A DNA stretch of 64,000 nucleotides from Halovenus carboxidivorans (lineage in GTDB: Archaea; Halobacteriota; Halobacteria; Halobacteriales; Haloarculaceae). Both the position numbers and the translations under genes were made by a program. The stretch is from NCBI RefSeq assembly GCF_009831575.1, contig NZ_WUUT01000001.1, forward strand, positions 395,345 to 459,344, given 5' to 3'. Below are positions 1 through 64,000 of this stretch, piece by piece (the stretch's first letter is position 1; the number at the start of each line of letters is the position of its first letter). The notes below the pieces were generated by a model. The model was given only the letters and a program-made list of their open reading frames with translations, made no database searches and was not told the DNA's origin.

Positions 1-186
1 GAGCGCCGCGAGGAGGCCGTCGACTACGAGGAGTTCTACGAGTCCGAGCGCGAGCGCGTCAGCGAGGGCGACGTGAGCGAACCCGCTCAGTGGATGTACG
101 AGGGCGTGTTCGACATCTCCGAGGAGTGGGCCGAATCGTTCCGCGACTTCTGGGAACTGCCTGCCGAGTTCACCTTCGAGGAATAA
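1..186 (+). CDS. Acetone carboxylase alpha-subunit-like protein, C-terminal end (partial)
   Basis: The reading frame is open from the first base of the window to a TAA at 184-186 and encodes the last 61 residues of an acidic, Trp/Phe-rich protein. The fragment alone shows no diagnostic motif. The assignment rests on position: the next gene, starting 3 bases after the stop, is recognisably an acetone carboxylase gamma subunit, and acx operons are ordered beta-alpha-gamma. This would therefore be the tail of the hydantoinase-B-like alpha subunit, part of the complex that carboxylates acetone to acetoacetate with ATP. This is inference from context. Confidence 0.6.
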   Translation, partial: ERREEAVDYEEFYESERERVSEGDVSEPAQWMYEGVFDISEEWAESFRDFWELPAEFTFEE

Positions 187-188
187 CT

Positions 189-689
189 ATGTCGACAGAC
201 ACCACACAGATCGAGAAACTCATCGACGGCGAACTGTCCTGGGAGGAGCTACGCAACGACGTTCTCCCGGACCCGAAGGATCCGGACCGCTTCGAGACGA
301 CCAGACAGATCCTCCAGGAAAAAGTCGAGTTCGACGAGCCGATTCTCGTCCCGTTGAACGACCACCTCTTCGCGGTCGGCACAGAGGACGGCCGCGTCGT
401 CAAAGGCGAGTGCGGCCACGAGTTCGGCCCGCTGGCGGACAACTGGAAGGAGTACTGCAAGGTCCGGGTCCGCGAGGACGAATCGGAGATGCGCGAGCTG
501 TATCCGGAGAACATGACGCCCGAGCCGGACTGGCAGTTCCAGCTCCGGGAGTTCTTCTGCCCGGAGTGTTTCACGCTGATCGATGTCGACGCCGTTCCGG
601 CGGGCTATCCAGTGCTGAAACCGTTCGACCCGGACATCGACGCCTTCTACGAGGAGTGGGAGGACAGGACGCCGCCGGACAGGGAGTAA
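189..689 (+). CDS. acxC: Acetone carboxylase gamma subunit
   Basis: A protein of 166 residues, the usual size of acetone carboxylase gamma subunits (about 165-170). It has the family layout: an N-terminal stretch with DPKDPDRFETT, a central ECGHEF followed by DNWKEYCKVRVR, then FFCPECFTL and a C-terminal FDPDIDAFYEEW. The Cys/His pairs (CGH and CPEC) fit the metal-binding role of this subunit. The ATG at 189 lies 3 bases after the upstream stop; a longer in-frame start at 90 would overlap the upstream gene and is rejected. The complex converts acetone, bicarbonate and ATP to acetoacetate in the cytoplasm. Confidence 0.86.
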   Translation: MSTDTTQIEKLIDGELSWEELRNDVLPDPKDPDRFETTRQILQEKVEFDEPILVPLNDHLFAVGTEDGRVVKGECGHEFGPLADNWKEYCKVRVREDESEMRELYPENMTPEPDWQFQLREFFCPECFTLIDVDAVPAGYPVLKPFDPDIDAFYEEWEDRTPPDRE

Positions 690-696
690 CGCGACG

Positions 697-2295
697 ATGG
701 CTTCGCACACACTCACGGCCGCAGACACGGCCGCGGACGCAGTGACGTTGCGAGCGCTCTTCGAGGCCGCCCTCGACAAGTACGCCGAACGTGACGCGAT
801 CACGGTCGACGGCGAGACGGCCACCTACGCCGAACTCGACCGCCGCGCCAACGCCGTCGCCCACGGCCTCGTCGAGCGCGGTGTCGAGCGGGAGGACCGG
901 GTCGCGTTGCTCATGTCCAACCGCCTGGAGTTCGTCATCGCCGACCTGGCGCTGTGCAAGGCCGGGGCGACCCGACTCCCGCTGAACGACATGCTCACCG
1001 CCGAGGAGTTCCGGTATATGCTCGACGACGCCGGGGCCGGAACGGTCGTCGCCGGCCCGCAGTTCGTCGAGACGGTCGCCGACCTCGCCGGAGAGCTTCC
1101 GGAACTGGAGACGGTAATCGGCGTCAGCGACGGCCCATCGCTCCCGGAGGGCGTCGAGGCCTTCGATGCGCTGGACGGCTCGGCGGTCGATCCGCCCCAG
1201 CGTCCGGTCGACGGCGACCACATTCAGGGCCACTACTACACCGGCGGCACGACTGGCAAGCCCAAAGGCGTCTTGCAGACCCACGAGTCGATGGCGCTGA
1301 ACCAGTACGCCCACATCGCGGAACTCGGCGTCTCGGGCGACGAGACGCTGCTGTTGCTGACGCCGCTGCCGCACTCGGCGGGGTTGTTCCTCTGGGCAGG
1401 ACTGCTGACCGGTGCCCACGCGATCATCGAGGAGGAGTTCGAGCCGGGAACCGCGTTGCACGCCATCGAGGACCACGGTGTGACGTGGACGTTCATGGTG
1501 CCGACGATGATCTATCGGCTGCTCGATCACGACGCGCTCGACTCGACGGACACCTCGTCGCTGTCGACGCTGGTCTACGGTGCCGCCCCGATGACGCCGG
1601 CCCGACTGCGCGAGGGGATCGACGCTTTCGGTCCGGTCTTTCTGCAGTTTTACGGCCAGACCGAGGTGCCAAATCTCATCACCACCTTCGGGAAGCAAGA
1701 ACACGCCCGGGCCGTCGAATCGGGGCCGGAGGAGCGGCTGAGTTCCGCCGGCACGGTCTGTCTCACCTCCGAGGTGAAAATCGTCGATATCCAGACCGGC
1801 GAGGAACTCCCGCCCGGCGAGGAGGGGGAGATCCTCGCGACGGCACCGTACGCGATGGAGGAGTACTTCCAGCGGCCGGAGAAGACCGCCGAGACGATCA
1901 CCGACGGCTGGGTCCACACCGGCGACGTCGGCAAGCGCGACGAGGACGGCTACGTCTACCTGCTCGACCGCGAGAGCGACGTGATTATCACCGGCGGAAT
2001 GAACGTCTACTCGACGGAGGTCGAGGAGGCCATCGCCGGCCACCCCGACGTGGCGGAGGTCGCCGTCATCGGGGTCCCGCACGACGAGTGGGGTGAGGCG
2101 GTCCACGCGGTCGTCGTCGCCGACGGAGTCGGCGCAGGGGAGATCCGGTCGTACGCCGACGAGCGCCTCGCCGACTACAAGACACCGAAATCCGTCGAGT
2201 TCGTCGAGGAGATTCCCAAGACGCCGTACGGAAAACACGACAAGGTCGCCCTGCGGGACCGCCACTGGGCGGACGAGGACCGCGACATCGCCTGA
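697..2295 (+). CDS. AMP-forming acyl-CoA synthetase, candidate acetoacetate-activating ligase
   Basis: A 532-residue ANL-superfamily enzyme that forms an acyl-adenylate and then an acyl-CoA. Visible motifs are the phosphate loop YYTGGTTGKPKGV, the A5 motif YGQTE, the hinge region DGWVHTGDVG, GGMNVYSTEVE, and the C-terminal catalytic lysine in PKTPYGKHDK. It starts 7 bases after the acetone carboxylase gamma gene, so it is probably co-transcribed and could activate the acetoacetate made there. Substrate choice is inferred: dedicated acetoacetyl-CoA synthetases are usually longer (about 650 residues), so another short acyl substrate is possible. Confidence 0.88.
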   Translation: MASHTLTAADTAADAVTLRALFEAALDKYAERDAITVDGETATYAELDRRANAVAHGLVERGVEREDRVALLMSNRLEFVIADLALCKAGATRLPLNDMLTAEEFRYMLDDAGAGTVVAGPQFVETVADLAGELPELETVIGVSDGPSLPEGVEAFDALDGSAVDPPQRPVDGDHIQGHYYTGGTTGKPKGVLQTHESMALNQYAHIAELGVSGDETLLLLTPLPHSAGLFLWAGLLTGAHAIIEEEFEPGTALHAIEDHGVTWTFMVPTMIYRLLDHDALDSTDTSSLSTLVYGAAPMTPARLREGIDAFGPVFLQFYGQTEVPNLITTFGKQEHARAVESGPEERLSSAGTVCLTSEVKIVDIQTGEELPPGEEGEILATAPYAMEEYFQRPEKTAETITDGWVHTGDVGKRDEDGYVYLLDRESDVIITGGMNVYSTEVEEAIAGHPDVAEVAVIGVPHDEWGEAVHAVVVADGVGAGEIRSYADERLADYKTPKSVEFVEEIPKTPYGKHDKVALRDRHWADEDRDIA

Positions 2296-2366
2296 GACGA
2301 GTGCCGAGCGGCGTACGCGCGGGTCCGTCTCAGCACTCTTCGGCGGAGACGCGACGACAGTCGGCC

Positions 2367-3134
2367 CTATGCCGGCGGGAGATACCGCCCGAGCGCTTCG
2401 ACTACCGCGTCGGGGTCGTCGATATCGCTGGTGTCGAAGGCAAACGTCGACTGGTACCACTGTGAGCGCGTGAGCCGCAGGGCGTCGTCACTCCGCTCGT
2501 ATCCCTCGAAGGTCTCCCAGTCGTGCAAGGCCTGTTCGACCCGGAGCCCTTCGCTCGTGACGGCGACCTCTCGGCCGTCGCTGTCCTGAAAGATCACGAA
2601 CCAGACCGGTAGCGACGGTGAGAGCCAGAGAACGTCCGTCGGCGAGATCGTCTCGCCGAGGACGAGGGGGAATCCAACGGCCACGAGCAGACTCATACCG
2701 AGGACTACGCCGACGCCCAGTTTGCGTTGGCGTCTGACTCCCGGCGCTGGCCGGACGGTGAACGTGACGTGGGTCGTCGCCCCGGCGAGGCGGTCACGAC
2801 GCCGAGCGTGGGCCGCGAGCGCGATTGCGAGCAGCCCCGGGACGAGCGCGGCGACGCCGAGAAAGGCGGCCCAGGGAGCGGGTTCGCTGGCTGGGAGCCC
2901 GCGGAGAATCGGACCCAGCCACACCGCCGGCAGTCCTGCCAGAGCGGGGACTCGCCAGCCTCGAAGCCAGTCGGTGGGGTCGTGATCCCAGACCAGCACC
3001 CCGCCGACCACCGCTCCACCGACCAACCCACCGGCGAGCACCACCGGCGTCGAGTCGCCGACGTACGTCCCGACGGGGGCGGCCAGCAGCCCGGTGTAGA
3101 GGCTCACAAAAAGGCGGAGGGCGCTCTTTTGCAT
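2367..3134 (-). CDS. Haloarchaeal membrane protein of unknown function
   Basis: A 255-residue protein. The N-terminal two thirds contains about four or five hydrophobic segments (near residues 8-45, 60-75, 88-108 and 140-180). The C-terminal 75 residues are soluble and look like a small beta-rich domain (EVAVTSEGLRVEQ, then ALRLTRSQWYQSTFAFDTS). This resembles PH-like tails found on archaeal membrane proteins, but I cannot name a family. It is transcribed convergently with the acyl-CoA ligase; the intervening 71 bases contain no gene. Confidence 0.72.
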   Translation of the reverse strand: MQKSALRLFVSLYTGLLAAPVGTYVGDSTPVVLAGGLVGGAVVGGVLVWDHDPTDWLRGWRVPALAGLPAVWLGPILRGLPASEPAPWAAFLGVAALVPGLLAIALAAHARRRDRLAGATTHVTFTVRPAPGVRRQRKLGVGVVLGMSLLVAVGFPLVLGETISPTDVLWLSPSLPVWFVIFQDSDGREVAVTSEGLRVEQALHDWETFEGYERSDDALRLTRSQWYQSTFAFDTSDIDDPDAVVEALGRYLPPA

Positions 3135-3233
3135 CGCTGTTGACAGCTATGTCATCGACCGTCTTGAAAACCACGGGGGCGGTCGTCCAGAGCGGGCGAT
3201 ACGTTTTGGTAGGGTCAGGCCCACGTAGCGGGT

Positions 3234-3464
3234 ATGTCGGTCGAGCCACGGACGAACGACGAGGTGCTCACAGCCCTGGCCGAGTGCGAGGGGACGGCCG
3301 TATCGACGGCTCGGGTGTCGGCCGCGCTCGATGCACCGAAACCGTACGTCACCGTTCACCTCCAGCAGCTCGCGCTCAAGGGCCTCGTCGGATTCAACAC
3401 ACACAAGGGGACCAGACGCTGGCGGCTGACCGAGGCCGCGGAGTCCCCAGAGAGCGAGCACTGA
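3234..3464 (+). CDS. Small winged-helix DNA-binding protein
   Basis: A 76-residue protein made almost entirely of a winged-helix fold. A first helix (EVLTALAECEGTAVSTARV) is followed by a recognition-helix region (ALDAPKPYVTVHLQQLALKG) and a wing (LVGFNTHKGTRRWRLT). Single-domain wHTH proteins of this type are common haloarchaeal transcription regulators. The target is unknown. It ends one base before the convergently transcribed DCC-family gene. Confidence 0.75.
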   Translation: MSVEPRTNDEVLTALAECEGTAVSTARVSAALDAPKPYVTVHLQQLALKGLVGFNTHKGTRRWRLTEAAESPESEH

Positions 3465-3896
3465 TCAGGCGTCGGCACGGATGTCCCGGTCGACGGCCTC
3501 CGCAGTGAGCGTCTCGAACGCCGCCGCGGCTTCCTCCGTCAGCCTGTACCGCTCGTGCACGTCGTCGGGGTCGCGGCCGCGACCGCTGGCCAGTCCGACG
3601 ACCTTCGCAATCGCTTCGTAGTTCTCCCGGACGAGCGAGCCGGCCAGCCCCGGCAGTCCGGCCCGCTGTGTCAGTTCCTCGGCCGCGGCCTTCCCGGCGT
3701 ACACCCGCCGCTCGCGGGAGTCGACTAACACCATCGCGAAGGGCGTCTCCCCGAACTGCGCCCGCAGAAACGACTGCGCGGCGTCGTCGTACCACGAAAT
3801 CGCACCGATGTCGTCGATCTCTTCGAGCGCCCGGGCGGCGACCGAGCAGTACGGACACTCGCCGTCGTAGATCAAAACGGAGTCGTAGTCGCTCAC
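3465..3896 (-). CDS. DCC-family thiol-disulfide oxidoreductase-like protein (DUF393)
   Basis: A 143-residue protein with the defining N-terminal motif YDGECPYCSVAAR (residues about 10-22), in which the CxxC pair is the presumed redox centre of a thioredoxin-like fold. The following residues (ISWYDDAAQSFLRAQFG, then VLVDSRERRVYAGKAA) match the family pattern of substrate loop and cis-Pro region. It is cytoplasmic, with no signal sequence. The physiological partner is unknown; the family is annotated from the motif rather than from biochemistry. Confidence 0.86.
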   Translation of the reverse strand: MSDYDSVLIYDGECPYCSVAARALEEIDDIGAISWYDDAAQSFLRAQFGETPFAMVLVDSRERRVYAGKAAAEELTQRAGLPGLAGSLVRENYEAIAKVVGLASGRGRDPDDVHERYRLTEEAAAAFETLTAEAVDRDIRADA

Positions 3897-4001
3897 AACA
3901 GTCGTAGGGGCCGTACACGCAAAAATTGTCTCCCTCGAAACGCTCAGAATCGCTCACATACAACCGATTGTCCTTTAATCCCGCCGCCGGATACATCGTG
4001 T

Positions 4002-7000
4002 ATGAGCGACGAGCAGACTGGGGGTCACGACCGATTCGAGGACGTGACAGACCAGTACGAGCCTGAGGCGGTCGAAGACCGGGTCTTCGAGCACTGGGAC
4101 GCGGTCGACGCCTACGAACAGACCGTCGAACACCGCGCCGACGAGGAGACGTTTTTCTTCGTCGACGGGCCGCCGTACACCTCCGGCGCGGCACACATGG
4201 GGACGACCTGGAACAAGACGCTGAAAGACGCCTACATCCGCTATCACCGGATGAAGGGGTACGACGTGACCGATCGGCCGGGCTACGACATGCACGGCCT
4301 CCCAATCGAGACGAAAGTCGAGGAACGGTTGGACTTCGAGAACAAGAAAGACATCGAGGAGTTCGGTGAGGAGGCCTTTATCGAGGAGTGCAAGGCCTTC
4401 GCCGAGGAGCAGTTGGAGGGCCTGCAGGAAGACTTCCAGGACTTCGGGGTCTGGATGGACTGGGAGAACCCCTACAAAACTGTAAACCCCGAGTACATGG
4501 AAGCCGCCTGGTGGGGCTTCGAGCAGGCCCACGAGCGCGGTCTCGTCGAACAGGGCAAACGCTCGATCAACCAGTGCCCCCGGTGTGAGACCGCAATCGC
4601 CAACAACGAAGTCGAGTACCACGAGGTCCACAAGCCGTCGATCTACGTCAAATTCCCCCTCGCCGACCGTGAGGGCAATCTCGTCATCTGGACGACGACG
4701 CCGTGGACTATCGTCGCAAACACCTTCGTCGCCGTCGACGGCGACCTCGATTACGTCGGCGTCGACGCCGAGAAAGACGGCGAGACCGAGCGCCTCTACG
4801 TCGCGGAGGCGGTCGTCGAGGACGTACTGAAGGAGGGGCGGTACGAGGACTACGAGATTGTCGAGGAGATCAGCGGCGAGGGGATGGTCGGCTGGGAGTA
4901 CGACCACCCACTCGCCGAGGAGGTGCCGAACCACGCGAGCGCCGAGGGGTCGGGACAGGTCTACACCGCCGAGTACGTCGAAGCCGACCGTACGGGCCTG
5001 GTCCACTCCGCCCCCGGCCACGGTGAGGAGGACTTCGAGCGCGGACAGGAACTCGATCTCGAGGTGTTCTGTCCGGTCGACAGCGACGGCCGGTACAACG
5101 ACGACGCCGGCAAGTACGCCGGGACGTTCGTCCGCGACGCCAACGACGAGATCATCGACGACCTCGACGCGAAGGGCCACCTGCTCGCAGACGACCAGAC
5201 GAGCGTCCGCGAGGGGCAGTGCTGGCGGTGTGACACCGATATCGTCCGGATCGTCACCGACCAGTGGTTCATCACCATCACCGACATCAAAGACCAGCTA
5301 CTGGAGAACATCGAGGACTCGGAGTGGTATCCCTCCTGGGCGCGGGACAACCGGTTCCGGGATTTCGTCGAGGAAGCGCCGGACTGGAACGTCTCCCGCC
5401 AGCGGTACTGGGGAATCCCGATCCCGATCTGGACGCCAGAAGACTGGGACGGATCGATGGACGACGTGATCGTCGTCGGCGACCGCGAGGAACTCGCCGA
5501 GCGGGCCGATCAGGAGATCGATCCCGAGACGGTCGACCTGCACAAAGGCACCGTCGACGAGATCACGATCACCGAGGACGGGACCACCTACACCCGCGTC
5601 GGCGACGTCTTCGACGTGTGGCTCGACTCCTCGGTGGCCTCGTGGGGCACGCTCGATTACCCCGAAGAGGAGGCCGACTTCGAGGAACTGTGGCCGGCCG
5701 ACCTCATCATGGAGGCGCACGACCAGACCCGCGGCTGGTTCTGGTCACAGCTCGGAATGGCGACCGCGGCGATGGGTGAAATCCCGTACGAACAGGTGCT
5801 AATGCACGGCTACGCCAACATGCCCGACGGCCGCGGGATGTCCAAATCGAAGGGGATCTTCATCGACCCACACGAGGTCATCGACGAGCACGGCCGCGAC
5901 CCGATGCGGCTGTTCCTGCTGTCGGTGACCGCCCAGGGCGAGGACATGAACTTCTCCTGGGAGGAGACCAGCGAGATGCAGCGCCGCCTGAACATCCTCT
6001 GGAACGTCGCCCGCTTCCCGCTGCCGTACATGCGAGCGGACGAGTTCGACCCCGAGAGCGTTGCGCTGAAAGCGCAACGAAACGGAGGCGGCGAAGCCGC
6101 CGACGGGACTACTGTCGAGGTGGTCCAGGACGACCTCGAACTCGTCGACGAGTGGGTGCTCTCGCGCCTGCAGAGCGTCGAGGCGGCAATGACCGAGCAC
6201 ATGGACAACTTCGAGAACGACAAGGCCGTCGACGAACTGCTCCAGTTCGTCGTCGAGGACGTCTCGCGGTTCTACATCCAGGTCGTCCGCGAGCGGATGT
6301 GGGAGGAGAGCGACTCCGCCTCCAAGCAGGCCGCCTACGCGACGCTCTATCGCGTCCTGGAGGAAGTCGCCGCGCTGTTCGCGCCCTTCACTCCGTTCAT
6401 CGCCGAGGAGATCTACGACGCGCTGACGGGTGACGCCGGCCACCCGACGGTCCACATGTGCGACTGGCCCGAGGCCGACGCGGATCTGCGCGATCCGCAG
6501 TTGGAGCGAGAGATCGATATCGTTCGTGAGGTCGAACAGGCCGGCTCTGCCGCCCGCCAGCAGGCCGAGCGGAAACTCCGCTGGCCGATCGCGCGAGCGG
6601 TCGTCAGCGCTCCGAGCGAAGAGGTCGCCGAGGCCGTCGACGCACAGCGGGCCCTGCTCCGAGAGCGACTCAACGCGCGTGCCATCGAAATCGTCGGCCC
6701 CGAGGAGGACTGGGACGAACTCGCCTACTCCGCGGAGGCGGACATGAGCGAACTCGGTCCCGCCTTCGGCGACGACGCAGGCCGCGTGATGAACGCGCTC
6801 AACGACTCCCGCGTCGACCGCTGGGATCTCGCGCTGCTCGAAGAAGCTATCGCGAACGAGACCGGCATCGACGCCGACCTCGACGCGTCGATGGTCGAAC
6901 CAGTACAGGAACTCCCAGAGGGCGTCTCGAACGCCGAGTTCGCCGTCAGCGAGGACGACGAGCAGATCAGCGGCCAGGTCTACGTCGACACGACACTCAC

Positions 7001-7277
7001 CGACGACATCGAGAGCGAGGGCTACGCCCGCGAGGTCATCCGCCGCGTTCAGGAGATGCGGAAAGATCTCGATTTGGACATCCAGGCCGGCATCCGACTG
7101 GATCTCGACATCGCCGACGACCGCGTCGCTGACCTCGTCCGCGAGCACGAGGACCTGATCGCCCAGGAAGTCCGGGGCGAGTTCGGTACCGTCGAGGACG
7201 GCCACCGCAAGGAGTGGGAGGTCGAAGGCGTGACGATGGAAATCGCGATCGAGAAAGTCGCCGAAGCGACAGCCTAA
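4002..7277 (+). CDS. ileS: Isoleucyl-tRNA synthetase
   Basis: A 1091-residue class Ia synthetase that charges tRNA-Ile. The HIGH-type ATP motif appears as HMGT at residues 65-68 after FFFVDGPPYTSGAA, and the KMSKS motif as MSKSK at 613-617. Between them lies a CP1 editing insertion with the characteristic WTTTPWTI. The C-terminal part holds the anticodon-binding helices. Length and layout match archaeal IleRS. The ATG at 4002 follows an A/T-rich box near 3974 (tcctttaatc), about 27 bases upstream, fitting a leaderless or nearly leaderless transcript. A short acidic insertion around 6060-6120 is probably a lineage-specific loop. Confidence 0.97.
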   Translation: MSDEQTGGHDRFEDVTDQYEPEAVEDRVFEHWDAVDAYEQTVEHRADEETFFFVDGPPYTSGAAHMGTTWNKTLKDAYIRYHRMKGYDVTDRPGYDMHGLPIETKVEERLDFENKKDIEEFGEEAFIEECKAFAEEQLEGLQEDFQDFGVWMDWENPYKTVNPEYMEAAWWGFEQAHERGLVEQGKRSINQCPRCETAIANNEVEYHEVHKPSIYVKFPLADREGNLVIWTTTPWTIVANTFVAVDGDLDYVGVDAEKDGETERLYVAEAVVEDVLKEGRYEDYEIVEEISGEGMVGWEYDHPLAEEVPNHASAEGSGQVYTAEYVEADRTGLVHSAPGHGEEDFERGQELDLEVFCPVDSDGRYNDDAGKYAGTFVRDANDEIIDDLDAKGHLLADDQTSVREGQCWRCDTDIVRIVTDQWFITITDIKDQLLENIEDSEWYPSWARDNRFRDFVEEAPDWNVSRQRYWGIPIPIWTPEDWDGSMDDVIVVGDREELAERADQEIDPETVDLHKGTVDEITITEDGTTYTRVGDVFDVWLDSSVASWGTLDYPEEEADFEELWPADLIMEAHDQTRGWFWSQLGMATAAMGEIPYEQVLMHGYANMPDGRGMSKSKGIFIDPHEVIDEHGRDPMRLFLLSVTAQGEDMNFSWEETSEMQRRLNILWNVARFPLPYMRADEFDPESVALKAQRNGGGEAADGTTVEVVQDDLELVDEWVLSRLQSVEAAMTEHMDNFENDKAVDELLQFVVEDVSRFYIQVVRERMWEESDSASKQAAYATLYRVLEEVAALFAPFTPFIAEEIYDALTGDAGHPTVHMCDWPEADADLRDPQLEREIDIVREVEQAGSAARQQAERKLRWPIARAVVSAPSEEVAEAVDAQRALLRERLNARAIEIVGPEEDWDELAYSAEADMSELGPAFGDDAGRVMNALNDSRVDRWDLALLEEAIANETGIDADLDASMVEPVQELPEGVSNAEFAVSEDDEQISGQVYVDTTLTDDIESEGYAREVIRRVQEMRKDLDLDIQAGIRLDLDIADDRVADLVREHEDLIAQEVRGEFGTVEDGHRKEWEVEGVTMEIAIEKVAEATA

Positions 7278-7297
7278 GAGACAGAAAGATCGAATTT

Positions 7298-7320
7298 CCG
7301 CGCGAGCAGAGCGAGCGCGG
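7298..7320. terminator. Possible GC-rich hairpin between convergent genes
   Basis: Between the ileS stop (7277) and the end of the convergent mscS gene (7338) the sequence holds an inverted repeat, CCGCGC at 7298-7303 and GCGCGG at 7315-7320, with an 11-base loop. No T-run follows it, so it is at best a weak or bidirectional terminator. This is seen in sequence only. Confidence 0.3.
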
Positions 7321-7337
7321 TTCACACAGGTGGTGGG

Positions 7338-8297
7338 TTAGCGATTCCGGCTCACCGGGAACGCGACGCGCTGGGGGTGTTCGTTCATCCGCGCGAGGAT
7401 GCGCTCGTAGAGTTCGTTCCGGACCCGCTGGCCCCGTCGCGGATGCACGAGATACCGCAGTCGGAGTTCGACCCACGACTCTTTCTGCGTGACGTTCACC
7501 GTCGGGCGTTCTCGTACTTCGAGTTCGACCGGCGTCTGTGCCAGGTTCTTCCGGTACTGCTCGATCGCCTGCTCCATCTCGTCGCCGAGGTAGTCGTCGG
7601 CTTCCTCGATCATCACCTGCTCTGCGAACTGCAGATCGGTCTCGTAGGCGACCTGAATCGAGAGTTCGTTCCAGACGTGGGGGAACTCGCGGTAGGAGTA
7701 GTTGTGGACGTGCGAGGAGAGGACGACACTGTTCGGCAGCGTGATCACCCGCCCCGAGGGCTGGTTCGAGCTAACGAGATCGCCGCCGATCTCCCACAGC
7801 GTCGTCACCAGAAAATCGACCTCGACAACGTCGCCTTTCGAGTCGTCGATTTCCACGCGGTCACCGACGCTGTAGGGCTGTTTGATCATGATATACAGCC
7901 AGCCGATCAGCGAGAACAGCGGCTGCTGCAGCGCGAAGGTGACCGCGAACCCGACGATACCCAACGAGAAGAACAACCCGAGATACTGCTGTGTCAGCAC
8001 CCCGAACATCCCGATGATGCCGACGATGCTGAAGACGAATCGGGTGATATTCCGGAGGTTGTGCTGGCGGCGCTTGTCCGTGGTCCGGTCCAGCAGAAAG
8101 TCGAGCACGAGCGTGTACGCCCCGAGGACGCCGAGCACGACGGCGGCGACCAACAGCCCCTGCACGATGATCGTCTCGACGGCAATCGACATCGCTTCGC
8201 CCAGCCCGGCCGCGAGTTCGGCGTTCTCGATGAGTCCCGCAGCGGCCCCACAGAGGAGTGCAACGAGCAACGAGAGCGCGGCGGCGTATCGCTTCAC
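7338..8297 (-). CDS. MscS-family mechanosensitive ion channel
   Basis: A 319-residue protein with about four hydrophobic segments followed by a soluble beta domain. The pore-lining and hinge region reads LGIVGFAVTFALQQPLFSLI (about residues 130-150), then GWLYIMIKQPYSVGDRVEI, the classic start of the MscS beta domain, then LVSSNQPSGRVITLPNSVVL. The C-terminal alpha/beta part ends in HPRRGQRVRNELYERIL. It would open under membrane tension to release solutes during hypo-osmotic shock. It is slightly longer than E. coli MscS (286 residues) because of the extra N-terminal helices. Confidence 0.92.
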   Translation of the reverse strand: MKRYAAALSLLVALLCGAAAGLIENAELAAGLGEAMSIAVETIIVQGLLVAAVVLGVLGAYTLVLDFLLDRTTDKRRQHNLRNITRFVFSIVGIIGMFGVLTQQYLGLFFSLGIVGFAVTFALQQPLFSLIGWLYIMIKQPYSVGDRVEIDDSKGDVVEVDFLVTTLWEIGGDLVSSNQPSGRVITLPNSVVLSSHVHNYSYREFPHVWNELSIQVAYETDLQFAEQVMIEEADDYLGDEMEQAIEQYRKNLAQTPVELEVRERPTVNVTQKESWVELRLRYLVHPRRGQRVRNELYERILARMNEHPQRVAFPVSRNR

Positions 8298-8388
8298 GAC
8301 ACAGCTATCCGCTTGCTCTCATAAAAAGGTGCGCCCGACGGCGGGGGTCCGAAGGCAACTTTCTTTCACAAGATTTTTTCATCGATCG

Positions 8389-9657
8389 ATGGACCACTCC
8401 GGCACGGTCATGCCACGATCGAGGTCTATCGTGATCGTCGCCGCCGTTGCCCTCCTGGCCATCGGCGGATTGGTATCGGTTGCGGTCGTGTTCGACGGCG
8501 GACTCGGACTGACGGATGCGGACGATGCGGACCAGCGAGCAGACAGTTCCAATGAGGGAGACGCAACTAATCCACAGCCTGTCGACAACAACGACACCGA
8601 ACCCACCGACGGAGCGGATAGCGTATCGCGGCCGACCGGGAGTGACAACAGCACCGGCGACGGCGGAACCGGTGACGACGGGTCCACCGACGAAGGGAGC
8701 ACCGACACCGGCGAGGCGGCCACCGAAGACGATGACTCCGGCGAGTCCGCCTCGGGCGACGACTCACTCGGGTCGGAATCTGAGGATACGAACGACACCG
8801 AGGCAGACGGCCCCTCTCTACCCGACCGCGTTGGGATGAACGTCAGCGTCGAACTGGCCGATCTCGGCGCTCCGAAGACCGGCGAGATGCTCCTGCGAAA
8901 GCACCTCGACGACGAGGTTGTCGCGCGACAGAACTTCAGCAACGAGGGCCATACCCGGACCTTCGAGGGGCTGGAGCGGGACGAACTGTACGACGTAGTC
9001 GTCGTCACGCCGAAGTTCCCCAACGAGGAGTTCACGATCAATCCGACGGTCAAAGACGACGTTGATCTGACCGTCGGCTACGAGTTCAACAGCACCGAAA
9101 ACTACCGGATCAGATGGCAGGTGGGCTATCTCCCGCAGTACTTCGAGGGCGATCACACTAGCGAGCGGGCCGAAGAAGAGGCGATTCCGCTGTACGGCGA
9201 ATCTCGGCACGACGCTCAGGGGAATTACTACACTGGGTGGTCTGATCCGAATATCTCCGGAAAAGAAGAATACTACTACAATGCAACAACCAATCAATCG
9301 TTCAGAAGTATGGAACAACAATCATGGAAAAATATAAGCGCACACTGGGGAGAAGCAGACCATATACGTAACCGTGTTATTCGACATGGAATCTCCGGAG
9401 TCTCGAAGCGAGAGTTCCTTCGAGCCGAGGGCTCAGAAGCAACGACCAAACTGCACGTGTATAGAGTCTCGTCGAGTGTGTTCGGTCGTCCAATCGTCAT
9501 TAAGATAAATCCTGAGACTGGGTATCCAAATGAGTTGGTGATTCAAGTTGACAAACAAACTGACGCAAGTTCAACGAGAAGTATAGCTGAGTATATAGAC
9601 CTCAACGAGAGGATAGATGTGATGCCAGACAATTTCCCAGCGGAAAAACTGCTTTAG
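8389..9657 (+). CDS. Membrane-anchored secreted protein with low-complexity stalk
   Basis: The frame is open upstream of 8389, but the ATG at 8389 (or 8410) starts just before a single N-terminal hydrophobic segment (SIVIVAAVALLAIGGLV) and is preceded by a T/A-rich promoter stretch, so I chose it. The membrane anchor is followed by about 100 residues rich in Asp, Ser, Thr, Gly and Glu (an extracellular stalk), then a globular domain of about 280 residues with no family I recognise. Within the gene, base composition falls sharply after about 9240: codons become A/T-ending while the frame stays intact. Confidence 0.72.
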   Translation: MDHSGTVMPRSRSIVIVAAVALLAIGGLVSVAVVFDGGLGLTDADDADQRADSSNEGDATNPQPVDNNDTEPTDGADSVSRPTGSDNSTGDGGTGDDGSTDEGSTDTGEAATEDDDSGESASGDDSLGSESEDTNDTEADGPSLPDRVGMNVSVELADLGAPKTGEMLLRKHLDDEVVARQNFSNEGHTRTFEGLERDELYDVVVVTPKFPNEEFTINPTVKDDVDLTVGYEFNSTENYRIRWQVGYLPQYFEGDHTSERAEEEAIPLYGESRHDAQGNYYTGWSDPNISGKEEYYYNATTNQSFRSMEQQSWKNISAHWGEADHIRNRVIRHGISGVSKREFLRAEGSEATTKLHVYRVSSSVFGRPIVIKINPETGYPNELVIQVDKQTDASSTRSIAEYIDLNERIDVMPDNFPAEKLL

Positions 9658-9675
9658 TGAATATTCGGTGTTCCT

Positions 9676-11457
9676 CTATCCCGGCTCATCACTCCCACCT
9701 CCTCCATCATCTGATTCAACAGTAATTGTAGTGCAGCCATTGTCGACGCTGTCGTAGACTGGTTGTATGTACTTGTCGTCATCTGTTCCATGCCACGCCG
9801 CGATGCAGAGTGTTGCCTGTCCAGCCGCCTTTCCTTTATACAGAACGTTAGTGCCGCGTTCGGCATCAGCACTCGGGAGAGCGATATCGCCTTGGTAGTC
9901 CACACCCCCTGAACTACTTGCGTCCATATCTGCTGCAAAGCCTTGGTATCCCGTTTGGTCGATGAAGTTACTCGCGCTGAGAGTCTTTCCCGTTTCTACG
10001 TTGGTGACACTACTGACCGAGTGTTGGGTGTACTCACCGACTTTGACATCATTTGCCGAGTGCGAGAGCGAGAGTGTGTCCCAAGTTGCGTCTCCACTGC
10101 TATCCCCACCACTGTCGCCTCCCCCACCAGCGCCGGAGGATTCGTTGAGCGGGACAGAGTCGGAGTCGTCGTCGGATTTCACGATGAACCTTTCGTGGAG
10201 ATACGAGAGGTAATACGCCTGGACCGTGGCCGAACCGCTGATTACTTTGGATTCGCCGCCGGCGAGGCGTAGATTGCTCGTCGCCACGTACTCGGTGCTG
10301 AGGTCGTCAGAGGTCCAGTAGATCGTTTGGGATCCGTCTTGGCCCCCAGTGTTGGTGATTTCGACCTCGTATTCGTACTCGGTCTCTCTGGGTGTCGTCG
10401 AGACGATTTCGACCTCGTAGTTCGGCGGCGGCTGGACGGCGACCGTCGTCGAAGCGTTGTCGCTTTCGGATTCGACAGTGACAGCGTGGGTGTCGACGTC
10501 GGCGCTACTCGTCTCCCAGATCAACGATGGGCCGTAGGTGTCGTAGACGGCACCGGAGACGTAATAGTCGCTGTCGAACTGCCGGGTTTCACCGGGATCG
10601 AGAGTGATCGTCTCTGTCGCGATCGGACTCGGTTCGCTCGCTGTGGGGATCCGGAGGGCAATCTCCTGGGTGTCCGTCTGGAACCCGGTGTTCGTGACCT
10701 CGAAACTCGGGGCCCAGTACGCTCCCGGTTCGACGCTGTCTTTCCCGCCGGTGATCGTCACCTCGAACGGCACCGTCTCGCTGACAGTCAGGATCTGGCG
10801 GGCCCGAGTCGCCGTTCCGTTGTCGTTTCGAACGACGGCCGTGACCGTGTGGGTGCCGCCGTCCTCGGGTGAGACGGTGATGGTGTCGGTCGTGCTCGTG
10901 GTGTCCAGAAAGGCCCCTTCCCGATAGACGCCGTCGACGTACCACTCCACCGAGGAGAGTTTGCCGGTGGTCGCCGTCGCGTCGAGAGTGACCGTGGCGG
11001 TTTCGTTCGCCAACAGTTCGTCGGGACCGGACACAGCCGCGCTGGGGGCCGGCTGTGAGACGGCGGTGACGTACATCGTGTCCGTCGCGGTCCGACCGTC
11101 CTCGTCCTCGACGGTGAGCGTGACGGCGTACTGACCGGCCGACGCGGGGCGGAACTCTGTCAGTTCGCAGGTGGCGCAGTCCGGTCTCCGGGTCGTTCCG
11201 TCCGGCCGCTCGATTCGCCACTCGTAGGCGACGATATCACCGTCCGCGCCGCGGGAGCCGTACGCGTCCAGATAGACAACACCGCCGACGGGGACGGTCT
11301 GGTTGAGTCCCGCCTCGGCGTACGGCCGCGCCGTCGTATCACCGCCGGGATCACCGACAGCGAGTAGCTCTGCGGGTTCGCTGGCTGACGCGACGACACC
11401 GCTCGCACCGGTCAACAGTACAACTGCCAGGAGGGCACCGGCGAGACGCCGAGTCAT
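9676..11457 (-). CDS. Secreted multi-domain protein with PKD and CARDB-like repeats
   Basis: A 593-residue exported protein. It has a Sec-type signal peptide (residues 1-27, LLAVVLLTGASGVVASASE), then a PKD-like domain (about 45-130, with VYLDAYGSRGADGDIVAYEW and the typical AGQYAVTLTVEDEDG). A second Ig-like domain follows (about 135-225), then two CARDB-like domains with the ITNTG pattern (about 230-320 and 330-415), a Gly/Ser/Asp linker and a C-terminal domain. Such modules mediate adhesion or protein contacts on the cell surface. No catalytic motif is visible. It converges on the preceding membrane-anchored gene, with 18 bases between the stops. Confidence 0.8.
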   Translation of the reverse strand: MTRRLAGALLAVVLLTGASGVVASASEPAELLAVGDPGGDTTARPYAEAGLNQTVPVGGVVYLDAYGSRGADGDIVAYEWRIERPDGTTRRPDCATCELTEFRPASAGQYAVTLTVEDEDGRTATDTMYVTAVSQPAPSAAVSGPDELLANETATVTLDATATTGKLSSVEWYVDGVYREGAFLDTTSTTDTITVSPEDGGTHTVTAVVRNDNGTATRARQILTVSETVPFEVTITGGKDSVEPGAYWAPSFEVTNTGFQTDTQEIALRIPTASEPSPIATETITLDPGETRQFDSDYYVSGAVYDTYGPSLIWETSSADVDTHAVTVESESDNASTTVAVQPPPNYEVEIVSTTPRETEYEYEVEITNTGGQDGSQTIYWTSDDLSTEYVATSNLRLAGGESKVISGSATVQAYYLSYLHERFIVKSDDDSDSVPLNESSGAGGGGDSGGDSSGDATWDTLSLSHSANDVKVGEYTQHSVSSVTNVETGKTLSASNFIDQTGYQGFAADMDASSSGGVDYQGDIALPSADAERGTNVLYKGKAAGQATLCIAAWHGTDDDKYIQPVYDSVDNGCTTITVESDDGGGGSDEPG

Positions 11458-11586
11458 GTCACACGAACCTGTCTCCTGATGGTATAAAAACGGACGTATT
11501 TTCGTCGGAATCGCCGGACGACGGCCGACCGAACATCATCGGCGGAGCGTGCGGTTTTATACTCCTGCCGGCCGCCAGAACGAGGT

Positions 11587-11964
11587 ATGAAAGAGATTAT
11601 CCACACGGACGACGCACCCGCGGCAGTCGGCGCGTACAGTCAGGCGACCGCGACGGAGGATCTGGTGTTCACGGCCGGACAGATCCCGCTGACGCCGGAC
11701 GGCGACCTCCTCGACGGTGCGGCAATCGACGTCCAGACCGAACAGGCCCTCGAAAACCTGCAGGCGGTGTTGAGCGAGGCTGGCGCCGGCATGGAGGACG
11801 TGCTGAAGGTGACGGTCTATCTCGACGACATGGACGACTTCGAGGCGATGAACACGACATACGAGTCGTTTTTCGACGACGAACCGCCGGCCAGAAGCGC
11901 GGTCGCCGTCGAAGAACTCCCGAAGGGTGCCGGCGTCGAAATCGAGGCCGTCGCGACGAAGTGA
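11587..11964 (+). CDS. ridA: RidA-family reactive imine/enamine deaminase
   Basis: A 125-residue protein with the full Rid family pattern: APAAVGAYSQA near the N-terminus, FTAGQIPLTPDG, then VLKVTVYLDDMDDF and the C-terminal ARSAVAVEELPKGAGVEIEA, which carries the conserved Arg (R105 type) needed for imine binding. RidA hydrolyses 2-aminoacrylate and related enamines formed by PLP enzymes. A TATA-like ttttatact at about 11551-11560 precedes the ATG. The stop overlaps the start of the next gene by one base, so the two are probably co-transcribed. Confidence 0.93.
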   Translation: MKEIIHTDDAPAAVGAYSQATATEDLVFTAGQIPLTPDGDLLDGAAIDVQTEQALENLQAVLSEAGAGMEDVLKVTVYLDDMDDFEAMNTTYESFFDDEPPARSAVAVEELPKGAGVEIEAVATK

Positions 11965-12185
11965 TGGAGCCACAGGTCAAATCGAGCCTGCTCTGGGGGG
12001 TCACCGGCACACTCACCTTCATCGTTGTTCTACAGGCGTACTACCTGCTCACCGAGGCGCGGCTCCGGATCGAACTCGTTCTCGCCGTCGCCGTCGCTGT
12101 CGGAATCGTTACAGCGGTGCTCTCGTATCTGCTTCGGCCGTGGGTCCGAACCCGCGCACAGCGGTTCAGGAACGACCGGTCGTGA
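11964..12185 (+). CDS. Small two-span membrane protein
   Basis: A 73-residue protein with two hydrophobic helices (LLWGVTGTLTFIVVLQAYYLL and about IELVLAVAVAVGIVTAVLSYL) separated by a short charged turn, and a basic C-terminus (RPWVRTRAQRFRNDRS). The ATG at 11964 shares one base with the ridA stop (TGATG), a common haloarchaeal coupling. The gene overlaps the 3' end of the convergent PHP gene by 20 bases. Function unknown. Confidence 0.75.
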   Translation: MEPQVKSSLLWGVTGTLTFIVVLQAYYLLTEARLRIELVLAVAVAVGIVTAVLSYLLRPWVRTRAQRFRNDRS

Positions 12186-12870
12186 ATCTATCTGCGACCT
12201 CTTCGAGGCGATGTTTCACCCGCCGTTTGGCCCCGCCGGCGGCCTGCCGGAAACTGATCCGCCAGGGCGTACGCGTCCCTTTGACCCGCGTCCGGCCGTT
12301 TCGGATCTCGGTCAGCACTCCTTCGACAGTCCGCTCGTCCGGGTCGACCTCGGTGACCGCCTGACCGACCATCTCGCAGACGTGTGCGTCGCTGCCGGCG
12401 GTCATCGGGAGATCACGCTCGGTGGCGAACTGCCGGGCCTGGCGGTTCGCCCGGCCGGTCAACAGCCGCGAGTTGTACACCTCGATCGCGTCGGCGATTT
12501 CGAGCGCGTCCTCGGAGATGTTTTTGAGAACGCCACTGCGGGTCTCCTGATACGGGTGCGGAACGACCGCGAGCCCCCCGCTGTCCCGAATCCGCGAGAC
12601 CGTCTCCGCGAAGGAGAGATTCGGCGGAATCTTCGTGTCGGTCCCCAGCGAGAGCACGTGACCGGCCGCGCTGGAGACCTCCATGCCCGGAATGACGATC
12701 AGATCGTCGTCTGCGTGTTCGACAGCCTCCCGACTCGCCCAGACCTCGTCGTGGTCGGTGATGGCGACCGCATCTAGACCGACCGCCTTGGCCTGCCGGA
12801 GAATGAGGTCGATCGAGTCCCGACCGTCGAAGGAGGCCTCCGAGTGGGTATGCAGGTCGACAGAGAGCAC
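12166..12870 (-). CDS. PHP-domain phosphoesterase
   Basis: A 234-residue protein with PHP metal-binding motifs in order: DLHTHSEASFDG (residues 5-16), AITDHDEVW, the conserved Glu in VIPGMEVSS, VVPHPY, and near the C-terminus TAGSDAHVCEMVG. This is the short, stand-alone PHP form, as in YciV/TrpH-like 5'-3' exoribonuclease or nucleoside-bisphosphate phosphatases; it is not a polymerase domain. It is cytoplasmic. A TATA-like box sits about 25 bases upstream of the ATG, so the message is probably leaderless. Confidence 0.9.
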   Translation of the reverse strand: MLSVDLHTHSEASFDGRDSIDLILRQAKAVGLDAVAITDHDEVWASREAVEHADDDLIVIPGMEVSSAAGHVLSLGTDTKIPPNLSFAETVSRIRDSGGLAVVPHPYQETRSGVLKNISEDALEIADAIEVYNSRLLTGRANRQARQFATERDLPMTAGSDAHVCEMVGQAVTEVDPDERTVEGVLTEIRNGRTRVKGTRTPWRISFRQAAGGAKRRVKHRLEEVADRFTTGRS

Positions 12871-12889
12871 GCCTGGTCGTACTCACCAG

Positions 12890-12899
12890 ATATATATAA
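12890..12899 (-). promoter_or_regulatory. TATA box of the PHP gene
   Basis: The run tatatataag at 12891-12900 reads cttatatata on the minus strand, centred about 25 bases upstream of the PHP ATG at 12870. This is the standard spacing from an archaeal TATA box to a leaderless start. Confidence 0.45.
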
Positions 12900-13025
12900 G
12901 TCGTTTCACACTGGTCGAGACAACGAGGCGATACGTCTCGGTGACTGCGACGACAACCTGACGGTTCAGAGTAGCGCCGCTTACTTCGATGACAGGCTCG
13001 TGTCCGCCGAGCAGTACCAAGATAT

Positions 13026-15305
13026 ATGTCCGTAATTCCCGAATACCGATGTATGCAGAGCCGGTCTCGGGACACCATCACCGTACTCCAGGTCGACGAC
13101 GATCCCGCGTTTCTCGACGCTACTGTGGAGATGCTCACCCGAGAGGACGACCGATTCACTGTCGAGACGACGACCGACGCCGAGGGTGTTCCCGACCGCC
13201 TCCGCGACGGGCGGTTCGACTGCGTCGTCAGCGACTACGATATGCCGGGGATGGACGGACTCGAACTCCTCGAAACAGTTCGCGACTGTCACCCGGATCT
13301 CCCCTTCATCCTCTACACCGGCAAAGGCTCGGAAACGGTGGCAGGCAACGCGATCTCTGCCGGCGTGACGGATTACATCCAGAAAGCGGGCGCCGACCAG
13401 CACCGACTGCTCGCGGACAGCATCCGCGACGCCGTCGAACAGTACCGTGAGACGACGCGGGTCCAGCGAGAACAGACACGACAGGACGAGGCTTTTCGCC
13501 GGACGCGAAAGCGACTGGAGGGGGCACTTCGCGCGACGGGAACGGCTGTCTGGACACTCGACCCGGAGACCGACGAGATGGTCTGTTACCCGGAGGAATG
13601 TCCTGTTCTCGGTATCGCAATTGAGACGGCAGAAGACGTATTCCAGCGGGTCAGCCCGGACGACCGCGACCAGATCCACACCGCGATCCAGGCGGCGGTC
13701 GAAGACGGCAACCGCCAGCGACTCGAACTCCGGACGACCGACGAGGACGCCGCCGACTGGTTCGCTCTCCAGCTCGAACCGGAGACAATCAGTGGCCGGG
13801 CGACGCCGATCATCACTGCCCTCGCCCGGGATATTTCCCAACGAAAGGAGTACGAACAGGATCTGGCCCAGCAGCGGGCGCTCATCACGCAGGCCGTCGA
13901 TGCGATCGAAGATCTGTTTTACTTCATCGATCCCGACGGCCGGCTCGAACGCTGGAACGACCGGATGACCGATGTCACGGGATACGACGACGAGGAACTC
14001 GACGGGATGGCGGCGGCGGAGCTGTTCCCCGACGACCACCAACAGCGCGTCGCCGAGGCAATCGAGACAGTCCGGACCAGCGGTAGCGCGACACTCGAAG
14101 CAGACATCCGAACGGCGAGCGGAGAGCGCCGCCCATACGAGTTCACCGGGCGCCGACTAACCGATCCCGACGGTGAGGTGATGGGCGTCGTCGGCATCGG
14201 TCGAGATATTTCCGAGCGTGCCAGCCGCGAACGGAAGCTGACGGCGCTACACGAGGTTGCTGACGAACTCTCGGCGAGTGACTCCGTCGAGGCGGTCTGT
14301 GAACGGACGATCGCGGCCAGCGAGGAGATCCTCACCTTCGATCTGAGCGCGATCAACATCGAAAACGACGGGATGCTCGAAACCGTGGCGGTCTCTGACG
14401 ACGTGCCGCCGAGCGGTCTCAAGGATATGTCCGTCGACGAGGGGATCGCCGGAAAGACCTACCGGTTGGGGGAGTCCTACCTGATCGGCGACCTCTCCGA
14501 GTACGCAGAGGCCAAACCGCAGGGTCCGTATCAGTCTGCGATCAGTATCCCGGTCGACGACCACGGGGTGTTTCAGGCGAGTTCTGAGGCGGCGGAGGCG
14601 TTCGACGCGACGGATTTCGAGCTCGCCAAACTGCTCGTCAGCCACGCCGCGAGCGCGCTCGACCGCCTCGAACGAGAGCGCCAACTGCAGCGACAGAACG
14701 AGCGACTCGACGAGTTCGCGAGCGTCGTCAGCCACGACCTCCGCAACCCGCTCAACGTGGCACAGTCTCGGCTCACGCTCGCCAGCGACGAGTGCGACAG
14801 CGAGCACCTGGAAGCGGCGAAGACCGCCCACCAGCGAATGGAGGACCTGATCGAGAACTTACTCGCTCTCGCCCGGGAGGGCGGCCCAATCGAGGACACC
14901 GAGTCGGTCAGTATCGCCTCCGTCGCCGAGGACTCCTGGGCGCACGTGCACACCAAAGACGCCGAACTCGTCGTCGCGGACGACAAGACGATCAGGGCTG
15001 ATCCCGGCAGACTCCACCAGTTGTTCGAGAACCTCTGTCGCAATGCCGTCGAACACGGCCGGGCGGACGTGACCGTGACTGTCGGTGCGCTTCCCGACGG
15101 CTTCTACGTCGCAGACGACGGCACGGGAATCGGCGCCGACGACCCCGAATCGATCTTCGAGATGGGCTACTCGACGGCAGAGGACGGCACGGGATTCGGC
15201 CTGAGCATCGTCGAGGAGATTGTCGAGGCCCACGGCTGGGAGATCACCGCGACGGCGAGCGCCGACGGCGGCGCGCGCTTCGAGATCACCGGCGTCGATT
15301 CCTGA
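13026..15305 (+). CDS. Hybrid sensor histidine kinase (REC-PAS-PAS-GAF-HisKA-HATPase)
   Basis: A 759-residue cytoplasmic signalling protein. An N-terminal receiver domain (residues about 18-130) has VDDD and the phospho-acceptor Asp70 in VVSDYDMPGMDG. Two PAS-type regions follow (about 170-270 and 285-395, the second with YFIDPDGRLERWNDRMT), then a GAF-like domain (about 400-545), the H-box SHDLRNPLN with His570, and a C-terminal ATPase with FENLCRNAVEHG and GTGFGLSIVEEI. No membrane segment is present, so it senses an internal signal. Receiver-first kinases of this type are typical of haloarchaea. A second ATG lies nine codons inside. Confidence 0.92.
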   Translation: MSVIPEYRCMQSRSRDTITVLQVDDDPAFLDATVEMLTREDDRFTVETTTDAEGVPDRLRDGRFDCVVSDYDMPGMDGLELLETVRDCHPDLPFILYTGKGSETVAGNAISAGVTDYIQKAGADQHRLLADSIRDAVEQYRETTRVQREQTRQDEAFRRTRKRLEGALRATGTAVWTLDPETDEMVCYPEECPVLGIAIETAEDVFQRVSPDDRDQIHTAIQAAVEDGNRQRLELRTTDEDAADWFALQLEPETISGRATPIITALARDISQRKEYEQDLAQQRALITQAVDAIEDLFYFIDPDGRLERWNDRMTDVTGYDDEELDGMAAAELFPDDHQQRVAEAIETVRTSGSATLEADIRTASGERRPYEFTGRRLTDPDGEVMGVVGIGRDISERASRERKLTALHEVADELSASDSVEAVCERTIAASEEILTFDLSAINIENDGMLETVAVSDDVPPSGLKDMSVDEGIAGKTYRLGESYLIGDLSEYAEAKPQGPYQSAISIPVDDHGVFQASSEAAEAFDATDFELAKLLVSHAASALDRLERERQLQRQNERLDEFASVVSHDLRNPLNVAQSRLTLASDECDSEHLEAAKTAHQRMEDLIENLLALAREGGPIEDTESVSIASVAEDSWAHVHTKDAELVVADDKTIRADPGRLHQLFENLCRNAVEHGRADVTVTVGALPDGFYVADDGTGIGADDPESIFEMGYSTAEDGTGFGLSIVEEIVEAHGWEITATASADGGARFEITGVDS

Positions 15306-15368
15306 CCGCCCGCGGGCGTCGGCCGAGAACGAAAGGACTTACTTCGCCTGCCGAGAACTGTCGGACGA

Positions 15369-15451
15369 GCCAGGATGGCCGAATCTGGTAAGGCGCACGC
15401 CTGGAAAGCGTGTTCCCTTTGGGATTCTGGGTTCAAATCCCAGTCCTGGCG
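15369..15451 (+). tRNA. tRNA-Ser (anticodon GGA)
   Basis: The acceptor stem GCCAGGA (15369-15375) pairs with TCCTGGC (15444-15450). The anticodon stem CACGC/GCGTG encloses loop CTGGAAA, with anticodon GGA at 15403-15405. A long variable arm and the T-loop GTTCAAATC are visible. The long variable arm and anticodon identify serine (UCC/UCU codons). No intron is present and the CCA end is not encoded. Confidence 0.95.
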
Positions 15452-15500
15452 CTCTCTCCGATCCTGACTGTTTACTCGCTGCACGCCGAACTGAGCGTCG

Positions 15501-16757
15501 ATGTCAGAGAGTGATCGGCAGTACGACCTCGTCGTGTGGGGTGCAACCGGCGTCGCCGGACGCCTCGTCGCGGAGTACCTGGCCGGCCGGTATTCCCCCG
15601 GAGAGCTATCGCTGGCGCTGGGCGGCCGAAACGAATCCCGGCTCCGTGACGTAGAATCCGAACTCGTCGCGGAGAGTGACTGGGAGGAGATTCCGCTCGT
15701 TCTCGGTGACGCGACGGACCCCGAGACGCTCGGAGACCTCGCTCGCAACACGCGGGTCGTCTGTACCACGGTCGGCCCGTACACGAGGTACGGAAGCCCG
15801 CTGGTCGAGGCCTGTATCGAGGCCGGGACCGACTACTGTGACCTGACGGGCGAGATAAACTGGATCCGCGAGACCGTCGACCGGTACCACGACGAGGCCG
15901 TCGCGGCCGAGACGCGGATCGTCCACAGTTGCGGGTTCGACTCCGTCCCGGCGGATCTGGGCACGCTTCTGGTCCAGTCGTTCGCCCGCGAGGAGTTCGG
16001 CGCGCCCTGTGATCTCGCCCGGATCTACGTCGAGGATACCAGAGGCGGTGTCAGCGGCGGCACGCTGGCCAGTTTCGGTGAACTGTTCGAGGCGGCCTCC
16101 GAGGATCCGATCGTCCGACAGACGCTGCGCAATCCGTACTCGCTGGCGCCGCCCGGCGAGCGCGACGGCGTCGACCCGGGAGCACAGCGACTCCCCCGAC
16201 GCGACCGACTGCGCGGGGCCTGGACCGCGCCGTCGCCGATGGCGCCGGTCAACGAGCGGATCGTCCGCCGCAGTAACGCTCTGCTGGGGTATCCGTACGG
16301 CCGGGAGTTTCGCTGCTCGGAGGCGGTCACGACCGGTCCGGGCCTCGGCGGCGCGGCGATTGCGAGCACGGCCGCCGCTGGCTTCGGCCTGTTCGCCGCG
16401 GGGATGGCTATCGACCCCGTTCGCGAGGGGCTCCAGCGGTTCGTCTTCCCCGACCCGGGCGAGGGACCGAGCGACCGACAGATCGAGAACGGCCGGTTCA
16501 CGGTCCGGGTCCGCGGCCGCGGGACCGGTCCGGACGGGCAGTTCACTGTCGAGTCAGTAATCGGCGCGGAGAGGGATCCGGGCTACGGCGCGACGGCGCG
16601 GATGCTCGGGGAAGCCGGCATGTGTCTCGTGCGCGGCGAGACGGAGTCGCCCCTCGACGGAGGGATTCTGACGCCCGCATCGGGTATCGGCGACCCACTG
16701 GCCGACCGCCTCCGCGATGCTGGATTCACTGTCAGCGTCGAGGAAACCGCCGAGTGA
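15501..16757 (+). CDS. Saccharopine dehydrogenase-like NAD(P)-binding reductase
   Basis: A 418-residue protein. The N-terminal Rossmann fold carries LVVWGATGVAGRLVAEYL (residues about 10-27), then LALGGRNESRL and the family hallmark VVCTTVGPYTRYGSPLVEAC followed by GTDYCDLTGE, and VHSCGFDSVPADLG. This matches the saccharopine-dehydrogenase-like oxidoreductase family (also called trans-acting enoyl reductase), which in archaea and actinobacteria is linked to lipid reduction rather than lysine metabolism. The exact substrate is not deducible. A moderately hydrophobic segment near residues 285-305 may associate with the membrane. Confidence 0.87.
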   Translation: MSESDRQYDLVVWGATGVAGRLVAEYLAGRYSPGELSLALGGRNESRLRDVESELVAESDWEEIPLVLGDATDPETLGDLARNTRVVCTTVGPYTRYGSPLVEACIEAGTDYCDLTGEINWIRETVDRYHDEAVAAETRIVHSCGFDSVPADLGTLLVQSFAREEFGAPCDLARIYVEDTRGGVSGGTLASFGELFEAASEDPIVRQTLRNPYSLAPPGERDGVDPGAQRLPRRDRLRGAWTAPSPMAPVNERIVRRSNALLGYPYGREFRCSEAVTTGPGLGGAAIASTAAAGFGLFAAGMAIDPVREGLQRFVFPDPGEGPSDRQIENGRFTVRVRGRGTGPDGQFTVESVIGAERDPGYGATARMLGEAGMCLVRGETESPLDGGILTPASGIGDPLADRLRDAGFTVSVEETAE

Positions 16758-16814
16758 CCACAACCTCGCCCCACGAGTCAGGATTAAGTGTGTCACTCCG
16801 AAACAAACGACTGT

Positions 16815-16997
16815 ATGCAGGACGGCTGGATTCCACTACAGTGTACGGACTGCGGCGCTGAACTGGAGTACAGTCCGGCTGACCTCCCGCCGACCGGCAA
16901 CGAGTTCACCTGCGAGCGCTGCCGGTCGACCCGACCCGTCTCGGAGTTCATCCAGACCCAGGAGGGGCTGGAGATACTCGAATCGTTCCACGGCTGA
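16815..16997 (+). CDS. Small zinc-ribbon-like protein
   Basis: A 60-residue protein with two Cys pairs, CTDCG and CERCRS, spaced about 25 residues apart, which would form a single zinc ribbon. I use the ATG at 16815 rather than the in-frame start at 16788, because the core begins MQDGWIPLQC and the upstream residues (MCHSETNDC) lie in a promoter-like stretch. Function unknown; small zinc-finger proteins are abundant in haloarchaea. Confidence 0.72.
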   Translation: MQDGWIPLQCTDCGAELEYSPADLPPTGNEFTCERCRSTRPVSEFIQTQEGLEILESFHG

Positions 16998-17057
16998 GCG
17001 TGTCCGGCCTCGGGAGCGGACGTAACGGCAAAGAAGGGGGCCGTCGTACGGCCGGGT

Positions 17058-17264
17058 ATGTCGACAAGCGACGATACACCGACCGTGCCGATCATCTGCC
17101 CGGAGTGTGAGACGACGACCCGGATCCCCGTCGACGACGTTGCCGACAGCCTCGAACGGCACAACGAGCAGCTACACGACGGCGACGAAATCGCCCACAT
17201 CGACCCCGACATCGCCGAGGAGATCCAGAACATCGTGGCCGAGGATCTCGGCCTCTTGGAGTGA
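17058..17264 (+). CDS. Small acidic zinc-finger-like protein
   Basis: A 68-residue acidic protein with one CxxC pair (IICPECETTTRIPVDD), a short helix (DSLERHNEQLHDGDE) with His residues that could complete a metal site, and an amphipathic C-terminus. It follows another small zinc-ribbon gene on the same strand after 60 bases. No function can be assigned. Confidence 0.68.
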   Translation: MSTSDDTPTVPIICPECETTTRIPVDDVADSLERHNEQLHDGDEIAHIDPDIAEEIQNIVAEDLGLLE

Positions 17265-17293
17265 GTTACTACCGCTCCTGGGGGTGCTAACTG

Positions 17294-17698
17294 CTAGTGC
17301 GGATCGTACGCTGCAACGGAGAGAACCGACTGCACCGACTCTTGCCAGAAGTGTTTCTCAGTGGTCGCAAACGTCCCGCCGTGTTCCCGCGCTGCGGCGG
17401 CGATCAGTGCGTCGGGATGGTCTGCCGGGACACCGCGATCCATCAGTTCCCGCTGTAACGACACCGCTTCGCTCGCAGTTTGCTCGGTGACGGCAAGAAC
17501 GTCCATCGAGGCGAGGATTGCCTGTCGCAGTTCCTCCGGAGCGGCCTCGATATATCCGTGAACACACCCCATGTACAGATCGTACAGGACAACCGACGGA
17601 ACTGCCCACGGGGTGTCCTCGTGCCGACGGAGAAACTTCCGGGCCGAGTCTCTGCCGTCCAAGTAGTCGCTGAGCACGTTCGTATCGAGGACGAGCAT
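17294..17698 (-). CDS. VapC-type PIN-domain toxin
   Basis: A 134-residue PIN-domain ribonuclease. The acidic active-site residues are visible: Asp in LVLDTNVLSDYL, Glu in the EAVSLQRELMDRG helix region, and Asp in DHPDALIAAAAREHGGTFAT near the C-terminus. VapC toxins cleave tRNA or rRNA when released from their antitoxin. The ATG at 17698 shares one base with the antitoxin stop, so the pair is translationally coupled. Confidence 0.87.
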   Translation of the reverse strand: MLVLDTNVLSDYLDGRDSARKFLRRHEDTPWAVPSVVLYDLYMGCVHGYIEAAPEELRQAILASMDVLAVTEQTASEAVSLQRELMDRGVPADHPDALIAAAAREHGGTFATTEKHFWQESVQSVLSVAAYDPH

Positions 17699-18003
17699 CA
17701 CTCCAGTTCACCGATATCGCTGTCGACGGTCTCTCGCATCTCCGCTCGAATCCCGTTCATCGCGTCTCTCGTGTCAGTGTCCGTCTCCGAGAGGAGACCG
17801 AATCCGGCCCACTTGTCGCGTTCTGTGAGGCGGAGAATGACATCTTCGTAGCTTTCGTCCTCCCGTTTGTACAGATCGAGACGCTGTTTCGCCTCGTCCG
17901 AAACTCGAATTGACGTATCGGCTATGTATGCGCATACGTATGCGTATGCAAAAACAGTTTTCGGCGACGAGCGCGGAAGTCGTACGCTCCCCGCAGCAGG
18001 CAA
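17698..18003 (-). CDS. VapB-type antitoxin
   Basis: The core TSIRVSDEAKQRLDLYKRE is a ribbon-helix-helix-like N-terminus, followed by SYEDVILRLTERDKW and an acidic C-terminus that would wrap around the toxin. The start is uncertain: the only in-frame initiator upstream is a TTG at 18001-18003, which adds about 28 residues with poor resemblance to the family. A non-standard start nearer residue 28 is possible. The upstream part overlaps a palindrome that may be the autoregulatory operator. Confidence 0.78.
   Translation of the reverse strand: MPAAGSVRLPRSSPKTVFAYAYVCAYIADTSIRVSDEAKQRLDLYKREDESYEDVILRLTERDKWAGFGLLSETDTDTRDAMNGIRAEMRETVDSDIGELE
17931..17944. promoter_or_regulatory. Palindrome at the vapB start, candidate operator
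   Basis: CGCATACGTATGCG is a perfect 14-base palindrome inside a longer run of ATGCGTATGC-type repeats. It lies just upstream of the vapB core coding region. Toxin-antitoxin complexes usually bind such dyads to repress their own operon; here this is inference from position. Confidence 0.5.
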
Positions 18004-18048
18004 CGGCTGTTCGGCAATCTTAGGTGGCCGCCGCGCACAGACCGAGGT

Positions 18049-18693
18049 ATGGGAACAGAGAACCTAGACGCGCTGATCGACCGTCTCGAACGACAGGCGG
18101 AGTCCGACCGGCCGAACGCCGAAACGCCCGACATCGGGATCATCATGGGGTCGGACTCGGATCTGGACGTAATGGCCGGCTCCGAGGAGGGCCGTCCCGG
18201 CGCGTACGACTGCCTGACAGAGTTGGGCTTCGAGGAACAGACCGACTACGAGAGCCCGCCGGACTCGGAGTTCACCTTCGAGACCTACGTCGTCTCCGCA
18301 CACCGGACGCCGGAGCTGATGTACACCTACGCCGAGACCGCCGCCGAGCGGGGGATCGACGTGATTATCGCCGGGGCGGGCGGCAAAAGCGCCGACCTGC
18401 CGAACATGACGGCCTCCATCGCCTACCCGCTACCGGTCATCGGCGTTCCGGTCCAGGAGAAATCGCTCCAGTCCGTCATCGGGATGCCACAGGGCGCACC
18501 CATCGTCGCCGTCGACGCCGGCAAGTCGTTCAACGCCGCGCTCTCCGCGACGCAGATTCTCGCCCGCGAACACGCCGAGTTGCGCGAGCGACTCGAAACG
18601 TACCACGAAGAACTGAAAGACGGCGTCGGGACGGTCTCGACGGAGCTTCACGACATGGGGACGCCGGCGTTCAAACAGCGCCGCGACGGGTAG
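18049..18693 (+). CDS. purE: N5-carboxyaminoimidazole ribonucleotide mutase (PurE)
   Basis: A 214-residue protein with the PurE core: IGIIMGSDSDLDVM (phosphate-binding Ser/Asp), VVSAHRTPELMYTYAE, and IAGAGGKSADLPNMTAS followed by LPVIGVPVQEKSLQSV. It converts N5-CAIR to CAIR in de novo purine synthesis. The N-terminus has about 30 extra residues and there is an acidic insertion after the GSDSD motif, both seen in haloarchaeal PurE. No purK lies next to it here; its upstream neighbour is the divergent vapBC pair. Confidence 0.95.
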   Translation: MGTENLDALIDRLERQAESDRPNAETPDIGIIMGSDSDLDVMAGSEEGRPGAYDCLTELGFEEQTDYESPPDSEFTFETYVVSAHRTPELMYTYAETAAERGIDVIIAGAGGKSADLPNMTASIAYPLPVIGVPVQEKSLQSVIGMPQGAPIVAVDAGKSFNAALSATQILAREHAELRERLETYHEELKDGVGTVSTELHDMGTPAFKQRRDG

Positions 18694-18791
18694 CGCGCCG
18701 GGGGGTGACCGCTCTCAGCGAGTGACAGTCGGAGCAATATAGAAGAGTCTGGCACTCGAACTGGCAGTACGTTTCAGGGGAACGACAACAT

Positions 18792-19310
18792 ATGTCACAA
18801 CAAACGGCAGAACCGGCGACCGCGTTCGAGCAGTTCGTGACGGAGATACAGCGGTACGACGTCGGCGTCACGGAGGTCACACCGTCGGAGGCAGCCGACG
18901 CGATCGAGGGGGTGATCGAGCAGCCGGCGGTCGGGACCGCCCTCCCGTTCGAGGGCGTCGAGCTCCCCGACTCCGTCGAGAGCGAGCCGACCGTCGGTGA
19001 TCTCGACGCGGCGACGACCGGCGTCACGGCTGCGGAACTCGCCATCGCCGAGTACGGCAGTATCTTCCTGCGGACCGACGAGCTGGGGAGCGAACCGGTC
19101 AGCCTGTTCAACGACCTCCACGTCGCGGTGTTGCACGCCGACGATATCGTTCAAGATATGACCGCGGCCTTCGAGCATCTCGGCGAGCGAGCCCGGGCGG
19201 ACCGAAGCTCCGGGATTCTCGCGACCGGACCGTCGGCAACCGCGGACATGGGGGCGCTCGTCCAGGGCGCACACGGTCCGAAACGAGTCGAACTAATCTT
19301 GATCACATGA
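18792..19310 (+). CDS. lutC: LUD-domain protein, LutC-like
   Basis: A 172-residue protein of the LUD (lactate utilisation) domain family. The recognisable part is GVTAAELAIAEYGSIFLRT, then LFNDLHVAVLHADDIV and the C-terminal GPSATADMGALVQGAHGPKRVELILI, the signature of LutC/YkgG. It overlaps the next gene by 4 bases (ATGA), so it forms one operon with the iron-sulfur subunit. Together they are expected to oxidise L-lactate to pyruvate at the membrane. Confidence 0.87.
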   Translation: MSQQTAEPATAFEQFVTEIQRYDVGVTEVTPSEAADAIEGVIEQPAVGTALPFEGVELPDSVESEPTVGDLDAATTGVTAAELAIAEYGSIFLRTDELGSEPVSLFNDLHVAVLHADDIVQDMTAAFEHLGERARADRSSGILATGPSATADMGALVQGAHGPKRVELILIT

Positions 19311-21508
19311 GCTCACAACGAGACAGCAAAGCCGAGCACATTCGGCACATCATGGAGACGGAAGGCGCAGCGGTCGGAACGAACACTCGGGGGTTCAACG
19401 CCGGGCGGTACGAGTCCGTCGCCAAGCTTTCGGATTACGACGGGCTGAAAGACGAGGCCCGAGCCATCAAGGAGGACGCAATCGAACGGCTGCCCGAGCT
19501 GATCGACGAACTCACCGCGACCGTCGAGGAGAACGGTGGGACGGTCTATCTCGCGGAGGACGCCGCCGACGCCAACGAGTACATCGCGGAGGTCTGCGCA
19601 CAGCAGGAGGCGGACCGACTCGTCAAGAGCAAGTCGATGACCAGCGAGGAGATCGAGGTCAACGAGTATCTCGAACGCGAGGGCGTGGATGTCGTCGAGA
19701 CGGATCTCGGCGAGTGGGTGTTGCAGGTCGCCGAGGAGGCGCCCAGCCACATCGTCGCACCGGCGATCCACAAATCGCGCGCGGAGATCGCGCGACTGTT
19801 CAACGAATATTTCGAGCCCGAGGAGGAACTCGAAACCGCCGAGGAGCTGACGATGTTCGCCCGCGAACAGCTCGGCGAACGCATCAAAGACGCCGACGTC
19901 GGGATGACCGGCGCGAACTTTCTGGCGGCTGACTCCGGAACGATGGCGCTCGTCACCAGCGAGGGCAACGCCCGCAAGACGGTGACAGTCCCGGACACGC
20001 AGATCGCCGTCGCAGGCGTCGAGAAGATCGTCCCGACGGTCGAGGATCTCCAGCCGTTCATCGAGTTGATCGGCCGCTCCGGGACGGGGCAGGATATCAC
20101 GAGTTACATCTCGCTTCTGACCCCGCCGATCGACGGCCCGACGGTCGACTTCGACGACCCCGGCGCGCCGGTCGCCGGCGACGGCGACGACCGGGAGTTC
20201 CACCTCGTTCTCATCGACAACGGCCGGCTGGCGATGCGCGAGGACGAGGATCTGAAGGAGACGCTGTACTGCATCCGCTGTTCGGCCTGCTCGAACACCT
20301 GCGCGAACTTCCAGTCCGTCGGCGGTCACGCCTTCGGCGGGGAGACCTACTCCGGCGGCATCGCGACCGGCTGGGAGGCCGGCGTCCACGGTCAGGAGTC
20401 GGCCGCGGAGTTCAACGACCTCTGTACGGGCTGTTCGCGGTGTGTCGAGGCCTGCCCCGTCGGCATCGACATTCCCTGGATCAACACCGTCGTCCGCGAC
20501 CGCATCAACGACGACGAGGAGGTGCCGATGGACTTCCTCGTCGACGGGCTGACCCCCGACGAGGAAACCTCCGGGCCGGGGCTCCAGAAGCGGCTGTTCG
20601 GCAACTTCGAGACGCTCGCGAAACTCGGCAGCACCTTCGCGCCGCTGTCGAACTGGGTGGCCAACGCCGGGCCGGTCTCGCGGCTCCTCGAAGAGACCGT
20701 CGGCGTCGCCGACGAGCGCGACCTGCCGACGTTCCAGCGGACGACCCTGGTCGAGTGGTTCGACGAGCGCGAGGCGATCCCGCCCGCCGATCCCGAGCGG
20801 AAGGTCGTGCTCTATCCGGATCTGTACACCAACTACATGATGGTCGAGCGCGGCAAAGCCGCCGTCAGGACGCTCGAAGCCCTCGGCGTCGAGGTCGTCG
20901 TCCCGTCGGTTCCCGGCGCGGGCCGGGCACCGCTCTCGCAGGGGATGATCGACACCGCCCGCTCGAAGGCCGAAGCCGTGGCCGACACGCTGGACCCGTA
21001 CGTCGAGCAGGGGTACGATATCGTCGTCATCGAACCGAGCGACGTGGCGATGTTCCGCGGCGACTACGAGCGTCTGCTCGGTCCGGACCGGTTCGAGTCG
21101 CTCTCGGAGCACAGCTACGAGATTATGGAGTACGTCTACGGGCTGTTAGAGAACGGCGCCGACGTCGACGGGCTGAACGTCGCCGACGGCGAGACGACCG
21201 TCGCCTACCACTCACACTGCCAGCAGCGGACGATGGGCCTGGAGCCGTACACGCTGCAGGTCTTCGACCGCTGTGGGTACGACGTCGAGACGAGCGACGC
21301 CGAGTGCTGCGGGATGGCGGGGTCGTTCGGCTACAAGGAGCAGTACTACGATCTCTCGATGGATGTCGGCTCGAATCTCGACTCCCAACTCCGGGAGATC
21401 GACGCCGACCGAGTCGTCGCGAGCGGGACCTCCTGCACGGACCAGATCGGCGACCTGCTCGGCGAGGAACCGAGCCACGCCGTCGAGTTGATCGCCCCGC
21501 CGGAGTGA
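19307..21508 (+). CDS. lutB: LutB-LutA fusion: LUD, ferredoxin and CCG domains
   Basis: A 733-residue fusion. Residues about 70-310 form a LUD domain (GMTGANFLAADSGTMALVTS). Two 4Fe-4S motifs follow, CIRCSACSNTCANF and CTGCSRCVEACPVGID. The last 240 residues carry the two CCG (heterodisulfide-reductase-type) regions, the second as DAECCGMAGSFGYK. In bacteria LutA (CCG protein) and LutB (LUD/ferredoxin) are separate polypeptides; here they are joined in one chain. With LutC it should form an iron-sulfur lactate dehydrogenase feeding electrons to the respiratory chain. Confidence 0.92.
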   Translation: MSSQRDSKAEHIRHIMETEGAAVGTNTRGFNAGRYESVAKLSDYDGLKDEARAIKEDAIERLPELIDELTATVEENGGTVYLAEDAADANEYIAEVCAQQEADRLVKSKSMTSEEIEVNEYLEREGVDVVETDLGEWVLQVAEEAPSHIVAPAIHKSRAEIARLFNEYFEPEEELETAEELTMFAREQLGERIKDADVGMTGANFLAADSGTMALVTSEGNARKTVTVPDTQIAVAGVEKIVPTVEDLQPFIELIGRSGTGQDITSYISLLTPPIDGPTVDFDDPGAPVAGDGDDREFHLVLIDNGRLAMREDEDLKETLYCIRCSACSNTCANFQSVGGHAFGGETYSGGIATGWEAGVHGQESAAEFNDLCTGCSRCVEACPVGIDIPWINTVVRDRINDDEEVPMDFLVDGLTPDEETSGPGLQKRLFGNFETLAKLGSTFAPLSNWVANAGPVSRLLEETVGVADERDLPTFQRTTLVEWFDEREAIPPADPERKVVLYPDLYTNYMMVERGKAAVRTLEALGVEVVVPSVPGAGRAPLSQGMIDTARSKAEAVADTLDPYVEQGYDIVVIEPSDVAMFRGDYERLLGPDRFESLSEHSYEIMEYVYGLLENGADVDGLNVADGETTVAYHSHCQQRTMGLEPYTLQVFDRCGYDVETSDAECCGMAGSFGYKEQYYDLSMDVGSNLDSQLREIDADRVVASGTSCTDQIGDLLGEEPSHAVELIAPPE

Positions 21509-21509
21509 G

Positions 21510-22340
21510 TCACGCCACGGCCACGGAGACGAGTCCCCCGCCGACGATTGCGAGTGCTCCGAGGACGAAACAGACCAGCCAGAACGGGATCCGCTCGACG
21601 ACGCGGAGGAGTAGATCGATCGTCAGGTAACCGACGACGGCGCTGATTCCGAGCGCGAGCAGCGCCGCGGTCGGGCTGATCCCCGGGAGACCACCGGCGT
21701 CGGCAATCGTCAGCACCGCCGCGCCGACGCTCGCCGGAATCGAGAGCAGAAAGGAGAGGTTGAACGCGGCCGGCGGTTCGTAGCTCCGAAAGAGCAACGC
21801 ACTGGAGGTCATCCCCGACCGGGAGATCCCCGGCAGGATGGCCAGCCCCTGGACCGCGCCGACCAGCACCGAATCGACGAGCGTCGGCGTCTCTCTGCCG
21901 CCCATCGACACCGACTCCGAGGCGATCTGGACGAGACCCGTCAGAAGCAACAGAACGCCGATGGCCGCGATGAAGACGCCGCCGGTGAGTTGGCCGGCGA
22001 GATCGACGGCGAAGATATACAGCGGGATTCCGACGACGCCCGTAAAGACCGTCGCGACGACGATATACGAGACGAGCGCGTTCTCCTCGGCGTAGGCGGC
22101 CCGCGGTCGCCAGCCCGGTACGGATCGGGTGGCCGCGGTTATCTCCTCGCGGTAGTACGTCGCCGCCGACAGCGTCGTCCCGATCTGCATGAACAGCGCC
22201 AACTGGGTGGCGACGGCGGGATCGGTGCCGACGACGGAGAGAAACAGCGAGAGATTACCCGAACTCGACACGGGTAGCCACTCGACGACGCCCTGGATGA
22301 TTCCGGCGAGCACTGCGACGACGAGATCCGTCTCTGTCAC
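21510..22340 (-). CDS. uppP: Undecaprenyl-diphosphatase homologue (UppP/BacA)
   Basis: A 276-residue polytopic protein with both BacA signatures: the N-terminal GIIQGVVEWLPVSSSGNLSL (catalytic Glu and Ser) and the central GAVQGLAILPGISRSGMTSS (PGxSRSG motif). It removes the terminal phosphate from polyprenyl diphosphate carriers. In archaea the carrier would be dolichyl-type, so the enzyme would recycle the lipid used in surface glycan assembly, which is relevant to the glycan cluster at 34-52 kb. It ends one base from the convergent lutB gene. Confidence 0.93.
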   Translation of the reverse strand: MTETDLVVAVLAGIIQGVVEWLPVSSSGNLSLFLSVVGTDPAVATQLALFMQIGTTLSAATYYREEITAATRSVPGWRPRAAYAEENALVSYIVVATVFTGVVGIPLYIFAVDLAGQLTGGVFIAAIGVLLLLTGLVQIASESVSMGGRETPTLVDSVLVGAVQGLAILPGISRSGMTSSALLFRSYEPPAAFNLSFLLSIPASVGAAVLTIADAGGLPGISPTAALLALGISAVVGYLTIDLLLRVVERIPFWLVCFVLGALAIVGGGLVSVAVA

Positions 22341-22390
22341 AGCTACCAGTCCGATTTGCGGTTACTTAAACGGGTTGCACTTCGGCCGTG

Positions 22391-23092
22391 TCAGGAGTCG
22401 TCGTCCGAACGCCCGTCTGTCGATTCGTTCGCTCGCTCCGGCGGTTCCGGCGGCTCGAAGGCGGCAACCAGCGCCGAAACCGCTCGGGTCTGTCGCACTC
22501 GCTGCCAGGACCAACTGATCCGGCTTCCGACGGCGGCACAGACCGCGAGCACGACGACGACTCCGAGCAGCGGCACCGAGGTCGTTCCCGTCGCCACCAG
22601 TACGGCGACGAGCGCGAGGACGACGCCGACGAGAGCGGCGCTCGCCAACTGGATCGGCCGGCCGGTGGCGAGGCGATAGCCCCGCGCTGCCAGGCTCCCG
22701 AGTGTCGACCCGCCGCCGGCCCTGGCGAGTCCGCCGAGAACCCAGTCGAGCACCCCGAGCACGGGACCGACGAGCCGCGTCTCCCGGAGGTCGATGACGA
22801 TCACGTCCGGATCCGGTTCGGCGGTCAGCCAGCGGTACAGCCACGAGCCTTCGATCCACGACCCAAACCGACCGAGCACTCCGATCAGCAGCGAACCGGC
22901 GACCAGCCCCGCGGAGTCGCTCGTCGAACTGTCCGCCTGCGATGCTGTTTCCGTGCTCTCGTCGGATTCGCTCTCGCTATCAGGCAGGCGGCCGGTCAGT
23001 GCCCGAATCGCAGCGACACACTGCTGGAGGATCCAGGAGTGGCGGACGATCCGCACCACCGTCGATCCGCGAAAGACATCGCGCATGCTCAC
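22391..23092 (-). CDS. Membrane protein coupled to the DUF4330 gene
   Basis: A 233-residue protein with an acidic Ser/Glu/Asp-rich stretch (about residues 38-60), a hydrophobic segment (SAGLVAGSLLIGVLGRFG), a central soluble part (DPDVIVIDLRETRLVGP), then two strong membrane helices (about 145-190) and a charged tail. It overlaps the upstream DUF4330 gene by 4 bases, so the two are translationally coupled and probably act together. No function is known to me. Confidence 0.72.
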   Translation of the reverse strand: MSMRDVFRGSTVVRIVRHSWILQQCVAAIRALTGRLPDSESESDESTETASQADSSTSDSAGLVAGSLLIGVLGRFGSWIEGSWLYRWLTAEPDPDVIVIDLRETRLVGPVLGVLDWVLGGLARAGGGSTLGSLAARGYRLATGRPIQLASAALVGVVLALVAVLVATGTTSVPLLGVVVVLAVCAAVGSRISWSWQRVRQTRAVSALVAAFEPPEPPERANESTDGRSDDDS

Positions 23093-24840
23093 TCTTCGAG
23101 GCTGGTTACCTGTGCGTTGACCCGCAGTTGGCCGAGTTCGAGCACGATCGTGTCGCCGGTCCGCAGCGGCTCACCGCGGAACTGAACTGAGCCGTCTTCG
23201 AGTTCGCGCACCTGCAGGCTCACGTCGAGTTCGACGTCGAGGTTTCGGGGGTGCTGTCGGAGGAAGATCTCCCCGCTCTCGCTTTCGAGGATCACGTCGG
23301 CCGGCGCCGTCTCTTTCGAGAGTACTTCGACGAGGGTCTCCTCGCCGATCTGTTCGGTCTCTCCCTCCTCGATAGCTGCTGCGATCTCCGGCCGGACGTT
23401 GCGCACGTCGAGCGTCGCCGTCCTCGTCTGTGGCTCACCGGGCGCTTCGGTGCTTCCCCGGCGGATGATCTCGCCCGTGATGTCGTACTCGGCGGTCTGG
23501 ATCGGGAGCGACTGTCCGAGCCGCAGTTCCCGGTTGCCGAACAGGATCGTCCCGTCGTCTTCACGCGTCAGCGCCGAGACGCCCAGCACCGCCCGGCGCT
23601 GATCCGGCTGGTCCGTCGTGTAGAGCGTCGTCGACTCGACCCGGACGACTGTCTCTCCGCCCAGGCGGTACGTATCGCCCGCGGTGATGTCGTCAGCGAC
23701 GCTCGCCGGGACGTTCGTCTCGACGACGAACGGCCGCAGTTCGGTGTTGAGGTCGTTCGTCCCCCGGCGAGTGATCGTCGCAGAGATGCTGTACTCGCTG
23801 GTCTGGATCGGGAGCTGTTGGCCGGTCCGGAGTTCCCGGTCGCCGAAGACGATGGTTCCGTCCTCCTCGCTGGAGAGCACAGAGAGACCGAGGATCACCC
23901 GTCGCTGGTCGGCACTGTTGGACGGGTAGATCGCCGCGGATTCGATCCGAACCAACGTTTCGTTGTTGAAACGATACTCGTCGCCCACGTCAATATCTTC
24001 GACGACATCCGCGGGAACCGTCGATTGGGCGATGAACGGCCGCTCCGCGGTTTCGATCGTATTCGTCCCTCGACGGCGAATCTCGCCCGTGAGCTGATAT
24101 TCGTCGGTCTGGAAGGGGACGGTGTTACCGACCCGCAGCGGTGTGTCCCCGAATTCGAGTCCACCGCGATCGATCGCCTGCGCGGAGACGCCGATTCGGA
24201 GCGTCCGCTCACCGTTGGTGGCGTTCGGGAACTGCTGGACGCTCGTGATCTCCGCAATCGTCTGACCGCCAACCTCGTAGGTGTCCCCGACAGCGACCGC
24301 ATCGGCGGTATCCGCCGGCACCGTCGTCTGCATCGTGAACATCGCTTCCCGAGTCGGCAGCGATTCGCCGGAGCGTTGGATCTGGGTGAGTTGGCCCTCG
24401 ACGCTGTAGTTCGACGTCTGGAGGGCGAGCGATTGGCCGATCTGGAGTTCTTGACCCCGGAACTGGAAGGTCGGCGTCTCGTCCGAGTTCTGTGGCTCGA
24501 TCGTCGTTCCGCGGACCGTCGCCCTGACGATGACGTTCGTTCCCCCCTCGCCCTCGTAGCGGTAGACGTCGGTGATCGTCACAGAGTCGTTCGTCCCCTC
24601 CGGTTCGAAACTGTCTCCGGGGGAGATCTGTTCAGCGACGAAATCCGGTTGCGTGCCGAGATCCATCGTCACCTGGCGGGTATCCGCCTCACCGGAATCG
24701 GAGAGCAGGAGGGCCGCGCCAGCGACGACGACCGCGACCACGAGCAACACGACGAGTAGATCGACGACGTTGACCAAGCCGAACAGCCGACCCTCGTCGT
24801 CGAGGAGTTCTCGTCCGCCGTCTTCGTCAGCCTCACTCAT
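23089..24840 (-). CDS. DUF4330-family protein with five tandem domain repeats
   Basis: A 583-residue protein. One N-terminal membrane helix (VVDLLVVLLVVAVVVAGAALL, about residues 24-45) anchors a large outer domain. That domain is built of about five units of roughly 100 residues, each with the pattern VPADVADDI.VGDTYR.GGETVVRVES...DGTI.FG.RELR.GQ.LPIQTSEY...I.RRGT; units 3 and 4 are nearly identical in plan. DUF4330 proteins usually carry one or two such units. The linkers suggest an extended rod outside the cell. It is coupled to the downstream membrane gene. Confidence 0.83.
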   Translation of the reverse strand: MSEADEDGGRELLDDEGRLFGLVNVVDLLVVLLVVAVVVAGAALLLSDSGEADTRQVTMDLGTQPDFVAEQISPGDSFEPEGTNDSVTITDVYRYEGEGGTNVIVRATVRGTTIEPQNSDETPTFQFRGQELQIGQSLALQTSNYSVEGQLTQIQRSGESLPTREAMFTMQTTVPADTADAVAVGDTYEVGGQTIAEITSVQQFPNATNGERTLRIGVSAQAIDRGGLEFGDTPLRVGNTVPFQTDEYQLTGEIRRRGTNTIETAERPFIAQSTVPADVVEDIDVGDEYRFNNETLVRIESAAIYPSNSADQRRVILGLSVLSSEEDGTIVFGDRELRTGQQLPIQTSEYSISATITRRGTNDLNTELRPFVVETNVPASVADDITAGDTYRLGGETVVRVESTTLYTTDQPDQRRAVLGVSALTREDDGTILFGNRELRLGQSLPIQTAEYDITGEIIRRGSTEAPGEPQTRTATLDVRNVRPEIAAAIEEGETEQIGEETLVEVLSKETAPADVILESESGEIFLRQHPRNLDVELDVSLQVRELEDGSVQFRGEPLRTGDTIVLELGQLRVNAQVTSLEE

Positions 24841-24913
24841 TGGGCCACTGTTGTCTGGGTGTTTTCAAAAAGGCTGTTGTTGAGGACAGCGGCGTGGGTC
24901 TAACGAAGTGGCT

Positions 24914-25342
24914 TCATGCGTCGGCCGGATCAATATGGCCGACAATCCCGTCGAAATCGTCGTCGAAGCTCAGCACGGCATCGATTGCGTGGCGCTCACA
25001 GAGCGCGATTGTCGTCGCGTCTGTGAAGCTGAGTCGCTGATCGTCGTCTCTCTCGAATACGTCGACAGCATCTGAAAATGCGGCAGCGGATACTGAAAGC
25101 ATCTCGTATGTCTGGGGAAACGGATCGGCGCCACGGAGTCGTTTTCCCAGGCGTTCCGCCGGCCCGAAACTGCCACGCGTGAGCGTCAACGTGACTGCCT
25201 CATCGTAGATGTACTCAGTCATGTATGGAAGTCCGTACTCCCCGTTATACACCGCTTCGAGCGCCGCACTCGCAGCACCGTGCCGGGTTGGGTCTGTATC
25301 GTGATCGGCGTAGAGAACACCGGTGTCAACCGGCACAGTCAT
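24914..25342 (-). CDS. PIN-domain toxin (VapC-like)
   Basis: A 142-residue PIN protein. The active-site acids are Asp6 in PVDTGVLYADHD, the Glu in MTEYIYDEAVTL, and the Asp residues in RLSFTDATTIALCERH and VLSFDDDFDGI. The first motif is VDTG rather than the more usual LDTN, as in haloarchaeal PIN proteins of this subgroup. Its ATG overlaps the stop of the upstream antitoxin gene by 4 bases. Confidence 0.85.
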   Translation of the reverse strand: MTVPVDTGVLYADHDTDPTRHGAASAALEAVYNGEYGLPYMTEYIYDEAVTLTLTRGSFGPAERLGKRLRGADPFPQTYEMLSVSAAAFSDAVDVFERDDDQRLSFTDATTIALCERHAIDAVLSFDDDFDGIVGHIDPADA

Positions 25343-25614
25343 CCGTACAGAATCTCGTCGATGTCGTCCTCAGATGTCTCCGAACCGGAGCTGAACCGAC
25401 CCGCCTGCATCGCCTCACGTTCTTCAGCTGATAGTGGGACCGTCGACTCACGAAACGAGTCGATGACATCGTCACGAGATTCGTAGGCGTCATCGATGAG
25501 TCGTGTGAGCAACTCCTGCTGAGTTACCCGCTGACCCGTCCGGAGCCGGATCTCGGCCTGGAGCTCTTCGAGCCGAGATTTTGCGTCGTCTTCCACTTTG
25601 ACTGCTGTCGTCAC
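25339..25614 (-). CDS. Antitoxin partner of the PIN toxin
   Basis: A 91-residue acidic protein starting at a GTG (25612-25614), chosen because the core begins TTAVKVEDDAKSRLEELQAE. A longer in-frame reading back to 25785 would overlap the divergent gene at 25736. The N-terminal strand-helix pattern and QRVTQQELLTRLIDDAYES match haloarchaeal VapB-type antitoxins; the acidic tail (ETSEDDIDEILYG) would bind the toxin. Divergent from the next gene across about 120 bases. Confidence 0.75.
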   Translation of the reverse strand: MTTAVKVEDDAKSRLEELQAEIRLRTGQRVTQQELLTRLIDDAYESRDDVIDSFRESTVPLSAEEREAMQAGRFSSGSETSEDDIDEILYG

Positions 25615-25735
25615 ATGATTTAGTTCCTTTCGTAACTGAATAAATATTTCCGCCGAATCGGCGACGACGCTTCGCGTAACGAGAGACGACGGCAGGCACA
25701 ACCGATTAGTCACTCGACGCTGAGACGGCGAACGA

Positions 25736-26233
25736 ATGGACCGGTCTCGTCGAATCGTCCTCCTCGGTGTCCTTCTCGCACTCACGCTCGGGCTCTGTGT
25801 CCACTTCGGCGCAACCTACGACCGAAACTGGCCGCACCCGACCGGCGAGCAACTGGCTGAAGATCCCGCTGGATGGGACGGCGAGCGCGTGCTTCTGTTC
25901 GGCGAGGTGCAAGAACGGACCGCCGACGGACTGGTGATGACCGTCGAGGACGACAGCGAGACCGTCGTCCGAACCGTGACGGTCCGCGGAGCGGATGTCA
26001 GTGTCCAGGTCGGAGGTGTCGTGCAGGTCTATGGCCGCCTCTCGGAGCGGGGAACCGTCCAGCGAGCGGACTCAATCGTTGTCGTCAACGAGTCGCCCAG
26101 TGACGGACAGTACAAGCTTTTGACGTCGCTACTCGGCGGGATGCTCGCTGCGGGACTGTTCCTGCGACACTGGCGGATCGACCCTCGGGAGTTTGCATTT
26201 CGTGCCCGCAAACGGGGTGAAGACGATGGCTGA
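25736..26233 (+). CDS. Membrane protein with OB-like central domain
   Basis: A 165-residue protein with one N-terminal hydrophobic segment (IVLLGVLLALTLGLCVHFG) and one near the C-terminus (LLTSLLGGMLAAGLFL), enclosing about 90 residues that read as a small beta barrel (RVLLFGEVQERTADGLVMTV, then VVQVYGRLSERGTVQ). The pattern recalls OB-fold nucleic-acid or cofactor-binding modules, but I cannot assign a family. It overlaps the next gene by 8 bases, so the two are co-translated. Confidence 0.72.
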   Translation: MDRSRRIVLLGVLLALTLGLCVHFGATYDRNWPHPTGEQLAEDPAGWDGERVLLFGEVQERTADGLVMTVEDDSETVVRTVTVRGADVSVQVGGVVQVYGRLSERGTVQRADSIVVVNESPSDGQYKLLTSLLGGMLAAGLFLRHWRIDPREFAFRARKRGEDDG

Positions 26234-26729
26234 TGGTCTCAGCCACGTCCTGCTCGCGTTCGGGCTGTTTACAGCTACGGGGTGGGTCATCGGGTGGCTC
26301 GACCGCCGGTGGATCGCCGTCGGAATGGTCGGCTCGCTGCTCCCCGACCTCAGTCGGCTTGATCTGATCCTCGATGACTCCACGATCTCGCGAGTGGTCG
26401 GGATTCCATTCGACTGGGGCGGAGTTCATACCCTCGGCGGCGTCGTGCTGCTCGGGGCTCTCGGGGCGGTGCTATTCGAGACTCGTCAAGAGCAGCGTCG
26501 CGGATTCGGACTGCTGGTCGCCGGTGGCTGTTCGCACCTCCTCGTCGATGCGGTCAAGAGATGGGCCGACGGTGCTGGGAACGTTCCGTTGTATCCGGTG
26601 TCGTGGTGGCGGCCGCCGACGCCGGGATTGTACGTCTCTGCTGATCGGTGGGTTCTCGGTGTCGCGGTAGCAGTCGCGGTCACGACAGTTGTTGTAGACC
26701 GGTTCTATGGACGTGGGTCAGCGTCGTAG
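26226..26729 (+). CDS. YdjM/DUF457-type membrane-bound metal-dependent hydrolase
   Basis: A 167-residue protein with about four membrane helices. Conserved metal-site residues are placed as in the YdjM (DUF457) family: MADGLSHVLLAFG at the N-terminus (HxxL), GSLLPDLSRLDL, the His in GGVHTLGGVVLL, and GCSHLLVDAVKRW. The enzymatic activity of the family is unproven. The ATG at 26226 lies inside the preceding gene, overlapping it by 8 bases; longer upstream starts are rejected because they fall before this conserved N-terminus. Confidence 0.84.
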   Translation: MADGLSHVLLAFGLFTATGWVIGWLDRRWIAVGMVGSLLPDLSRLDLILDDSTISRVVGIPFDWGGVHTLGGVVLLGALGAVLFETRQEQRRGFGLLVAGGCSHLLVDAVKRWADGAGNVPLYPVSWWRPPTPGLYVSADRWVLGVAVAVAVTTVVVDRFYGRGSAS

Positions 26730-26914
26730 CTACACCTCAGCGGCGATACGAAGCGGATCTGCCCAACAGGGTGGCCCTCAATACCGCTTCGTCGAGCGGT
26801 TGAGTGGGCCGAGCACTCGGGAGCATGCCACAGCGATTGGAGGCGAAATCATCTACGGTCTGCGCGGAGGCGAACGAACGCGACCCAGCGGTTTCCGTGC
26901 ACCGACAATATTGG

Positions 26915-28606
26915 TCACTGTGAGCGCTGCCATCGAGCAACCTCGCCGGTGGCATCGTCGACAGACGCGTAGACGATAACCTCTCCACCGGTAGGATCGA
27001 CGGCTGTTTCGAGCGTCGTGCCGGCGCCGACTGACTCGTCACTGGCCAGCGAGCCGACACGGTCAGTAAATAGCCCAGGTGCCGACTGTGGTTGTGCGAC
27101 GAGCGTATCGGCCCCCGTATCGGCGACGACGTCGATTGTCAGCGAGCCGAAATCGCCACCGCTCGGGGATTCGTAGCTGAACGACAGCGCATCCTCCGGC
27201 ACTGCCCGGGTAGCCGCTGTCTCGGACAGGTCAGCTGTCGGGACAGACTGGGTCGTAAGTTCGCCGACTGCACCTTCCTCGTTTACCACAGACACTGTCA
27301 CGGAATCTCCCGCCGGGTCGACCGGAACGGCGATGCTGTCGTTAGCACCAACCGTCCCCTCCTGTGGCCGAAACTCGGTGGAGGCGCCCGAGTCGGCCTC
27401 CAACCGGAGTGCCGCCGCCTCAGTTGGTTCCGTGGGTGTCACCCAGAACTCCCCGAACTGCTGGTCACGCGGCGGTTCGTACTGAAACGCCAGCGCGTCC
27501 GGGGAGACCAGTTTGGCGGTCGCCGACCGTGAGAGTTCGTTCTTTCCGCTGTCGTTATTTGTCAGTCCTATGCTCGTGGTGTTGTAGGTGCCACTCACAG
27601 TGAGTTGGCTATCGTTCACCATCAGCGAGACAGAGCCGCTGACGGCCGTCTTTCCGAACGCTGTCCTGATGCTTTCGCGCCTGCTTTCACTGAGATCATC
27701 GGCAGCCAGTGCAAACTGTGACTCGACAGTACTGCCGTCTTCCGCGAACACGAGGGATGCGACGACATCTTCACCGGTGCGGGGCTGGAACTGCGGGCTG
27801 ATCTCAAATGCCTCTCTGGGAGCGAATCCGTCGCCCTGTCGGGAGCCAATCTCACCGACAACGAGGTCACCGGTACCTGCCTGCTCGAGCAGTTGCGTCA
27901 CAGTCTCGCTTTCCTCGTAGATGCGGGATTGTGCGCCGTCTCCGGCGGCGAGCATCCGTTCCAGTTGCTCGGTGTTCGGACCGGCCACGACCGTCTCCGC
28001 AGTGACTCCAACCACCGGCGGGTCCTCGGTGAACGACTCCGGAACGTCCGTGGGTTCGTACCGGTCGTAGCCGCGGGTCGTTCCGGTCTTCTCGTAGGTA
28101 ACACGGGATCTTCCCCCTGCTGACTCGGTGAGTCGCTGATCCAGTTTATCGGTTGCAAAGGTCCCTTTGGCGACAACCGTCTTGTTGACAACGGTCATCT
28201 CCGTTATCGTCGAGTCAGACGGCGTGTTTGTAGCAAACGCCCGTGTCAGTCCGGCAATCGAAAGCTGTACTTTGCCGAGCCCGACCGTCGTCTGGTTCAG
28301 TACGAGCGGATACGTGACGAGCGGGTCACCGAGCGACCCCGTGGTTGCGGCACTGGACGCCGCGTTGGTCGGTACAGCTTCGAGGTCGGCGTAGGCGAAC
28401 AACATCCCGTCGCCGGCTGTTGTCAGCCACTTACCGTACGGGAGCGCGCTTGCCGGATCGAACGATCCTGTCGAGGGGTCGTCGTTATCGGCTTCACTAC
28501 TGGCGCAGCCAGCTACCGTTACTGTCGCGGCGCCGATCCCGAGCAACACACGGCGTCGAGTGAGATTTGTTTGTGCGTCGTTGTCGCTGGTCGAGGGCGT
28601 GAACAT
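26915..28606 (-). CDS. Tat-exported lipoprotein of unknown function
   Basis: A 563-residue protein. I take the ATG at 28606 because it places a twin-arginine signal correctly: NLTRRRVLLGIGAATVTVAGC, where RRR is the Tat motif and AGC the lipobox whose Cys would be lipid-modified. The mature protein begins with an acidic linker (SSEADNDDPSTGS) and continues as a long soluble, beta-rich domain of about 500 residues without recognised motifs. Two C-terminal segments share the pattern ALxFxYExPxxxxFGxxxV, suggesting an internal duplication. It is surface-anchored. Confidence 0.8.
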   Translation of the reverse strand: MFTPSTSDNDAQTNLTRRRVLLGIGAATVTVAGCASSEADNDDPSTGSFDPASALPYGKWLTTAGDGMLFAYADLEAVPTNAASSAATTGSLGDPLVTYPLVLNQTTVGLGKVQLSIAGLTRAFATNTPSDSTITEMTVVNKTVVAKGTFATDKLDQRLTESAGGRSRVTYEKTGTTRGYDRYEPTDVPESFTEDPPVVGVTAETVVAGPNTEQLERMLAAGDGAQSRIYEESETVTQLLEQAGTGDLVVGEIGSRQGDGFAPREAFEISPQFQPRTGEDVVASLVFAEDGSTVESQFALAADDLSESRRESIRTAFGKTAVSGSVSLMVNDSQLTVSGTYNTTSIGLTNNDSGKNELSRSATAKLVSPDALAFQYEPPRDQQFGEFWVTPTEPTEAAALRLEADSGASTEFRPQEGTVGANDSIAVPVDPAGDSVTVSVVNEEGAVGELTTQSVPTADLSETAATRAVPEDALSFSYESPSGGDFGSLTIDVVADTGADTLVAQPQSAPGLFTDRVGSLASDESVGAGTTLETAVDPTGGEVIVYASVDDATGEVARWQRSQ

Positions 28607-28973
28607 GTTGGTGAATGCCTCTGTGGCAAAGCCATGCACTCTCGCCTAACAAACCCCGAAGCGGTGTTTCATACTCAGCAACAGATATTCTCAATGACAA
28701 ACGATTCCTGTTGCTGAGAACCGCCTCCGACAGCTAGACTGTCCCTTCAGACGGAAGAACGAACGGCGCCGTGCGTTGATCTCAGACAGACGCACAGTTC
28801 ACACGGCAGATTCTGACCGCTGGCTGTCCAGACTCCCGTGTGTTTCGGTTATCGTGCGATCCCGTGAACGACGGGGGAGTTAGACCGTGCGGGTCACCGG
28901 TTGCTGCCACACGCTGTCTCTGTTCGAGAAACGCTGCACTGGTCTCAAGCGACCGACAAACTGTACCTAGAGT
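28607..28973. other. Intergenic region without a recognised gene
   Basis: These 367 bases lie between the divergent lipoprotein gene and a possible 39-codon ORF. They must contain the lipoprotein promoter, on the left. I see no convincing ORF, RNA gene, repeat or terminator hairpin in it. Confidence 0.5.
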
Positions 28974-29093
28974 ATGAGTAGCAACTCCGACGAGGATGGA
29001 ACGGGCGACGACAAGAGGCAGATACTGCGACAGTATCTGTTCTACACCGCCGTCGCGGTTACTTTAGGGTATCTTTTAATAAACCTAGTGTGA
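28974..29093 (+). CDS. Possible 39-residue membrane peptide
   Basis: A short ORF encoding 39 residues: a charged, acidic head (MSSNSDEDGTGDDKRQIL) and a single hydrophobic helix (YLFYTAVAVTLGYLLINLV). A head-plus-helix plan is typical of haloarchaeal small membrane proteins. No clear promoter or ribosome binding site is visible, so it remains a candidate only. Confidence 0.42.
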   Translation: MSSNSDEDGTGDDKRQILRQYLFYTAVAVTLGYLLINLV

Positions 29094-29112
29094 GGAACAC
29101 GGTCAGCGACGG

Positions 29113-29222
29113 TTACTTGTATACCGCACAGACCCGCTCGATCCCTTCCTCGAAGCCAATCTCCGGCTCCCAGCCGGTCGCCTCGCGCATCTTCGAGGCG
29201 TCGGCGCAGGTGTTGTGGCGTA
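29113..29222 (-). pseudogene. 3' remnant of a second sugar-nucleotide epimerase gene
   Basis: On the minus strand this stretch encodes TCADASKMREATGWEPEI, then FEEGIERVCAVYK and a stop at 29113-29115. It matches the last 33 residues of the intact epimerase at 30253-31170 with only a few changes (about eight mismatches over roughly 105 bases). Upstream of it (to the right) the similarity stops abruptly. It is the broken end of a paralogue or allele, left to one side of a toxin-antitoxin pair. Confidence 0.82.
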
Positions 29223-29325
29223 GGGACTGGTTCTCGTGCGGTATACGGATCGGGCGAACTAGCTGTCGGATCAACAAGAAATCAAAACGATTCCAATCGT
29301 CTCCGCGACAGCACCATCATCTGGC

Positions 29326-29835
29326 TCACCGCTCCAACAGTGAACGAGCACGCTGCACGTAGCTATTCGTCTCCCAACTGCGCGCAGCGCTCATGTCGTC
29401 AAGGAGTCCTCGGGCATCGCCAGCCGACAGTTCGCCCGTTCGAACAAGTACCGAAAGCAGGGTCGGGGTCGTGACGAGTCGTGTATTCGCCAGCGATGCG
29501 TGGATCAGCCCGAGTTGCGTGAACTCATCACAGAGCAGGAGAGCAGCGTCGTGGTCGTTTGCCAACGTGACGGCGGCGTTTTCGCCTTCGTCGAGCGGGA
29601 ACTCGGCATCGAGCGTAACTGAGCGTGTCTCGAAGTGCTCCGCTCGGTCGAGTACGGATGTCGCCGAGCGCCCGTGTGCATCGTCGTAAGAGGCGATTTC
29701 CCGTAGTTCATCAGTGACGACTGTCGGGACAACGACCTCGTATGTGGAGAGTACCAGATCGAGGAGATCGGGGTCCCCGCCGGCAGCGATCCCGAGACTG
29801 ACCAGCGCGGACGTGTCTGCAACGAGCCGCGCCAT
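29326..29835 (-). CDS. PIN-domain toxin (third toxin-antitoxin pair)
   Basis: A 169-residue PIN protein. Acidic motifs are LVADTSALVSLG at the N-terminus, VTDELREIASY, LDEGENAAVTLA and LLLCDEFTQLG. It is longer than the other two PIN proteins in this window, with a C-terminal helical extension (GELSAGDARGLLDDMSAARS), like DUF3368-type nucleic-acid-binding toxins. Its ATG directly follows the antitoxin stop (TAG then ATG). Confidence 0.82.
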   Translation of the reverse strand: MARLVADTSALVSLGIAAGGDPDLLDLVLSTYEVVVPTVVTDELREIASYDDAHGRSATSVLDRAEHFETRSVTLDAEFPLDEGENAAVTLANDHDAALLLCDEFTQLGLIHASLANTRLVTTPTLLSVLVRTGELSAGDARGLLDDMSAARSWETNSYVQRARSLLER

Positions 29836-30138
29836 CTACGTGTCCGCGACCTCGTCGATAAAGTCCTCATCCAGTTGCCGTTTCAGTACGCGAAAGTTCG
29901 CCGCCTTCTCGGCACCGAGGAGCGTTTTGAGTTGCTCGATGGTAATCTCCTCATCGTAGTAGGCGGCTGCGATCTCCTGCGTTAGCGTGTCATCGTGGGT
30001 CGCATCCTGCAGATACTCGCGGAGCGCGCGCACGAGAATATCTGTCCGGTCCTCGCCGAGCACGTCCGCGAGCGCGTCAGTCCGATCGATGAGGCGGTGG
30101 GGTGCGCGGAACTGGACCCGCTTCTTATCGCTGCTCAT
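29836..30138 (-). CDS. Ribbon-helix-helix antitoxin
   Basis: A 100-residue protein beginning MSSDKKRVQFRAPHRLIDRT, a ribbon-helix-helix N-terminus (strand VQFRAP, then two helices), followed by ADVLGEDRTDILVRALREYL and a C-terminal half that would bind the toxin. I prefer the ATG at 30138 to the in-frame start at 30189, because the family core begins at MSSDKKRV. It should repress its own operon through a dyad upstream. Confidence 0.78.
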   Translation of the reverse strand: MSSDKKRVQFRAPHRLIDRTDALADVLGEDRTDILVRALREYLQDATHDDTLTQEIAAAYYDEEITIEQLKTLLGAEKAANFRVLKRQLDEDFIDEVADT

Positions 30139-30159
30139 TATGTGTACAATGTGAGTGCG

Positions 30160-30171
30160 AGAACTTGTTCT
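30160..30171. promoter_or_regulatory. Dyad upstream of the antitoxin gene
   Basis: AGAACTTGTTCT is an imperfect palindrome (AGAAC-TT-GTTCT) 22 bases before the antitoxin ATG. A second inverted pair, GTGTG and CACAC, lies at about 30176-30195. Both are candidate binding sites for the RHH antitoxin; inferred from position only. Confidence 0.35.
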
Positions 30172-30252
30172 TGTCGTGTGCACCACCACACATTGGACAA
30201 AACCAGATTGCTCGTTCGATGCCCTGCAGAACTGATGGTGCTTCGTGTCGAG

Positions 30253-31170
30253 CTACTTATAGACCGAACAGACCCGCTCGATCCCCTCCTCGAAGCTGAT
30301 CTCCGGCTCCCAGCCGGTCGCCTCGCGCATCTTCGAGGCGTCGGCGCAGGTGTCGTGGACGTAGACGTCCTCGGGGATCGGATTCTCGACGTACTCGGGG
30401 TCGACATCAGTTCCGAGTTCCTCGTTGATCATCTCGACGACCGTGTTGAACGAGTACGGCTGGCCCGTCCCGAGGTTGTAGATCCCGTCGAGTTCGTGGT
30501 CGGCGGCGAGTTCAAGTCCGCGGACGATGTCGCTGACGTGGGTGAAATCACGCGTCTGCTCGCCGTCGCCGTACAGTTTCGGCGCGTCGCCGTTGGCGAT
30601 GTCGTCGGCGAACTGCGCGATGACGTTCGCGTACTCACCCTTGTGGGCCTCCGCGCCGCCGTAGCCCTGGTAAACCGAGAAGAATCGCAGTCCCGCCATC
30701 GACATGTCGTAGTGATTCGAGAAGTATTCGGCGTACTTCTCGCGGGCCATCTTCGAGGCCTCGTAGCCCGTGTTGACGTGGACATCCATGTCCTCGGGTG
30801 AGGGGTCGGTCTGGCTGCCGTAGATCGAGGAGGTCGAGGCGTAAACGACGGTGTCACAGCCGTTCTGTCGGGCCTGCTCGACGACGTTGGCGAACCCTTC
30901 GACGTTGACGCGAGCGCCGCGCTGTGGGTTCTCCTCGTGCATCGCGTACGACGAGAGCGCGGCGAGGTGGAAGACCACGTCGACATCGGTGGGGAGGTCT
31001 TCCTCGACAACGGATCTGTCGTGGAACTCGACAGTCTCGTCGAGGTTTTCCGGCGTGCCGAGATACTGGTTGTCGACGACGATCACCTCGTTATCTGCGG
31101 CGAGCGCGTTGGCGAGATTCGAGCCGATGAATCCCGCGCCGCCGGTGACGAGGACGCGTTTGTCCTGCAT
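30253..31170 (-). CDS. NAD-dependent sugar-nucleotide epimerase/dehydratase
   Basis: A 305-residue extended short-chain dehydrogenase. The NAD motif is VTGGAGFIGSNLA (residues 7-19), the catalytic region is STSSIYGS followed by YEASK (Tyr-x3-Lys), and the family pattern FFSVYQGYGG and GDGEQTRDFTHVSDI is clear. It is closest in plan to UDP-glucose 4-epimerase/UDP-GlcNAc epimerase types, but the substrate cannot be fixed. It probably supplies a nucleotide sugar for the surface glycan cluster that begins 3 kb away. Its 3' end is repeated at 29113-29222. Confidence 0.92.
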   Translation of the reverse strand: MQDKRVLVTGGAGFIGSNLANALAADNEVIVVDNQYLGTPENLDETVEFHDRSVVEEDLPTDVDVVFHLAALSSYAMHEENPQRGARVNVEGFANVVEQARQNGCDTVVYASTSSIYGSQTDPSPEDMDVHVNTGYEASKMAREKYAEYFSNHYDMSMAGLRFFSVYQGYGGAEAHKGEYANVIAQFADDIANGDAPKLYGDGEQTRDFTHVSDIVRGLELAADHELDGIYNLGTGQPYSFNTVVEMINEELGTDVDPEYVENPIPEDVYVHDTCADASKMREATGWEPEISFEEGIERVCSVYK

Positions 31171-31247
31171 ACGTCAGTGGTCGTGGATTGTGTTGAAAAG
31201 CGTTCTCACATCGATTAGGCGCGGACAATCTGTCTGCCGGTATGAGC

Positions 31248-32177
31248 TCACCCACAGAGTAAGACACGAAGGATCTGCCGCTCTTCGTCCTCGGTGATGG
31301 CTTCATCTGAAAGACACGCGTGGGCTACTTTCTGGACAAGTTCGGGATCGTCGAACGGTGACTGCGATGACTCTGTCGCGTCTGTTGGGCTTTCCACATC
31401 GCTGTGCGCTGCTGTCGCCGTCGTGGCCTGTTGTTCGACGTTTTCGATTTGTGTTTCGAGTGTTTCTATCTGTCTGCGTAACTCGTCGACCGCGGTCTGT
31501 AGTTCGGCTATCGAGGGGTCCTCGTTCGAGTCGTCACGCTGAGCATCGGTTTCAGTGTCTCCTGACTCCTCCCCCGTATCATCAGCCGACGCGTCTGTTC
31601 CCGACGCTGTTGTGCCGGTAGCGTTCGTGTCGTCACTAGTTGCGGTCCCCTCGAAACCGAGTGCGTCTTCGGGGAGGTGTTTGACGAACGCTGCCCGGTC
31701 GTTCCAGTCGAATCCCGGCACCGCGTTGACTCGGTTACTCACTGCTGCTGCGGAGATTCCGAGCCGGTCACCAATCTCTCGCTGTGTCGCCGACGGGTCA
31801 GCTGCGACCAGTTCGAGCACCGCCCGCTGCTTTTCGGTGAGCGTTTCGGCGTCGAATTGCGCTGGTACTTTGACGTTCGAGGCCTCGTCAGCATCCGTCT
31901 CAGCCGTCTCTCCCCCTGAGGCGTCCTCGGAGTCCGCGCTGGACTCCTGCGGTGTCGTGTCTTCTTTTGTGGCTGGGGTGGTCTCAGATTCTGTCTCCTC
32001 GTCGTTCGCAGGATCGCCGTGCTCTTCGAGGACGCGCTCGACCAACTCAGGAGTCGCACTCGGAACTTTCGAGGCGATTTCGTCGATTGAAGCGTCTGGG
32101 TGGTCGGCCGCTGTATCGAGGACTTGCTTGTGCCGCATCGATTTCGGAAGCGTCGTGTCGTCGTCCCCGGTACTCAT
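31248..32177 (-). CDS. Helix-turn-helix protein with acidic linkers and coiled coil
   Basis: A 309-residue protein with two HTH-like parts: an N-terminal one (KQVLDTAADHPDASIDEIAS) and a central one (LTEKQRAVLELVAADPSATQ followed by GDRLGISAAAVSNRVNAV). Acidic low-complexity linkers separate them (for example ETESETTPATKEDTTP). A predicted coiled coil (LQTAVDELRRQIETLETQI) and a short C-terminal helix follow. The central part resembles a winged-helix MarR/Lrp-like reader. I use the ATG at 32177, giving MSTGDDDTTL; an in-frame start at 32261 would run into a low-complexity leader. Confidence 0.76.
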   Translation of the reverse strand: MSTGDDDTTLPKSMRHKQVLDTAADHPDASIDEIASKVPSATPELVERVLEEHGDPANDEETESETTPATKEDTTPQESSADSEDASGGETAETDADEASNVKVPAQFDAETLTEKQRAVLELVAADPSATQREIGDRLGISAAAVSNRVNAVPGFDWNDRAAFVKHLPEDALGFEGTATSDDTNATGTTASGTDASADDTGEESGDTETDAQRDDSNEDPSIAELQTAVDELRRQIETLETQIENVEQQATTATAAHSDVESPTDATESSQSPFDDPELVQKVAHACLSDEAITEDEERQILRVLLCG

Positions 32178-32289
32178 GGCTTCACGTGATGATACAACGA
32201 CTAATACTGATAGCTTTGTCGGGTATGTGGCGCCTGCGGAGACTGCACTCTCTACGTCCACGAGTGGTATCCTTCGCTTTGGAACTGGG

Positions 32290-33690
32290 TTATGTCTCGT
32301 GTTCTGTGAGAGCCGTCACAACATCCTCCACGGTAAACAAACGGAGATCATCTCGCTGACTGGCGGTGTCTTCGACTGACGGCTTGAATCCACTTCGGGA
32401 GAAGAGTGCGTACTCCACCTCTCGATCAGCCCCGTTTTGTGGCGACCATCGCAGTTCGTCGGCGTGGTCTTGCAGAGTCGATAGTGCGTCGTATCCGAGC
32501 GGAGACTGCTGGAACTTACATTCACCGACAATCAGCGTCTCACCGGCAGTCAGGCCGACAGCGTCGATTTCGTGCTCGCCGTACCACCACTGTCCCGTGT
32601 TCGTGATTGTGTGGTCCGGGTAGAGCGTCCGCAGCGCAGAACAACAGAGGGTCTCGAAGGAGTGGCTCACAAAATCAGCCAGTTCCGGTTCGATCAGCGC
32701 GTCGTATGCGTCAGTCCCTAACTCATCGTACTGTTCGCCAGTGCCGTATACGAAGCGGAACCAGAACCGAAAGAATGGGTCACGGATACGGTATCGACTG
32801 CGTTTGCTGCGCTCTTTTTGTTCCGTGATGGGGACATGCTGGTCCACGAGTCGGAGTCGAGACAGACGGTTGAGATACTTCGAGAGCTGGTTATAGTCGA
32901 TACCGGTGGTTCCGGCGATTTCGTTCCGGCTGGTGTTCCCACCAGCAATTGCTTCGAGAATCGAGAAGTACCGCGTCGGTTCGGTGAGTTCCATCCGGAG
33001 CACGTAATCGGGCTCGTCGTGAAGCGTTCCATGCCGCGAGAGGATCGTCTGCTGGATGTTCTCCCCAAGCGTTGCATCGGGCGAGACTTCTTCGAGGTAG
33101 TACGGAACCCCACCGAACACACCCCAGGTGAGAACCTGCTCGTCCGGAGTGTACGTATCGTCGAAAAACTCCATCGCTGCGTCGAAGGGGAGTTGCCGAA
33201 CGTCGAGTTTCAGTGATGAGCGACCGTAGAGTGGACTACTGCCGAGCAGTGCCGCGTCTTCCATCATACTGATCGACGATCCGACGAGTACGAACGTCGT
33301 AGCAGAGTCATCGAGTTCGTAATCGAACATCGCCTGGAACACAGATGGGAGACTCTCATCTTGTTCAACGAGGTACGGAAACTCGTCAAGGACAACAATC
33401 GCATCCTGTTCGGCGAGATACCCAAGGATGTCCTCCCAATCTTCCCGAATGCGCGCGACCTCCGGGTACGACTCTGTCGCTGTGTCGATGAACTGCTGGA
33501 GTTGCAGCGTGCCCGTTTTCTGTTTTGCCTGGTAGACGACAGCGTCATCGCGCGCTGCCAGTGATGCTTTGACGAGGGCAGTTTTCCCGAGCCGACGACG
33601 ACCAAAGATCACTGCGAGTTCGGCGTCGTCCGAATCGTAGAGCGCTCGGAGGCGGGCGAGTTCCTCTGTCCGATTCACAAAATTGGCCAT
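32290..33690 (-). CDS. Archaeal ATPase fused to a PD-(D/E)XK nuclease-like domain (DUF234)
   Basis: A 466-residue protein starting MANFVNRTEELARL. An AAA+/STAND-type ATPase comes first: Walker A IFGRRRLGKTALVK, Walker B IVVLDEFPYLVE, and a sensor-like FVLVGSSISMM. A winged-helix part follows (GTTGIDYNQLSKYLNRLSRL). The C-terminal domain contains GEHEIDAVGLTAGETLIVGE then CKF, the D-x(n)-ExK core of PD-(D/E)XK nucleases. Such ATPases are widespread in archaea and often mobile; their role is not settled. A TATA-like tattata lies about 25 bases before the ATG, and two tandem dyads lie just upstream. Confidence 0.87.
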   Translation of the reverse strand: MANFVNRTEELARLRALYDSDDAELAVIFGRRRLGKTALVKASLAARDDAVVYQAKQKTGTLQLQQFIDTATESYPEVARIREDWEDILGYLAEQDAIVVLDEFPYLVEQDESLPSVFQAMFDYELDDSATTFVLVGSSISMMEDAALLGSSPLYGRSSLKLDVRQLPFDAAMEFFDDTYTPDEQVLTWGVFGGVPYYLEEVSPDATLGENIQQTILSRHGTLHDEPDYVLRMELTEPTRYFSILEAIAGGNTSRNEIAGTTGIDYNQLSKYLNRLSRLRLVDQHVPITEQKERSKRSRYRIRDPFFRFWFRFVYGTGEQYDELGTDAYDALIEPELADFVSHSFETLCCSALRTLYPDHTITNTGQWWYGEHEIDAVGLTAGETLIVGECKFQQSPLGYDALSTLQDHADELRWSPQNGADREVEYALFSRSGFKPSVEDTASQRDDLRLFTVEDVVTALTEHET

Positions 33691-33732
33691 GCAATGTGTT
33701 GTACCGGGCGTATAATAGTACTTTGGATAATC

Positions 33733-33761
33733 ATACTTGAAAGTATTATACTTCAAAGTAT
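33733..33761. promoter_or_regulatory. Two tandem palindromes upstream of the ATPase-nuclease gene
   Basis: ATACTTGAAAGTAT (33733-33746) and ATACTTCAAAGTAT (33748-33761) are both of the form ATACTT-NN-AAGTAT, separated by a single base. They lie 43-71 bases upstream of the start of the minus-strand ATPase gene, next to its TATA box. Two identical dyads on the same face suggest cooperative binding of a repressor or activator. Confidence 0.65.
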
Positions 33762-34083
33762 CTTCTATAGCAACGAGCCAACTGAGCTGTTTCAATCCCA
33801 CAGTGGAGCGATAGCTCTCCGGCGCTCGCAACTGTGCGCACAGTCATTTTGCCGCACTAGGTGGCCTCTTCGTGTTCTTGTCGTAGGCGTAATGATCGTT
33901 ATATTGGGGTCCTTGCTTCCGACATCGGTTCTGTGTAACCAGCGCTGGACAAGATCCTTTTAGCTCACATTCTGGCTGACCCTCGCAGATGAGCAGCGAG
34001 CGGCTCTCTCTCCCTGAGTATATTTTGCCTGACACATATATCGTTCGATAATCTTAAGATATTTCGATAGGAGAATATACACG
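33762..34083. other. Intergenic region before the glycan cluster
   Basis: These 322 bases contain the promoter of the sugar transferase gene: an A/T-rich stretch (cgataatcttaagatatttc) about 25-40 bases before the ATG. No ORF is convincing. A single 13-base match to the 3' end of archaeal CRISPR repeats (gtttcaatcccac near 33790) occurs once only and is discounted. Confidence 0.45.
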
Positions 34084-35529
34084 ATGAGTCGGGGGCTTCG
34101 CTACCGTGGAGTGAGTGTTGTTGGGACTGTCGCACTCACAGTGTTCGCGGTAGTGGTGACCAATCTCCCGGTCGTACACGACCTCTTCAAGCGCGTTCCG
34201 TATCTCGGCCGACCGGCCCCCGCGGTACTGTCCTCAGGAGACTTGGTTCCGGCGATCGTCACGACCGCTGTCGTCGTCGTGGCGATCATGTGGCCGCTGT
34301 TCAAGCCCCGCCCGCGGCGGATACTCGACACGATTCTGCTGACACAGAAACGCGTCGTCTTCGCGATGATCGGGCTGGCCGCGCTGGGCTATTTCGATTA
34401 CTCCTATCGGCTCCCGCGACCGACGCTGCTGTTGACGACGGCGGCGTTGCTCGCGGTGCTACCGGTGTTCATGGTCACGATTCGTCGGCGACCGACCGAC
34501 AGTTCCCGGGCGATCATCGTCGGCGACGACCCCGAAGCGATGGAGTCGATTCTGTCGGCAACCGACCTGCCCGTGTTGGGGTACGTCTCGCCGCCCTCGG
34601 TGTACGCACCTGAGGGGATCGAACCCGAGCGGGTGAGCATCGCCGACGGTGGACAGTCTGCGGATCGACTTGACGAGTTGCCGTGTTTGGGTGGGTTGGC
34701 CCGGTTGGACGAGGTGATCGTCGGGGAGGATGTGGATACGGCGCTGTTGGCCTTTGCGGCGACTGATCGGGAGGAGTTTTTCGGGGCCATCGAGACGTGT
34801 CACGATCACGGTGTGAATGCGCTGGCACACGAGGATCACACTGACCACATTCTCACCGATGACTTCAGCGGCGGGTCGCTGTTGACTGTCGATCTCGAAC
34901 CGTGGGACTGGCAGGACCACGTGTTGAAACGTGGCTTCGATGTGGCCTTTGCTGCGAGCGCGCTCGTACTTGCGTCGCCGGTCATCGCGGTCATCGCTGC
35001 CGCGATCAAGCTGGAGGATGGTGGGCCAATCTTGTACCATCAGGAGCGGACTGCGGCGTTTGGAGATACGTTTACGATTGCGAAGTTCCGGAGTATGGTT
35101 CCCGATGCGGAGTCGAAAAGCGGGGCGAAGATCAGCGACGAGGATTCCGGTGGTGTTGACCCGCGGGTGACACGCGTCGGTCAAGTGTTGCGGAAGACAC
35201 ATCTGGATGAGATCCCGCAGCTGTGGGCGATTCTGGTCGGCGACATGAGTGTTGTCGGACCACGACCCGAGCGGCCGGAGTTGGATTTCGAGATCGAGGA
35301 GGGGGTCGGGAACTGGCGACGGCGTTGGTTCGTCAAGCCGGGGCTGACTGGTCTGGCGCAGATCAACGACGCGACGGGTGCCGAGCCAGAACAGAAATTG
35401 CGGTATGATATCGAGTACATTCGGCGGCAATCCTTCTGGTTCGATCTGAAGATCGTTGTGCGACAGTTGTGGATGGTGGGTGTCGATGCGATTGGATTTG
35501 TAGCTGGTGGCAGCGATAACCCTGAATAG
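34084..35529 (+). CDS. Polyprenyl-phosphate sugar phosphotransferase (WbaP/WcaJ type)
   Basis: A 481-residue membrane enzyme with four or five N-terminal helices, a CoA-binding-like/Rossmann middle part (SSRAIIVGDDPEAMESIL), and a C-terminal bacterial sugar transferase domain. The catalytic domain shows LKRGFDVAFAASALVLASPV, GPILYHQERTAAFGDTFTIA followed by KFRSM, VGQVLRKTHLDEIPQLW, and SVVGPRPERPEL. It transfers a sugar-1-phosphate to a polyprenyl (dolichyl-type) phosphate on the cytoplasmic face, the first step of surface glycan assembly. It leads the glycan cluster and is followed by a glycosyltransferase gene 91 bases downstream. Confidence 0.92.
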   Translation: MSRGLRYRGVSVVGTVALTVFAVVVTNLPVVHDLFKRVPYLGRPAPAVLSSGDLVPAIVTTAVVVVAIMWPLFKPRPRRILDTILLTQKRVVFAMIGLAALGYFDYSYRLPRPTLLLTTAALLAVLPVFMVTIRRRPTDSSRAIIVGDDPEAMESILSATDLPVLGYVSPPSVYAPEGIEPERVSIADGGQSADRLDELPCLGGLARLDEVIVGEDVDTALLAFAATDREEFFGAIETCHDHGVNALAHEDHTDHILTDDFSGGSLLTVDLEPWDWQDHVLKRGFDVAFAASALVLASPVIAVIAAAIKLEDGGPILYHQERTAAFGDTFTIAKFRSMVPDAESKSGAKISDEDSGGVDPRVTRVGQVLRKTHLDEIPQLWAILVGDMSVVGPRPERPELDFEIEEGVGNWRRRWFVKPGLTGLAQINDATGAEPEQKLRYDIEYIRRQSFWFDLKIVVRQLWMVGVDAIGFVAGGSDNPE

Positions 35530-35620
35530 GAAGACGAAAGCTGAGGAGTCAGAGGAAGCGAGCCGATCTTTCCTGGGTAAACCACTATGTTCTTTTGTCG
35601 GACATTCGAAGGCCGGCTAC

Positions 35621-36700
35621 ATGCGCATCTTGCGGGTCGCACAGAAGACCTATCCCGACGTGACAGGCGGCGGGGCGTATCACGTCCATGCAATGAGTCG
35701 TGACCAGGCTGAGATGGGCCACGACGTAACTGTGTTGACGGTCAAACAGGATGACTCGCTTCCCCACGTTGAGGAGCGCGAGGGCTATACCGTAGTTCGA
35801 TACGATCCGGCTATGACACTGCTCGGGAACGAGATCAGCCCCGGCGTAGCGCAGTATCTGCAGGAAGCGGATAACTTCGATGTGATTCATGCACACTCCC
35901 ATCTGTACTTCTCTACGAACTTGACGGCGCTCAAGCGCGCGCTCGGTGAAACACCGCTAGCAATCACGAACCACGGTCTGTACTCACAGACTGCGCCGAA
36001 GTGGGTCTTTGATTTGTATCTGCGGACAATCGGGCGGTGGACATTTGATCAGGCTGACGTGGTTTTCTGTTATACTGAGGAGGACAGGAAGCGAGTGCGA
36101 GACTTCGGGGTATCGAGTTCGATTGAGGTCGTACCTAACGGAATCGACACGGAACGGTTCACCCCTGATGGGCCGGAGAGTGAATTGATTAATCACGACG
36201 GTCCCGTGGTGTTGTTTGTTGGACGACTGGTTGAGGGTAAGCGACCACAGGATGCGGTTCATGCAGTGTCACAGTTTAGTGAGAACGCGAAGTTGTACAT
36301 CGTCGGTGACGGACCGATGCGTGTCGAGTTGGAAGAACAAGCTGGCGAAGAGGTGGAATTTCTTGGCCACGTTCCGTATAGGGAAATGCCAGCAATATAC
36401 CGCTCCGGGGACGTGTTGGTGCTTCCGAGCCGGGCCGAGGGGCTACCCCGGACAGTGTTAGAGGCGTTTGCATCGGGAACGCCTGCGGTTACGAGTGATT
36501 TACCACAGACAGCTCCGATAGTAACAAAGGGCGGAAAGACAGTCGACATCGGAGACGTAGACGAGTATGCAGAGGCACTTGTAAAGACCTACGAGCAGAG
36601 GACACAATTAGGCGACGCTGGACATCAGGCAGTGACAGACCAGTTCCGCTGGGGTGAGACTGTCACAAAGACGACCGACGCTCTTGAAGCGATTAGATGA
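35621..36700 (+). CDS. Family GT4 glycosyltransferase
   Basis: A 359-residue retaining glycosyltransferase of the GT-B fold. The start at 35621 gives MRILRVAQKTYPDVTGGGAY, with the conserved N-terminal Gly-rich loop; the reading frame continues upstream to 35507 but that part overlaps the previous gene. Donor-site motif EGLPRTVLEAFASGTPAVTS holds the E-x7-E signature. Its 3' end overlaps the convergent asparagine synthase gene by 8 bases. Sugar specificity is unknown. Confidence 0.9.
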   Translation: MRILRVAQKTYPDVTGGGAYHVHAMSRDQAEMGHDVTVLTVKQDDSLPHVEEREGYTVVRYDPAMTLLGNEISPGVAQYLQEADNFDVIHAHSHLYFSTNLTALKRALGETPLAITNHGLYSQTAPKWVFDLYLRTIGRWTFDQADVVFCYTEEDRKRVRDFGVSSSIEVVPNGIDTERFTPDGPESELINHDGPVVLFVGRLVEGKRPQDAVHAVSQFSENAKLYIVGDGPMRVELEEQAGEEVEFLGHVPYREMPAIYRSGDVLVLPSRAEGLPRTVLEAFASGTPAVTSDLPQTAPIVTKGGKTVDIGDVDEYAEALVKTYEQRTQLGDAGHQAVTDQFRWGETVTKTTDALEAIR

Positions 36701-38582
36701 CGCCCCGGTCTCGCATGCGGTTGTGCCAGCGGGCAAAGACATAGACCGACCAGAGGTGTTTCGAGTGCTCGGCCGTGCCTCGTTTGTGTGCGTCGAGATG
36801 TCTCAAGACAGCCGCGGTATCGACGAAATCTGAATCAAGTGTCGAGACGGTTGCTCGAAATTCGTCTTCGAGTTCGTTTTTGAACCACTCGCCGATGGGC
36901 ATGTCGAATCCCTGCTTACCACGTTCCAAAATTGCCGTCGGGAGTACGTCATCAAACGCCTTTTTGAGTACCCGCTTCTGCTCTCGCGCCGTGATCTTGT
37001 AGTTTGTCGGCAGCGAGAGAGCGTACTCAACGACATCGGTATCGAGAAACGGGACGCGGACTTCCAAGGAGTTGTACATGCTTGCCTGATCTGTCTTATG
37101 GAGAATCTGGTTGGGAAGCCCGAACCGAGTGTCGACTGCCTGAATGCGAGAGAGGTCGTCCTGACGGTTTACGGGGAGGTACTTCGCGGCGTCATCGTGG
37201 GCTTCCTGAACCGAAGCGTGGCCGTCACTGGTAGCGGTTAGTCGAGTGGCTCCAGCGAGAGTCTCGTCGTCGGCGATACGGCTCCACTCGAAATGGCGAT
37301 GTGAGAGTCGTGGTTCGCCTCCACGAAGGAATTTCTTGACCTTCCGAATTCGCTCACCACGTTCGTCTTCCCGTGAGACACCAAGCCGATCGACGGCAGG
37401 TTCGATAATCGATCCTCGAACGGCAGGGGGAATCCGTCGGTAGTACTTCGAGTAGTACTCGCCGCGGTAGCGGCTGTAGCCGGCGAACAATTCGTCGGCG
37501 CCATCGCCCGAAAGAGCGACCTTGACATTGCGACTCGTTTCGCGAGAGACGATATAGGTCGGCACGAGTGACTGGTCGGCAAACGGCTCGCCAAGCCGGT
37601 CAAGTACATCCGGAATGGCAGCACGGATATCATCGGGGCCGACTGTGAATTCTGTGTGGTCGGTGTCGTGGTAGTCGGCAACTTCCTGTGCCGCCCACGA
37701 TTCGTCGAAAAGCGCCTCGTCAAACCCGACAGTGAACGTTTTTACTGGGTCGTCCATCTGGTTCGCCATCGTCCCGACGACAATGCTCGAATCGATACCG
37801 CCACTAAGAAAGGCTCCGACCGGTACGTCGCTCATGAGGCGCTTCTCGACTGCGGTTTCGACGCGCGTTCTGAGTTCGTCGACTGCAGTCCGGAAGTCGA
37901 TGTCACGGTGTTCGATGGTTGGAGTGTAAAATTGGGTTCGCTTGATTTCGCCGTCTGAGATTATGACTTGCTCGCCCGGTTCGAGCTTTCGGATGTTCTC
38001 GAAAGCGGTTCGTGGGGCGGGAATATAACCGAGACTGAAGTACTGGCCCATAGCCGTTTGGTCGATACCACCGTGGTCGACGTCAGATTCGAGGACCGCA
38101 GGGAGTTCGGAGGCGAAGGCGATCGAGTCCCCATCGTCGGCCAATAGAAGCGGTTTAATTCCCATCGGGTCACGAGCGAGGAGAAGTCGTCCGCTTGCAG
38201 CGTCCCACAGAGCGAATGCGAACATACCTTCGAGATGGCTGACAAACGAGGGGCCGTATTCCTCGTAGAGATGGACGAGAACTTCGGTATCAGTCTCCGT
38301 TTCAAAGGTGTGCCCCGAGGTAACCAGTTGGTCGCGGAGCTGTGGATAATTGTATATTTCACCGTTGAAGATGACACAGACTGTCTCGTCCTCGTTGAAG
38401 ATCGGCTGACGGCCTGTGTTGAGGCCGATGATGCTCAGGCGCTTATGTGCTAGTCCGACGGGCCCATTGATGTATGTTCCATCCTCATCCGGGCCGCGGT
38501 GGGCTAAGCACTCGTTCATCGCGTGCAACGTGGGACGGTCGGGAGACGCTCTTTCAGAGTGAACTCCTGCAATCCCGCACAT
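36693..38582 (-). CDS. asnB: Glutamine-hydrolysing asparagine synthase-like amidotransferase
   Basis: A 629-residue enzyme. The N-terminal class II glutaminase starts with catalytic Cys2 (MCGIAGVHS), followed by CLAHRGPDEDG, VGLAHKRLSI and FNGEIYNYPQL. The C-terminal synthetase has the PP-loop SGGIDSS at residues 260-266. In surface-glycan clusters AsnB-type proteins often amidate sugar acids, for instance glucuronic acid derivatives, instead of making free asparagine; context supports that here. It shares one base with the upstream alkaline-phosphatase-superfamily gene (TAATG). Confidence 0.94.
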   Translation of the reverse strand: MCGIAGVHSERASPDRPTLHAMNECLAHRGPDEDGTYINGPVGLAHKRLSIIGLNTGRQPIFNEDETVCVIFNGEIYNYPQLRDQLVTSGHTFETETDTEVLVHLYEEYGPSFVSHLEGMFAFALWDAASGRLLLARDPMGIKPLLLADDGDSIAFASELPAVLESDVDHGGIDQTAMGQYFSLGYIPAPRTAFENIRKLEPGEQVIISDGEIKRTQFYTPTIEHRDIDFRTAVDELRTRVETAVEKRLMSDVPVGAFLSGGIDSSIVVGTMANQMDDPVKTFTVGFDEALFDESWAAQEVADYHDTDHTEFTVGPDDIRAAIPDVLDRLGEPFADQSLVPTYIVSRETSRNVKVALSGDGADELFAGYSRYRGEYYSKYYRRIPPAVRGSIIEPAVDRLGVSREDERGERIRKVKKFLRGGEPRLSHRHFEWSRIADDETLAGATRLTATSDGHASVQEAHDDAAKYLPVNRQDDLSRIQAVDTRFGLPNQILHKTDQASMYNSLEVRVPFLDTDVVEYALSLPTNYKITAREQKRVLKKAFDDVLPTAILERGKQGFDMPIGEWFKNELEDEFRATVSTLDSDFVDTAAVLRHLDAHKRGTAEHSKHLWSVYVFARWHNRMRDRGVI

Positions 38583-40024
38583 TATTGGAGGTAGCCGAGA
38601 TCTTCGAGGCGTTGCTCAGTCGATTCTGACATTGAAGCCACTTCGCTATTCGTCTCAGGTAATTCATCAATCCAGGAGTCGAGAACAGCGGCCAGATGGT
38701 CCTTTTTTTCAGGATATTGACCTATGTGGGTTTTCGATTCTCCGTCTTCAAGATTGAACAGCCACTCCGATCCGTCCGACCCATGAATATACTTCCACTC
38801 ATTCTGTATCACTGATCGAAGTCGCCGATCATACGTGTGAACATCGTTCGTACAGTTGTACTGACTCTGCAGGGTTTCGATATCCGGTTGTGGCGCGAGG
38901 TACTCAGCAAACAGTAACCTATCGTCGGGAATACTCTCGGCTGATACGAGCGAGTGCCCGGGTGCGTCTTCCGGAACCGGGGCGTCCCCGATCTCGAGTA
39001 TAGTCGGGGCAATGTCCACCAATCCAACTGGTTTCTCCACGATTTCGTCGTCGGGGAAGTTTGGACCTGAAATCAAAAGTGGGACATTCAGAAGAGTTTC
39101 GTGGAGACTATACTGATGATCCATCAGTCCGTGTTCGCCGATATTTTCTCCGTGATCTCCGGTGATGATAAATACGGTCTCCTCTGCTACGCCTCGTTTC
39201 TCGAATTGACTCCGGAGTTCGGCGATACGACCGTCTAAATACGCTAACTCAGCGCGATACAAGCCGCGAAGAATGGCAAAATCGCGTTGGGTCATTTCCA
39301 CCTCACCTGTGATGTACTTCCAAGCGTCTTGGTTCACACGCTTTGCCTCTGCTAACGTGGCTCCGTCTGGAAGATATTGCTTGGTGAGGCGGTCTGGTGG
39401 GTGGTATTCGAGGTGAGGTTCAAGATAATTGATGAATAAGAATAGTGGCTCATCAGAGAGCCATTCTCCTATGTGATCGGAGACGATGCTGTTGGTGCGC
39501 TTTGCACCATCGTCATCCCGTTTTCGAAGAAATCTCCCATAGATCAGATTCGCGAGGTTTTTAATTGGGTTCCCTGTGAACTTTTGTGCAATACTCTGGA
39601 TTTGGTTGAAGGTGCCCGACTCGGTTTGTGCGATATCACCGAAATCGACGCCGTCTTGGAATAGTTGCCAAGTCGCATAAAACTCATCAAATCCTCGATC
39701 AAAACCGAACTCCCCACTAATCCAGGTATTGTTTGAGACGGCAACTGTCCTGTATCCGTTCTGGCGTAAAAGTTGGGCGAGTGTTGGCTCATGATCAAAC
39801 AGCTTTCGAGCGGCGTGTGACTGGTGTACGGAAGGGTAGTGCCCTGAAAAGATCGTTCCGTGTGAGGGGAGCGTCCACGGTGCGTTCGCGTGGGCCATTG
39901 GAAAAGTCACACCGTCGTGCGTAAGCTGCGCTAACTCGGACATCGGGGTTTGCTCATTAAGCAGGTTCACCGTATCGGCACGGGCAGTATCCATCACGAT
40001 GAGGACTATGTTCGGTGAGTTCAT
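38582..40024 (-). CDS. Alkaline-phosphatase-superfamily protein with threonine nucleophile (sulfatase-like)
   Basis: A 480-residue soluble protein with the superfamily metal sites: PNIVLIVMDTARADTV at the N-terminus and ITGDHGENIGEHGLMDHQYS near residue 300. The usual sulfatase motif CxPSR/SxPSR is replaced by WTLPSHGTIFSG, so the position of the formylglycine precursor is Thr. This points to a phosphoryl-type transferase or hydrolase of the LtaS/phosphopentomutase sort, not a formylglycine sulfatase. There is no signal peptide, so it is cytoplasmic unless exported by another route. It overlaps its upstream neighbour by 4 bases. Confidence 0.87.
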   Translation of the reverse strand: MNSPNIVLIVMDTARADTVNLLNEQTPMSELAQLTHDGVTFPMAHANAPWTLPSHGTIFSGHYPSVHQSHAARKLFDHEPTLAQLLRQNGYRTVAVSNNTWISGEFGFDRGFDEFYATWQLFQDGVDFGDIAQTESGTFNQIQSIAQKFTGNPIKNLANLIYGRFLRKRDDDGAKRTNSIVSDHIGEWLSDEPLFLFINYLEPHLEYHPPDRLTKQYLPDGATLAEAKRVNQDAWKYITGEVEMTQRDFAILRGLYRAELAYLDGRIAELRSQFEKRGVAEETVFIITGDHGENIGEHGLMDHQYSLHETLLNVPLLISGPNFPDDEIVEKPVGLVDIAPTILEIGDAPVPEDAPGHSLVSAESIPDDRLLFAEYLAPQPDIETLQSQYNCTNDVHTYDRRLRSVIQNEWKYIHGSDGSEWLFNLEDGESKTHIGQYPEKKDHLAAVLDSWIDELPETNSEVASMSESTEQRLEDLGYLQ

Positions 40025-41346
40025 TTATAGCCGAGAGCCTCAAGACGCTCCTCTACCCCTTTTCCTTGCTCAATATCCGGAATCGTGATGCCCTCAGAGG
40101 TCTGTTCAATACTGCTGAGTCGGTCTGTTAACACCGTTTCAAACCTGTCGACGACATCTGGATGTTCGTCGGCGACATCCGTCGATTCCTCCGGATCGTC
40201 GTGTAAATCATATAGGTACCCCTCCTCGTGTTTTCCATCGTAGAGATACTTCCACTTGGTCGTGCGAAATCCAAACCGGAGATAATCCTCACCGCGCATT
40301 TCTTTTTCTGTGACGGCAATATCATAGCTCGGCTCTTGGCCTTGCAATACGGGCATAAGAGATTCGCCTTCCATTCGGTCGTTCATCTCATCAGAGAGAT
40401 CAGCATCAACAAAATCTAATATTGTTGGTAGTATGTCTATCGTCCGTACAATCTCTTCTTTATTAGTCGGCTGCGGGACCTCGGCTGATTCAGGGAAGCG
40501 AATAATTAATGGTACGTGGATGAGCTCGTCGTACGGCAGGTTCCCATGTCCGTACTTCCCGTGCTCGTTGAACTCGTCGCCATGATCACCGACGACAATC
40601 ACGATTGTGTCTTCGAGAACCCCTTTCGACGACAGATCATTAAGAAAGTTCCCAATCTCTCTATCGAGGTATTCCACCTCCTTACCGTAGTTCGCCCAGA
40701 GTTCATCATGTTCGTCGGACGTGATTTCCTCGGGAGCGTTGACAGCAGCTTTGCGCCAGAGCCGTTCAGCCCGGAACTTGTTCGCGTAGGTGAAATCATC
40801 GCCAGGGAGGTATGGACCGTGGACATCCATGTACTGGGTCCAGAGGAACCACGGTTCTCTAGTGGTGTCAATCCATTCCGTAAGATTGTCGTTTATTTTC
40901 TCAATGGGTAGGTATGGGGTTCGTTGGAAAATGCGTGCAAACTTATTCGCATACCGAAGCAGTTCGTCCGGGACGTTGTTGACGAGACCATCCGGGTCAA
41001 ACGGAAGTATATTCTCCTCGAACATATCAAACCCACGATGAAAGTTGCGTAATCGCGAGACATTCGGATTCGAGTGAATGGCTGCAGTGGAGTAATCATT
41101 AGCTTGAAATTGCTCGGCCATTGTCGGTTGCCCTTGTTCGAGATACCAGTGTCCGCCGTAATCAAGTGGATATCGGCCGGTCAACATTGCGGTCATTGAC
41201 GGGGCAGTGCTCACCCCTTGCGCAAAACATTGTGAAAAACTGATGCCTTCCTCAGCAAGTGTATCAATATTCGGGGTGCTGATTTTGTCATCATGGATGG
41301 CATCGTACCGGAGTGAATCAACAACAAGGAAGAGTACGTTAGTCAT
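40021..41346 (-). CDS. Second alkaline-phosphatase-superfamily protein, threonine nucleophile
   Basis: A 441-residue relative of the preceding gene. Metal-site motifs are NVLFLVVDSLRYDAIHD and VVGDHGDEFNEHGKYGHG. The nucleophile region is STAPSMTAMLTGRYP, where Thr replaces Cys or Ser of the sulfatase consensus. It lies between asnB/first relative and the polytopic membrane protein on the same strand, overlapping the next gene by 4 bases. A role in adding or removing a phosphate- or phospho-alcohol-type group on the glycan is inferred from the residue and the context. Confidence 0.86.
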   Translation of the reverse strand: MTNVLFLVVDSLRYDAIHDDKISTPNIDTLAEEGISFSQCFAQGVSTAPSMTAMLTGRYPLDYGGHWYLEQGQPTMAEQFQANDYSTAAIHSNPNVSRLRNFHRGFDMFEENILPFDPDGLVNNVPDELLRYANKFARIFQRTPYLPIEKINDNLTEWIDTTREPWFLWTQYMDVHGPYLPGDDFTYANKFRAERLWRKAAVNAPEEITSDEHDELWANYGKEVEYLDREIGNFLNDLSSKGVLEDTIVIVVGDHGDEFNEHGKYGHGNLPYDELIHVPLIIRFPESAEVPQPTNKEEIVRTIDILPTILDFVDADLSDEMNDRMEGESLMPVLQGQEPSYDIAVTEKEMRGEDYLRFGFRTTKWKYLYDGKHEEGYLYDLHDDPEESTDVADEHPDVVDRFETVLTDRLSSIEQTSEGITIPDIEQGKGVEERLEALGYK

Positions 41347-41386
41347 CCTACGTCACTCTAATCAGACTGACTTCAAATGACTTTTG

Positions 41387-42670
41387 TCACTCACCTCGCC
41401 AGTTGATCTCCACCTCGAGGTCCGAGAGGCCGATTACTCCGAGAAGCAATAAAATTGGGATGAATTGGATTCGCCGGCGTACCGCAGCACCGTAATTCAT
41501 TTCCACGATAGAGTAGATAACAATTCCGGTCGTGAGATAGGACGTGAGTATGCCGAGATAGTAGGGCCGATTTCGGAGTTTCCCGATACTACGCTTTGCT
41601 ACCACCGTACTGAAGAGGAGAGCGATGGCACTGACGCTGACCATCGCTTCGACTACTCCTCGAACCTGCCAGGGGAAGGGAGTATACAAGAAGTACACAA
41701 TCTTGAGTGGAGCATACAGTACGATGTCTAACCATGTATCGTAGTGGAGGTTGATCAGATACGCCGCCTCACCGTGGGCCCGGGCGTGAGCGTATGCATC
41801 GACGACATCGGGACTAAGAACCGCCCCATATCCCGTGAACTGCGCGGTATTGAAGGCAAAAAACGTAGCAAAGACAGAGACTACGATGGTAATAGCGGCC
41901 ATACCATAGGGATTGTCTCGTGATTTCAGATACCCTGCCACTGCGATCATGGCGGCGACTAACAGAATATTCTCGACACGTAAAACGGCGATCACAATGA
42001 TTCCAAGACCACCCAATATCGCGTCTCTCCATGTGATCGACGCATACATATGCTGAATAGCGAGAACTACCGTCAACAGTGCGACTGTGAGCAAGATCTC
42101 GCGCTGTATGACGACTGATCGATACAGAATTGTTGGCCAAAACAGGATGAGGCCGGCAGCAAACGTCGCTTGGTTCCTACTGAGAACAAAGCGACCGATC
42201 TTGTAGGATATGTATCCAAGGAGTATACTCGAAACCGATACAGCAATCCGCCCTGCAATCGGATCCTGTCCGATAATAAGATAAAACGGTGTAAGATAAT
42301 AGGACATAAACGTCCACAGGTTTGGTTCAACTGGCATCGCTGATAGTTCACCCTGGGATAGATGGGTGATAATCTCAATTGTATGCTGATTATGAACGCG
42401 TGAGATCGGCGGTGTTGGTAGAAGGGAGAACACCTGATCTGCAATGATAATGAGGAACCTCACCAGCAACGCACCGGCAAGAATCGGCAGCAAAAACCGT
42501 CCACACCGGTAGGAGAGAACTCCGACACCGAAGACAATTGTAGTAACAAACAGAACGCTCAAAACCGGCGGTAAAAACACAGAGACCGCCGACGTGAGAC
42601 AGAGGGACAGAACTAATGCAGTCCAACCAGAGCGCTGTATTCCACTCCATCGCTGATCGGTTTCATTCAT
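41387..42670 (-). CDS. Polytopic membrane protein in the glycan cluster
   Basis: A 427-residue protein with about eleven or twelve hydrophobic segments. The start at 42670 (MNETDQRWSGIQ) is used; an in-frame start at 42703 would extend further into the upstream gene. Loops carry few charged motifs, but RVHNQHTIEIITHLSQGE between early helices and VIQREILLTVALLTVV resemble the outer loop and helix pattern of GT-C or O-antigen-polymerase-like proteins. This is a weak resemblance. It could be a lipid-linked sugar transferase (GT39-like) or polymerase. Confidence 0.76.
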   Translation of the reverse strand: MNETDQRWSGIQRSGWTALVLSLCLTSAVSVFLPPVLSVLFVTTIVFGVGVLSYRCGRFLLPILAGALLVRFLIIIADQVFSLLPTPPISRVHNQHTIEIITHLSQGELSAMPVEPNLWTFMSYYLTPFYLIIGQDPIAGRIAVSVSSILLGYISYKIGRFVLSRNQATFAAGLILFWPTILYRSVVIQREILLTVALLTVVLAIQHMYASITWRDAILGGLGIIVIAVLRVENILLVAAMIAVAGYLKSRDNPYGMAAITIVVSVFATFFAFNTAQFTGYGAVLSPDVVDAYAHARAHGEAAYLINLHYDTWLDIVLYAPLKIVYFLYTPFPWQVRGVVEAMVSVSAIALLFSTVVAKRSIGKLRNRPYYLGILTSYLTTGIVIYSIVEMNYGAAVRRRIQFIPILLLLGVIGLSDLEVEINWRGE

Positions 42671-43802
42671 GTGTGACTTCACGGTACAATTGTGCGTATT
42701 CACTCACCGTCCGCTGGATTGAAAACTCTTCGTTGACTCTCTGGTACGCTTGTTTTCCAAGCTGTTTACGCCGTTCCTCATCTGTGAGGAGACGTGATAT
42801 TTCATTGGAAATAGCCTCGGGCTTGGACGTGGGTACAAGGACCCCAGCATCCGATAAGAGCTCGTTAAATGGTGGAATATCTGAGGCGATGATTGGGCAC
42901 TTAGCCGTCATGCACTCCGCAGGGGCAAGCGGTAATCCCTCCCACAGAGAAGGGAACACTCCGACATCAAATGCAGGTAGAAACGGATACACCTCGGGAA
43001 CGTAACCTGTGAAATGAGTGGATTCGCGAACCTGTTCGTCAATAGCAATTTGCTCAAGCTTATCTCGTTTTGGGCCATCACCAATCAGAATCAGTTTCGC
43101 TGTCGGATGCTCTCTCCGCACTTCCGAGAACGCTTTAATCAAATACTCGTATCCTTTCTGCTCAGTCAATCTTCCGACAGAACCGATTATCAACTCTTCC
43201 GGAGAGCAGTCCGTATACTGTTGTAGAACAGCTCGACACTCCCCAAAGTGAGATTCTATCTCTTCGACATCTATACCGTTCACGATGGTGTGTTTTGGAG
43301 TTGATTTCAGCAGAGGGGCCTCCCACGGGAGAAATGACTCAGTCACTGCATTACTAACTCCTACGATATGATCAGCCAACGGTAGAGACAATCCGTTTGC
43401 GACCCGAGCTTGGAATTTATAAGTCTGGTGCATATTGTGTTCCACACTTATAATATTCGGAACATCGACTATCGTGGCCGCAATCCGCCCCCAGACTCCA
43501 GAAATAGGCGAGTTCGTGTGCAATATTTCGTGATTCCCCCGGCGGAGTTGGTGGACTAATCGATGAAATGCCACTAAATCGTAGTTTGAGTCGGCATCAA
43601 TATCAATAACATCGACCCCCTCTTCCTCAAAAAGAGGCCGGTACGTCCCGTCACCGAACATAAAATAGACTGTCAAATCAAACTCGTCCTCGGGAAGTTG
43701 TCGACAGATATCGTACAGCAACTGTTGTCCCCCGCCGTGTTCCTTGTTGAGATTCCCGATCAAGAATGCTACATCGATGACCTTGTGTTCGTTATCAGTC
43801 AT
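42663..43802 (-). CDS. Family GT4 glycosyltransferase
   Basis: A 379-residue GT-B enzyme (start MTDNEHKVIDVAF, 43802; an in-frame ATG six codons upstream would overlap the preceding gene by 14 bases). The acceptor-side loop is IGNLNKEHGGGQQLLYDICR; the donor-side E-x7-E motif is in FPSLWEGLPLAPAECMTAKC. The catalytic hinge is IIGSVGRLTEQKGYEYLIKA. Sugar donor unknown. It belongs to the minus-strand glycan operon. Confidence 0.9.
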   Translation of the reverse strand: MTDNEHKVIDVAFLIGNLNKEHGGGQQLLYDICRQLPEDEFDLTVYFMFGDGTYRPLFEEEGVDVIDIDADSNYDLVAFHRLVHQLRRGNHEILHTNSPISGVWGRIAATIVDVPNIISVEHNMHQTYKFQARVANGLSLPLADHIVGVSNAVTESFLPWEAPLLKSTPKHTIVNGIDVEEIESHFGECRAVLQQYTDCSPEELIIGSVGRLTEQKGYEYLIKAFSEVRREHPTAKLILIGDGPKRDKLEQIAIDEQVRESTHFTGYVPEVYPFLPAFDVGVFPSLWEGLPLAPAECMTAKCPIIASDIPPFNELLSDAGVLVPTSKPEAISNEISRLLTDEERRKQLGKQAYQRVNEEFSIQRTVSEYAQLYREVTHE

Positions 43803-43806
43803 GGCA

Positions 43807-44706
43807 TCATGCGTATCCAAGCTTTTTCAGACGGTCCTCAACCTCATCGTGTACTTCGTTTATTGGTTTTTCCTCTTCGACTGACTTTCGACGACCAGTG
43901 TCATGAACCAACCACGGAACTTCCGTTAGCGCACTATTATAAATCCCTCCGTAGTGACCGTAATCCCTGATTGGAAGGTAGTCGTGTCGGTCACCAAGCA
44001 TTTCGCCGTGGTCCGCAGTTATAACCGTCCGTCCGTTGAACTGTTCAAGTAACTTCTCAACTTCGGCGAGAACGATACTAAGGTTCTCAGAGTACGCTTC
44101 CCTGACAGACTCGCTGTTGAACAGTTTGTTATTTCGCACCACTTCAATCAACGATTGGGACCTCTGTTCAATATCTCTCCCTTCTTTCCCAATGAACGGG
44201 TGATGCGGCTGAAGGTAGTGAATTAGTAGTCTCTTGTCAGGATATCGGTCATTGATTCGCAGGGCTGTCTCCGTCACGTATTCTGGGTCTACGATTAGTA
44301 GGTCTCTATTGACGTAATCGATATCATCCTCTCCGGTCTGTAAGTCAACATATTTGTAAACTTCTGAATCTATTTCGTCTTTTAGTTTTAAAAACCAGCT
44401 ATTTGCGGAGACATACACTACGTCGTGTAGTTTCATCCCCGAAAAATTGGTTCGTATAAACTCGAACGTCGCCCCGCCCAGTGATTCGTGTGTTTCGAGA
44501 TCTCCCGGAAGGGTGCTTTCTTTCTTAAATTCATCAAGCCGACAGGAGTCGAGTATTATCAGATTGTCCCACTCTTTGGAAAAGATAGAGACACCATTGG
44601 GATTGCCGTCGGCGAAACCACCTCTCGTGTGAAAAATACGATTAACTTCTCTAGCCGCAGCCCTGGGGTCGGAGGCTCCACGCGCCAGATCAGATAGCGT
44701 GTACAT
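43807..44706 (-). CDS. Compact alkaline-phosphatase-superfamily protein
   Basis: A 299-residue protein with DNLIILDSCRLDEFKKES as the first metal site, a middle NRDLLIVDPEYVTETALRI, and TVITADHGEMLGDRHDY followed by YGHYGGI. It is shorter than the two sulfatase-like proteins in the same cluster and has no CxPSR or TxPSx motif; the nucleophile is probably a Ser or Thr near ESLGGATFEFIR. Its role is probably related modification of the glycan, but no substrate can be named. Confidence 0.8.
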   Translation of the reverse strand: MYTLSDLARGASDPRAAAREVNRIFHTRGGFADGNPNGVSIFSKEWDNLIILDSCRLDEFKKESTLPGDLETHESLGGATFEFIRTNFSGMKLHDVVYVSANSWFLKLKDEIDSEVYKYVDLQTGEDDIDYVNRDLLIVDPEYVTETALRINDRYPDKRLLIHYLQPHHPFIGKEGRDIEQRSQSLIEVVRNNKLFNSESVREAYSENLSIVLAEVEKLLEQFNGRTVITADHGEMLGDRHDYLPIRDYGHYGGIYNSALTEVPWLVHDTGRRKSVEEEKPINEVHDEVEDRLKKLGYA

Positions 44707-44873
44707 TGCGATATATTAATTCATACTGCGTGTTACTGACCTAATGACTCTTGTGTATCGGCACCCACCGATCCACAAAACACTTGAATTGATCTTCCGG
44801 GAAGATCGGCACATATTGACACGGACGTATCGAAAGGCTAGTATGCTTGGTTTTTAATAGAGATTTCACCTGG

Positions 44874-46301
44874 TTACTTCGCGTATTCAGAGAATATTTC
44901 TCGTACGTCGTTAGAGACCGCTCTGCTTAGTATTGCTGTGATTGTGCAGAAGATTGTGCCACCGATCGTAATCAATACGAGCAGTTGTAGCCATCTTATC
45001 TCCGAGAATTGCAGGGATATCAGATAGACTATCGTGGACATGAAGAAACCAGAGATCAGGACCATGGCAAAGTCCCTAAGCGGAACTGAAACGCCGGTGG
45101 ATTTCACGGACAGCCACGATTTAATCACTGCTCCGCATAAGAACGCAACCCCAGTCCCGGTGGCTGCCCCGGCAAGGCCATACCGCGGAATTAGATAGCT
45201 ATTAGAGACCAAATTGACGACAATAACGGCGACGGTTATTATTGCAATAACTCTGTCATTGTCCGTAGCCATCAGGATCTTATTCGAGACACTATCGATA
45301 GACTGGAATGACCGGCCAAAGAGAAGGAGTACCAACGCAATGTATCCAGAAGCATACTCAGAACCATACAGGAGTCCGAGTAGCGATTCCCCAACAACGA
45401 CGGAGCCGAGCGCTAAGGGTACAAAAGGCATCGTTGCGTATAGATAGGCTCGTCTGCTGTACCAGTTGAATTTCTCCGAATTACCCCTTTCGATCCATTT
45501 AACGAGACGCGGAAACAGCACTCCTGAGGAAATATTGAGGACGAACAATCCCAGCGAGGACAGTCGCCAGATGACCTCATATACCGCCACAGATGCGGGG
45601 GCAAGAAAGAATCCGATCAAGAGGGTATCTACCCACTGTTGGCCAAAGTTTCCCCATCGCATTACCGACAGATACCTCCAACCGTGCACAAGCGATCTGA
45701 ATTCTTCAAGCGGTGGCACTCCCGATAGACTTACATCAATAAATACGTACGAAATCGATACCCGAACAGCCCTCCCAATAAAGTATGCAACGATAACGAC
45801 TGTGAACGCGGACTCTCCAGCTTGAATAGCTATTACTGCGAAGCAGAACTGCATTATCCTTGAAAATAGCCAGATAATCTCGTTGGGGATGATCTTCTCT
45901 TCTCCACGTAACACAATGCCAAGTATGATAGATAATGCTTCTAACGGGAGTGTCAGAATGAGAGCATTCGTGATATCACGGCCTATAAAATTATCAATTA
46001 CTGTACCAAATGGAATAATCATGAGCGTCAGACAGATCAGCAAAATCAAAATCAGAATCAGCACAGCGGTAAACGTCTCATCCGGGTCGTCAACTCTGCT
46101 TATTTCTCGAAACGTGGCGGAGCCCAGTCCAGACACTGTAACAGTCGTTAATACCCCTAAGATCCCGATAAATAGAAAATACTGACCCAATTCAATAGAC
46201 GATACTAACCTCGTATATATAATAATACCAACAAATCCTACGATGCGATTGGTGAGTTTAATTCCACTCGCACCGACGACCTCCTCAAGAATTCTACTCA
46301 T
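44874..46301 (-). CDS. Oligosaccharide flippase (Wzx/MATE-like)
   Basis: A 475-residue protein with twelve or more hydrophobic segments, starting MSRILEEVVGASGIKLTNRI, typical of the polysaccharide-biosynthesis exporter family. The first helix is followed by IYTRLVSSIELGQYFLF, a common signature of these flippases. It should move the lipid-linked oligosaccharide from the inner to the outer face of the membrane. It overlaps the next gene (GT4) by 8 bases. Confidence 0.9.
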   Translation of the reverse strand: MSRILEEVVGASGIKLTNRIVGFVGIIIYTRLVSSIELGQYFLFIGILGVLTTVTVSGLGSATFREISRVDDPDETFTAVLILILILLICLTLMIIPFGTVIDNFIGRDITNALILTLPLEALSIILGIVLRGEEKIIPNEIIWLFSRIMQFCFAVIAIQAGESAFTVVIVAYFIGRAVRVSISYVFIDVSLSGVPPLEEFRSLVHGWRYLSVMRWGNFGQQWVDTLLIGFFLAPASVAVYEVIWRLSSLGLFVLNISSGVLFPRLVKWIERGNSEKFNWYSRRAYLYATMPFVPLALGSVVVGESLLGLLYGSEYASGYIALVLLLFGRSFQSIDSVSNKILMATDNDRVIAIITVAVIVVNLVSNSYLIPRYGLAGAATGTGVAFLCGAVIKSWLSVKSTGVSVPLRDFAMVLISGFFMSTIVYLISLQFSEIRWLQLLVLITIGGTIFCTITAILSRAVSNDVREIFSEYAK

Positions 46302-47460
46302 CCAAGGTATTCAGAACCGTTCCGACGTGTCGATCCCACGTGTATTCCTCAGCGGTCTCACGCGCATTCTGCCCCATTCGCCGGATATCGCGGGGATTAT
46401 CCCTGAAATACCGTAGCTTTTCGTCGATCACTGCGGTGTCTTTGGTTGGGACAACGAATCCCTCTTTTCCATCCTCGATAATCTCGTCAACCCCCGAGTT
46501 GTCTGTGACGATTACCGGTGTTCCAGTGCTCATTGCCTCGAGTGGAGCCTTTGCGAACCCTTCTGTCAGGCTCGGAAATACAAAGACAGAGCAATCGTGG
46601 TAGTACTCTAATGGATCGACAACACCGGGCGTGCTGACGTTGTCGCTCCGATACATTTCTAAGATCGGCTCAATTTCTGGCTCAATACCTCCACATAACT
46701 GTAGCTTTGCGTTCTCGTTGTCTTTCCAGCCGTAGTCGTTCCAACACTTAAGAAGGTAAGGCACCCCCTTTAACAGATTTACAGATCCGACGAACAGCGC
46801 AGTGAAGTCAGTAGTTCGATAGTCTGGTTTCATCGGGAACTGTCTTGAGTTTATTCCCAGTGGAACGACAGTGATTTTGTTCTCAGAGATGCCGGCATCC
46901 GCGTACGATGCTTTGACAAATTCGGACAGCGCGATGATTTTGTCAGCCTTGCGGAGAGATTTCCTCCGGTTGCCGGCATACTTCTCGTGAGTTTCTGAGA
47001 CCGCAGAGTCTATTCCAAATTCCGCAAGTTCCGATCTGTATCGCTTATTCGACGCCTCAACTAACTCCGAGGACCCTCGGACAACGATCTCTTTTCCTGC
47101 TGATTTTCCCCTCTCAAGGGTATGTACGTAGCCAGGGGTATAATGAAAATTGATTCGTGAGGAATCGTCTTCGATCTTCCGAGCTGTGAAGCTATCAAAC
47201 AGCGTCGTTGAATATGCGTAATTCTCGAAACCCGCCCAAACGTATTTGTTTATGCCGGTCAGGATTTTCGGAATATAGTTCCCGAACGGTATCGGTTCTG
47301 ATACCGCCGATTTTGGAATTGGGCTGTTAATCACACCTCTGCAGTAGACACGTTCCAACCGATCCCGCTCGTAGAATACTCTGGACATGTGCGTGAGCGC
47401 CTGTCCGGTCTGGGTGCCGAGATCAGAGTAGCCGATCAGGGAAATTTTAGACGCGGTCAT
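46294..47460 (-). CDS. Family GT4 glycosyltransferase
   Basis: A 388-residue GT-B enzyme. The hinge region is DFTALFVGSVNLLKGVPYLL, and the donor-side motif is FPSLTEGFAKAPLEAMSTGT with the E-x7-E pair, then PVIVTDNSGVDEIIEDGKEG. It is the promoter-proximal gene of the minus-strand operon. A TATA-like box, minus-strand AGTTATAAAG, lies at about 47500-47509, roughly 45 bases before the ATG. Confidence 0.9.
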   Translation of the reverse strand: MTASKISLIGYSDLGTQTGQALTHMSRVFYERDRLERVYCRGVINSPIPKSAVSEPIPFGNYIPKILTGINKYVWAGFENYAYSTTLFDSFTARKIEDDSSRINFHYTPGYVHTLERGKSAGKEIVVRGSSELVEASNKRYRSELAEFGIDSAVSETHEKYAGNRRKSLRKADKIIALSEFVKASYADAGISENKITVVPLGINSRQFPMKPDYRTTDFTALFVGSVNLLKGVPYLLKCWNDYGWKDNENAKLQLCGGIEPEIEPILEMYRSDNVSTPGVVDPLEYYHDCSVFVFPSLTEGFAKAPLEAMSTGTPVIVTDNSGVDEIIEDGKEGFVVPTKDTAVIDEKLRYFRDNPRDIRRMGQNARETAEEYTWDRHVGTVLNTLDE

Positions 47461-47801
47461 ATTCGTTTGGTACGCTGAGTTCTGTTAGAACAGGCCAGCC
47501 TTTATAACTGACTTTCATGATCGAGTTACCTGCGCACAGTTTGGTGTGATAGGCACGTGAACTCACACTCTACCGTGGCCACTGAATGGAAGGTCTTGAT
47601 CTGTGATGAAGGCTCTAGTTTCATCACCAACCTGCTCTTCGTTCCCGACGGCGCTCTCTGGTTGTGCTATTCAAGGGTGAAGACTCTCCCCTTGCCCAGT
47701 GTCCAACAACGAGGTAGTTAGTATGGACCTGTCGTGCCAACAAGGGTACGAATTTGATTCTAATAGAATACTATTTCCCGCTCGCCACGAGACACCTGAT
47801 A
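47461..47801. other. Divergent promoter region inside the glycan cluster
   Basis: These 341 bases separate the minus-strand GT4 operon from the plus-strand GT8-like gene. TATA-like boxes are visible for both: tttataact at about 47501-47509 (minus) and ctaatagaatactattt at about 47759-47775 (plus). An inverted pair, GATGAA and TTCATC, at about 47605-47625 could be a regulatory dyad. No ORF is credible. Confidence 0.45.
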
Positions 47802-48629
47802 ATGACTGAGCGTGGGATAATTTATGTTGCGATGGGGAGGAACTTCGTGGAAGAGGCGATTCTGTCGGCAGAATCAGTTCAGGAGCAGAATAGTCAGATC
47901 CCGATTACAATTTTCACCGATAGAGAGATTGACGAAGAAGTATTCGATAACGTTGTCGTTGTAGACGACCCAGAGTATGGATTTCGTGATAAAATAAACT
48001 ATCTTCAGAGATCTCCGTACGACAAAACGATCTTTTTAGACACCGATACATACGTTACCGGAGATGTCTCCGATTTATTTGCCTTGCTTGATAGATTCGA
48101 TATTGGCGCGGCACACAACAATGATCATCAGAAGCGTGAGGCGGATGATATGCAATCGGTCCCGGAGTCTTTCCCCGAATATAATACTGGTGTTCTCGCT
48201 TTTCGGACTGATGCTATGCAGCAGTTATCAAAGAAGTGGAATGAATTCTACAGCGTTGATCAGTCACATGACCAGCCGTCATTTCGGAAGGCAGTGTATG
48301 AGTCTGACATTAGACTGGCTACAATCCCACCAGAGTATAATTGTCTGTTTAGATATCCAGGTCATGCCGTTGGGGAAGTGAAAATTTTCCACGGCCGACT
48401 TCTGGATTTTGACGCCGAAGGAGCCGGAAAGTATTACGAAATAGAAAATGCCGTGTCCAGTATAAACGCTACTACAGGATCACGGATTTTTTATCCCCGT
48501 TCGACAGGTGGATACTCGGTCAAGTTATCACGAACGTTGCCCCGAAGAATCCGACTTTCGATCAAAGAACGTGGCATTGTCGGGACGGTAAAACGAGCGG
48601 CCACGGTGACGCTTAAGAATCTTTTATGA
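47802..48629 (+). CDS. GT8-like glycosyltransferase (DxD type)
   Basis: A 275-residue GT-A-fold protein. The start at 47802 gives MTERGIIYVAMGRNFVEEA, the beginning of the nucleotide-binding strand; an in-frame start 16 codons upstream lies in the promoter region. The metal-binding DxD is in KTIFLDTDTYVTGDVSDLFA, and an acceptor-side FPEYNTGVLAFRTDAM matches GT8-like enzymes. The sugar is unknown. Confidence 0.85.
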   Translation: MTERGIIYVAMGRNFVEEAILSAESVQEQNSQIPITIFTDREIDEEVFDNVVVVDDPEYGFRDKINYLQRSPYDKTIFLDTDTYVTGDVSDLFALLDRFDIGAAHNNDHQKREADDMQSVPESFPEYNTGVLAFRTDAMQQLSKKWNEFYSVDQSHDQPSFRKAVYESDIRLATIPPEYNCLFRYPGHAVGEVKIFHGRLLDFDAEGAGKYYEIENAVSSINATTGSRIFYPRSTGGYSVKLSRTLPRRIRLSIKERGIVGTVKRAATVTLKNLL

Positions 48630-48743
48630 TTATTTGAGGAGTTCCCTCCCAAATCACCGGACTCAACACTGAGTAATAAATTTTCTACTCCGCATCATAT
48701 ATAACACGTGGCCACATATGATCATATTGGGATAACTACTCAA

Positions 48744-49562
48744 ATGGGCGTCCAACGAGTTCTCCAGTATGGAACGTATTTGCCTGAACCACTTAAGTAT
48801 GCAGCGGGAAATGCATTTGCTAAATTGCAACACCTCCGGGGGAAGAATTACGTTGAGAAATCTTGGGAGGGGCACTGCCTACGGTTTGGATACTGGGACC
48901 GCGTTACGCTAGGCGTTGCCAACCGCTCAGTAGCTGATGGAATGATTGGGCATGAAATGGTCCCAATAGAAAATCTTCGAGTCAGCAATTCCCGGGATGC
49001 TATCCTGGATATCGGGGCTCATATGGGGATTTACACGGTCATTTTGGCTCATTTAAATTCAGACCACCGAATCCACGCCTTTGAGCCAGACTCATACAAT
49101 ATAAATATACTTCGAAGAAATATTAAATTGAATAACTTTGAAGGCAACCGCATTAACGCGCATCAAGCTGTGGTGAGTGACTCCTCAGGTACCACGGATT
49201 TTTATACTGACCCTTCGGCGACCGGCACTACGAGCCACACTGTTCAACCGACAAATAGCCACAGCAGTCATAAACGACAGAGCGTGAGTTCAATCAAATG
49301 TAGCAAATTCTGCTCCGAGCATGAAATCACAAGACCGTGGGTGAAAGTCGACGCTGAAGGTGTCGAATTAAAAATATTACAGGACCTGTTGAGTTCTGAT
49401 CAGATCGAGTCAGTTTCCGGATTTATTGAACTTCACTTGAACAGAAAAGACGTCTCTCGGAGGAAGTTCAGAAAAATTATGGATAACAATGGCTATGAAT
49501 ATACGGAAGTAAAGAATAAGTTGGAAGAAACGAACCCCGGATACTTAATTAAACCTGAATAG
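48744..49562 (+). CDS. FkbM-family methyltransferase
   Basis: A 272-residue SAM-dependent O-methyltransferase. Motif I is AILDIGAHMGIYTVILA, followed by HAFEPDSYNINILRRNIKL and the FkbM signature WVKVDAEGVELKILQD. It probably methylates a sugar hydroxyl in the glycan. The ATG at 48744 is used; a GTG at 48708 would add 12 residues and is possible. The gene is followed by an IS6-family element 175 bases downstream. Confidence 0.86.
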   Translation: MGVQRVLQYGTYLPEPLKYAAGNAFAKLQHLRGKNYVEKSWEGHCLRFGYWDRVTLGVANRSVADGMIGHEMVPIENLRVSNSRDAILDIGAHMGIYTVILAHLNSDHRIHAFEPDSYNINILRRNIKLNNFEGNRINAHQAVVSDSSGTTDFYTDPSATGTTSHTVQPTNSHSSHKRQSVSSIKCSKFCSEHEITRPWVKVDAEGVELKILQDLLSSDQIESVSGFIELHLNRKDVSRRKFRKIMDNNGYEYTEVKNKLEETNPGYLIKPE

Positions 49563-49737
49563 TAGAGACGACATTGGTATGTCGGGACCACCCTATGAGT
49601 TTGCAGGTGAATGAATATATTCAAAATTTTCACATTACAATGATGTTTCTTACTCCACTCGGATCCACAAGTCACAAAGATACTATTATGATGGTAGTAG
49701 GCTAATGAGTAGTTATGTACTCTAAGTTCTTAACAGC

Positions 49738-50433
49738 GGCGGTGTTTAGTTAAGCGTGAAAAGTGAGGCGGACCGATTTTGTGGTGCCTATGCCAGAAAT
49801 CAGCCGCCTCAGCGGTAATAGCGATTGGATTGATTTGGATTTTGTGGAGCGCGAGCGGACACCCGAGCCGGCGATGAAGCTTGGTATTCAGATGCATCTG
49901 GCGGGACTGTCACTTTCGAATACCATCTCTATCCTTGATGATTTGGGTGTCCAACGCTCTCGGAAGGCGGTACACGACTGGGTGCAGAAAGCCGATCTAC
50001 AGCCGACTAGCGGCAAAAGTCCGAATCAGGTTGCGGTCGACGAGACAGTGATTCGCATCAACGATCAGCAGTATTGGCTGTACGCTGCTGCTGATCCAGC
50101 GACGAACGAACTGCTCCATTTGCGGTTGTTTACTGCCACGACAACCGCTCTAACGGAAATATTTCTGCGCGAACTTCGCCAGAAACACGATGTCGAAGAC
50201 ACCGTGTTTCTCGTCGATGGCGCGAACCACCTCCACGCTGCACTGCGCCGAGCAGGGCTGCGATTTCAAACCGAACGCCACGGAAATCGGAATGCTGTCG
50301 AACGTATCTTTCGAGAGGTAAAACGTCGAACCTCTTCGTTTTCAAACTGTTTCAGTCACGTCGAACCAGAGACAGCTGAAAACTGGCTCCAAAGCTTCGC
50401 TCGCTGGCACAATGCTCCAAACTAAACACTACC
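49738..50433 (+). mobile_element. IS6-family insertion sequence
   Basis: A 696-base element with a single transposase. The left end GGCGGTGTTTAGTT (49738-49751) and the right end, read inwards on the other strand as GGTAGTGTTTAGTT (50420-50433), form inverted repeats with 12 of 14 bases matching. The flanking 8 bases (ttaacagc and gtcctgcg) do not match, so there is no target duplication. This suggests deletion or recombination after insertion. Confidence 0.85.
49790..50425 (+). CDS. IS6-family DDE transposase
   Basis: A 211-residue protein starting MPEISRLSGNSDWIDLDF. The DDE triad is visible: Asp in NQVAVDETVIRI, Asp in VFLVDGANHLHA, and Glu in RNAVERIFREVKRRTSSFSN, the spacing typical of the short archaeal IS6 (ISH14/ISH15-like) group. 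The N-terminus carries a helix-turn-helix (TISILDDLGVQRSRKAVHDW). The gene ends inside the right inverted repeat and appears intact. Confidence 0.92.
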   Translation: MPEISRLSGNSDWIDLDFVERERTPEPAMKLGIQMHLAGLSLSNTISILDDLGVQRSRKAVHDWVQKADLQPTSGKSPNQVAVDETVIRINDQQYWLYAAADPATNELLHLRLFTATTTALTEIFLRELRQKHDVEDTVFLVDGANHLHAALRRAGLRFQTERHGNRNAVERIFREVKRRTSSFSNCFSHVEPETAENWLQSFARWHNAPN

Positions 50434-50526
50434 GTCCTGCGAAGAGATGGACCTGTAGCATTAATCAAAAAGACGCACAATCACTACTTTTGTAACTCCC
50501 ATCAGCCGAAACTCCATCTGCAACTC

Positions 50527-51081
50527 TTGCGAGACAGAGAAAACATAACAGCAGCAGAGATCGGTGTTTGGGAAGGATCTAATGCGGAGTATCTTTTGAA
50601 CCACTTGGACATTGATGAGTTATTTTTGATAGATCCGTTCGATGCATACGACGAATATCCCGAAAGAAAATCGGATCCAAATAAAATGTCTGCCGCACAG
50701 GAGAAAGCACATACTCGGTTGGATAAGTATGATAATGTTAGATGGATCGAGCAGTACTCCTCAGAAGCGATCAAAGAGATAGACCGAGAGTTAGATTATG
50801 TTTTTGTCGATGGGAACCATCACTACGAATATGTGAAGTCTGACATTGAGAACTACTATTCACTTTTGGCGGAAGATGGAATAATAGCTGGTGACGATGC
50901 TGACTGGAATGGTGTCGCACAAGCTGTTACTGAGTTTGCCGTAGAGAACGAACTCCAACCTCATTTTGAGAGAGATCACCCAGATTGGTTCTTTATTAAG
51001 GGCCGACCAATCAGTACAGTTGATCCACTACCGTACTCAGCAGAATCGCAAGCAGTAACAAAAGAGGAGCATTCGATATGA
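50527..51081 (+). CDS. SAM-dependent methyltransferase, 5' end probably removed by the IS element
   Basis: The frame encodes a class I methyltransferase (Methyltransf_24-like): TAAEIGVWEGSNAEYLLNHL as motif I, then LDYVFVDGNHHYEYVKSDIE and LLAEDGIIAGDDADWN. The only initiators are a TTG at 50527 and nothing better upstream; the frame stays open leftwards through KKTHNHYFCNSHQPKLHL to the IS boundary at 50433. So the original start was most likely lost when the IS inserted. It may still be expressed from the TTG, or may be inactive. Confidence 0.72.
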   Translation: MRDRENITAAEIGVWEGSNAEYLLNHLDIDELFLIDPFDAYDEYPERKSDPNKMSAAQEKAHTRLDKYDNVRWIEQYSSEAIKEIDRELDYVFVDGNHHYEYVKSDIENYYSLLAEDGIIAGDDADWNGVAQAVTEFAVENELQPHFERDHPDWFFIKGRPISTVDPLPYSAESQAVTKEEHSI

Positions 51082-52621
<1,540 letters not shown>

Positions 52622-52849
52622 CAGATCGGGAGCCGTTCGATTTTCGTATTCATACCGCTGAGTTCGCCAGCGACAGCTGCTCGTGTCCGATCGCTCGTAA
52701 CGCATGCGCACGTATTCAGATGGCCTCGTACAACGCACAGACGGACCGAGACAATGCCACCGACCAGTCCCTGGCAAAAAGAGAGACTGCCGGAACGTGT
52801 AGTTGTTGTTGTGACTTCTCCCTCCTTAATCACCTCTATCCGACTCGAT

Positions 52850-52927
52850 ACCCCACCGTGTCGAATGTTCTGACCATAGCACAATCACTGAGCCACCCTA
52901 CCCACACCCCACCGTGTCGAGTGTTCG
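52850..52927. repeat. Two origin-box-like repeats beside an orc1 fragment
   Basis: ACCCCACCGTGTCGAATGTTCT at 52850-52871 and ACACCCCACCGTGTCGAGTGTTCG at 52904-52927 (each within the 24-base core) match the repeats around the intact orc1 at 57976-59590. Their spacing and position relative to the orc1 fragment mirror the right arm of the intact origin. They are probably a displaced piece of an origin. Confidence 0.78.
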
Positions 52928-52934
52928 ACCAGCC

Positions 52935-53321
52935 TCACAACTGACCCAGCACACGCTCCGGAAGCACAACCCCTTCCAGATCAGCGACGACCTCCTGAAC
53001 AATCCCCAGATCGACGCTGAACTCGTATTGGTAGTACTGCTCACCGTTTCGCCCCTCGTTGCGGGACTGCCGATCCAAAATACCAAGCATAGCAAGGTCG
53101 GCCAGATGATCGTGCATACGCCGACGCACCAACGGATCGATCTCAGAGCGGTCAGCGATCGTCCGATACCGAGGGTAAACCTCCCGAACCCGCGCAGGTG
53201 TGTCCTCCTCAACTGCGAGATGGAGTGTGGCCACGAGCGCGAGATGTCCGTGCTGGGTTAACTCCCGCATTCCGTGCTCGATCTGGCTCTGTTCGAGCTC
53301 TTCACGGGCGTCGTAATCCCC
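52935..53321 (-). pseudogene. 3' fragment of an Orc1/Cdc6 gene (fragment A)
   Basis: On the minus strand this encodes [20 protein letters not shown] and onwards to a stop at 52935. It matches the last third of the intact Orc1 at 58144-59352 almost residue for residue (winged-helix DNA-binding domain, with [11 protein letters not shown]). An in-frame TGA lies just upstream at 53322-53324. Most nucleotide differences from the intact gene are synonymous, so it derives from a related orc1 that diverged while functional, not from a recent duplication. Confidence 0.88.
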
Positions 53322-53356
53322 TCAACGATTCACTCGGTCAGTTCGACTAGAGTGAA

Positions 53357-53436
53357 AGAGTAGATTTCGTGTGCTTTTCGCCGTGCGCCACTCCAAGCAC
53401 AGACGTACACATAGAGAGTACGTTTCGTGTGCTCTC
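53357..53436. repeat. Imperfect direct repeat, possible second origin-box type
   Basis: AGAGTAGATTTCGTGTGCTT (from 53357) and AGAGTACGTTTCGTGTGCTC (from 53415) are two 20-base near-identical repeats 58 bases apart. The second overlaps the end of orc1 fragment B, as the other origin-like repeats lie next to the end of fragment A. They are unlike the CGACACGGTGGGG type, so they may be recognised by a different Orc1. Inference from position. Confidence 0.5.
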
Positions 53437-53604
53437 ACCGGGTGTGTTTGGCGATCTCCGTCCGGGTTTCTAACACAATCTCTGGATCCAGATCCAACTC
53501 ATACTCGTAATACTGGCCACCGCTCAACCCCTCATTCCGCTCATGGCGGCGAAGGAATCCCAGCATATGGAGGTCTGAGAGGTGATCCTGGATGCTTTTT
53601 AATG
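53435..53604 (-). pseudogene. 3' fragment of a second, divergent Orc1/Cdc6 gene (fragment B)
   Basis: On the minus strand it encodes TLKSIQDHLSDLHMLGFLRR, then [20 protein letters not shown] and a tail to the stop at 53435. This is the winged-helix end of an Orc1, but clearly a different lineage from the intact gene and fragment A. The homology stops at about 53600, where a fucose-synthase tail begins, so the two pieces are joined directly. Confidence 0.82.
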
Positions 53605-53679
53605 TCGACAGCGTTTCGAGACGGATTGCGCGAGACAATCGAGTGGTACGAGAATCACCGCGATGAACTCCATGAGTAA
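53602..53679 (+). pseudogene. Fucose synthase C-terminal remnant, copy 2
   Basis: This encodes MSTAFRDGLRETIEWYENHR and DELHE, then TAA. It matches the last 25 residues of the truncated fcl at 51415-52173 ([20 protein letters not shown]). The ATG at 53602 is probably fortuitous. The remnant keeps the 8-bp overlap with the downstream Nudix gene. Confidence 0.85.
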
Positions 53680-54127
53680 GTGGATACCCGACGAGGAATG
53701 GGCGACAATCGTTCGAAACGTGCCCATTGTGTCCGTCGATCTCCTCATACGGTCAGAGGAGGGAATCGTCCTCGGCAAACGGACCAACGAACCTGCGAAG
53801 GGAGAGTGGTTTATTCCAGGCGGACGAGTCCACAAGGGAGAGACAAGAACGGAAGCAGTCGACCGTATCGCTGCGGACGAACTGGGAGTCGAAGTCGAAA
53901 TCGTGGAATCGCTCGGTGCCTTCGAGCACATCTACGAGACTGCAGAGATCGGCGGGGTAGGAACCAAACACTATCTCGCAAACGGATATGTCGTGGACCC
54001 ATTGACCGACCAATTCCAAGCCGATGGACAACACGCCGATTTTCAGGTATTCACTGCAGCACCGCAATCACTGCATCAGAACGTGCGTGCCTATATCCAA
54101 GCGGCGGAGACGGCTGAACTATCGTGA
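53672..54127 (+). CDS. GDP-mannose mannosyl hydrolase-like Nudix protein, copy 2
   Basis: A 151-residue paralogue of copy 1 with the same Nudix-type motif (PGGRVHKGETRTEAVDR, IAADELG). I use the ATG at 53672 (MSKWIPDEEWATIVRNV) because it matches the starts of copies 1 and 3; an ATG nine bases upstream also exists. The reading frame is intact. It differs from copy 1 mainly at synonymous and some surface positions and uses more A/T-ending codons. Confidence 0.87.
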   Translation: MSKWIPDEEWATIVRNVPIVSVDLLIRSEEGIVLGKRTNEPAKGEWFIPGGRVHKGETRTEAVDRIAADELGVEVEIVESLGAFEHIYETAEIGGVGTKHYLANGYVVDPLTDQFQADGQHADFQVFTAAPQSLHQNVRAYIQAAETAELS

Positions 54128-54273
54128 CCAATTGTAGTGTAGTCAGAAGCACCGTTTGTATTTCGCTGAGTGAGAAATTGTTTGGAATCTGAATTCTGGG
54201 ATTGAACTTGCCAGACTGGTCTAACCGGAAAATTAATTGAGTGAGTAGCCTTCCGTAGGCGAACTCTACACCC

Positions 54274-54399
54274 ATGGCGCCAACTCTATCAGACAATTCG
54301 TCTAAGTTGTCGGAACTAACTACGTCTCAAGTCACACACAAACAATCCCCTCATCGGATTTCGGCGACTGAATCGCCGCTCCTCAAAGCCCAACTGTGA
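54274..54399 (+). CDS. 41-residue ORF repeated downstream of two Nudix copies (copy 1)
   Basis: A short ORF encoding MAPTLSDNSSKLSELTTSQV followed by THKQSPHRIS and a 11-residue tail. It resembles the ORF at 57326-57451: both contain LSELTxSxVxHxQSPxR at the same distance from the start. In the shared core most base differences fall at third codon positions, which argues for coding. The complementary minus frame shares the same third positions but is interrupted by stops, so the plus strand is preferred. Function unknown. Confidence 0.5.
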   Translation: MAPTLSDNSSKLSELTTSQVTHKQSPHRISATESPLLKAQL

Positions 54400-54438
54400 A
54401 TAAACCCTTATACAGAAGCAATCAAGTAGGTACAAGTA

Positions 54439-55305
54439 ATGCAAGTAGACAAAGCGGTCATTCCCGCTGCTGGCTTTGGGACACGGTTTCTGCCTGTCAC
54501 AAAGGCGCAACCGAAAGAGATGATGCCGGTACTCGATAAACCGACAATCCAGTACGTCGTTGAGGAGGCAGTTGAGGCAGGTATCGATGATATTCTCATT
54601 ATTACTGGCCGCGGGAAACAGGCGATTGAGCGCCACTTCGATAAATCCTACGAGCTTGAGGAGGCCTTGGAAGCTGACAACAAACTCGACCGACTCGGTC
54701 GAGTTCGTGATATCGCAGACTTGGCTGACATCCACTACGTCCGCCAGAAGGAACGAGACGGATTGGGTGACGCAGTACGGTACGCACGCAAGCACGTTGG
54801 CGACGAACCGTTCGCGCTCCTGCTGGGCGATACCATCATCGAAAGCGCCACACCGTGTACGGAGACGCTCATCGATGCCGCCGAAGAACACGAAACCTCC
54901 GTGCTATCGCTGGAGCGTGTCCCTTGGGAAGACGTACCCGCGTACGGCGTGGCGGACGTTCAGGATGGAGCATCAACTACGCGGAGTTTCCCAGTTGATG
55001 ACTTCGTCGAAAAACCCCCACAGGAGGAAGCACCCTCGAATCTCGCAATCACGGGCCGGTACGTGCTAACGCCAGAAATTTTCGACGCTCTGGAGCGCAT
55101 CGAGAAGGGCGTCGGCGGCGAACTACAACTAACCGACGCCATCCGTGAGCTAGAGACAGTCCGCGGAGTCGAACTCAACGGCGACCGGTACGATATCGGG
55201 AACATCCCGAGTTGGCTGCAAGCGAATATCGAGATGGCGCTCCGGCACGACGACGGCGAAATGAACGCAGCGGTCGAAAAAATCCTTGAGGAGCAATTCA
55301 AATGA
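54439..55305 (+). CDS. galU: UTP-glucose-1-phosphate uridylyltransferase
   Basis: A 288-residue nucleotidyltransferase that makes UDP-glucose from UTP and glucose-1-phosphate. It begins with the GalU signature KAVIPAAGFGTRFLPVTKAQ, then PKEMMPVLDKPTIQYVVEEA, FALLLGDTIIES, and VEKPPQEEAPSNLAITGRYV. The start at 54439 is preceded by TATA-like cttatac (54407-54413). It forms a 4-base-overlapping operon with uxs, so the two probably feed UDP-glucose/UDP-glucuronate/UDP-xylose-type donors into the glycan cluster. Confidence 0.94.
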   Translation: MQVDKAVIPAAGFGTRFLPVTKAQPKEMMPVLDKPTIQYVVEEAVEAGIDDILIITGRGKQAIERHFDKSYELEEALEADNKLDRLGRVRDIADLADIHYVRQKERDGLGDAVRYARKHVGDEPFALLLGDTIIESATPCTETLIDAAEEHETSVLSLERVPWEDVPAYGVADVQDGASTTRSFPVDDFVEKPPQEEAPSNLAITGRYVLTPEIFDALERIEKGVGGELQLTDAIRELETVRGVELNGDRYDIGNIPSWLQANIEMALRHDDGEMNAAVEKILEEQFK

Positions 55306-56234
55306 GCCGAATCCTCGTCACTGGTGCGGCTGGGTTCCTTGGCTCCTACCTAACTGACCACCTCCTCGCCGACGGTCATGAAGTCATCGGGATGGACAAC
55401 CGTGTGAGCGGCCAGACTGAGAACCTCGACGACGCATTCGAACACCCTGATTTCTCGTTCTACGAACACGATGTCACCGAGTTCATCCACGTCTCTGAAG
55501 ACCTTGACGCCGTTATGCACCTGGCAAGTCTCGCGTCCCCCGTCTTCTACCGCGAGAATCCAATAAAGACGCTGAAGGTCGGTGCACTCGGCACGCACAA
55601 GACTCTGGGGCTCGCAAAGGAAAAAGACGCCACGTACCTGTTCACGTCGACGAGCGAAGTGTATGGCGACCCCAAGGTCAACCCCCAGCCCGAGGACTAC
55701 CGTGGGAACGTCGACCCATATGGGCCGCGGTCGTGCTACGATGAATCTAAGCGCTACGGTGAATCCCTCGTTCGGGCGTACCGCGACCAACACGGTCTCG
55801 ACGTTCGGGTTGCTCGCATTTTCAATACGTACGGACCACGGATGCGATTAGATGACGGGCGCGTCATCCCGAACTTCGTCAAACAGGCGCTGACTGGCGA
55901 GGACCTGACTGTGTACGGCGATGGCGAGCAGACGCGGAGCTTCTGCTACGTCTCGGACATGATTGACGGGCTGGTTGCACTCCTCGAGTCCGACGTCCAG
56001 GAACCAGTCAACATCGGGAATCCTGATGAAAGAACGATCAACGAACTCGCGCGCGTCGTTCTCGACGCCACCGGTAGCGAAAGCGATATAACGTACGAGG
56101 AACTCCCGCCACAGGACCCACAGGTGCGTCGCCCGGACATCTCGAAGGCCCGTTCAGAGCTTGAGTGGGAACCAACGGTCTCACTGTCGGACGGCCTTCG
56201 AGAATCAATCCCGTATTTTGAACGCCAGCTGTAA
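55302..56234 (+). CDS. UDP-glucuronate decarboxylase-like epimerase/dehydratase
   Basis: A 310-residue short-chain dehydrogenase: NAD motif VTGAAGFLGSYLTDHLL, TSTSEVYGDPKVNPQPEDYR, catalytic YGPRSCYDESKRYGESLV (Tyr and Lys), and RIFNTYGPRMRLDDGRVIPN. The GPRSCYDESKR segment is the signature of UDP-xylose synthases (UXS) rather than dTDP-glucose dehydratases. It would convert UDP-glucuronate to UDP-xylose or a related sugar. Translationally coupled to galU (ATGA). Confidence 0.88.
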   Translation: MSRILVTGAAGFLGSYLTDHLLADGHEVIGMDNRVSGQTENLDDAFEHPDFSFYEHDVTEFIHVSEDLDAVMHLASLASPVFYRENPIKTLKVGALGTHKTLGLAKEKDATYLFTSTSEVYGDPKVNPQPEDYRGNVDPYGPRSCYDESKRYGESLVRAYRDQHGLDVRVARIFNTYGPRMRLDDGRVIPNFVKQALTGEDLTVYGDGEQTRSFCYVSDMIDGLVALLESDVQEPVNIGNPDERTINELARVVLDATGSESDITYEELPPQDPQVRRPDISKARSELEWEPTVSLSDGLRESIPYFERQL

Positions 56235-56368
56235 ACTGAACGAATCCGCCTTCTTACCAAGAGTCCAAACCGGTCGCACAAACCGCCCACTGCACCCGGC
56301 TCGTGCACGCGACGGACATCGCTCGTAATGAGTGTTTTACTTTGTGCGTAAAGACCGATACAATATTT

Positions 56369-56509
56369 ATGCCAGTCCGACGCGAGTGTCCACAGTGTCA
56401 TTCGGATGGGCCTTTTAGAAAAATAAATCAAAAGTGGGTCTGTGAGAAATGCCTCCTCAAAATAGTTAGTGAGCAACACGAACCGGAGATCTCGTCACCC
56501 CCAGCATAA
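56369..56509 (+). CDS. Small zinc-ribbon protein
   Basis: A 46-residue protein beginning MPVRRECPQCHSDGPFRKIN with a second pair in VCEKCLLKIVS: four Cys arranged CxxC...CxxC, an obvious zinc ribbon. The start at 56369 is preceded by an A/T-rich stretch (caatattt). It is 134 bases after the uxs stop. Function unknown. Confidence 0.66.
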   Translation: MPVRRECPQCHSDGPFRKINQKWVCEKCLLKIVSEQHEPEISSPPA

Positions 56510-56520
56510 GAGCCAGCCGG

Positions 56521-56679
56521 GAACTTGACACCGCACGTAGCGAGGAGCAGCCGAGACGAAAGCTGAACATGACACTTGGAGAATAACGATTCAGCTGGGG
56601 AGCATCAACAGAATTCCGCGACGGGCTCCGCGAGACGATTGCGTGGTACGAACAGCACCGAGACGAGGAACATGAGTGA
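56521..56679 (+). pseudogene. Fucose synthase C-terminal remnant, copy 3 (with internal stop)
   Basis: This encodes ELDTARSEEQPRRKLNMTLG, then E, a TAA at 56584-56586, and RFSWGASTEFRDGLRETIAW, YEQHRDEEHE and TGA. It aligns with the end of the truncated fcl ([20 protein letters not shown] then [11 protein letters not shown]). It is longer than remnant 2 but carries a nonsense codon. The stop overlaps the Nudix start by 8 bases, as in copies 1 and 2. Confidence 0.86.
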
Positions 56680-57127
56680 GTGGGTACCGGACGAAGCGTG
56701 GGAAACAATCGTTCGGAACGTTCCGATTGTCTCCGTCGACTTGATTGTTCGAACGGAGAGTGGGATTGTGCTGGGAAAACGTCAGAATGAGCCCGCGAAA
56801 GGTGAGTGGTTCATCCCGGGTGGGCGCGTGCTCAAAAACGAAACGCGAACAGAAGCGGTCCATCGAATAGCGAAACATGAACTCGGTGTGGAGGTAGACG
56901 TGATTGAGTCACTCGGTGCGTTTGAGCATATCTACGACACAGCGGAAATCGAGGGAGTAGAGTCAAAGCATTATTTGGCGAACGGATACGTCGTTGACCC
57001 CAAGACCGAGCAGTTCCAACCAGATGATCAGCACGCTGATTTTCAGGTCTTCACCTCGCCGCCGGAGTCACTTCATCCGAATGTTACGGCGTACATTGAA
57101 GAGGCCAGTTCACTCGGTTGGGAATAA
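56672..57127 (+). CDS. GDP-mannose mannosyl hydrolase-like Nudix protein, copy 3
   Basis: A 151-residue paralogue of copies 1 and 2 (MSEWVPDEAWETIVRNVPIV), with PGGRVLKNETRTEAVHRIAK followed by HELG. The start at 56672 matches the other copies; a longer frame upstream runs into the fcl remnant. It is the most AT-rich copy. The frame is intact, so it may be functional. Confidence 0.87.
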   Translation: MSEWVPDEAWETIVRNVPIVSVDLIVRTESGIVLGKRQNEPAKGEWFIPGGRVLKNETRTEAVHRIAKHELGVEVDVIESLGAFEHIYDTAEIEGVESKHYLANGYVVDPKTEQFQPDDQHADFQVFTSPPESLHPNVTAYIEEASSLGWE

Positions 57128-57325
57128 ATAGTTCGAGGAGACGGAGGGTATCAGAACCCGCGCGATCTACATCACGGGTATAAACATCGTAAGTCCAGTT
57201 CTCTGAAAGGCCCCCGTTCGGGATGATTAGCAGTCAGCAGCGCCAGCGCGCAGAGTGCGTATTTGACGGAAGGTGTGTTCTACTAGCCAACAAGGTAGAA
57301 TGCTACCCATCTTGAGGCAAACTCC

Positions 57326-57451
57326 ATGCCCGAAACGCCGACTCGACCAAACAGTGCCGATGTGTCTGCGCTGTCAGAGCTGACTGCGTCCCGAGTTGCC
57401 CACCAACAATCACCTCAGCGACACCAAGCGTTGGAGACTGAATGGTCCTGA
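57326..57451 (+). CDS. 41-residue ORF repeated downstream of two Nudix copies (copy 2)
   Basis: A short ORF encoding MPETPTRPNSADVSALSELT then [20 protein letters not shown] and S. It is related to the ORF at 54274-54399 (shared LSELTxSxVxHxQSPxR), and both follow a Nudix copy by 150-200 bases. It overlaps the 3' end of the minus-strand ParB-like frame by 37 bases. Function unknown; confidence rests on the conserved frame. Confidence 0.5.
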   Translation: MPETPTRPNSADVSALSELTASRVAHQQSPQRHQALETEWS

Positions 57452-58011
57452 GCGTACATCCGATGCAGTACAACCGACGGCAGTACCAGTGCATCGAGAT
57501 ACCGTTGGACTGTCTGCTGGCTTTTGACTGTCCGCTCGGCAACACTGGTTATGATAATCCGTTGGGAAGCGCCGTCCAGTCGCAATTCACTTGCGAGTGA
57601 CTGGCAGTACCGCGCCCAGTCGTAGGTACTCCACTCGCGGAGGATAATCGCAGACTCTGTCGCAGACAGCGCGCCCAGTACTGACTCGTGAACAACCACT
57701 GGCAGAGACCCCCAGTCAAGATCGGTCGCCACCTGGTAGCGCTGCCAGCCATCAGTGGCGTGAGACGCTGAGCTTGCACCATCGGGACGAACAATCAATG
57801 GCTGGCATAGCCCGTCCCGAGCAATCGACTGCTGCAACGCTTCGCTCGGGGGCACACGCCGAGGGTTGTGCTTCCAGTGAACTGACCGCTCAGTCGAGTA
57901 CCTACGAGTATGCTGAGACGTTCGTCGACACTTCCTTTTTGAGCGTTGTCTAAAACAGACTGAGCCTATTCTCCCACACCCCACTGTGTCGAGTGTTCTT
58001 ACAACACTCAA
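57415..58011 (-). CDS. ParB-like nuclease-domain protein, apparently truncated at its 3' end
   Basis: The frame encodes a ParB-type core: [35 protein letters not shown], then [20 protein letters not shown], and a helix-turn-helix region ([20 protein letters not shown]). It stops at 57415 soon after that region, shorter than typical ParB proteins. The start is uncertain: the frame opens at a TTG at 58011 and runs through an origin-like repeat (57976-58000), so the true start is probably downstream of 57970. ParB-like proteins beside an Orc1 gene fit plasmid-style partition. It may be a remnant. Confidence 0.6.
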
Positions 58012-58112
58012 GCCACGAGGCTATTTCCACGCATACACCCCACCGTGTCGAATGTTCTTAGTTTGTTTTTTGAGTTTCTACTTCATTGGACGCATTCGAC
58101 GCGGTGGTTTTA
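57976..58112. repeat. Left cluster of origin-recognition-box-like repeats
   Basis: Two copies in one orientation: ACACCCCACTGTGTCGAGTG at 57976 onwards and ACACCCCACCGTGTCGAATG at 58035 onwards (each followed by TTCTT). One degenerate copy lies in the other orientation, GCATTCGACGCGGTGG at about 58092-58107. They sit just upstream of the intact orc1. The core is a short palindrome-like CGACAC/GTGTCG flanked by a GC-rich G-string, as in archaeal ORBs. Confidence 0.75.
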
Positions 58113-58143
58113 TTATGTTGGGATACGCATGCAAAATCATCTG

Positions 58144-59352
58144 ATGACAACCTTCACTCGCGATACAGAGATTTTCCGCGATGAGGATATGCTCCGTGAA
58201 GATTATCAGCCTGAGTCAATCACAGCCCGTGAAGAAGAATTGGAGAACTACACAAAGGCACTTCAGCCAGTTGTCAACGGTGCCCAACCACGGAATATTT
58301 TCTTGTATGGCAAGACAGGAGTCGGAAAGACAGCAGTCTCACGATTTCTTCTGGACCGACTCGAACAAGATATTGAACGGTACGACGATATTGATCTATC
58401 GGTATACTGGCTCAACTGTACGAACCTTTCCTCATCCTACCAAGTTGCGGTTAATCTCGTGAACACGATTCGCGCTCCTAGTGAGCAAATTAGCACGACC
58501 GGATATCCGCAACAGCGGGTCTTCGATATTTTGTACGATGAGCTCGATACCATTGGTGGGACAATCCTACTCGTTTTTGACGAGATCGATCAAATCGGCA
58601 ACGACGATGAAATCCTCTATGAATTGCCTCGTGCTCGTTCAAACGACTATCTCGAATCCGCAAAACCAGGTGTGATTGGTATCAGCAACGATTTCGGATT
58701 CCGAGACGATCTCTCTCCGAAAGTTAAGGACACCCTCTGTGAAGAAGAGATCCACTTCTCGCCGTATAACGGCCCAGAACTCGAAGCAATTCTGCAAGAA
58801 CGCGCCGATGGGGCGCTGTTTGAGGATGCGACTGAACAGGGAGTGATCCCGCTGTGTGCTGCGCTTGCTGCACAGGATACCGGGAGTGCACGGCAGGCAT
58901 TGAACCTCCTGTATAACGCGGGCGAGTTGGCTAGGACGGAGGCCAAATCTGTAATCTCAGAAGCTCACGTCCACGATGCTCGTGACGAACTTGAACAGAG
59001 CCAAATTGAACATGGAATGCGGGAATTGACCCAGCATGGTCACCTCGCACTTGTAGCCACGCTCCATCTCGCACTTGAGGAAGATACGCCTGCACGAGTA
59101 CGGGACATCTATCCCCGATATCGGACAATAGCCGACCGCTCGGAGATCGACCCGCTCGTGCGCCGTCGAATGCACGATCATTTAGCTGACCTTGCTATGC
59201 TCGGAATTCTTGACCGACAGTCCCGTAATGAAGGGCGAAGTGGTGGCCAGTACTACGAATATGAGTTCAGTGTTGATCTAAGGATTGTTCAAGAGGTCGT
59301 GGCTGATCTAGAAGGGGTTGTGCTCCCGGAACGTTTGCTGCGCCAATTATAG
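58144..59352 (+). CDS. orc1: Orc1/Cdc6 replication initiator
   Basis: A 402-residue AAA+ ATPase that binds origin boxes and loads the replicative helicase. The start at 58144 ([20 protein letters not shown]) is used; a frame opening at 58045 would run through an origin box. Motifs: Walker [21 protein letters not shown], Walker [15 protein letters not shown], sensor 1 [10 protein letters not shown], and a C-terminal winged helix ([20 protein letters not shown]). The gene is intact and flanked on both sides by related repeats, so it probably marks an active or recently active origin. Confidence 0.95.
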
Positions 59353-59366
59353 GGCTGTGTCGTGGG

Positions 59367-59590
59367 AAGAACATTCGACACGGTGGGGTGTGTATGTGCA
59401 GTCCTCAATACTTTATCGCGAGGGGGCGTAGAACACTCGACATGGTGGGGTGGGTGTCTTCCAACTGTTCTATATCAGCCCGTACCCCACGTGTACACGT
59501 TCGAGGTGTATCTATACTCTCTGCTACAATTGATCCACAACTTCCTGTAACGGCTCTCATGGGACAAGAACACTCGACACGGTGGGGTGT
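59367..59590. repeat. Right cluster of origin-recognition-box-like repeats
   Basis: Three copies in the orientation opposite to the left cluster: AAGAACATTCGACACGGTGG at 59367-59391, TAGAACACTCGACATGGTGG at 59429-59453 and AAGAACACTCGACACGGTGG at 59566-59590 (each followed by GGTG). The first lies 15 bases after the orc1 stop. Left and right clusters face each other across the orc1 gene, a layout seen at haloarchaeal origins. Confidence 0.78.
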
Positions 59591-59767
59591 GTAATTAGCA
59601 ACTGAAGTACTCTTTTCGAGAAGAAAGTCAGAAGATTATCTCGAAAGAGACCGCAGTTTTGGTTATCGCTCTTGGTATGAATTGACCACATCCCCCGGAT
59701 GTGTATAGAAGCCTTTGTTCCCAAGCATCAGCACGGGTTTGTGGATGGGTCCTTTGACAGACACCAA

Positions 59768-59992
59768 CTATTCCTCCTCACATACAGTTTCTCGAAGTTC
59801 ATCAAGAAGATCAGGATGATGCGTTTCAAGAACATCGATGTCTGTGGTAAGCTCATCGGTAATCCGCGATCGAACTCGAGAGACTGCCTCGTACTTTCGT
59901 CGATCACCATGTTCCCCTGCAATGTGCTCCCGCTCTGTCTCAGTAATAAGCGCTCGTGATCGTGCCATGCCAAACACCTGTTCGTCCGTCAT
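59768..59992 (-). CDS. Small conserved haloarchaeal protein
   Basis: A 74-residue acidic protein (MTDEQVFGMARSRALITETE, then REHIAGEHGDRRKYEAVSRV, then RSRITDELTTDIDVLETHHP). The plan, an N-terminal helix then YEAVSRVRSRI and a HHPDLLDEL motif, recalls small proteins found on haloarchaeal mobile elements and beside regulators. The start at 59992 (MTDEQ) is preferred to 60058. It is divergent from the nuclease-helicase gene. Function unknown. Confidence 0.72.
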   Translation of the reverse strand: MTDEQVFGMARSRALITETEREHIAGEHGDRRKYEAVSRVRSRITDELTTDIDVLETHHPDLLDELRETVCEEE

Positions 59993-59995
59993 GGT

Positions 59996-60087
59996 AGCAT
60001 TTACTAACTCGTTCTCTAATAGGGTTGTATTATGACGCAACATTGTAATATTCCACAACCCTTTATTGGTTGCAGCATTTACTAACT
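59996..60087. promoter_or_regulatory. Repeat-rich divergent promoter region
   Basis: Direct repeat AGCATTTACTAACT occurs at 59996-60009 and again at 60074-60087. Between them, AGGGTTGT and ACAACCCT (about 60021-60063) form an inverted pair around an A/T-rich stretch. The first direct repeat abuts the ATG of the minus-strand small gene. This looks like an operator and promoter region shared by the divergent genes. Confidence 0.5.
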
Positions 60088-60258
60088 GTTAGAAGCATGG
60101 GCTGCCTGAGAGAATGAGGCCGGTGCTAGTACACCGACCCCGTGCTTCGCTGCCGAACCAACGAAGCATGCAATCATCGCATTTACCGGCACTTCAATCC
60201 GCCGGACAGACAGTTGTATCACAGCGAGCCAACTGCCGCCAACAGAGGTGGGTCTCGC

Positions 60259-63200
60259 ATGGGAGATGAACAGGACGACCACACAGCTGACCCACCGCTG
60301 GACCCGAGCGGCATCGCCCAGTTTGTCGAACATGACCGCTGCCCGCGGTATCTGAAGCAGCATGTTGACCCGGGCGACGAAGCCACCGCTCGCAAGTGGC
60401 GCGAAGCATATGGCCTGATGAACATCGCCCTGTTGGGCACGGGCAAGGAGTTTGAAGCGACACAGATCGAGGCACTGGCCGCGAATGCAACAACGGTGAT
60501 AAGCCCGGAGCTGGGCGACCGGTCACAGGATGCTGTGCCAGACATCACTGTCGACGAGACGTGGGCGGACTCGCCGAGGGGCCGAACCGCTCAACTCGCC
60601 GATGCTGTCGAACAGGCAGCCGCGCTTACCCCAACCGGCGATGAAGTGCCGTACATTCTTTTGTATCAGGTCCCGTTGGACGGCCACCTTGGCAACGAAG
60701 CTGTGTATGGTGACGCTGACTGCATTGCACTCGCGCCCGCGAGCGCACTTGCGGACACAACACATATCGATGACGCCACGGTCGTTGGACGAACAATTGA
60801 TTGCAAGAGCGCGAGTGAGGAACAACCAGCCCACCGCGTCCAAGTGGCGGCGTACTGCGCCCTGCTGGAGCAGACTCTCGCCGAGGGACCCTGCGACATC
60901 AACTGCCACATCGAGGCAAGCGTCCTGACAGAGGCCGACGCGACCACAGACACCCCACAGTCACCGTTTGACCTGCCGACATTCCGCCGCTCGGAGTGGG
61001 AACTGTTCGTCACGCAACTGCTTGCCGAGGACGGCCCCGTCGAGGAGGCACTGGCTGACGACTTAGAAGACCTGCCGTTCGCCCTTGACCAAGTCTGTAA
61101 CAACTGCGCATACCGGGAAGCCTGCGCGACGCGTGCCGTTGAGAACTCCCGAAACACACAGAGTCTCGCCTTGCTGGGACTGAACGCGAGCACACAGCGA
61201 ACCCTTCAGGACGCGGGGCTCACGAGTCTCCATGACATCGCCACACTGGCGCCGCCCAACCGAAAGACGACGCCGATGGATGACCCGCCACAACTCGATA
61301 TCGACGCAGACCTGCGGCGCACACTCGAAGAATCACTCCCGTATCCGATTCACGAACTCGTGCTCCGTGCACAGGCTCTGTACGGCGAAATCGAACCCGA
61401 CTATCCGGAATATCGATTCCCACCAGCGATCCCCGGCAACGACTGGGTCCCGCTGCCAGACGACCGCTGTGCTGGCTGGGGCAATATCGACGGTGCCGAC
61501 CCAGGAGAGTTGATCCACGTTGCACTGTTCGTCCGACCGGATTCGGCGATCAACCGACTCGGGGCGCTTGGCGCGTGTATTACTGCTGACGACTACAAAG
61601 AGTACATCACAATTGGCGAAGTCATTGATGCGGTCCCCGACGATGACAGCCTCGCCACCGACGTTGAAGCGGACCTCTTCGAGCGGTTCTTGACACAACT
61701 GTTCAACGCGATCAAAGAAGTCGCAACAGCACTCGGCGAACCCGAACAGGCGGTGCTTCACTGCTACACGTACAGCGAGCATGAACTGGATGTCCTGACC
61801 GAGGCACTCGACCGACACAGCGATTCACTCACTCGCGCTCGCGCGCTGCGTGCGCTGTGTAGTCTCGATGAAGACGGCCACACCGAGATCGACCAGTCGA
61901 TGGTGACGCCCGTCCAGCCGGTCATCAACGACCATTTCGCGCTGCAATCGCCGTCGCAGGGCCTGTTGAGTGTCGTCGATCAGTTCGACGCCAGCTGGAC
62001 CATCGACACGTTCGACCCGCCGGATGCACGGCCTGACGACCCACCGATTCGAGACATCTTCAGCGAGCAATTCCTTACCGATGCGGCCCCGTACCTCAGA
62101 GACGACCCCGGCATTCGCCTGCATCTGGGCCGTGGGCCCCTCGGCGAGGGGCCGGCCGCCGACGTTGTCGAGGCCGACCAGCCTGATCCTGATGGCTGGT
62201 ATCGCATCCGCAAGCGCAGTGGCGGTCAGTTCCCCTTGGAGTACCTCTGGGCGGCCGTCCCGAAACGACCTGACGACGACCAGCCGCGACTCCACCCCGT
62301 TGTTGTTGAACAGTGGGCCGTTGAAGACGAGCATCGGGACCTGTACCGGCAAGAAATCAACCGCTTCTACGGCCGGACCGGCGAAGGCAACGAACGCCTG
62401 CAGCGCCGAGACGTGACGACGCTTGTCGAACGGCTCAGCTACAGTCTGCAGCGCCTCGTCGAGGCGATTCCCTACAAGAACGCCTACCAGCCGAAAGAAC
62501 CACTCGACGTGACAGAACTGGCGGCATTCGAGCCACCTGTGTCAGGCCTGCCCGCAGCGGCGCGAGATTATCTCCGGATGGAGTTCGGTGCCAGCCGTGA
62601 CGCAACACTCGCCCAGTACCGGTCATCATTACGCGAGCGCGCTCGCAGCGGGCGGTCGATGCCGGTTCGCTGTACCGACTACACACTCGCAGACGACGGG
62701 ACGCTCACCATCACCGCCGACCTCGCCTACGAGGACCTGTTCGACGACCCAGCCACGGCCACACAGGTCGCACAGCAGGCTCGCCTCCGGAGTGCTGACG
62801 GGACGAGCGGTGGCAGTTGGCGAGTACTGACCCGCCTCACCCAGCGCACCACTGATCCGGACTGTGAGCGGTCTCCTGTCCAGCCGGACCTCGAACCGAC
62901 CGTTGACGACCCAGAAGACACGAAACACTCGCCGCCAGTGTTCGTCGATCAGCTCGATGTTGATGCGGGAGAGATTGTCCTGACAATACTGCCACACCGG
63001 TTTCGCCGCCACGGCAGCCGCTTTCGCGTCGACCACTGTGGCTGGCAGTGCCCGGAGGGAAGTAATCTCACCGACCCCGACCAGCCACCGAGCGAGCGGG
63101 ATGGCTACGTCGCCGAGCGTCCGCCGGTCTGGATCGACACCGACGAGGTGTATATGCTCGATCCGATGGTCGATGATTTCGGCGCCCCCAAGGCAGACCG

Positions 63201-64000
63201 CGCACTGCGGCCCGAGACAATCCAGCACAACCCGCTCTGGCAGCAACTCCAGGTGCTCCAAGAGAGCGGTGATCAGCGACAAACAACGCCTGTCGCTGCG
63301 CCAGCCGAAATCGAGCGGTTCTGCAGGCAGATGGCCGCGAGCGAGGCTTGTCTCACGCCCAACGATGCGCAACAGCGGTTCATCGAGGCTGTCGATCGTC
63401 CGCTCGTGCCCTTACAGGGTCCGCCCGGAACGGGCAAGACAAATGGCGCAACCGCACCGGCGCTGCTCGCCAGAGCGTATGCACACGCACAGCAGGACGA
63501 ACCGTTCACTGGCATCGTCATCGCGCCCTCTCACGACGCCGTCGATGTCGTCCTCAGTGGCGTTGTCGATTGCCTGGACAACTGGCGGGAAAATGCCTCA
63601 GGACTGACCGACCTCAGCCTCGTTCGCGTCACGCCAACGCCACCGCCAGCCGAGACAATGCGAGCAGATGCTGACGCCACACAGGTTGCAGTCACGTACG
63701 CGGCCTATCACAGCGACGGCGGTGCGGAGACCCTCAGTGATATGGCCCGTGCGCTGACTGGGGAGAAAGCAGACCCGACACAGCGACTGCTCTTCGCAAC
63801 GCCGGCAACGCTGTATCGCGTGCTGGGAATCGTCGCCGAGACGTGTTCGGCAATCGACGGCACGTCTGCCCCGGCCGCAATGCGCTATGCACCCGGGCTG
63901 GCCGATGTCGTCTGCATCGACGAAGCCAGTATGCTTGACCTGCCACGGCTGTTTCTCGCCACGAGCGCGCTCACACCCGCTGGCCAGACCCTCCTCGTTG
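60259..64000 (+). CDS. Cas4/RecB-like nuclease fused to SF1 Dna2-type helicase (partial, open at the window edge)
   Basis: The frame is open from ATG 60259 to the last base, at least 1247 residues. Residues about 20-300 form a Cas4/RecB-like nuclease: Cys28 in RCPRYL, Asp154 in VYGDADC, IDCK with Asp181 and Lys183, QVAAYCALLE, and Cys280, Cys283 and Cys289 (VCNNCAYREAC), the four-cysteine Fe-S pattern. A long middle region follows. The helicase begins with Walker A GPPGTGKT (1054-1061) and Walker B VVCIDEASM (Asp1221-Glu1222). It resembles Dna2-like or TM0106-type nuclease-helicases, which resect or unwind DNA. The end lies outside the window. Confidence 0.9.
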   Translation, partial: MGDEQDDHTADPPLDPSGIAQFVEHDRCPRYLKQHVDPGDEATARKWREAYGLMNIALLGTGKEFEATQIEALAANATTVISPELGDRSQDAVPDITVDETWADSPRGRTAQLADAVEQAAALTPTGDEVPYILLYQVPLDGHLGNEAVYGDADCIALAPASALADTTHIDDATVVGRTIDCKSASEEQPAHRVQVAAYCALLEQTLAEGPCDINCHIEASVLTEADATTDTPQSPFDLPTFRRSEWELFVTQLLAEDGPVEEALADDLEDLPFALDQVCNNCAYREACATRAVENSRNTQSLALLGLNASTQRTLQDAGLTSLHDIATLAPPNRKTTPMDDPPQLDIDADLRRTLEESLPYPIHELVLRAQALYGEIEPDYPEYRFPPAIPGNDWVPLPDDRCAGWGNIDGADPGELIHVALFVRPDSAINRLGALGACITADDYKEYITIGEVIDAVPDDDSLATDVEADLFERFLTQLFNAIKEVATALGEPEQAVLHCYTYSEHELDVLTEALDRHSDSLTRARALRALCSLDEDGHTEIDQSMVTPVQPVINDHFALQSPSQGLLSVVDQFDASWTIDTFDPPDARPDDPPIRDIFSEQFLTDAAPYLRDDPGIRLHLGRGPLGEGPAADVVEADQPDPDGWYRIRKRSGGQFPLEYLWAAVPKRPDDDQPRLHPVVVEQWAVEDEHRDLYRQEINRFYGRTGEGNERLQRRDVTTLVERLSYSLQRLVEAIPYKNAYQPKEPLDVTELAAFEPPVSGLPAAARDYLRMEFGASRDATLAQYRSSLRERARSGRSMPVRCTDYTLADDGTLTITADLAYEDLFDDPATATQVAQQARLRSADGTSGGSWRVLTRLTQRTTDPDCERSPVQPDLEPTVDDPEDTKHSPPVFVDQLDVDAGEIVLTILPHRFRRHGSRFRVDHCGWQCPEGSNLTDPDQPPSERDGYVAERPPVWIDTDEVYMLDPMVDDFGAPKADRALRPETIQHNPLWQQLQVLQESGDQRQTTPVAAPAEIERFCRQMAASEACLTPNDAQQRFIEAVDRPLVPLQGPPGTGKTNGATAPALLARAYAHAQQDEPFTGIVIAPSHDAVDVVLSGVVDCLDNWRENASGLTDLSLVRVTPTPPPAETMRADADATQVAVTYAAYHSDGGAETLSDMARALTGEKADPTQRLLFATPATLYRVLGIVAETCSAIDGTSAPAAMRYAPGLADVVCIDEASMLDLPRLFLATSALTPAGQTLLV

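Follow-up and report, generated by a model that had tools for sequence, protein, structure and literature searches.

Gain and loss of archaeal replication origins have so far been deduced mainly from the presence, absence and context of orc1 genes, to judge from the portions consulted of two studies (PMC3528665, PMC4441112). In the accessible parts of the first (Wu et al. 2012; PMC3528665), the ORB sequence is coupled to the lineage of the initiator, some genes have ORBs on both sides, two ORB types can occur beside one orc gene (Hla_3512, HQ2959A), and species-specific origins lie in divergent regions rich in polysaccharide genes. The sections drawn on from the second (Wu et al. 2014; PMC4441112) describe variable regions, including VR1 of Haloarcula, as hotspots of origin acquisition, loss and disruption, and two cdc6D origin types as the result of independent gains. 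Four of the nine chromosomal orc/cdc6 genes of Haloquadratum walsbyi C23 are pseudogenes, according to an excerpt of PMC3119063, whilst the plasmid pR1SE is reported in extracts of PMC10818511 to spread in vesicles, to integrate and to carry host DNA.

The window analysed here is a stretch of 64,000 nucleotides from Halovenus carboxidivorans (C1:395345-459344 of a 3.25-Mb assembly in 10 contigs). It contains an intact orc1 gene and the 3′ ends of two others (Table 1); orcA denotes the lineage of the intact gene and of relic A, orcB that of relic B. A sequence-only reading had placed the two fragments at 52850-53604, bounds which we correct to 52851-53613, and had seen in them the wreckage of at least two earlier origins. 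The presence of two lineages, each with matched repeats, supports that view, which can be sharpened in that the repeats of relic B abut the breakpoint of relic A. This short region probably represents the remains of two earlier orc1-type origins that were overwritten in place, beside a third, intact one.

Table 1. Features of the origin locus (positions within the window)
Feature	Position	Strand	Remarks
Epimerase and first NUDIX gene	51487-52621	+	further NUDIX copies at 53672 and 56684; A-type ORBs of relic A 230 bp away
A-type ORB	52851-52870	-	downstream side of relic A; 0 mismatches
A-type ORB	52907-52926	-	downstream side of relic A; 0 mismatches
Relic A	52935-53313	-	5′-truncated orc1, orcA lineage; 125 codons + stop; complete winged-helix domain
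B-type ORB	53357-53375	-	end ~42 bp from breakpoint of relic A
B-type ORB	53415-53433	-	adjoins stop codon of relic B
Relic B	53435-53613	-	5′-truncated orc1, orcB lineage; 57-59 codons + stop
Sugar epimerase remnant (C-terminal), then NUDIX gene	53605-54127	+	truncated side of relic B
Nucleotidyltransferase and epimerase pair	54439-56234	+	part of glycan island
Third NUDIX gene	56672-57127	+
ParB_N-domain gene	57415-58011	-	adjoins intact orc1
Two A-type ORBs	57979-58057	-	upstream of intact orc1 (57979-57998, 58038-58057)
AT-rich stretch	58060-58143		putative unwinding element and promoter
Intact orc1/cdc6	58144-59352	+	orcA lineage; 402 aa; AAA, Cdc6 lid and winged-helix domains
Three A-type ORBs	59369-59587	+	downstream of intact orc1 (59369-59388, 59431-59450, 59568-59587)

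Initiator lineages and their repeats

Relic A comprises the C-terminal codons of an orc1 gene and is 92% identical in protein and 80.5% identical in DNA to the intact gene; 59 codons are identical, 56 carry synonymous changes and 10 carry replacements (59, 57 and 10 with the stop included), which bears out the earlier description of a very similar protein with many synonymous base changes, lying beside two repeats of the type found around the intact gene. A recent duplication of the intact gene was rejected as its source, the DNA identity being 80.5% to the intact gene and 81.6% to that of the congener G097. The winged-helix domain (Cdc6_C, PF09079) is complete (profile positions 3-95 of 96, E 8e-21) and lies in an open frame of 111 aa. 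Relic A has kept its reading frame, and its 8 private replacements are no excess over those of the two intact congeners (2 and 9), so that its truncation is either recent or the relic is still constrained. It has a Glu at one position, which we take to be in the wing, where 23 of 24 outgroup rows have Gly.

The frame of relic B is open from the junction to the stop codon and holds only about half of the Cdc6_C domain. Its identity to the intact protein is 55-60%, but it reaches 91% to full-length Orc1 proteins of genomes G117 and G116, and it therefore belongs to another lineage, as had been proposed; the G117 orcB is identical to that of Natronomonas gomsonensis YCN60. Both full-length homologues are flanked by the AGAGTA-type repeat, each having three outward-pointing copies upstream and two downstream, which is the association that the sequence-only reading had predicted. 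A search of a phage collection gave no orcB match at 1e-10. The 5′ ends of relics A and B are absent, so neither retains an intact initiator, promoter or unwinding element. The fragments do lie beside repeats, as had been noted; more precisely, each pair is located 3′ of its fragment, like the downstream repeats of intact cassettes.

The A-type consensus (88 sites) is GAACACTCGACACgGTGGGGTG, with the G-string at the ORB end present, and the B-type consensus (99 sites) is gAaAgCACACGAAAtgTACTCTCtc, without the G-string reported for haloarchaeal ORBs (PMC3528665). Both share a CAC.CGA.A core, from which we infer that the B-type repeat may work like an ORB. Seven A-type sites (shuffled expectation 0.09) and two B-type sites (0.04) occur in the window, and these are also the only ones in the whole assembly: all seven A-type sites (≤2 mismatches) are at the locus, both B-type sites are 3′ of relic B, and reversed-pattern controls gave 0 in each case. 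Dispersal of the repeats over the genome, which would have spoken against the earlier reading, is rejected.

Among 146 genomes of the family, 12 have an orcA gene (one of them, in G018, broken), and all 12 have A-type repeats, 64 of whose 65 sites lie within ~6 kb of orcA; four further genomes have an A-type match at one site each. B-type sites occur in 14 of the 146, but the only site in each of G011, G016, G025 and G109, and one of the seven sites of G064, are not near an orcB that we saw. In other families, at least two A-type repeats accompany orcA at 20 of 20 loci (L090-L109). At least one B-type repeat (≤2 mismatches) is present at 27 of 35 orcB-related loci in named records, the eight loci without one all being at ≤69% identity. 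Inverted repeats specific to the B lineage stand on both sides of the gene in several genomes, among them G117, G116, H. coriense and H. salinus. No B-type site was found at 20 control loci (20 kb each) that hold orc1 genes of other lineages, and one of these loci had two A-type sites. These distributions argue that the matched pairs of initiator and binding sites proposed earlier are real, and specific recognition presumably follows lineage.

Repeats of one lineage can also be found beside genes of the other. In Halobellus salinus nine A-type repeats with a period of ~42 bp (L112 5056-5411) form an orphan ORB array 0.2 kb from the orcB cassette, and no orcA gene was found in this genome, the best match to orcA being its own orcB at 46%. 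A-type repeats likewise lie beside orcB genes or relics in G116, Halorubrum salsamenti and H. amylolyticum, in which no orcA gene was found (best matches 43-56%).

The initiator of the intact cassette scores above cut-offs for AAA_22, Cdc6_lid and Cdc6_C, and at least two inverted, lineage-specific ORBs are present, two upstream on the minus strand and three downstream on the plus strand; in most intact cassettes the upstream and downstream repeats both point away from the gene. The stretch between the upstream repeats and the gene is AT-richer (61% AT vs 42% in the window), a modest difference, and contains a degenerate inverted ORB core (58093-58107) beside a TATA-like TTTTATTA. An AT-richer stretch at this place, with a degenerate core in the opposite direction beside a TATA-like element, appears to recur in cassettes, and core and element were also recognised by eye in four orcB loci. 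GC skew over 400 kb gave no clear origin signal. A 60% homologue of the adjoining ParB_N-domain gene lies ~6 kb beyond the orcA cassette of G097 (L070 17212-17634). Beyond the intact origin, an open frame at 60259-62061 has weak PD-(D/E)XK/Cas4-like matches below Pfam cut-offs.

Comparison of related genomes indicates the extent of the conserved block. N. gomsonensis and G116 share an orcB block with 92% identity, which extends 37 bp outside the first repeat and 15 bp past the last. To its right the sequences then differ; to its left homology (81%) is back after ~0.1 kb in one genome and ~0.8 kb in the other, so the orcB site is the same in both. The orcA block is common to the window and G097 (81%) and the immediate surroundings are not, with two short matches (119 and 177 bp) farther off. 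The orcA cassette of G020 (L074 8637-10261) has 86-88% DNA identity to cassettes in Halorubrum coriense, G444 and G341 (L092, L094, L111), the latter two genomes belonging to another family and the Halorubrum coriense match being 908 bp long and ended by a contig edge; this identity across families exceeds that between the window and G097, and points to a recent transfer of this type of cassette between families. In G006 (L072 7679-7804 and 9385-10533) the first 21 codons of orcA stand apart, 1.6 kb upstream of the remainder, and look split off by an insertion; the upstream A-type repeats are also in two groups ~1 kb apart.

Cassettes abutting relics

The repeats of relic B adjoin the breakpoint of relic A, and the same architecture occurs in four other genomes. 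We examined 70 3′ ends of orcA and orcB genes and relics, of which 67 are distinct (three were seen twice). At eight of the 67, orc1 homology occurs no more than 900 bp past the last repeat, in six cases on the same strand and in two on the opposite one; with a same-strand relic at only six of the 67, most cassettes do not stand on a recognisable relic. In five of the six same-strand cases the relic starts ≤45 bp from the last ORB. The repeats of relic B are followed by relic A after 42 bp in the window; in G020 those of orcA are followed after 32 bp by an orcB relic from about codon 207-211; and in G116 those of orcB are followed after 19 bp by an orcA relic from residue 356, of which only 24 residues are recognised (E 4e-4) but which A-type repeats follow. 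An orcA-related relic begins ~24 bp beyond the orcB repeats in Halorubrum coriense. In Natronomonas gomsonensis the relic beyond the orcB repeats is orcA-like; it begins 1-25 bp from them, at about residue 163-170. In the sixth case (L079) the relic begins 0.4 kb away.

The order of the layers is not constant: A lies over B in one genome (G020), and B over A or an A-like gene in the window and three others. In G020 the A cassette is located between upstream B-type ORBs and an orcB remnant with its own B-type ORBs; the B-type repeats upstream show A to be nested in B. A single ancestral composite for all stacks was rejected, since the orcB breakpoints differ (about codon 104-110 in L133/L138, 163 in L139, 207-211 in G020 and 342 in the window). 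The orcA breakpoints are at residue 277 in the window and 356 in G116. L133 and L138 align at 89%, and some stacks are therefore of common ancestry.

Truncated relics nearly always lack the 5′ side. A search of 56 loci with eleven Orc1 queries gave 16 5′-truncated relics and one 3′-truncated relic (p 0.0003), a sign test that is optimistic since some relics are related and three of the 16 are in one locus (L079). This count leaves out two rows that touch contig edges, a duplicate of one locus, the N. gomsonensis relic (both ends missing; merged in the table), and the relics found only by the C-terminal query (those of the window, L081, L087 and L089, and the main L079 hit); it includes the G020 relic, even though its row was merged with orcA and it was also matched by the C-terminal query. 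The sole 3′-truncated piece (L072) is the stretch of the first 21 codons of an orcA gene of which the rest lies 1.6 kb on. No truncated orc1 copy was found in the 20 control loci. Twelve genomes, hand-picked after the C-terminal search results were known rather than at random, gave eight C-terminal-only pieces and no clear N-terminal-only piece at differing cut-offs (1e-8 and 1e-5); at an equal cut-off of 1e-8, four of the eight remain. Counter-cases in this set are one ambiguous N-terminal match of 306 aa (G013:C1:108909) and two internal, stop-containing pieces of the N-domain (G008:C32, G043:C3); a broken gene is present with both its halves in G034, and a gene of G011 is frameshifted. In G052 (L079 4460-11775) four 5′-truncated orc1 relics lie in one orientation within 7.3 kb; they are best matched by three different query lineages, and one has B-type repeats.

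Possible histories of the locus

The best reading of these observations is that ORB-orc1-ORB cassettes have repeatedly arrived and overwritten, in place, the origins already resident there. Each origin would be a cassette of upstream ORBs, an AT-rich element with promoter, orc1, and downstream ORBs serving its own initiator only. An incoming cassette would replace the 5′ part of the resident orc1, that is the promoter, the unwinding element and the ATPase part, and so silence it, whilst the old winged-helix end and the old downstream ORBs would stay behind. The loss of the 5′ side might, as a guess, reflect exchange with the 3′ glycan flank as its anchor. In the window a B cassette may have overwritten an older A-type origin and then been cut down on its own 5′ side by exchange of glycan genes (epimerase-NUDIX); a different A-type cassette is now present 5 kb away. 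As the latter lies at this distance and on the other strand, it would not have overwritten the relics directly. Both the order of events and the replacement in place are deduced from sequence comparison. That the cassette, of ~1.5 kb and bounded by inverted ORBs, is itself a mobile unit which preferentially replaces the 5′ half of a resident orc1 in the same orientation ("origin homing"), one initiator after another taking over a single site and leaving layers behind, is a more speculative proposal, which we think rather doubtful.

The surroundings of the locus would also fit a different, less likely history, in which the relic block and the epimerase/NUDIX genes were acquired already broken, through exchange of a surface-glycan island, with no succession of origins at this place. 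The locus is in a low-GC island of ~50 kb (49-58% GC, where the remaining 10-kb bins of a 400-kb region have 61-68%) with genes for glycosyltransferases, epimerases, a sugar transferase and a nucleotidyltransferase, and with NUDIX genes that are presumably Gmm-like. Three divergent units of an epimerase 3′ end and a NUDIX gene lie within 4.8 kb (52099-52398, 53605-53904, 56605-56904), the outer ones 73% and 68% identical to the middle copy, which suggests several exchanges, perhaps from different donors. Homologous glycan genes are also present near cassettes in G020 (epimerase, 82%), Halorubrum sp. L139 (82%) and Halobellus salinus (84-87%); in the last, counterparts of the window's nucleotidyltransferase (87%) and epimerase (84.5%) lie as a pair near the orcB cassette. 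One or more glycan homologues occur at 8 of 16 A/B loci and at least two at 6 of 16, vs 0 of 20 control orc1 loci in both comparisons (Fisher p 0.0004 and 0.004), with controls unmatched as to replicon type and some of the 16 loci selected for the relics in them; these counts were made by hand, minus four queries (one ATPase_2 gene, two sulfatase-like genes and a third weak sulfatase match). Import of a ready-made wreck would nonetheless only shift the overwriting to another genome, as the abutting architecture needs the same events there, and the point of breakage varies from genome to genome (orcA residue 277 in the window, 356 in G116). We regard such an import as unlikely, though credible enough to be kept in view.

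The retained winged-helix ends and ORBs might instead be functional, for example as a short DNA-binding protein or as decoy sites that damp the intact A-type origin. The complete domain in the open frame of relic A, its few replacements, the two perfect A-type sites beside it and the excess of C-terminal-only over N-terminal-only copies in the 12 hand-picked genomes (eight against none clear, plus two internal) would fit such a role; relic B, however, lacks about half of the domain, relic A has the Glu in place of the Gly of nearly all outgroup rows, and a recent truncation accounts for the open frame, which together make a retained function improbable. Still less probable is that plasmid-borne origins suffered two random deletions unrelated to each other and kept their repeats by chance: insertions and deletions are common in the variable regions of Haloarcula, as far as the consulted part of PMC4441112 goes, but the same orientation and a spacing below 45 bp in five genomes, the strong 5′ bias and the lineage-matched repeats all speak against chance.

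Relation to described systems

Overwriting in place, if it is the route by which cassettes replace resident origins at orc1, would be a testable form of replacement and not simple addition. From layered relics that keep their matched sites the succession of takeovers could be read directly, A over B once and B over A elsewhere, and the many natural initiator/ORB pairs could help to decode how Orc1 recognises its sites. Cassettes might be carried by a plasmid such as pR1SE2 of Halorubrum lacusprofundi (NZ_KX906370.1; L145 5531-7305), whose orc1 belongs to the orcA lineage (81%) and has six A-type ORBs upstream and two downstream; since pR1SE integrates and carries host DNA, in the account excerpted from PMC10818511, a plasmid of this kind could have delivered the cassette. 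The pR1SE2 cassette differs from the locus described here in lying on a plasmid.

Two elements of this picture were already published in 2012-2014, namely that matched initiator/site pairs travel together and that origins turn over in polysaccharide-gene regions (PMC3528665, PMC4441112, in the parts considered). Within the open-licence literature, as far as its texts were accessible, we found no description of matched relics, abutting layers or a 5′ bias, and a literature text search for a winged helix with a truncated cdc6 gave no paper. The cdc6 pseudogenes of Haloquadratum walsbyi come with nothing stated on ORBs or on the truncated side in the excerpt of PMC3119063. PMC3528665 does not use the words truncated, pseudogene, remnant or relic, and the ORBs given there have a G-string, which the B-type site lacks; its accessible parts do not describe abutting layers of the same orientation. 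The words truncated, remnant, relic and pseudogene are likewise absent from PMC4441112; in the sections of that study on which we draw, origins are disrupted by transposases, whereas here the DNA abutting the broken gene is another origin cassette.

Follow-up and report, generated by a model that had tools for sequence, protein, structure and literature searches.

The window, that is, the whole stretch of 64,000 nucleotides of Halovenus carboxidivorans DNA analysed here, contains an intact orc1/cdc6 initiator gene flanked by five near-identical G-string boxes of the form GAACAYTCGACACGGTGGGGTG, two to the left on the minus strand and three to the right on the plus strand. A decayed second orc lies about 5 kb upstream of the live gene, with two boxes downstream of the remnant; these elements (52849-53414) were absent from an earlier note on the same DNA. 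The features, in coordinates of the window, are as follows.

52849..52870, minus strand: ORB of the decayed second origin
52905..52926, minus strand: ORB of the decayed second origin
52935..53414, minus strand: decayed second orc, winged-helix part intact (111-aa ORF), N-terminal part lost or out of frame
53453..53599, minus strand: fragment of the C-terminus of a third, more distant orc (55% identity)
57977..57998, minus strand: ORB L1, GAACACTCGACACAGTGGGGTG, core at 57977, G-string outward
58036..58057, minus strand: ORB L2, GAACATTCGACACGGTGGGGTG, core at 58036
58051..58090, no strand: 40-bp stretch with the highest A+T content (72.5%) in the left intergenic region, lying between ORB L2 and the half-box of the promoter
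58089..58113, plus strand: promoter-embedded half-ORB, GACGCATTCGACGCGGTGGTTTTAT (degenerate box TCGACGCGGTGGTTTT at 58096-58111), an ORB core with a TATA box replacing the G-string
58108..58116, plus strand: TATA-like box, TTTTATTAT, starting 36 bp before the orc ATG, which fits a leaderless transcript
58144..59352, plus strand: orc1/cdc6 initiator, 402 aa, with AAA+, lid, and winged-helix domains; 91% identical to the ortholog of archaeon SHR40
59369..59390, plus strand: ORB R1, GAACATTCGACACGGTGGGGTG, core at 59371
59431..59452, plus strand: ORB R2, GAACACTCGACATGGTGGGGTG, core at 59433
59568..59589, plus strand: ORB R3, GAACACTCGACACGGTGGGGTG, core at 59570

The Orc protein is full length, without stop or frameshift, and AAA, Cdc6_lid, and Cdc6_C domains were identified by a Pfam domain search. 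Its closest solved relatives by sequence are Sulfolobus Cdc6-1 (Orc1-1; 2qby chain A) and Aeropyrum Cdc6 (2v1u). Comparison with the SHR40 ortholog gave a dN of 0.05 and a dS of 1.3 (dN/dS about 0.04); hence, Orc is kept under strong purifying selection. Haloarchaeal orc/cdc6-associated origins have been defined by the same features (Wu 2012; PMC3528665): an Orc/Cdc6 of >300 aa with AAA+ and winged-helix domains (402 aa at this locus), at least two G-string ORBs in an intergenic region adjoining orc (two on the left and three on the right), and an ORB type that follows the Orc family.

The box pattern matched seven times in the window (the five boxes at orc plus 52849 and 52905), against 0.01 matches expected by chance. 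Genome-wide, the 15-base box core with at most one mismatch occurred eight times, namely these seven sites and one stray; apart from the stray, the boxes in this genome are confined to the two orc copies, live and decayed. The core differs from that of oriC1-type ORBs, which was not found at the orc locus, and the literature search returned no match for the box sequence. Six boxes, three per side and opposite in orientation, had been described in the earlier note as inward-facing clusters. Five of them were confirmed, and the left and right clusters are inverted relative to each other across orc; however, the degenerate sixth lies on the plus strand, opposite to the other left boxes, and the G-strings of all five boxes point outward, away from orc. 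The two left ORBs, both on the minus strand, are followed by the 72.5% A+T stretch, a candidate unwinding element, and the sole plus-strand partner there is the half-box, which carries no G-string. Inverted ORBs around an AT-rich element are a further criterion for such origins (Wu 2012); a classical inverted pair around the left AT-rich stretch exists only if the half-box is counted. A ParB-like frame had also been noted next to the locus. As a partition partner it was rejected, as the ParB_N match is weak (E = 2.9e-6, bits just above the cut-off), no plasmid match was found, and only one of the ortholog loci searched carries the frame, about 6 kb from orc. The frame opens only at a TTG upstream of a box and runs through that box.

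A scan of 392 sampled genomes of the order detected the box in 41 of them, spread over 19 of 95 genera, and the reversed control pattern in none. The type is widespread, and the view that this ORB is unlike known types cannot count as a sign of novelty. Orcs 71-91% identical to this one are encoded on plasmid pR1SE2 of Halorubrum lacusprofundi and in roughly a dozen further genomes. Their loci carry the same boxes, largely in the same outward orientation, in numbers that vary by species. The boxes differ at most Orcs of 55-59% identity, which ties the ORB type to the Orc family, and a few loci have the same box beside an Orc only 42-47% identical. Of the boxes in the loci fetched from the scan, many adjoin a same-family Orc, others lie next to an Orc of 42-47% identity, and for some the surrounding ~1.5 kb contain no Orc. 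A viral origin was rejected, with only four viral contigs carrying it, as single sites and with no Orc match. Gene order around the module is common to five Haloarcula-group loci (L044, L053-L056), and glycan genes (epimerases, glycosyltransferases, and nucleotidyltransferases) surround most of the non-syntenic orthologs. Several orthologs are broken; therefore, the module can be dispensable. A frameshift divides the G018 ortholog (L045 / L194) into two pieces that overlap (residues 1-249 and 241-402), and the G006 ortholog (L050 / L192; G006:C1, about 714.7-716.4 kb) is split after residue 20 by an insertion of ~1.6 kb, with the left boxes on its far side.

The half-box in the orc promoter is an ORB core in which GGGGTG is swapped for TTTTAT. 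All 13 orthologs whose upstream region is intact carry the plus-strand element CAC..GACGCAYTCGACACGGTGGTTTTAT, roughly 28-40 bp ahead of the start codon. Conservation among the orthologs is 91% in the half-box, compared with 59% and 49% in the sequences on either side. Other Orc families have the same promoter layout with their own cores, e.g., CTGCGGACAGGGGTGGTTTTAT beside the ORB CGGACATAGTGGGGT. Promoter windows were compared over 117 loci of 23 Orc families, with one representative per family. The window from -64 to -30 resembles own-locus ORBs more closely than it does the ORBs of other families (Wilcoxon p = 2e-5), and 8 of the 23 families beat every other family. Five control windows gave no resemblance to own-locus ORBs across the 23 families (p 0.18 to 0.92).

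Over 117 codons, the remnant winged helix is 92% identical to the live copy in protein and about 81% in DNA (dN 0.045, dS 1.56). The live copy, the remnant, and the SHR40 ortholog are about equidistant (about 81% nucleotide identity over the same 117 codons). Hence, a recent internal duplication was rejected as the source of the second orc, and the remnant stems from a separate module lineage. This island has, thus, held two related versions of the module, of which one has died. A winged-helix remnant with two downstream boxes, like the decayed copy of the window, also occurs in Halolamina pelagica (L047, 10001-10432). The start region of a nudix hydrolase gene is present in three diverged copies (52099-52398, 53605-53904, and 56605-56904; 68-73% DNA identity), interleaved with orc fragments and epimerase pieces, and the island looks assembled by repeated recombination at nudix, orc, and epimerase genes. 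Across the glycan cluster (35000-60000 of the window) G+C drops from about 65% to about 46%, marking a variable island with orc near its right end. The proposal that the origin is plasmid-derived and integrated beside the glycan cluster is plausible, given an 81% identical Orc with the same boxes on pR1SE2 and the glycan surroundings of most non-syntenic orthologs, but no integration boundary or plasmid integration end was found at the locus.

A GC-skew inflection at 58-59 kb had been suggested as support for an origin. Skew was run over the whole 1.075-Mb contig, with strand correction at fourfold sites in 75-kb bins on crude ORF calls. Raw skew is negative almost throughout the contig, with a weak positive bump at 375-450 kb; the weak change from positive to negative near 435-450 kb overlaps the low-GC island and vanishes at fourfold sites. 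After correction, skew is negative from 0 to 975 kb and merely weakened near the locus, with no sign change there. The inflection was, hence, rejected as origin support once gene strand had been removed. Without a sign change, the locus is not a long-dominant chromosomal origin. The left end of the contig carries an inverted pair of oriC1-like boxes, and this region has probably been replicated mainly by forks that started elsewhere. The predicted origin is probably secondary rather than main, and weak, dormant, or recently acquired in this host.

Haloarchaea have family-specific orc/cdc6-ORB origins, which frequently lie in variable islands that also hold polysaccharide genes (Wu 2012, 2014). 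Polysaccharide regions have been reported to contain species-specific origins, and cdc6g of H. marismortui is among the listed cases in which ORBs lie to either side of the gene (PMC3528665). We consider it likely that the locus is an orc1/cdc6-associated secondary replication origin of this known kind, placed in a low-GC glycan-gene island on a contig with an oriC1-type box pair. The anatomy, this precedent, and the fact that roughly a dozen further genomes have kept the entire module favor the candidate secondary origin of the earlier note. As anatomy the origin reading is well supported; that the module would fire, titrate Orc, and regulate itself we infer. Against this reading stand the skew, which keeps one sign, the single orientation of the left ORBs, and the broken orthologs; in addition, three origins predicted in H. 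hispanica (oriC3, oriC4, and oriC5) proved inactive when tested (PMC3528665, PMC4441112). Orc from the central gene would bind the G-string ORBs on both sides. The left region, with its two ORBs, the 40-bp AT-rich stretch, and the promoter half-box, is the likely site of melting and MCM loading. The three direct ORBs on the right probably modulate the left region, perhaps by titrating Orc, on the model of oriC2D in Haloarcula hispanica. The module would move and decay as a unit, since one ortholog is plasmid-borne, a dead second copy lies 5 kb away, and other orthologs are disrupted; this fits the gain, loss, and disruption on record for Haloarcula variable regions (PMC4441112). It would then add to the mobile haloarchaeal origins already known to move with glycan islands, between chromosomes and plasmids.

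Several known systems resemble the locus. A chromosomal origin of H. marismortui has a 73% identical Orc, the same box type on both sides, and glycan genes nearby. It is very probably among the origins predicted in 2012 and, on the available text of the published account, is probably oriC4-cdc6g by elimination, being chromosomal, with ORBs in both intergenic regions, and absent from H. hispanica. In the H. hispanica genome no Orc more than 59% identical to the present one was found, in line with the published description of a polysaccharide-region origin specific to H. marismortui (PMC3528665). Distinct from this H. marismortui origin, the present locus has a second, decayed copy. The oriC2-cdc6E/oriC2D region of H. 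hispanica likewise has ORBs upstream and an ORB cluster downstream of the initiator, with 11 downstream boxes compared with three here; the downstream cluster restrains oriC2, and titration of Orc has been proposed for oriC2D (PMC3936714). The origin region of pR1SE2, with its 81% identical Orc, has the same boxes on both sides and the same promoter half-box. It differs in lying on a 163-kb plasmid and in its box numbers, which, with up to four mismatches allowed, are six on the left and two to three on the right. Haloarchaeal oriC1 shares the ORB with G-string, the AT-rich stretch, and the adjacent orc, but its box core differs.

That the module is an active chromosomal origin, used in normal growth together with oriC1 in the way of H. 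hispanica oriC2, is possible though doubtful. The initiator is intact and under purifying selection, the box set is complete, and the syntenic version has been kept at one place in the five Haloarcula-group genomes, implying long-term use there; against this stand the unchanged sign of the skew, the unstable island with a decayed copy next door, and the patchy presence among genomes. At the other extreme, the locus may be a relic without function, left by the origin of an integrated plasmid or island and no longer replicating anything. The decayed copies nearby and the frameshifted (G018) and interrupted (G006) orthologs of other species point that way. Yet the live copy has neither stop nor frameshift and a dN/dS of about 0.04, and its ORBs and promoter element are conserved; we therefore regard a relic as unlikely.

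The overlap of the half-box with the orc promoter would also suit boxes that are mere regulatory sites of an Orc-like transcription factor, such as Sulfolobus Orc1-2, with no origin at all. Such a role is hard to reconcile with five full boxes in two intergenic regions, outside the promoter, and with a genome in which nearly all copies lie at orc rather than at many promoters. In addition, H. hispanica origins of this general layout replicate plasmids (PMC3528665). We hold this explanation to be very improbable.

Within the preferred reading, a secondary origin of a known kind, the promoter-embedded half-ORB is the newer detail and the most interesting lead. G-strings are essential for oriC1 in H. 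hispanica (PMC3936714), and the half-box has none; hence, it is more likely an operator than an origin ORB. Its conservation and the ORB resemblance across 23 Orc families suggest autoregulation of the initiator: the plus-strand half-box fused to the orc TATA box is probably the operator by which Orc represses its own gene. There is about an even chance that many haloarchaeal Orc families share such a switch, in which the orc TATA takes the place of the G-string and directly joins the opening part of the family's own ORB, forming a private operator that co-evolves with that ORB. No description of initiator autoregulation via a half-box was found in the literature searched, which took in few subscription papers; the available text of the main comparative paper on haloarchaeal origins (PMC3528665) makes no mention of TATA, promoter, or autoregulation. 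If the switch is real, each mobile origin would have its own copy-number control, which would help explain the coexistence of many origins per cell. An operator of this kind in many families would be a simple, testable rule for keeping about ten initiators per cell private and limited.

Two further observations concern related loci. Directly after orc, four genomes encode a conserved 602-aa ABC exporter, and pR1SE2 has a gene for an ABC transporter protein at that place (ABC transporter neighbours: L041:13113-14921, L050:10518-12323, L051:10982-12790, L052:11248-13053, and L049:16746-18542); other neighbours differ. At L213 (G267:C4, 76.6-77.0 kb), nine copies of the box in the same orientation, about 42 bp apart, form an iteron-like array beside an Orc only 47% identical, so that the same box occurs with a different Orc family.
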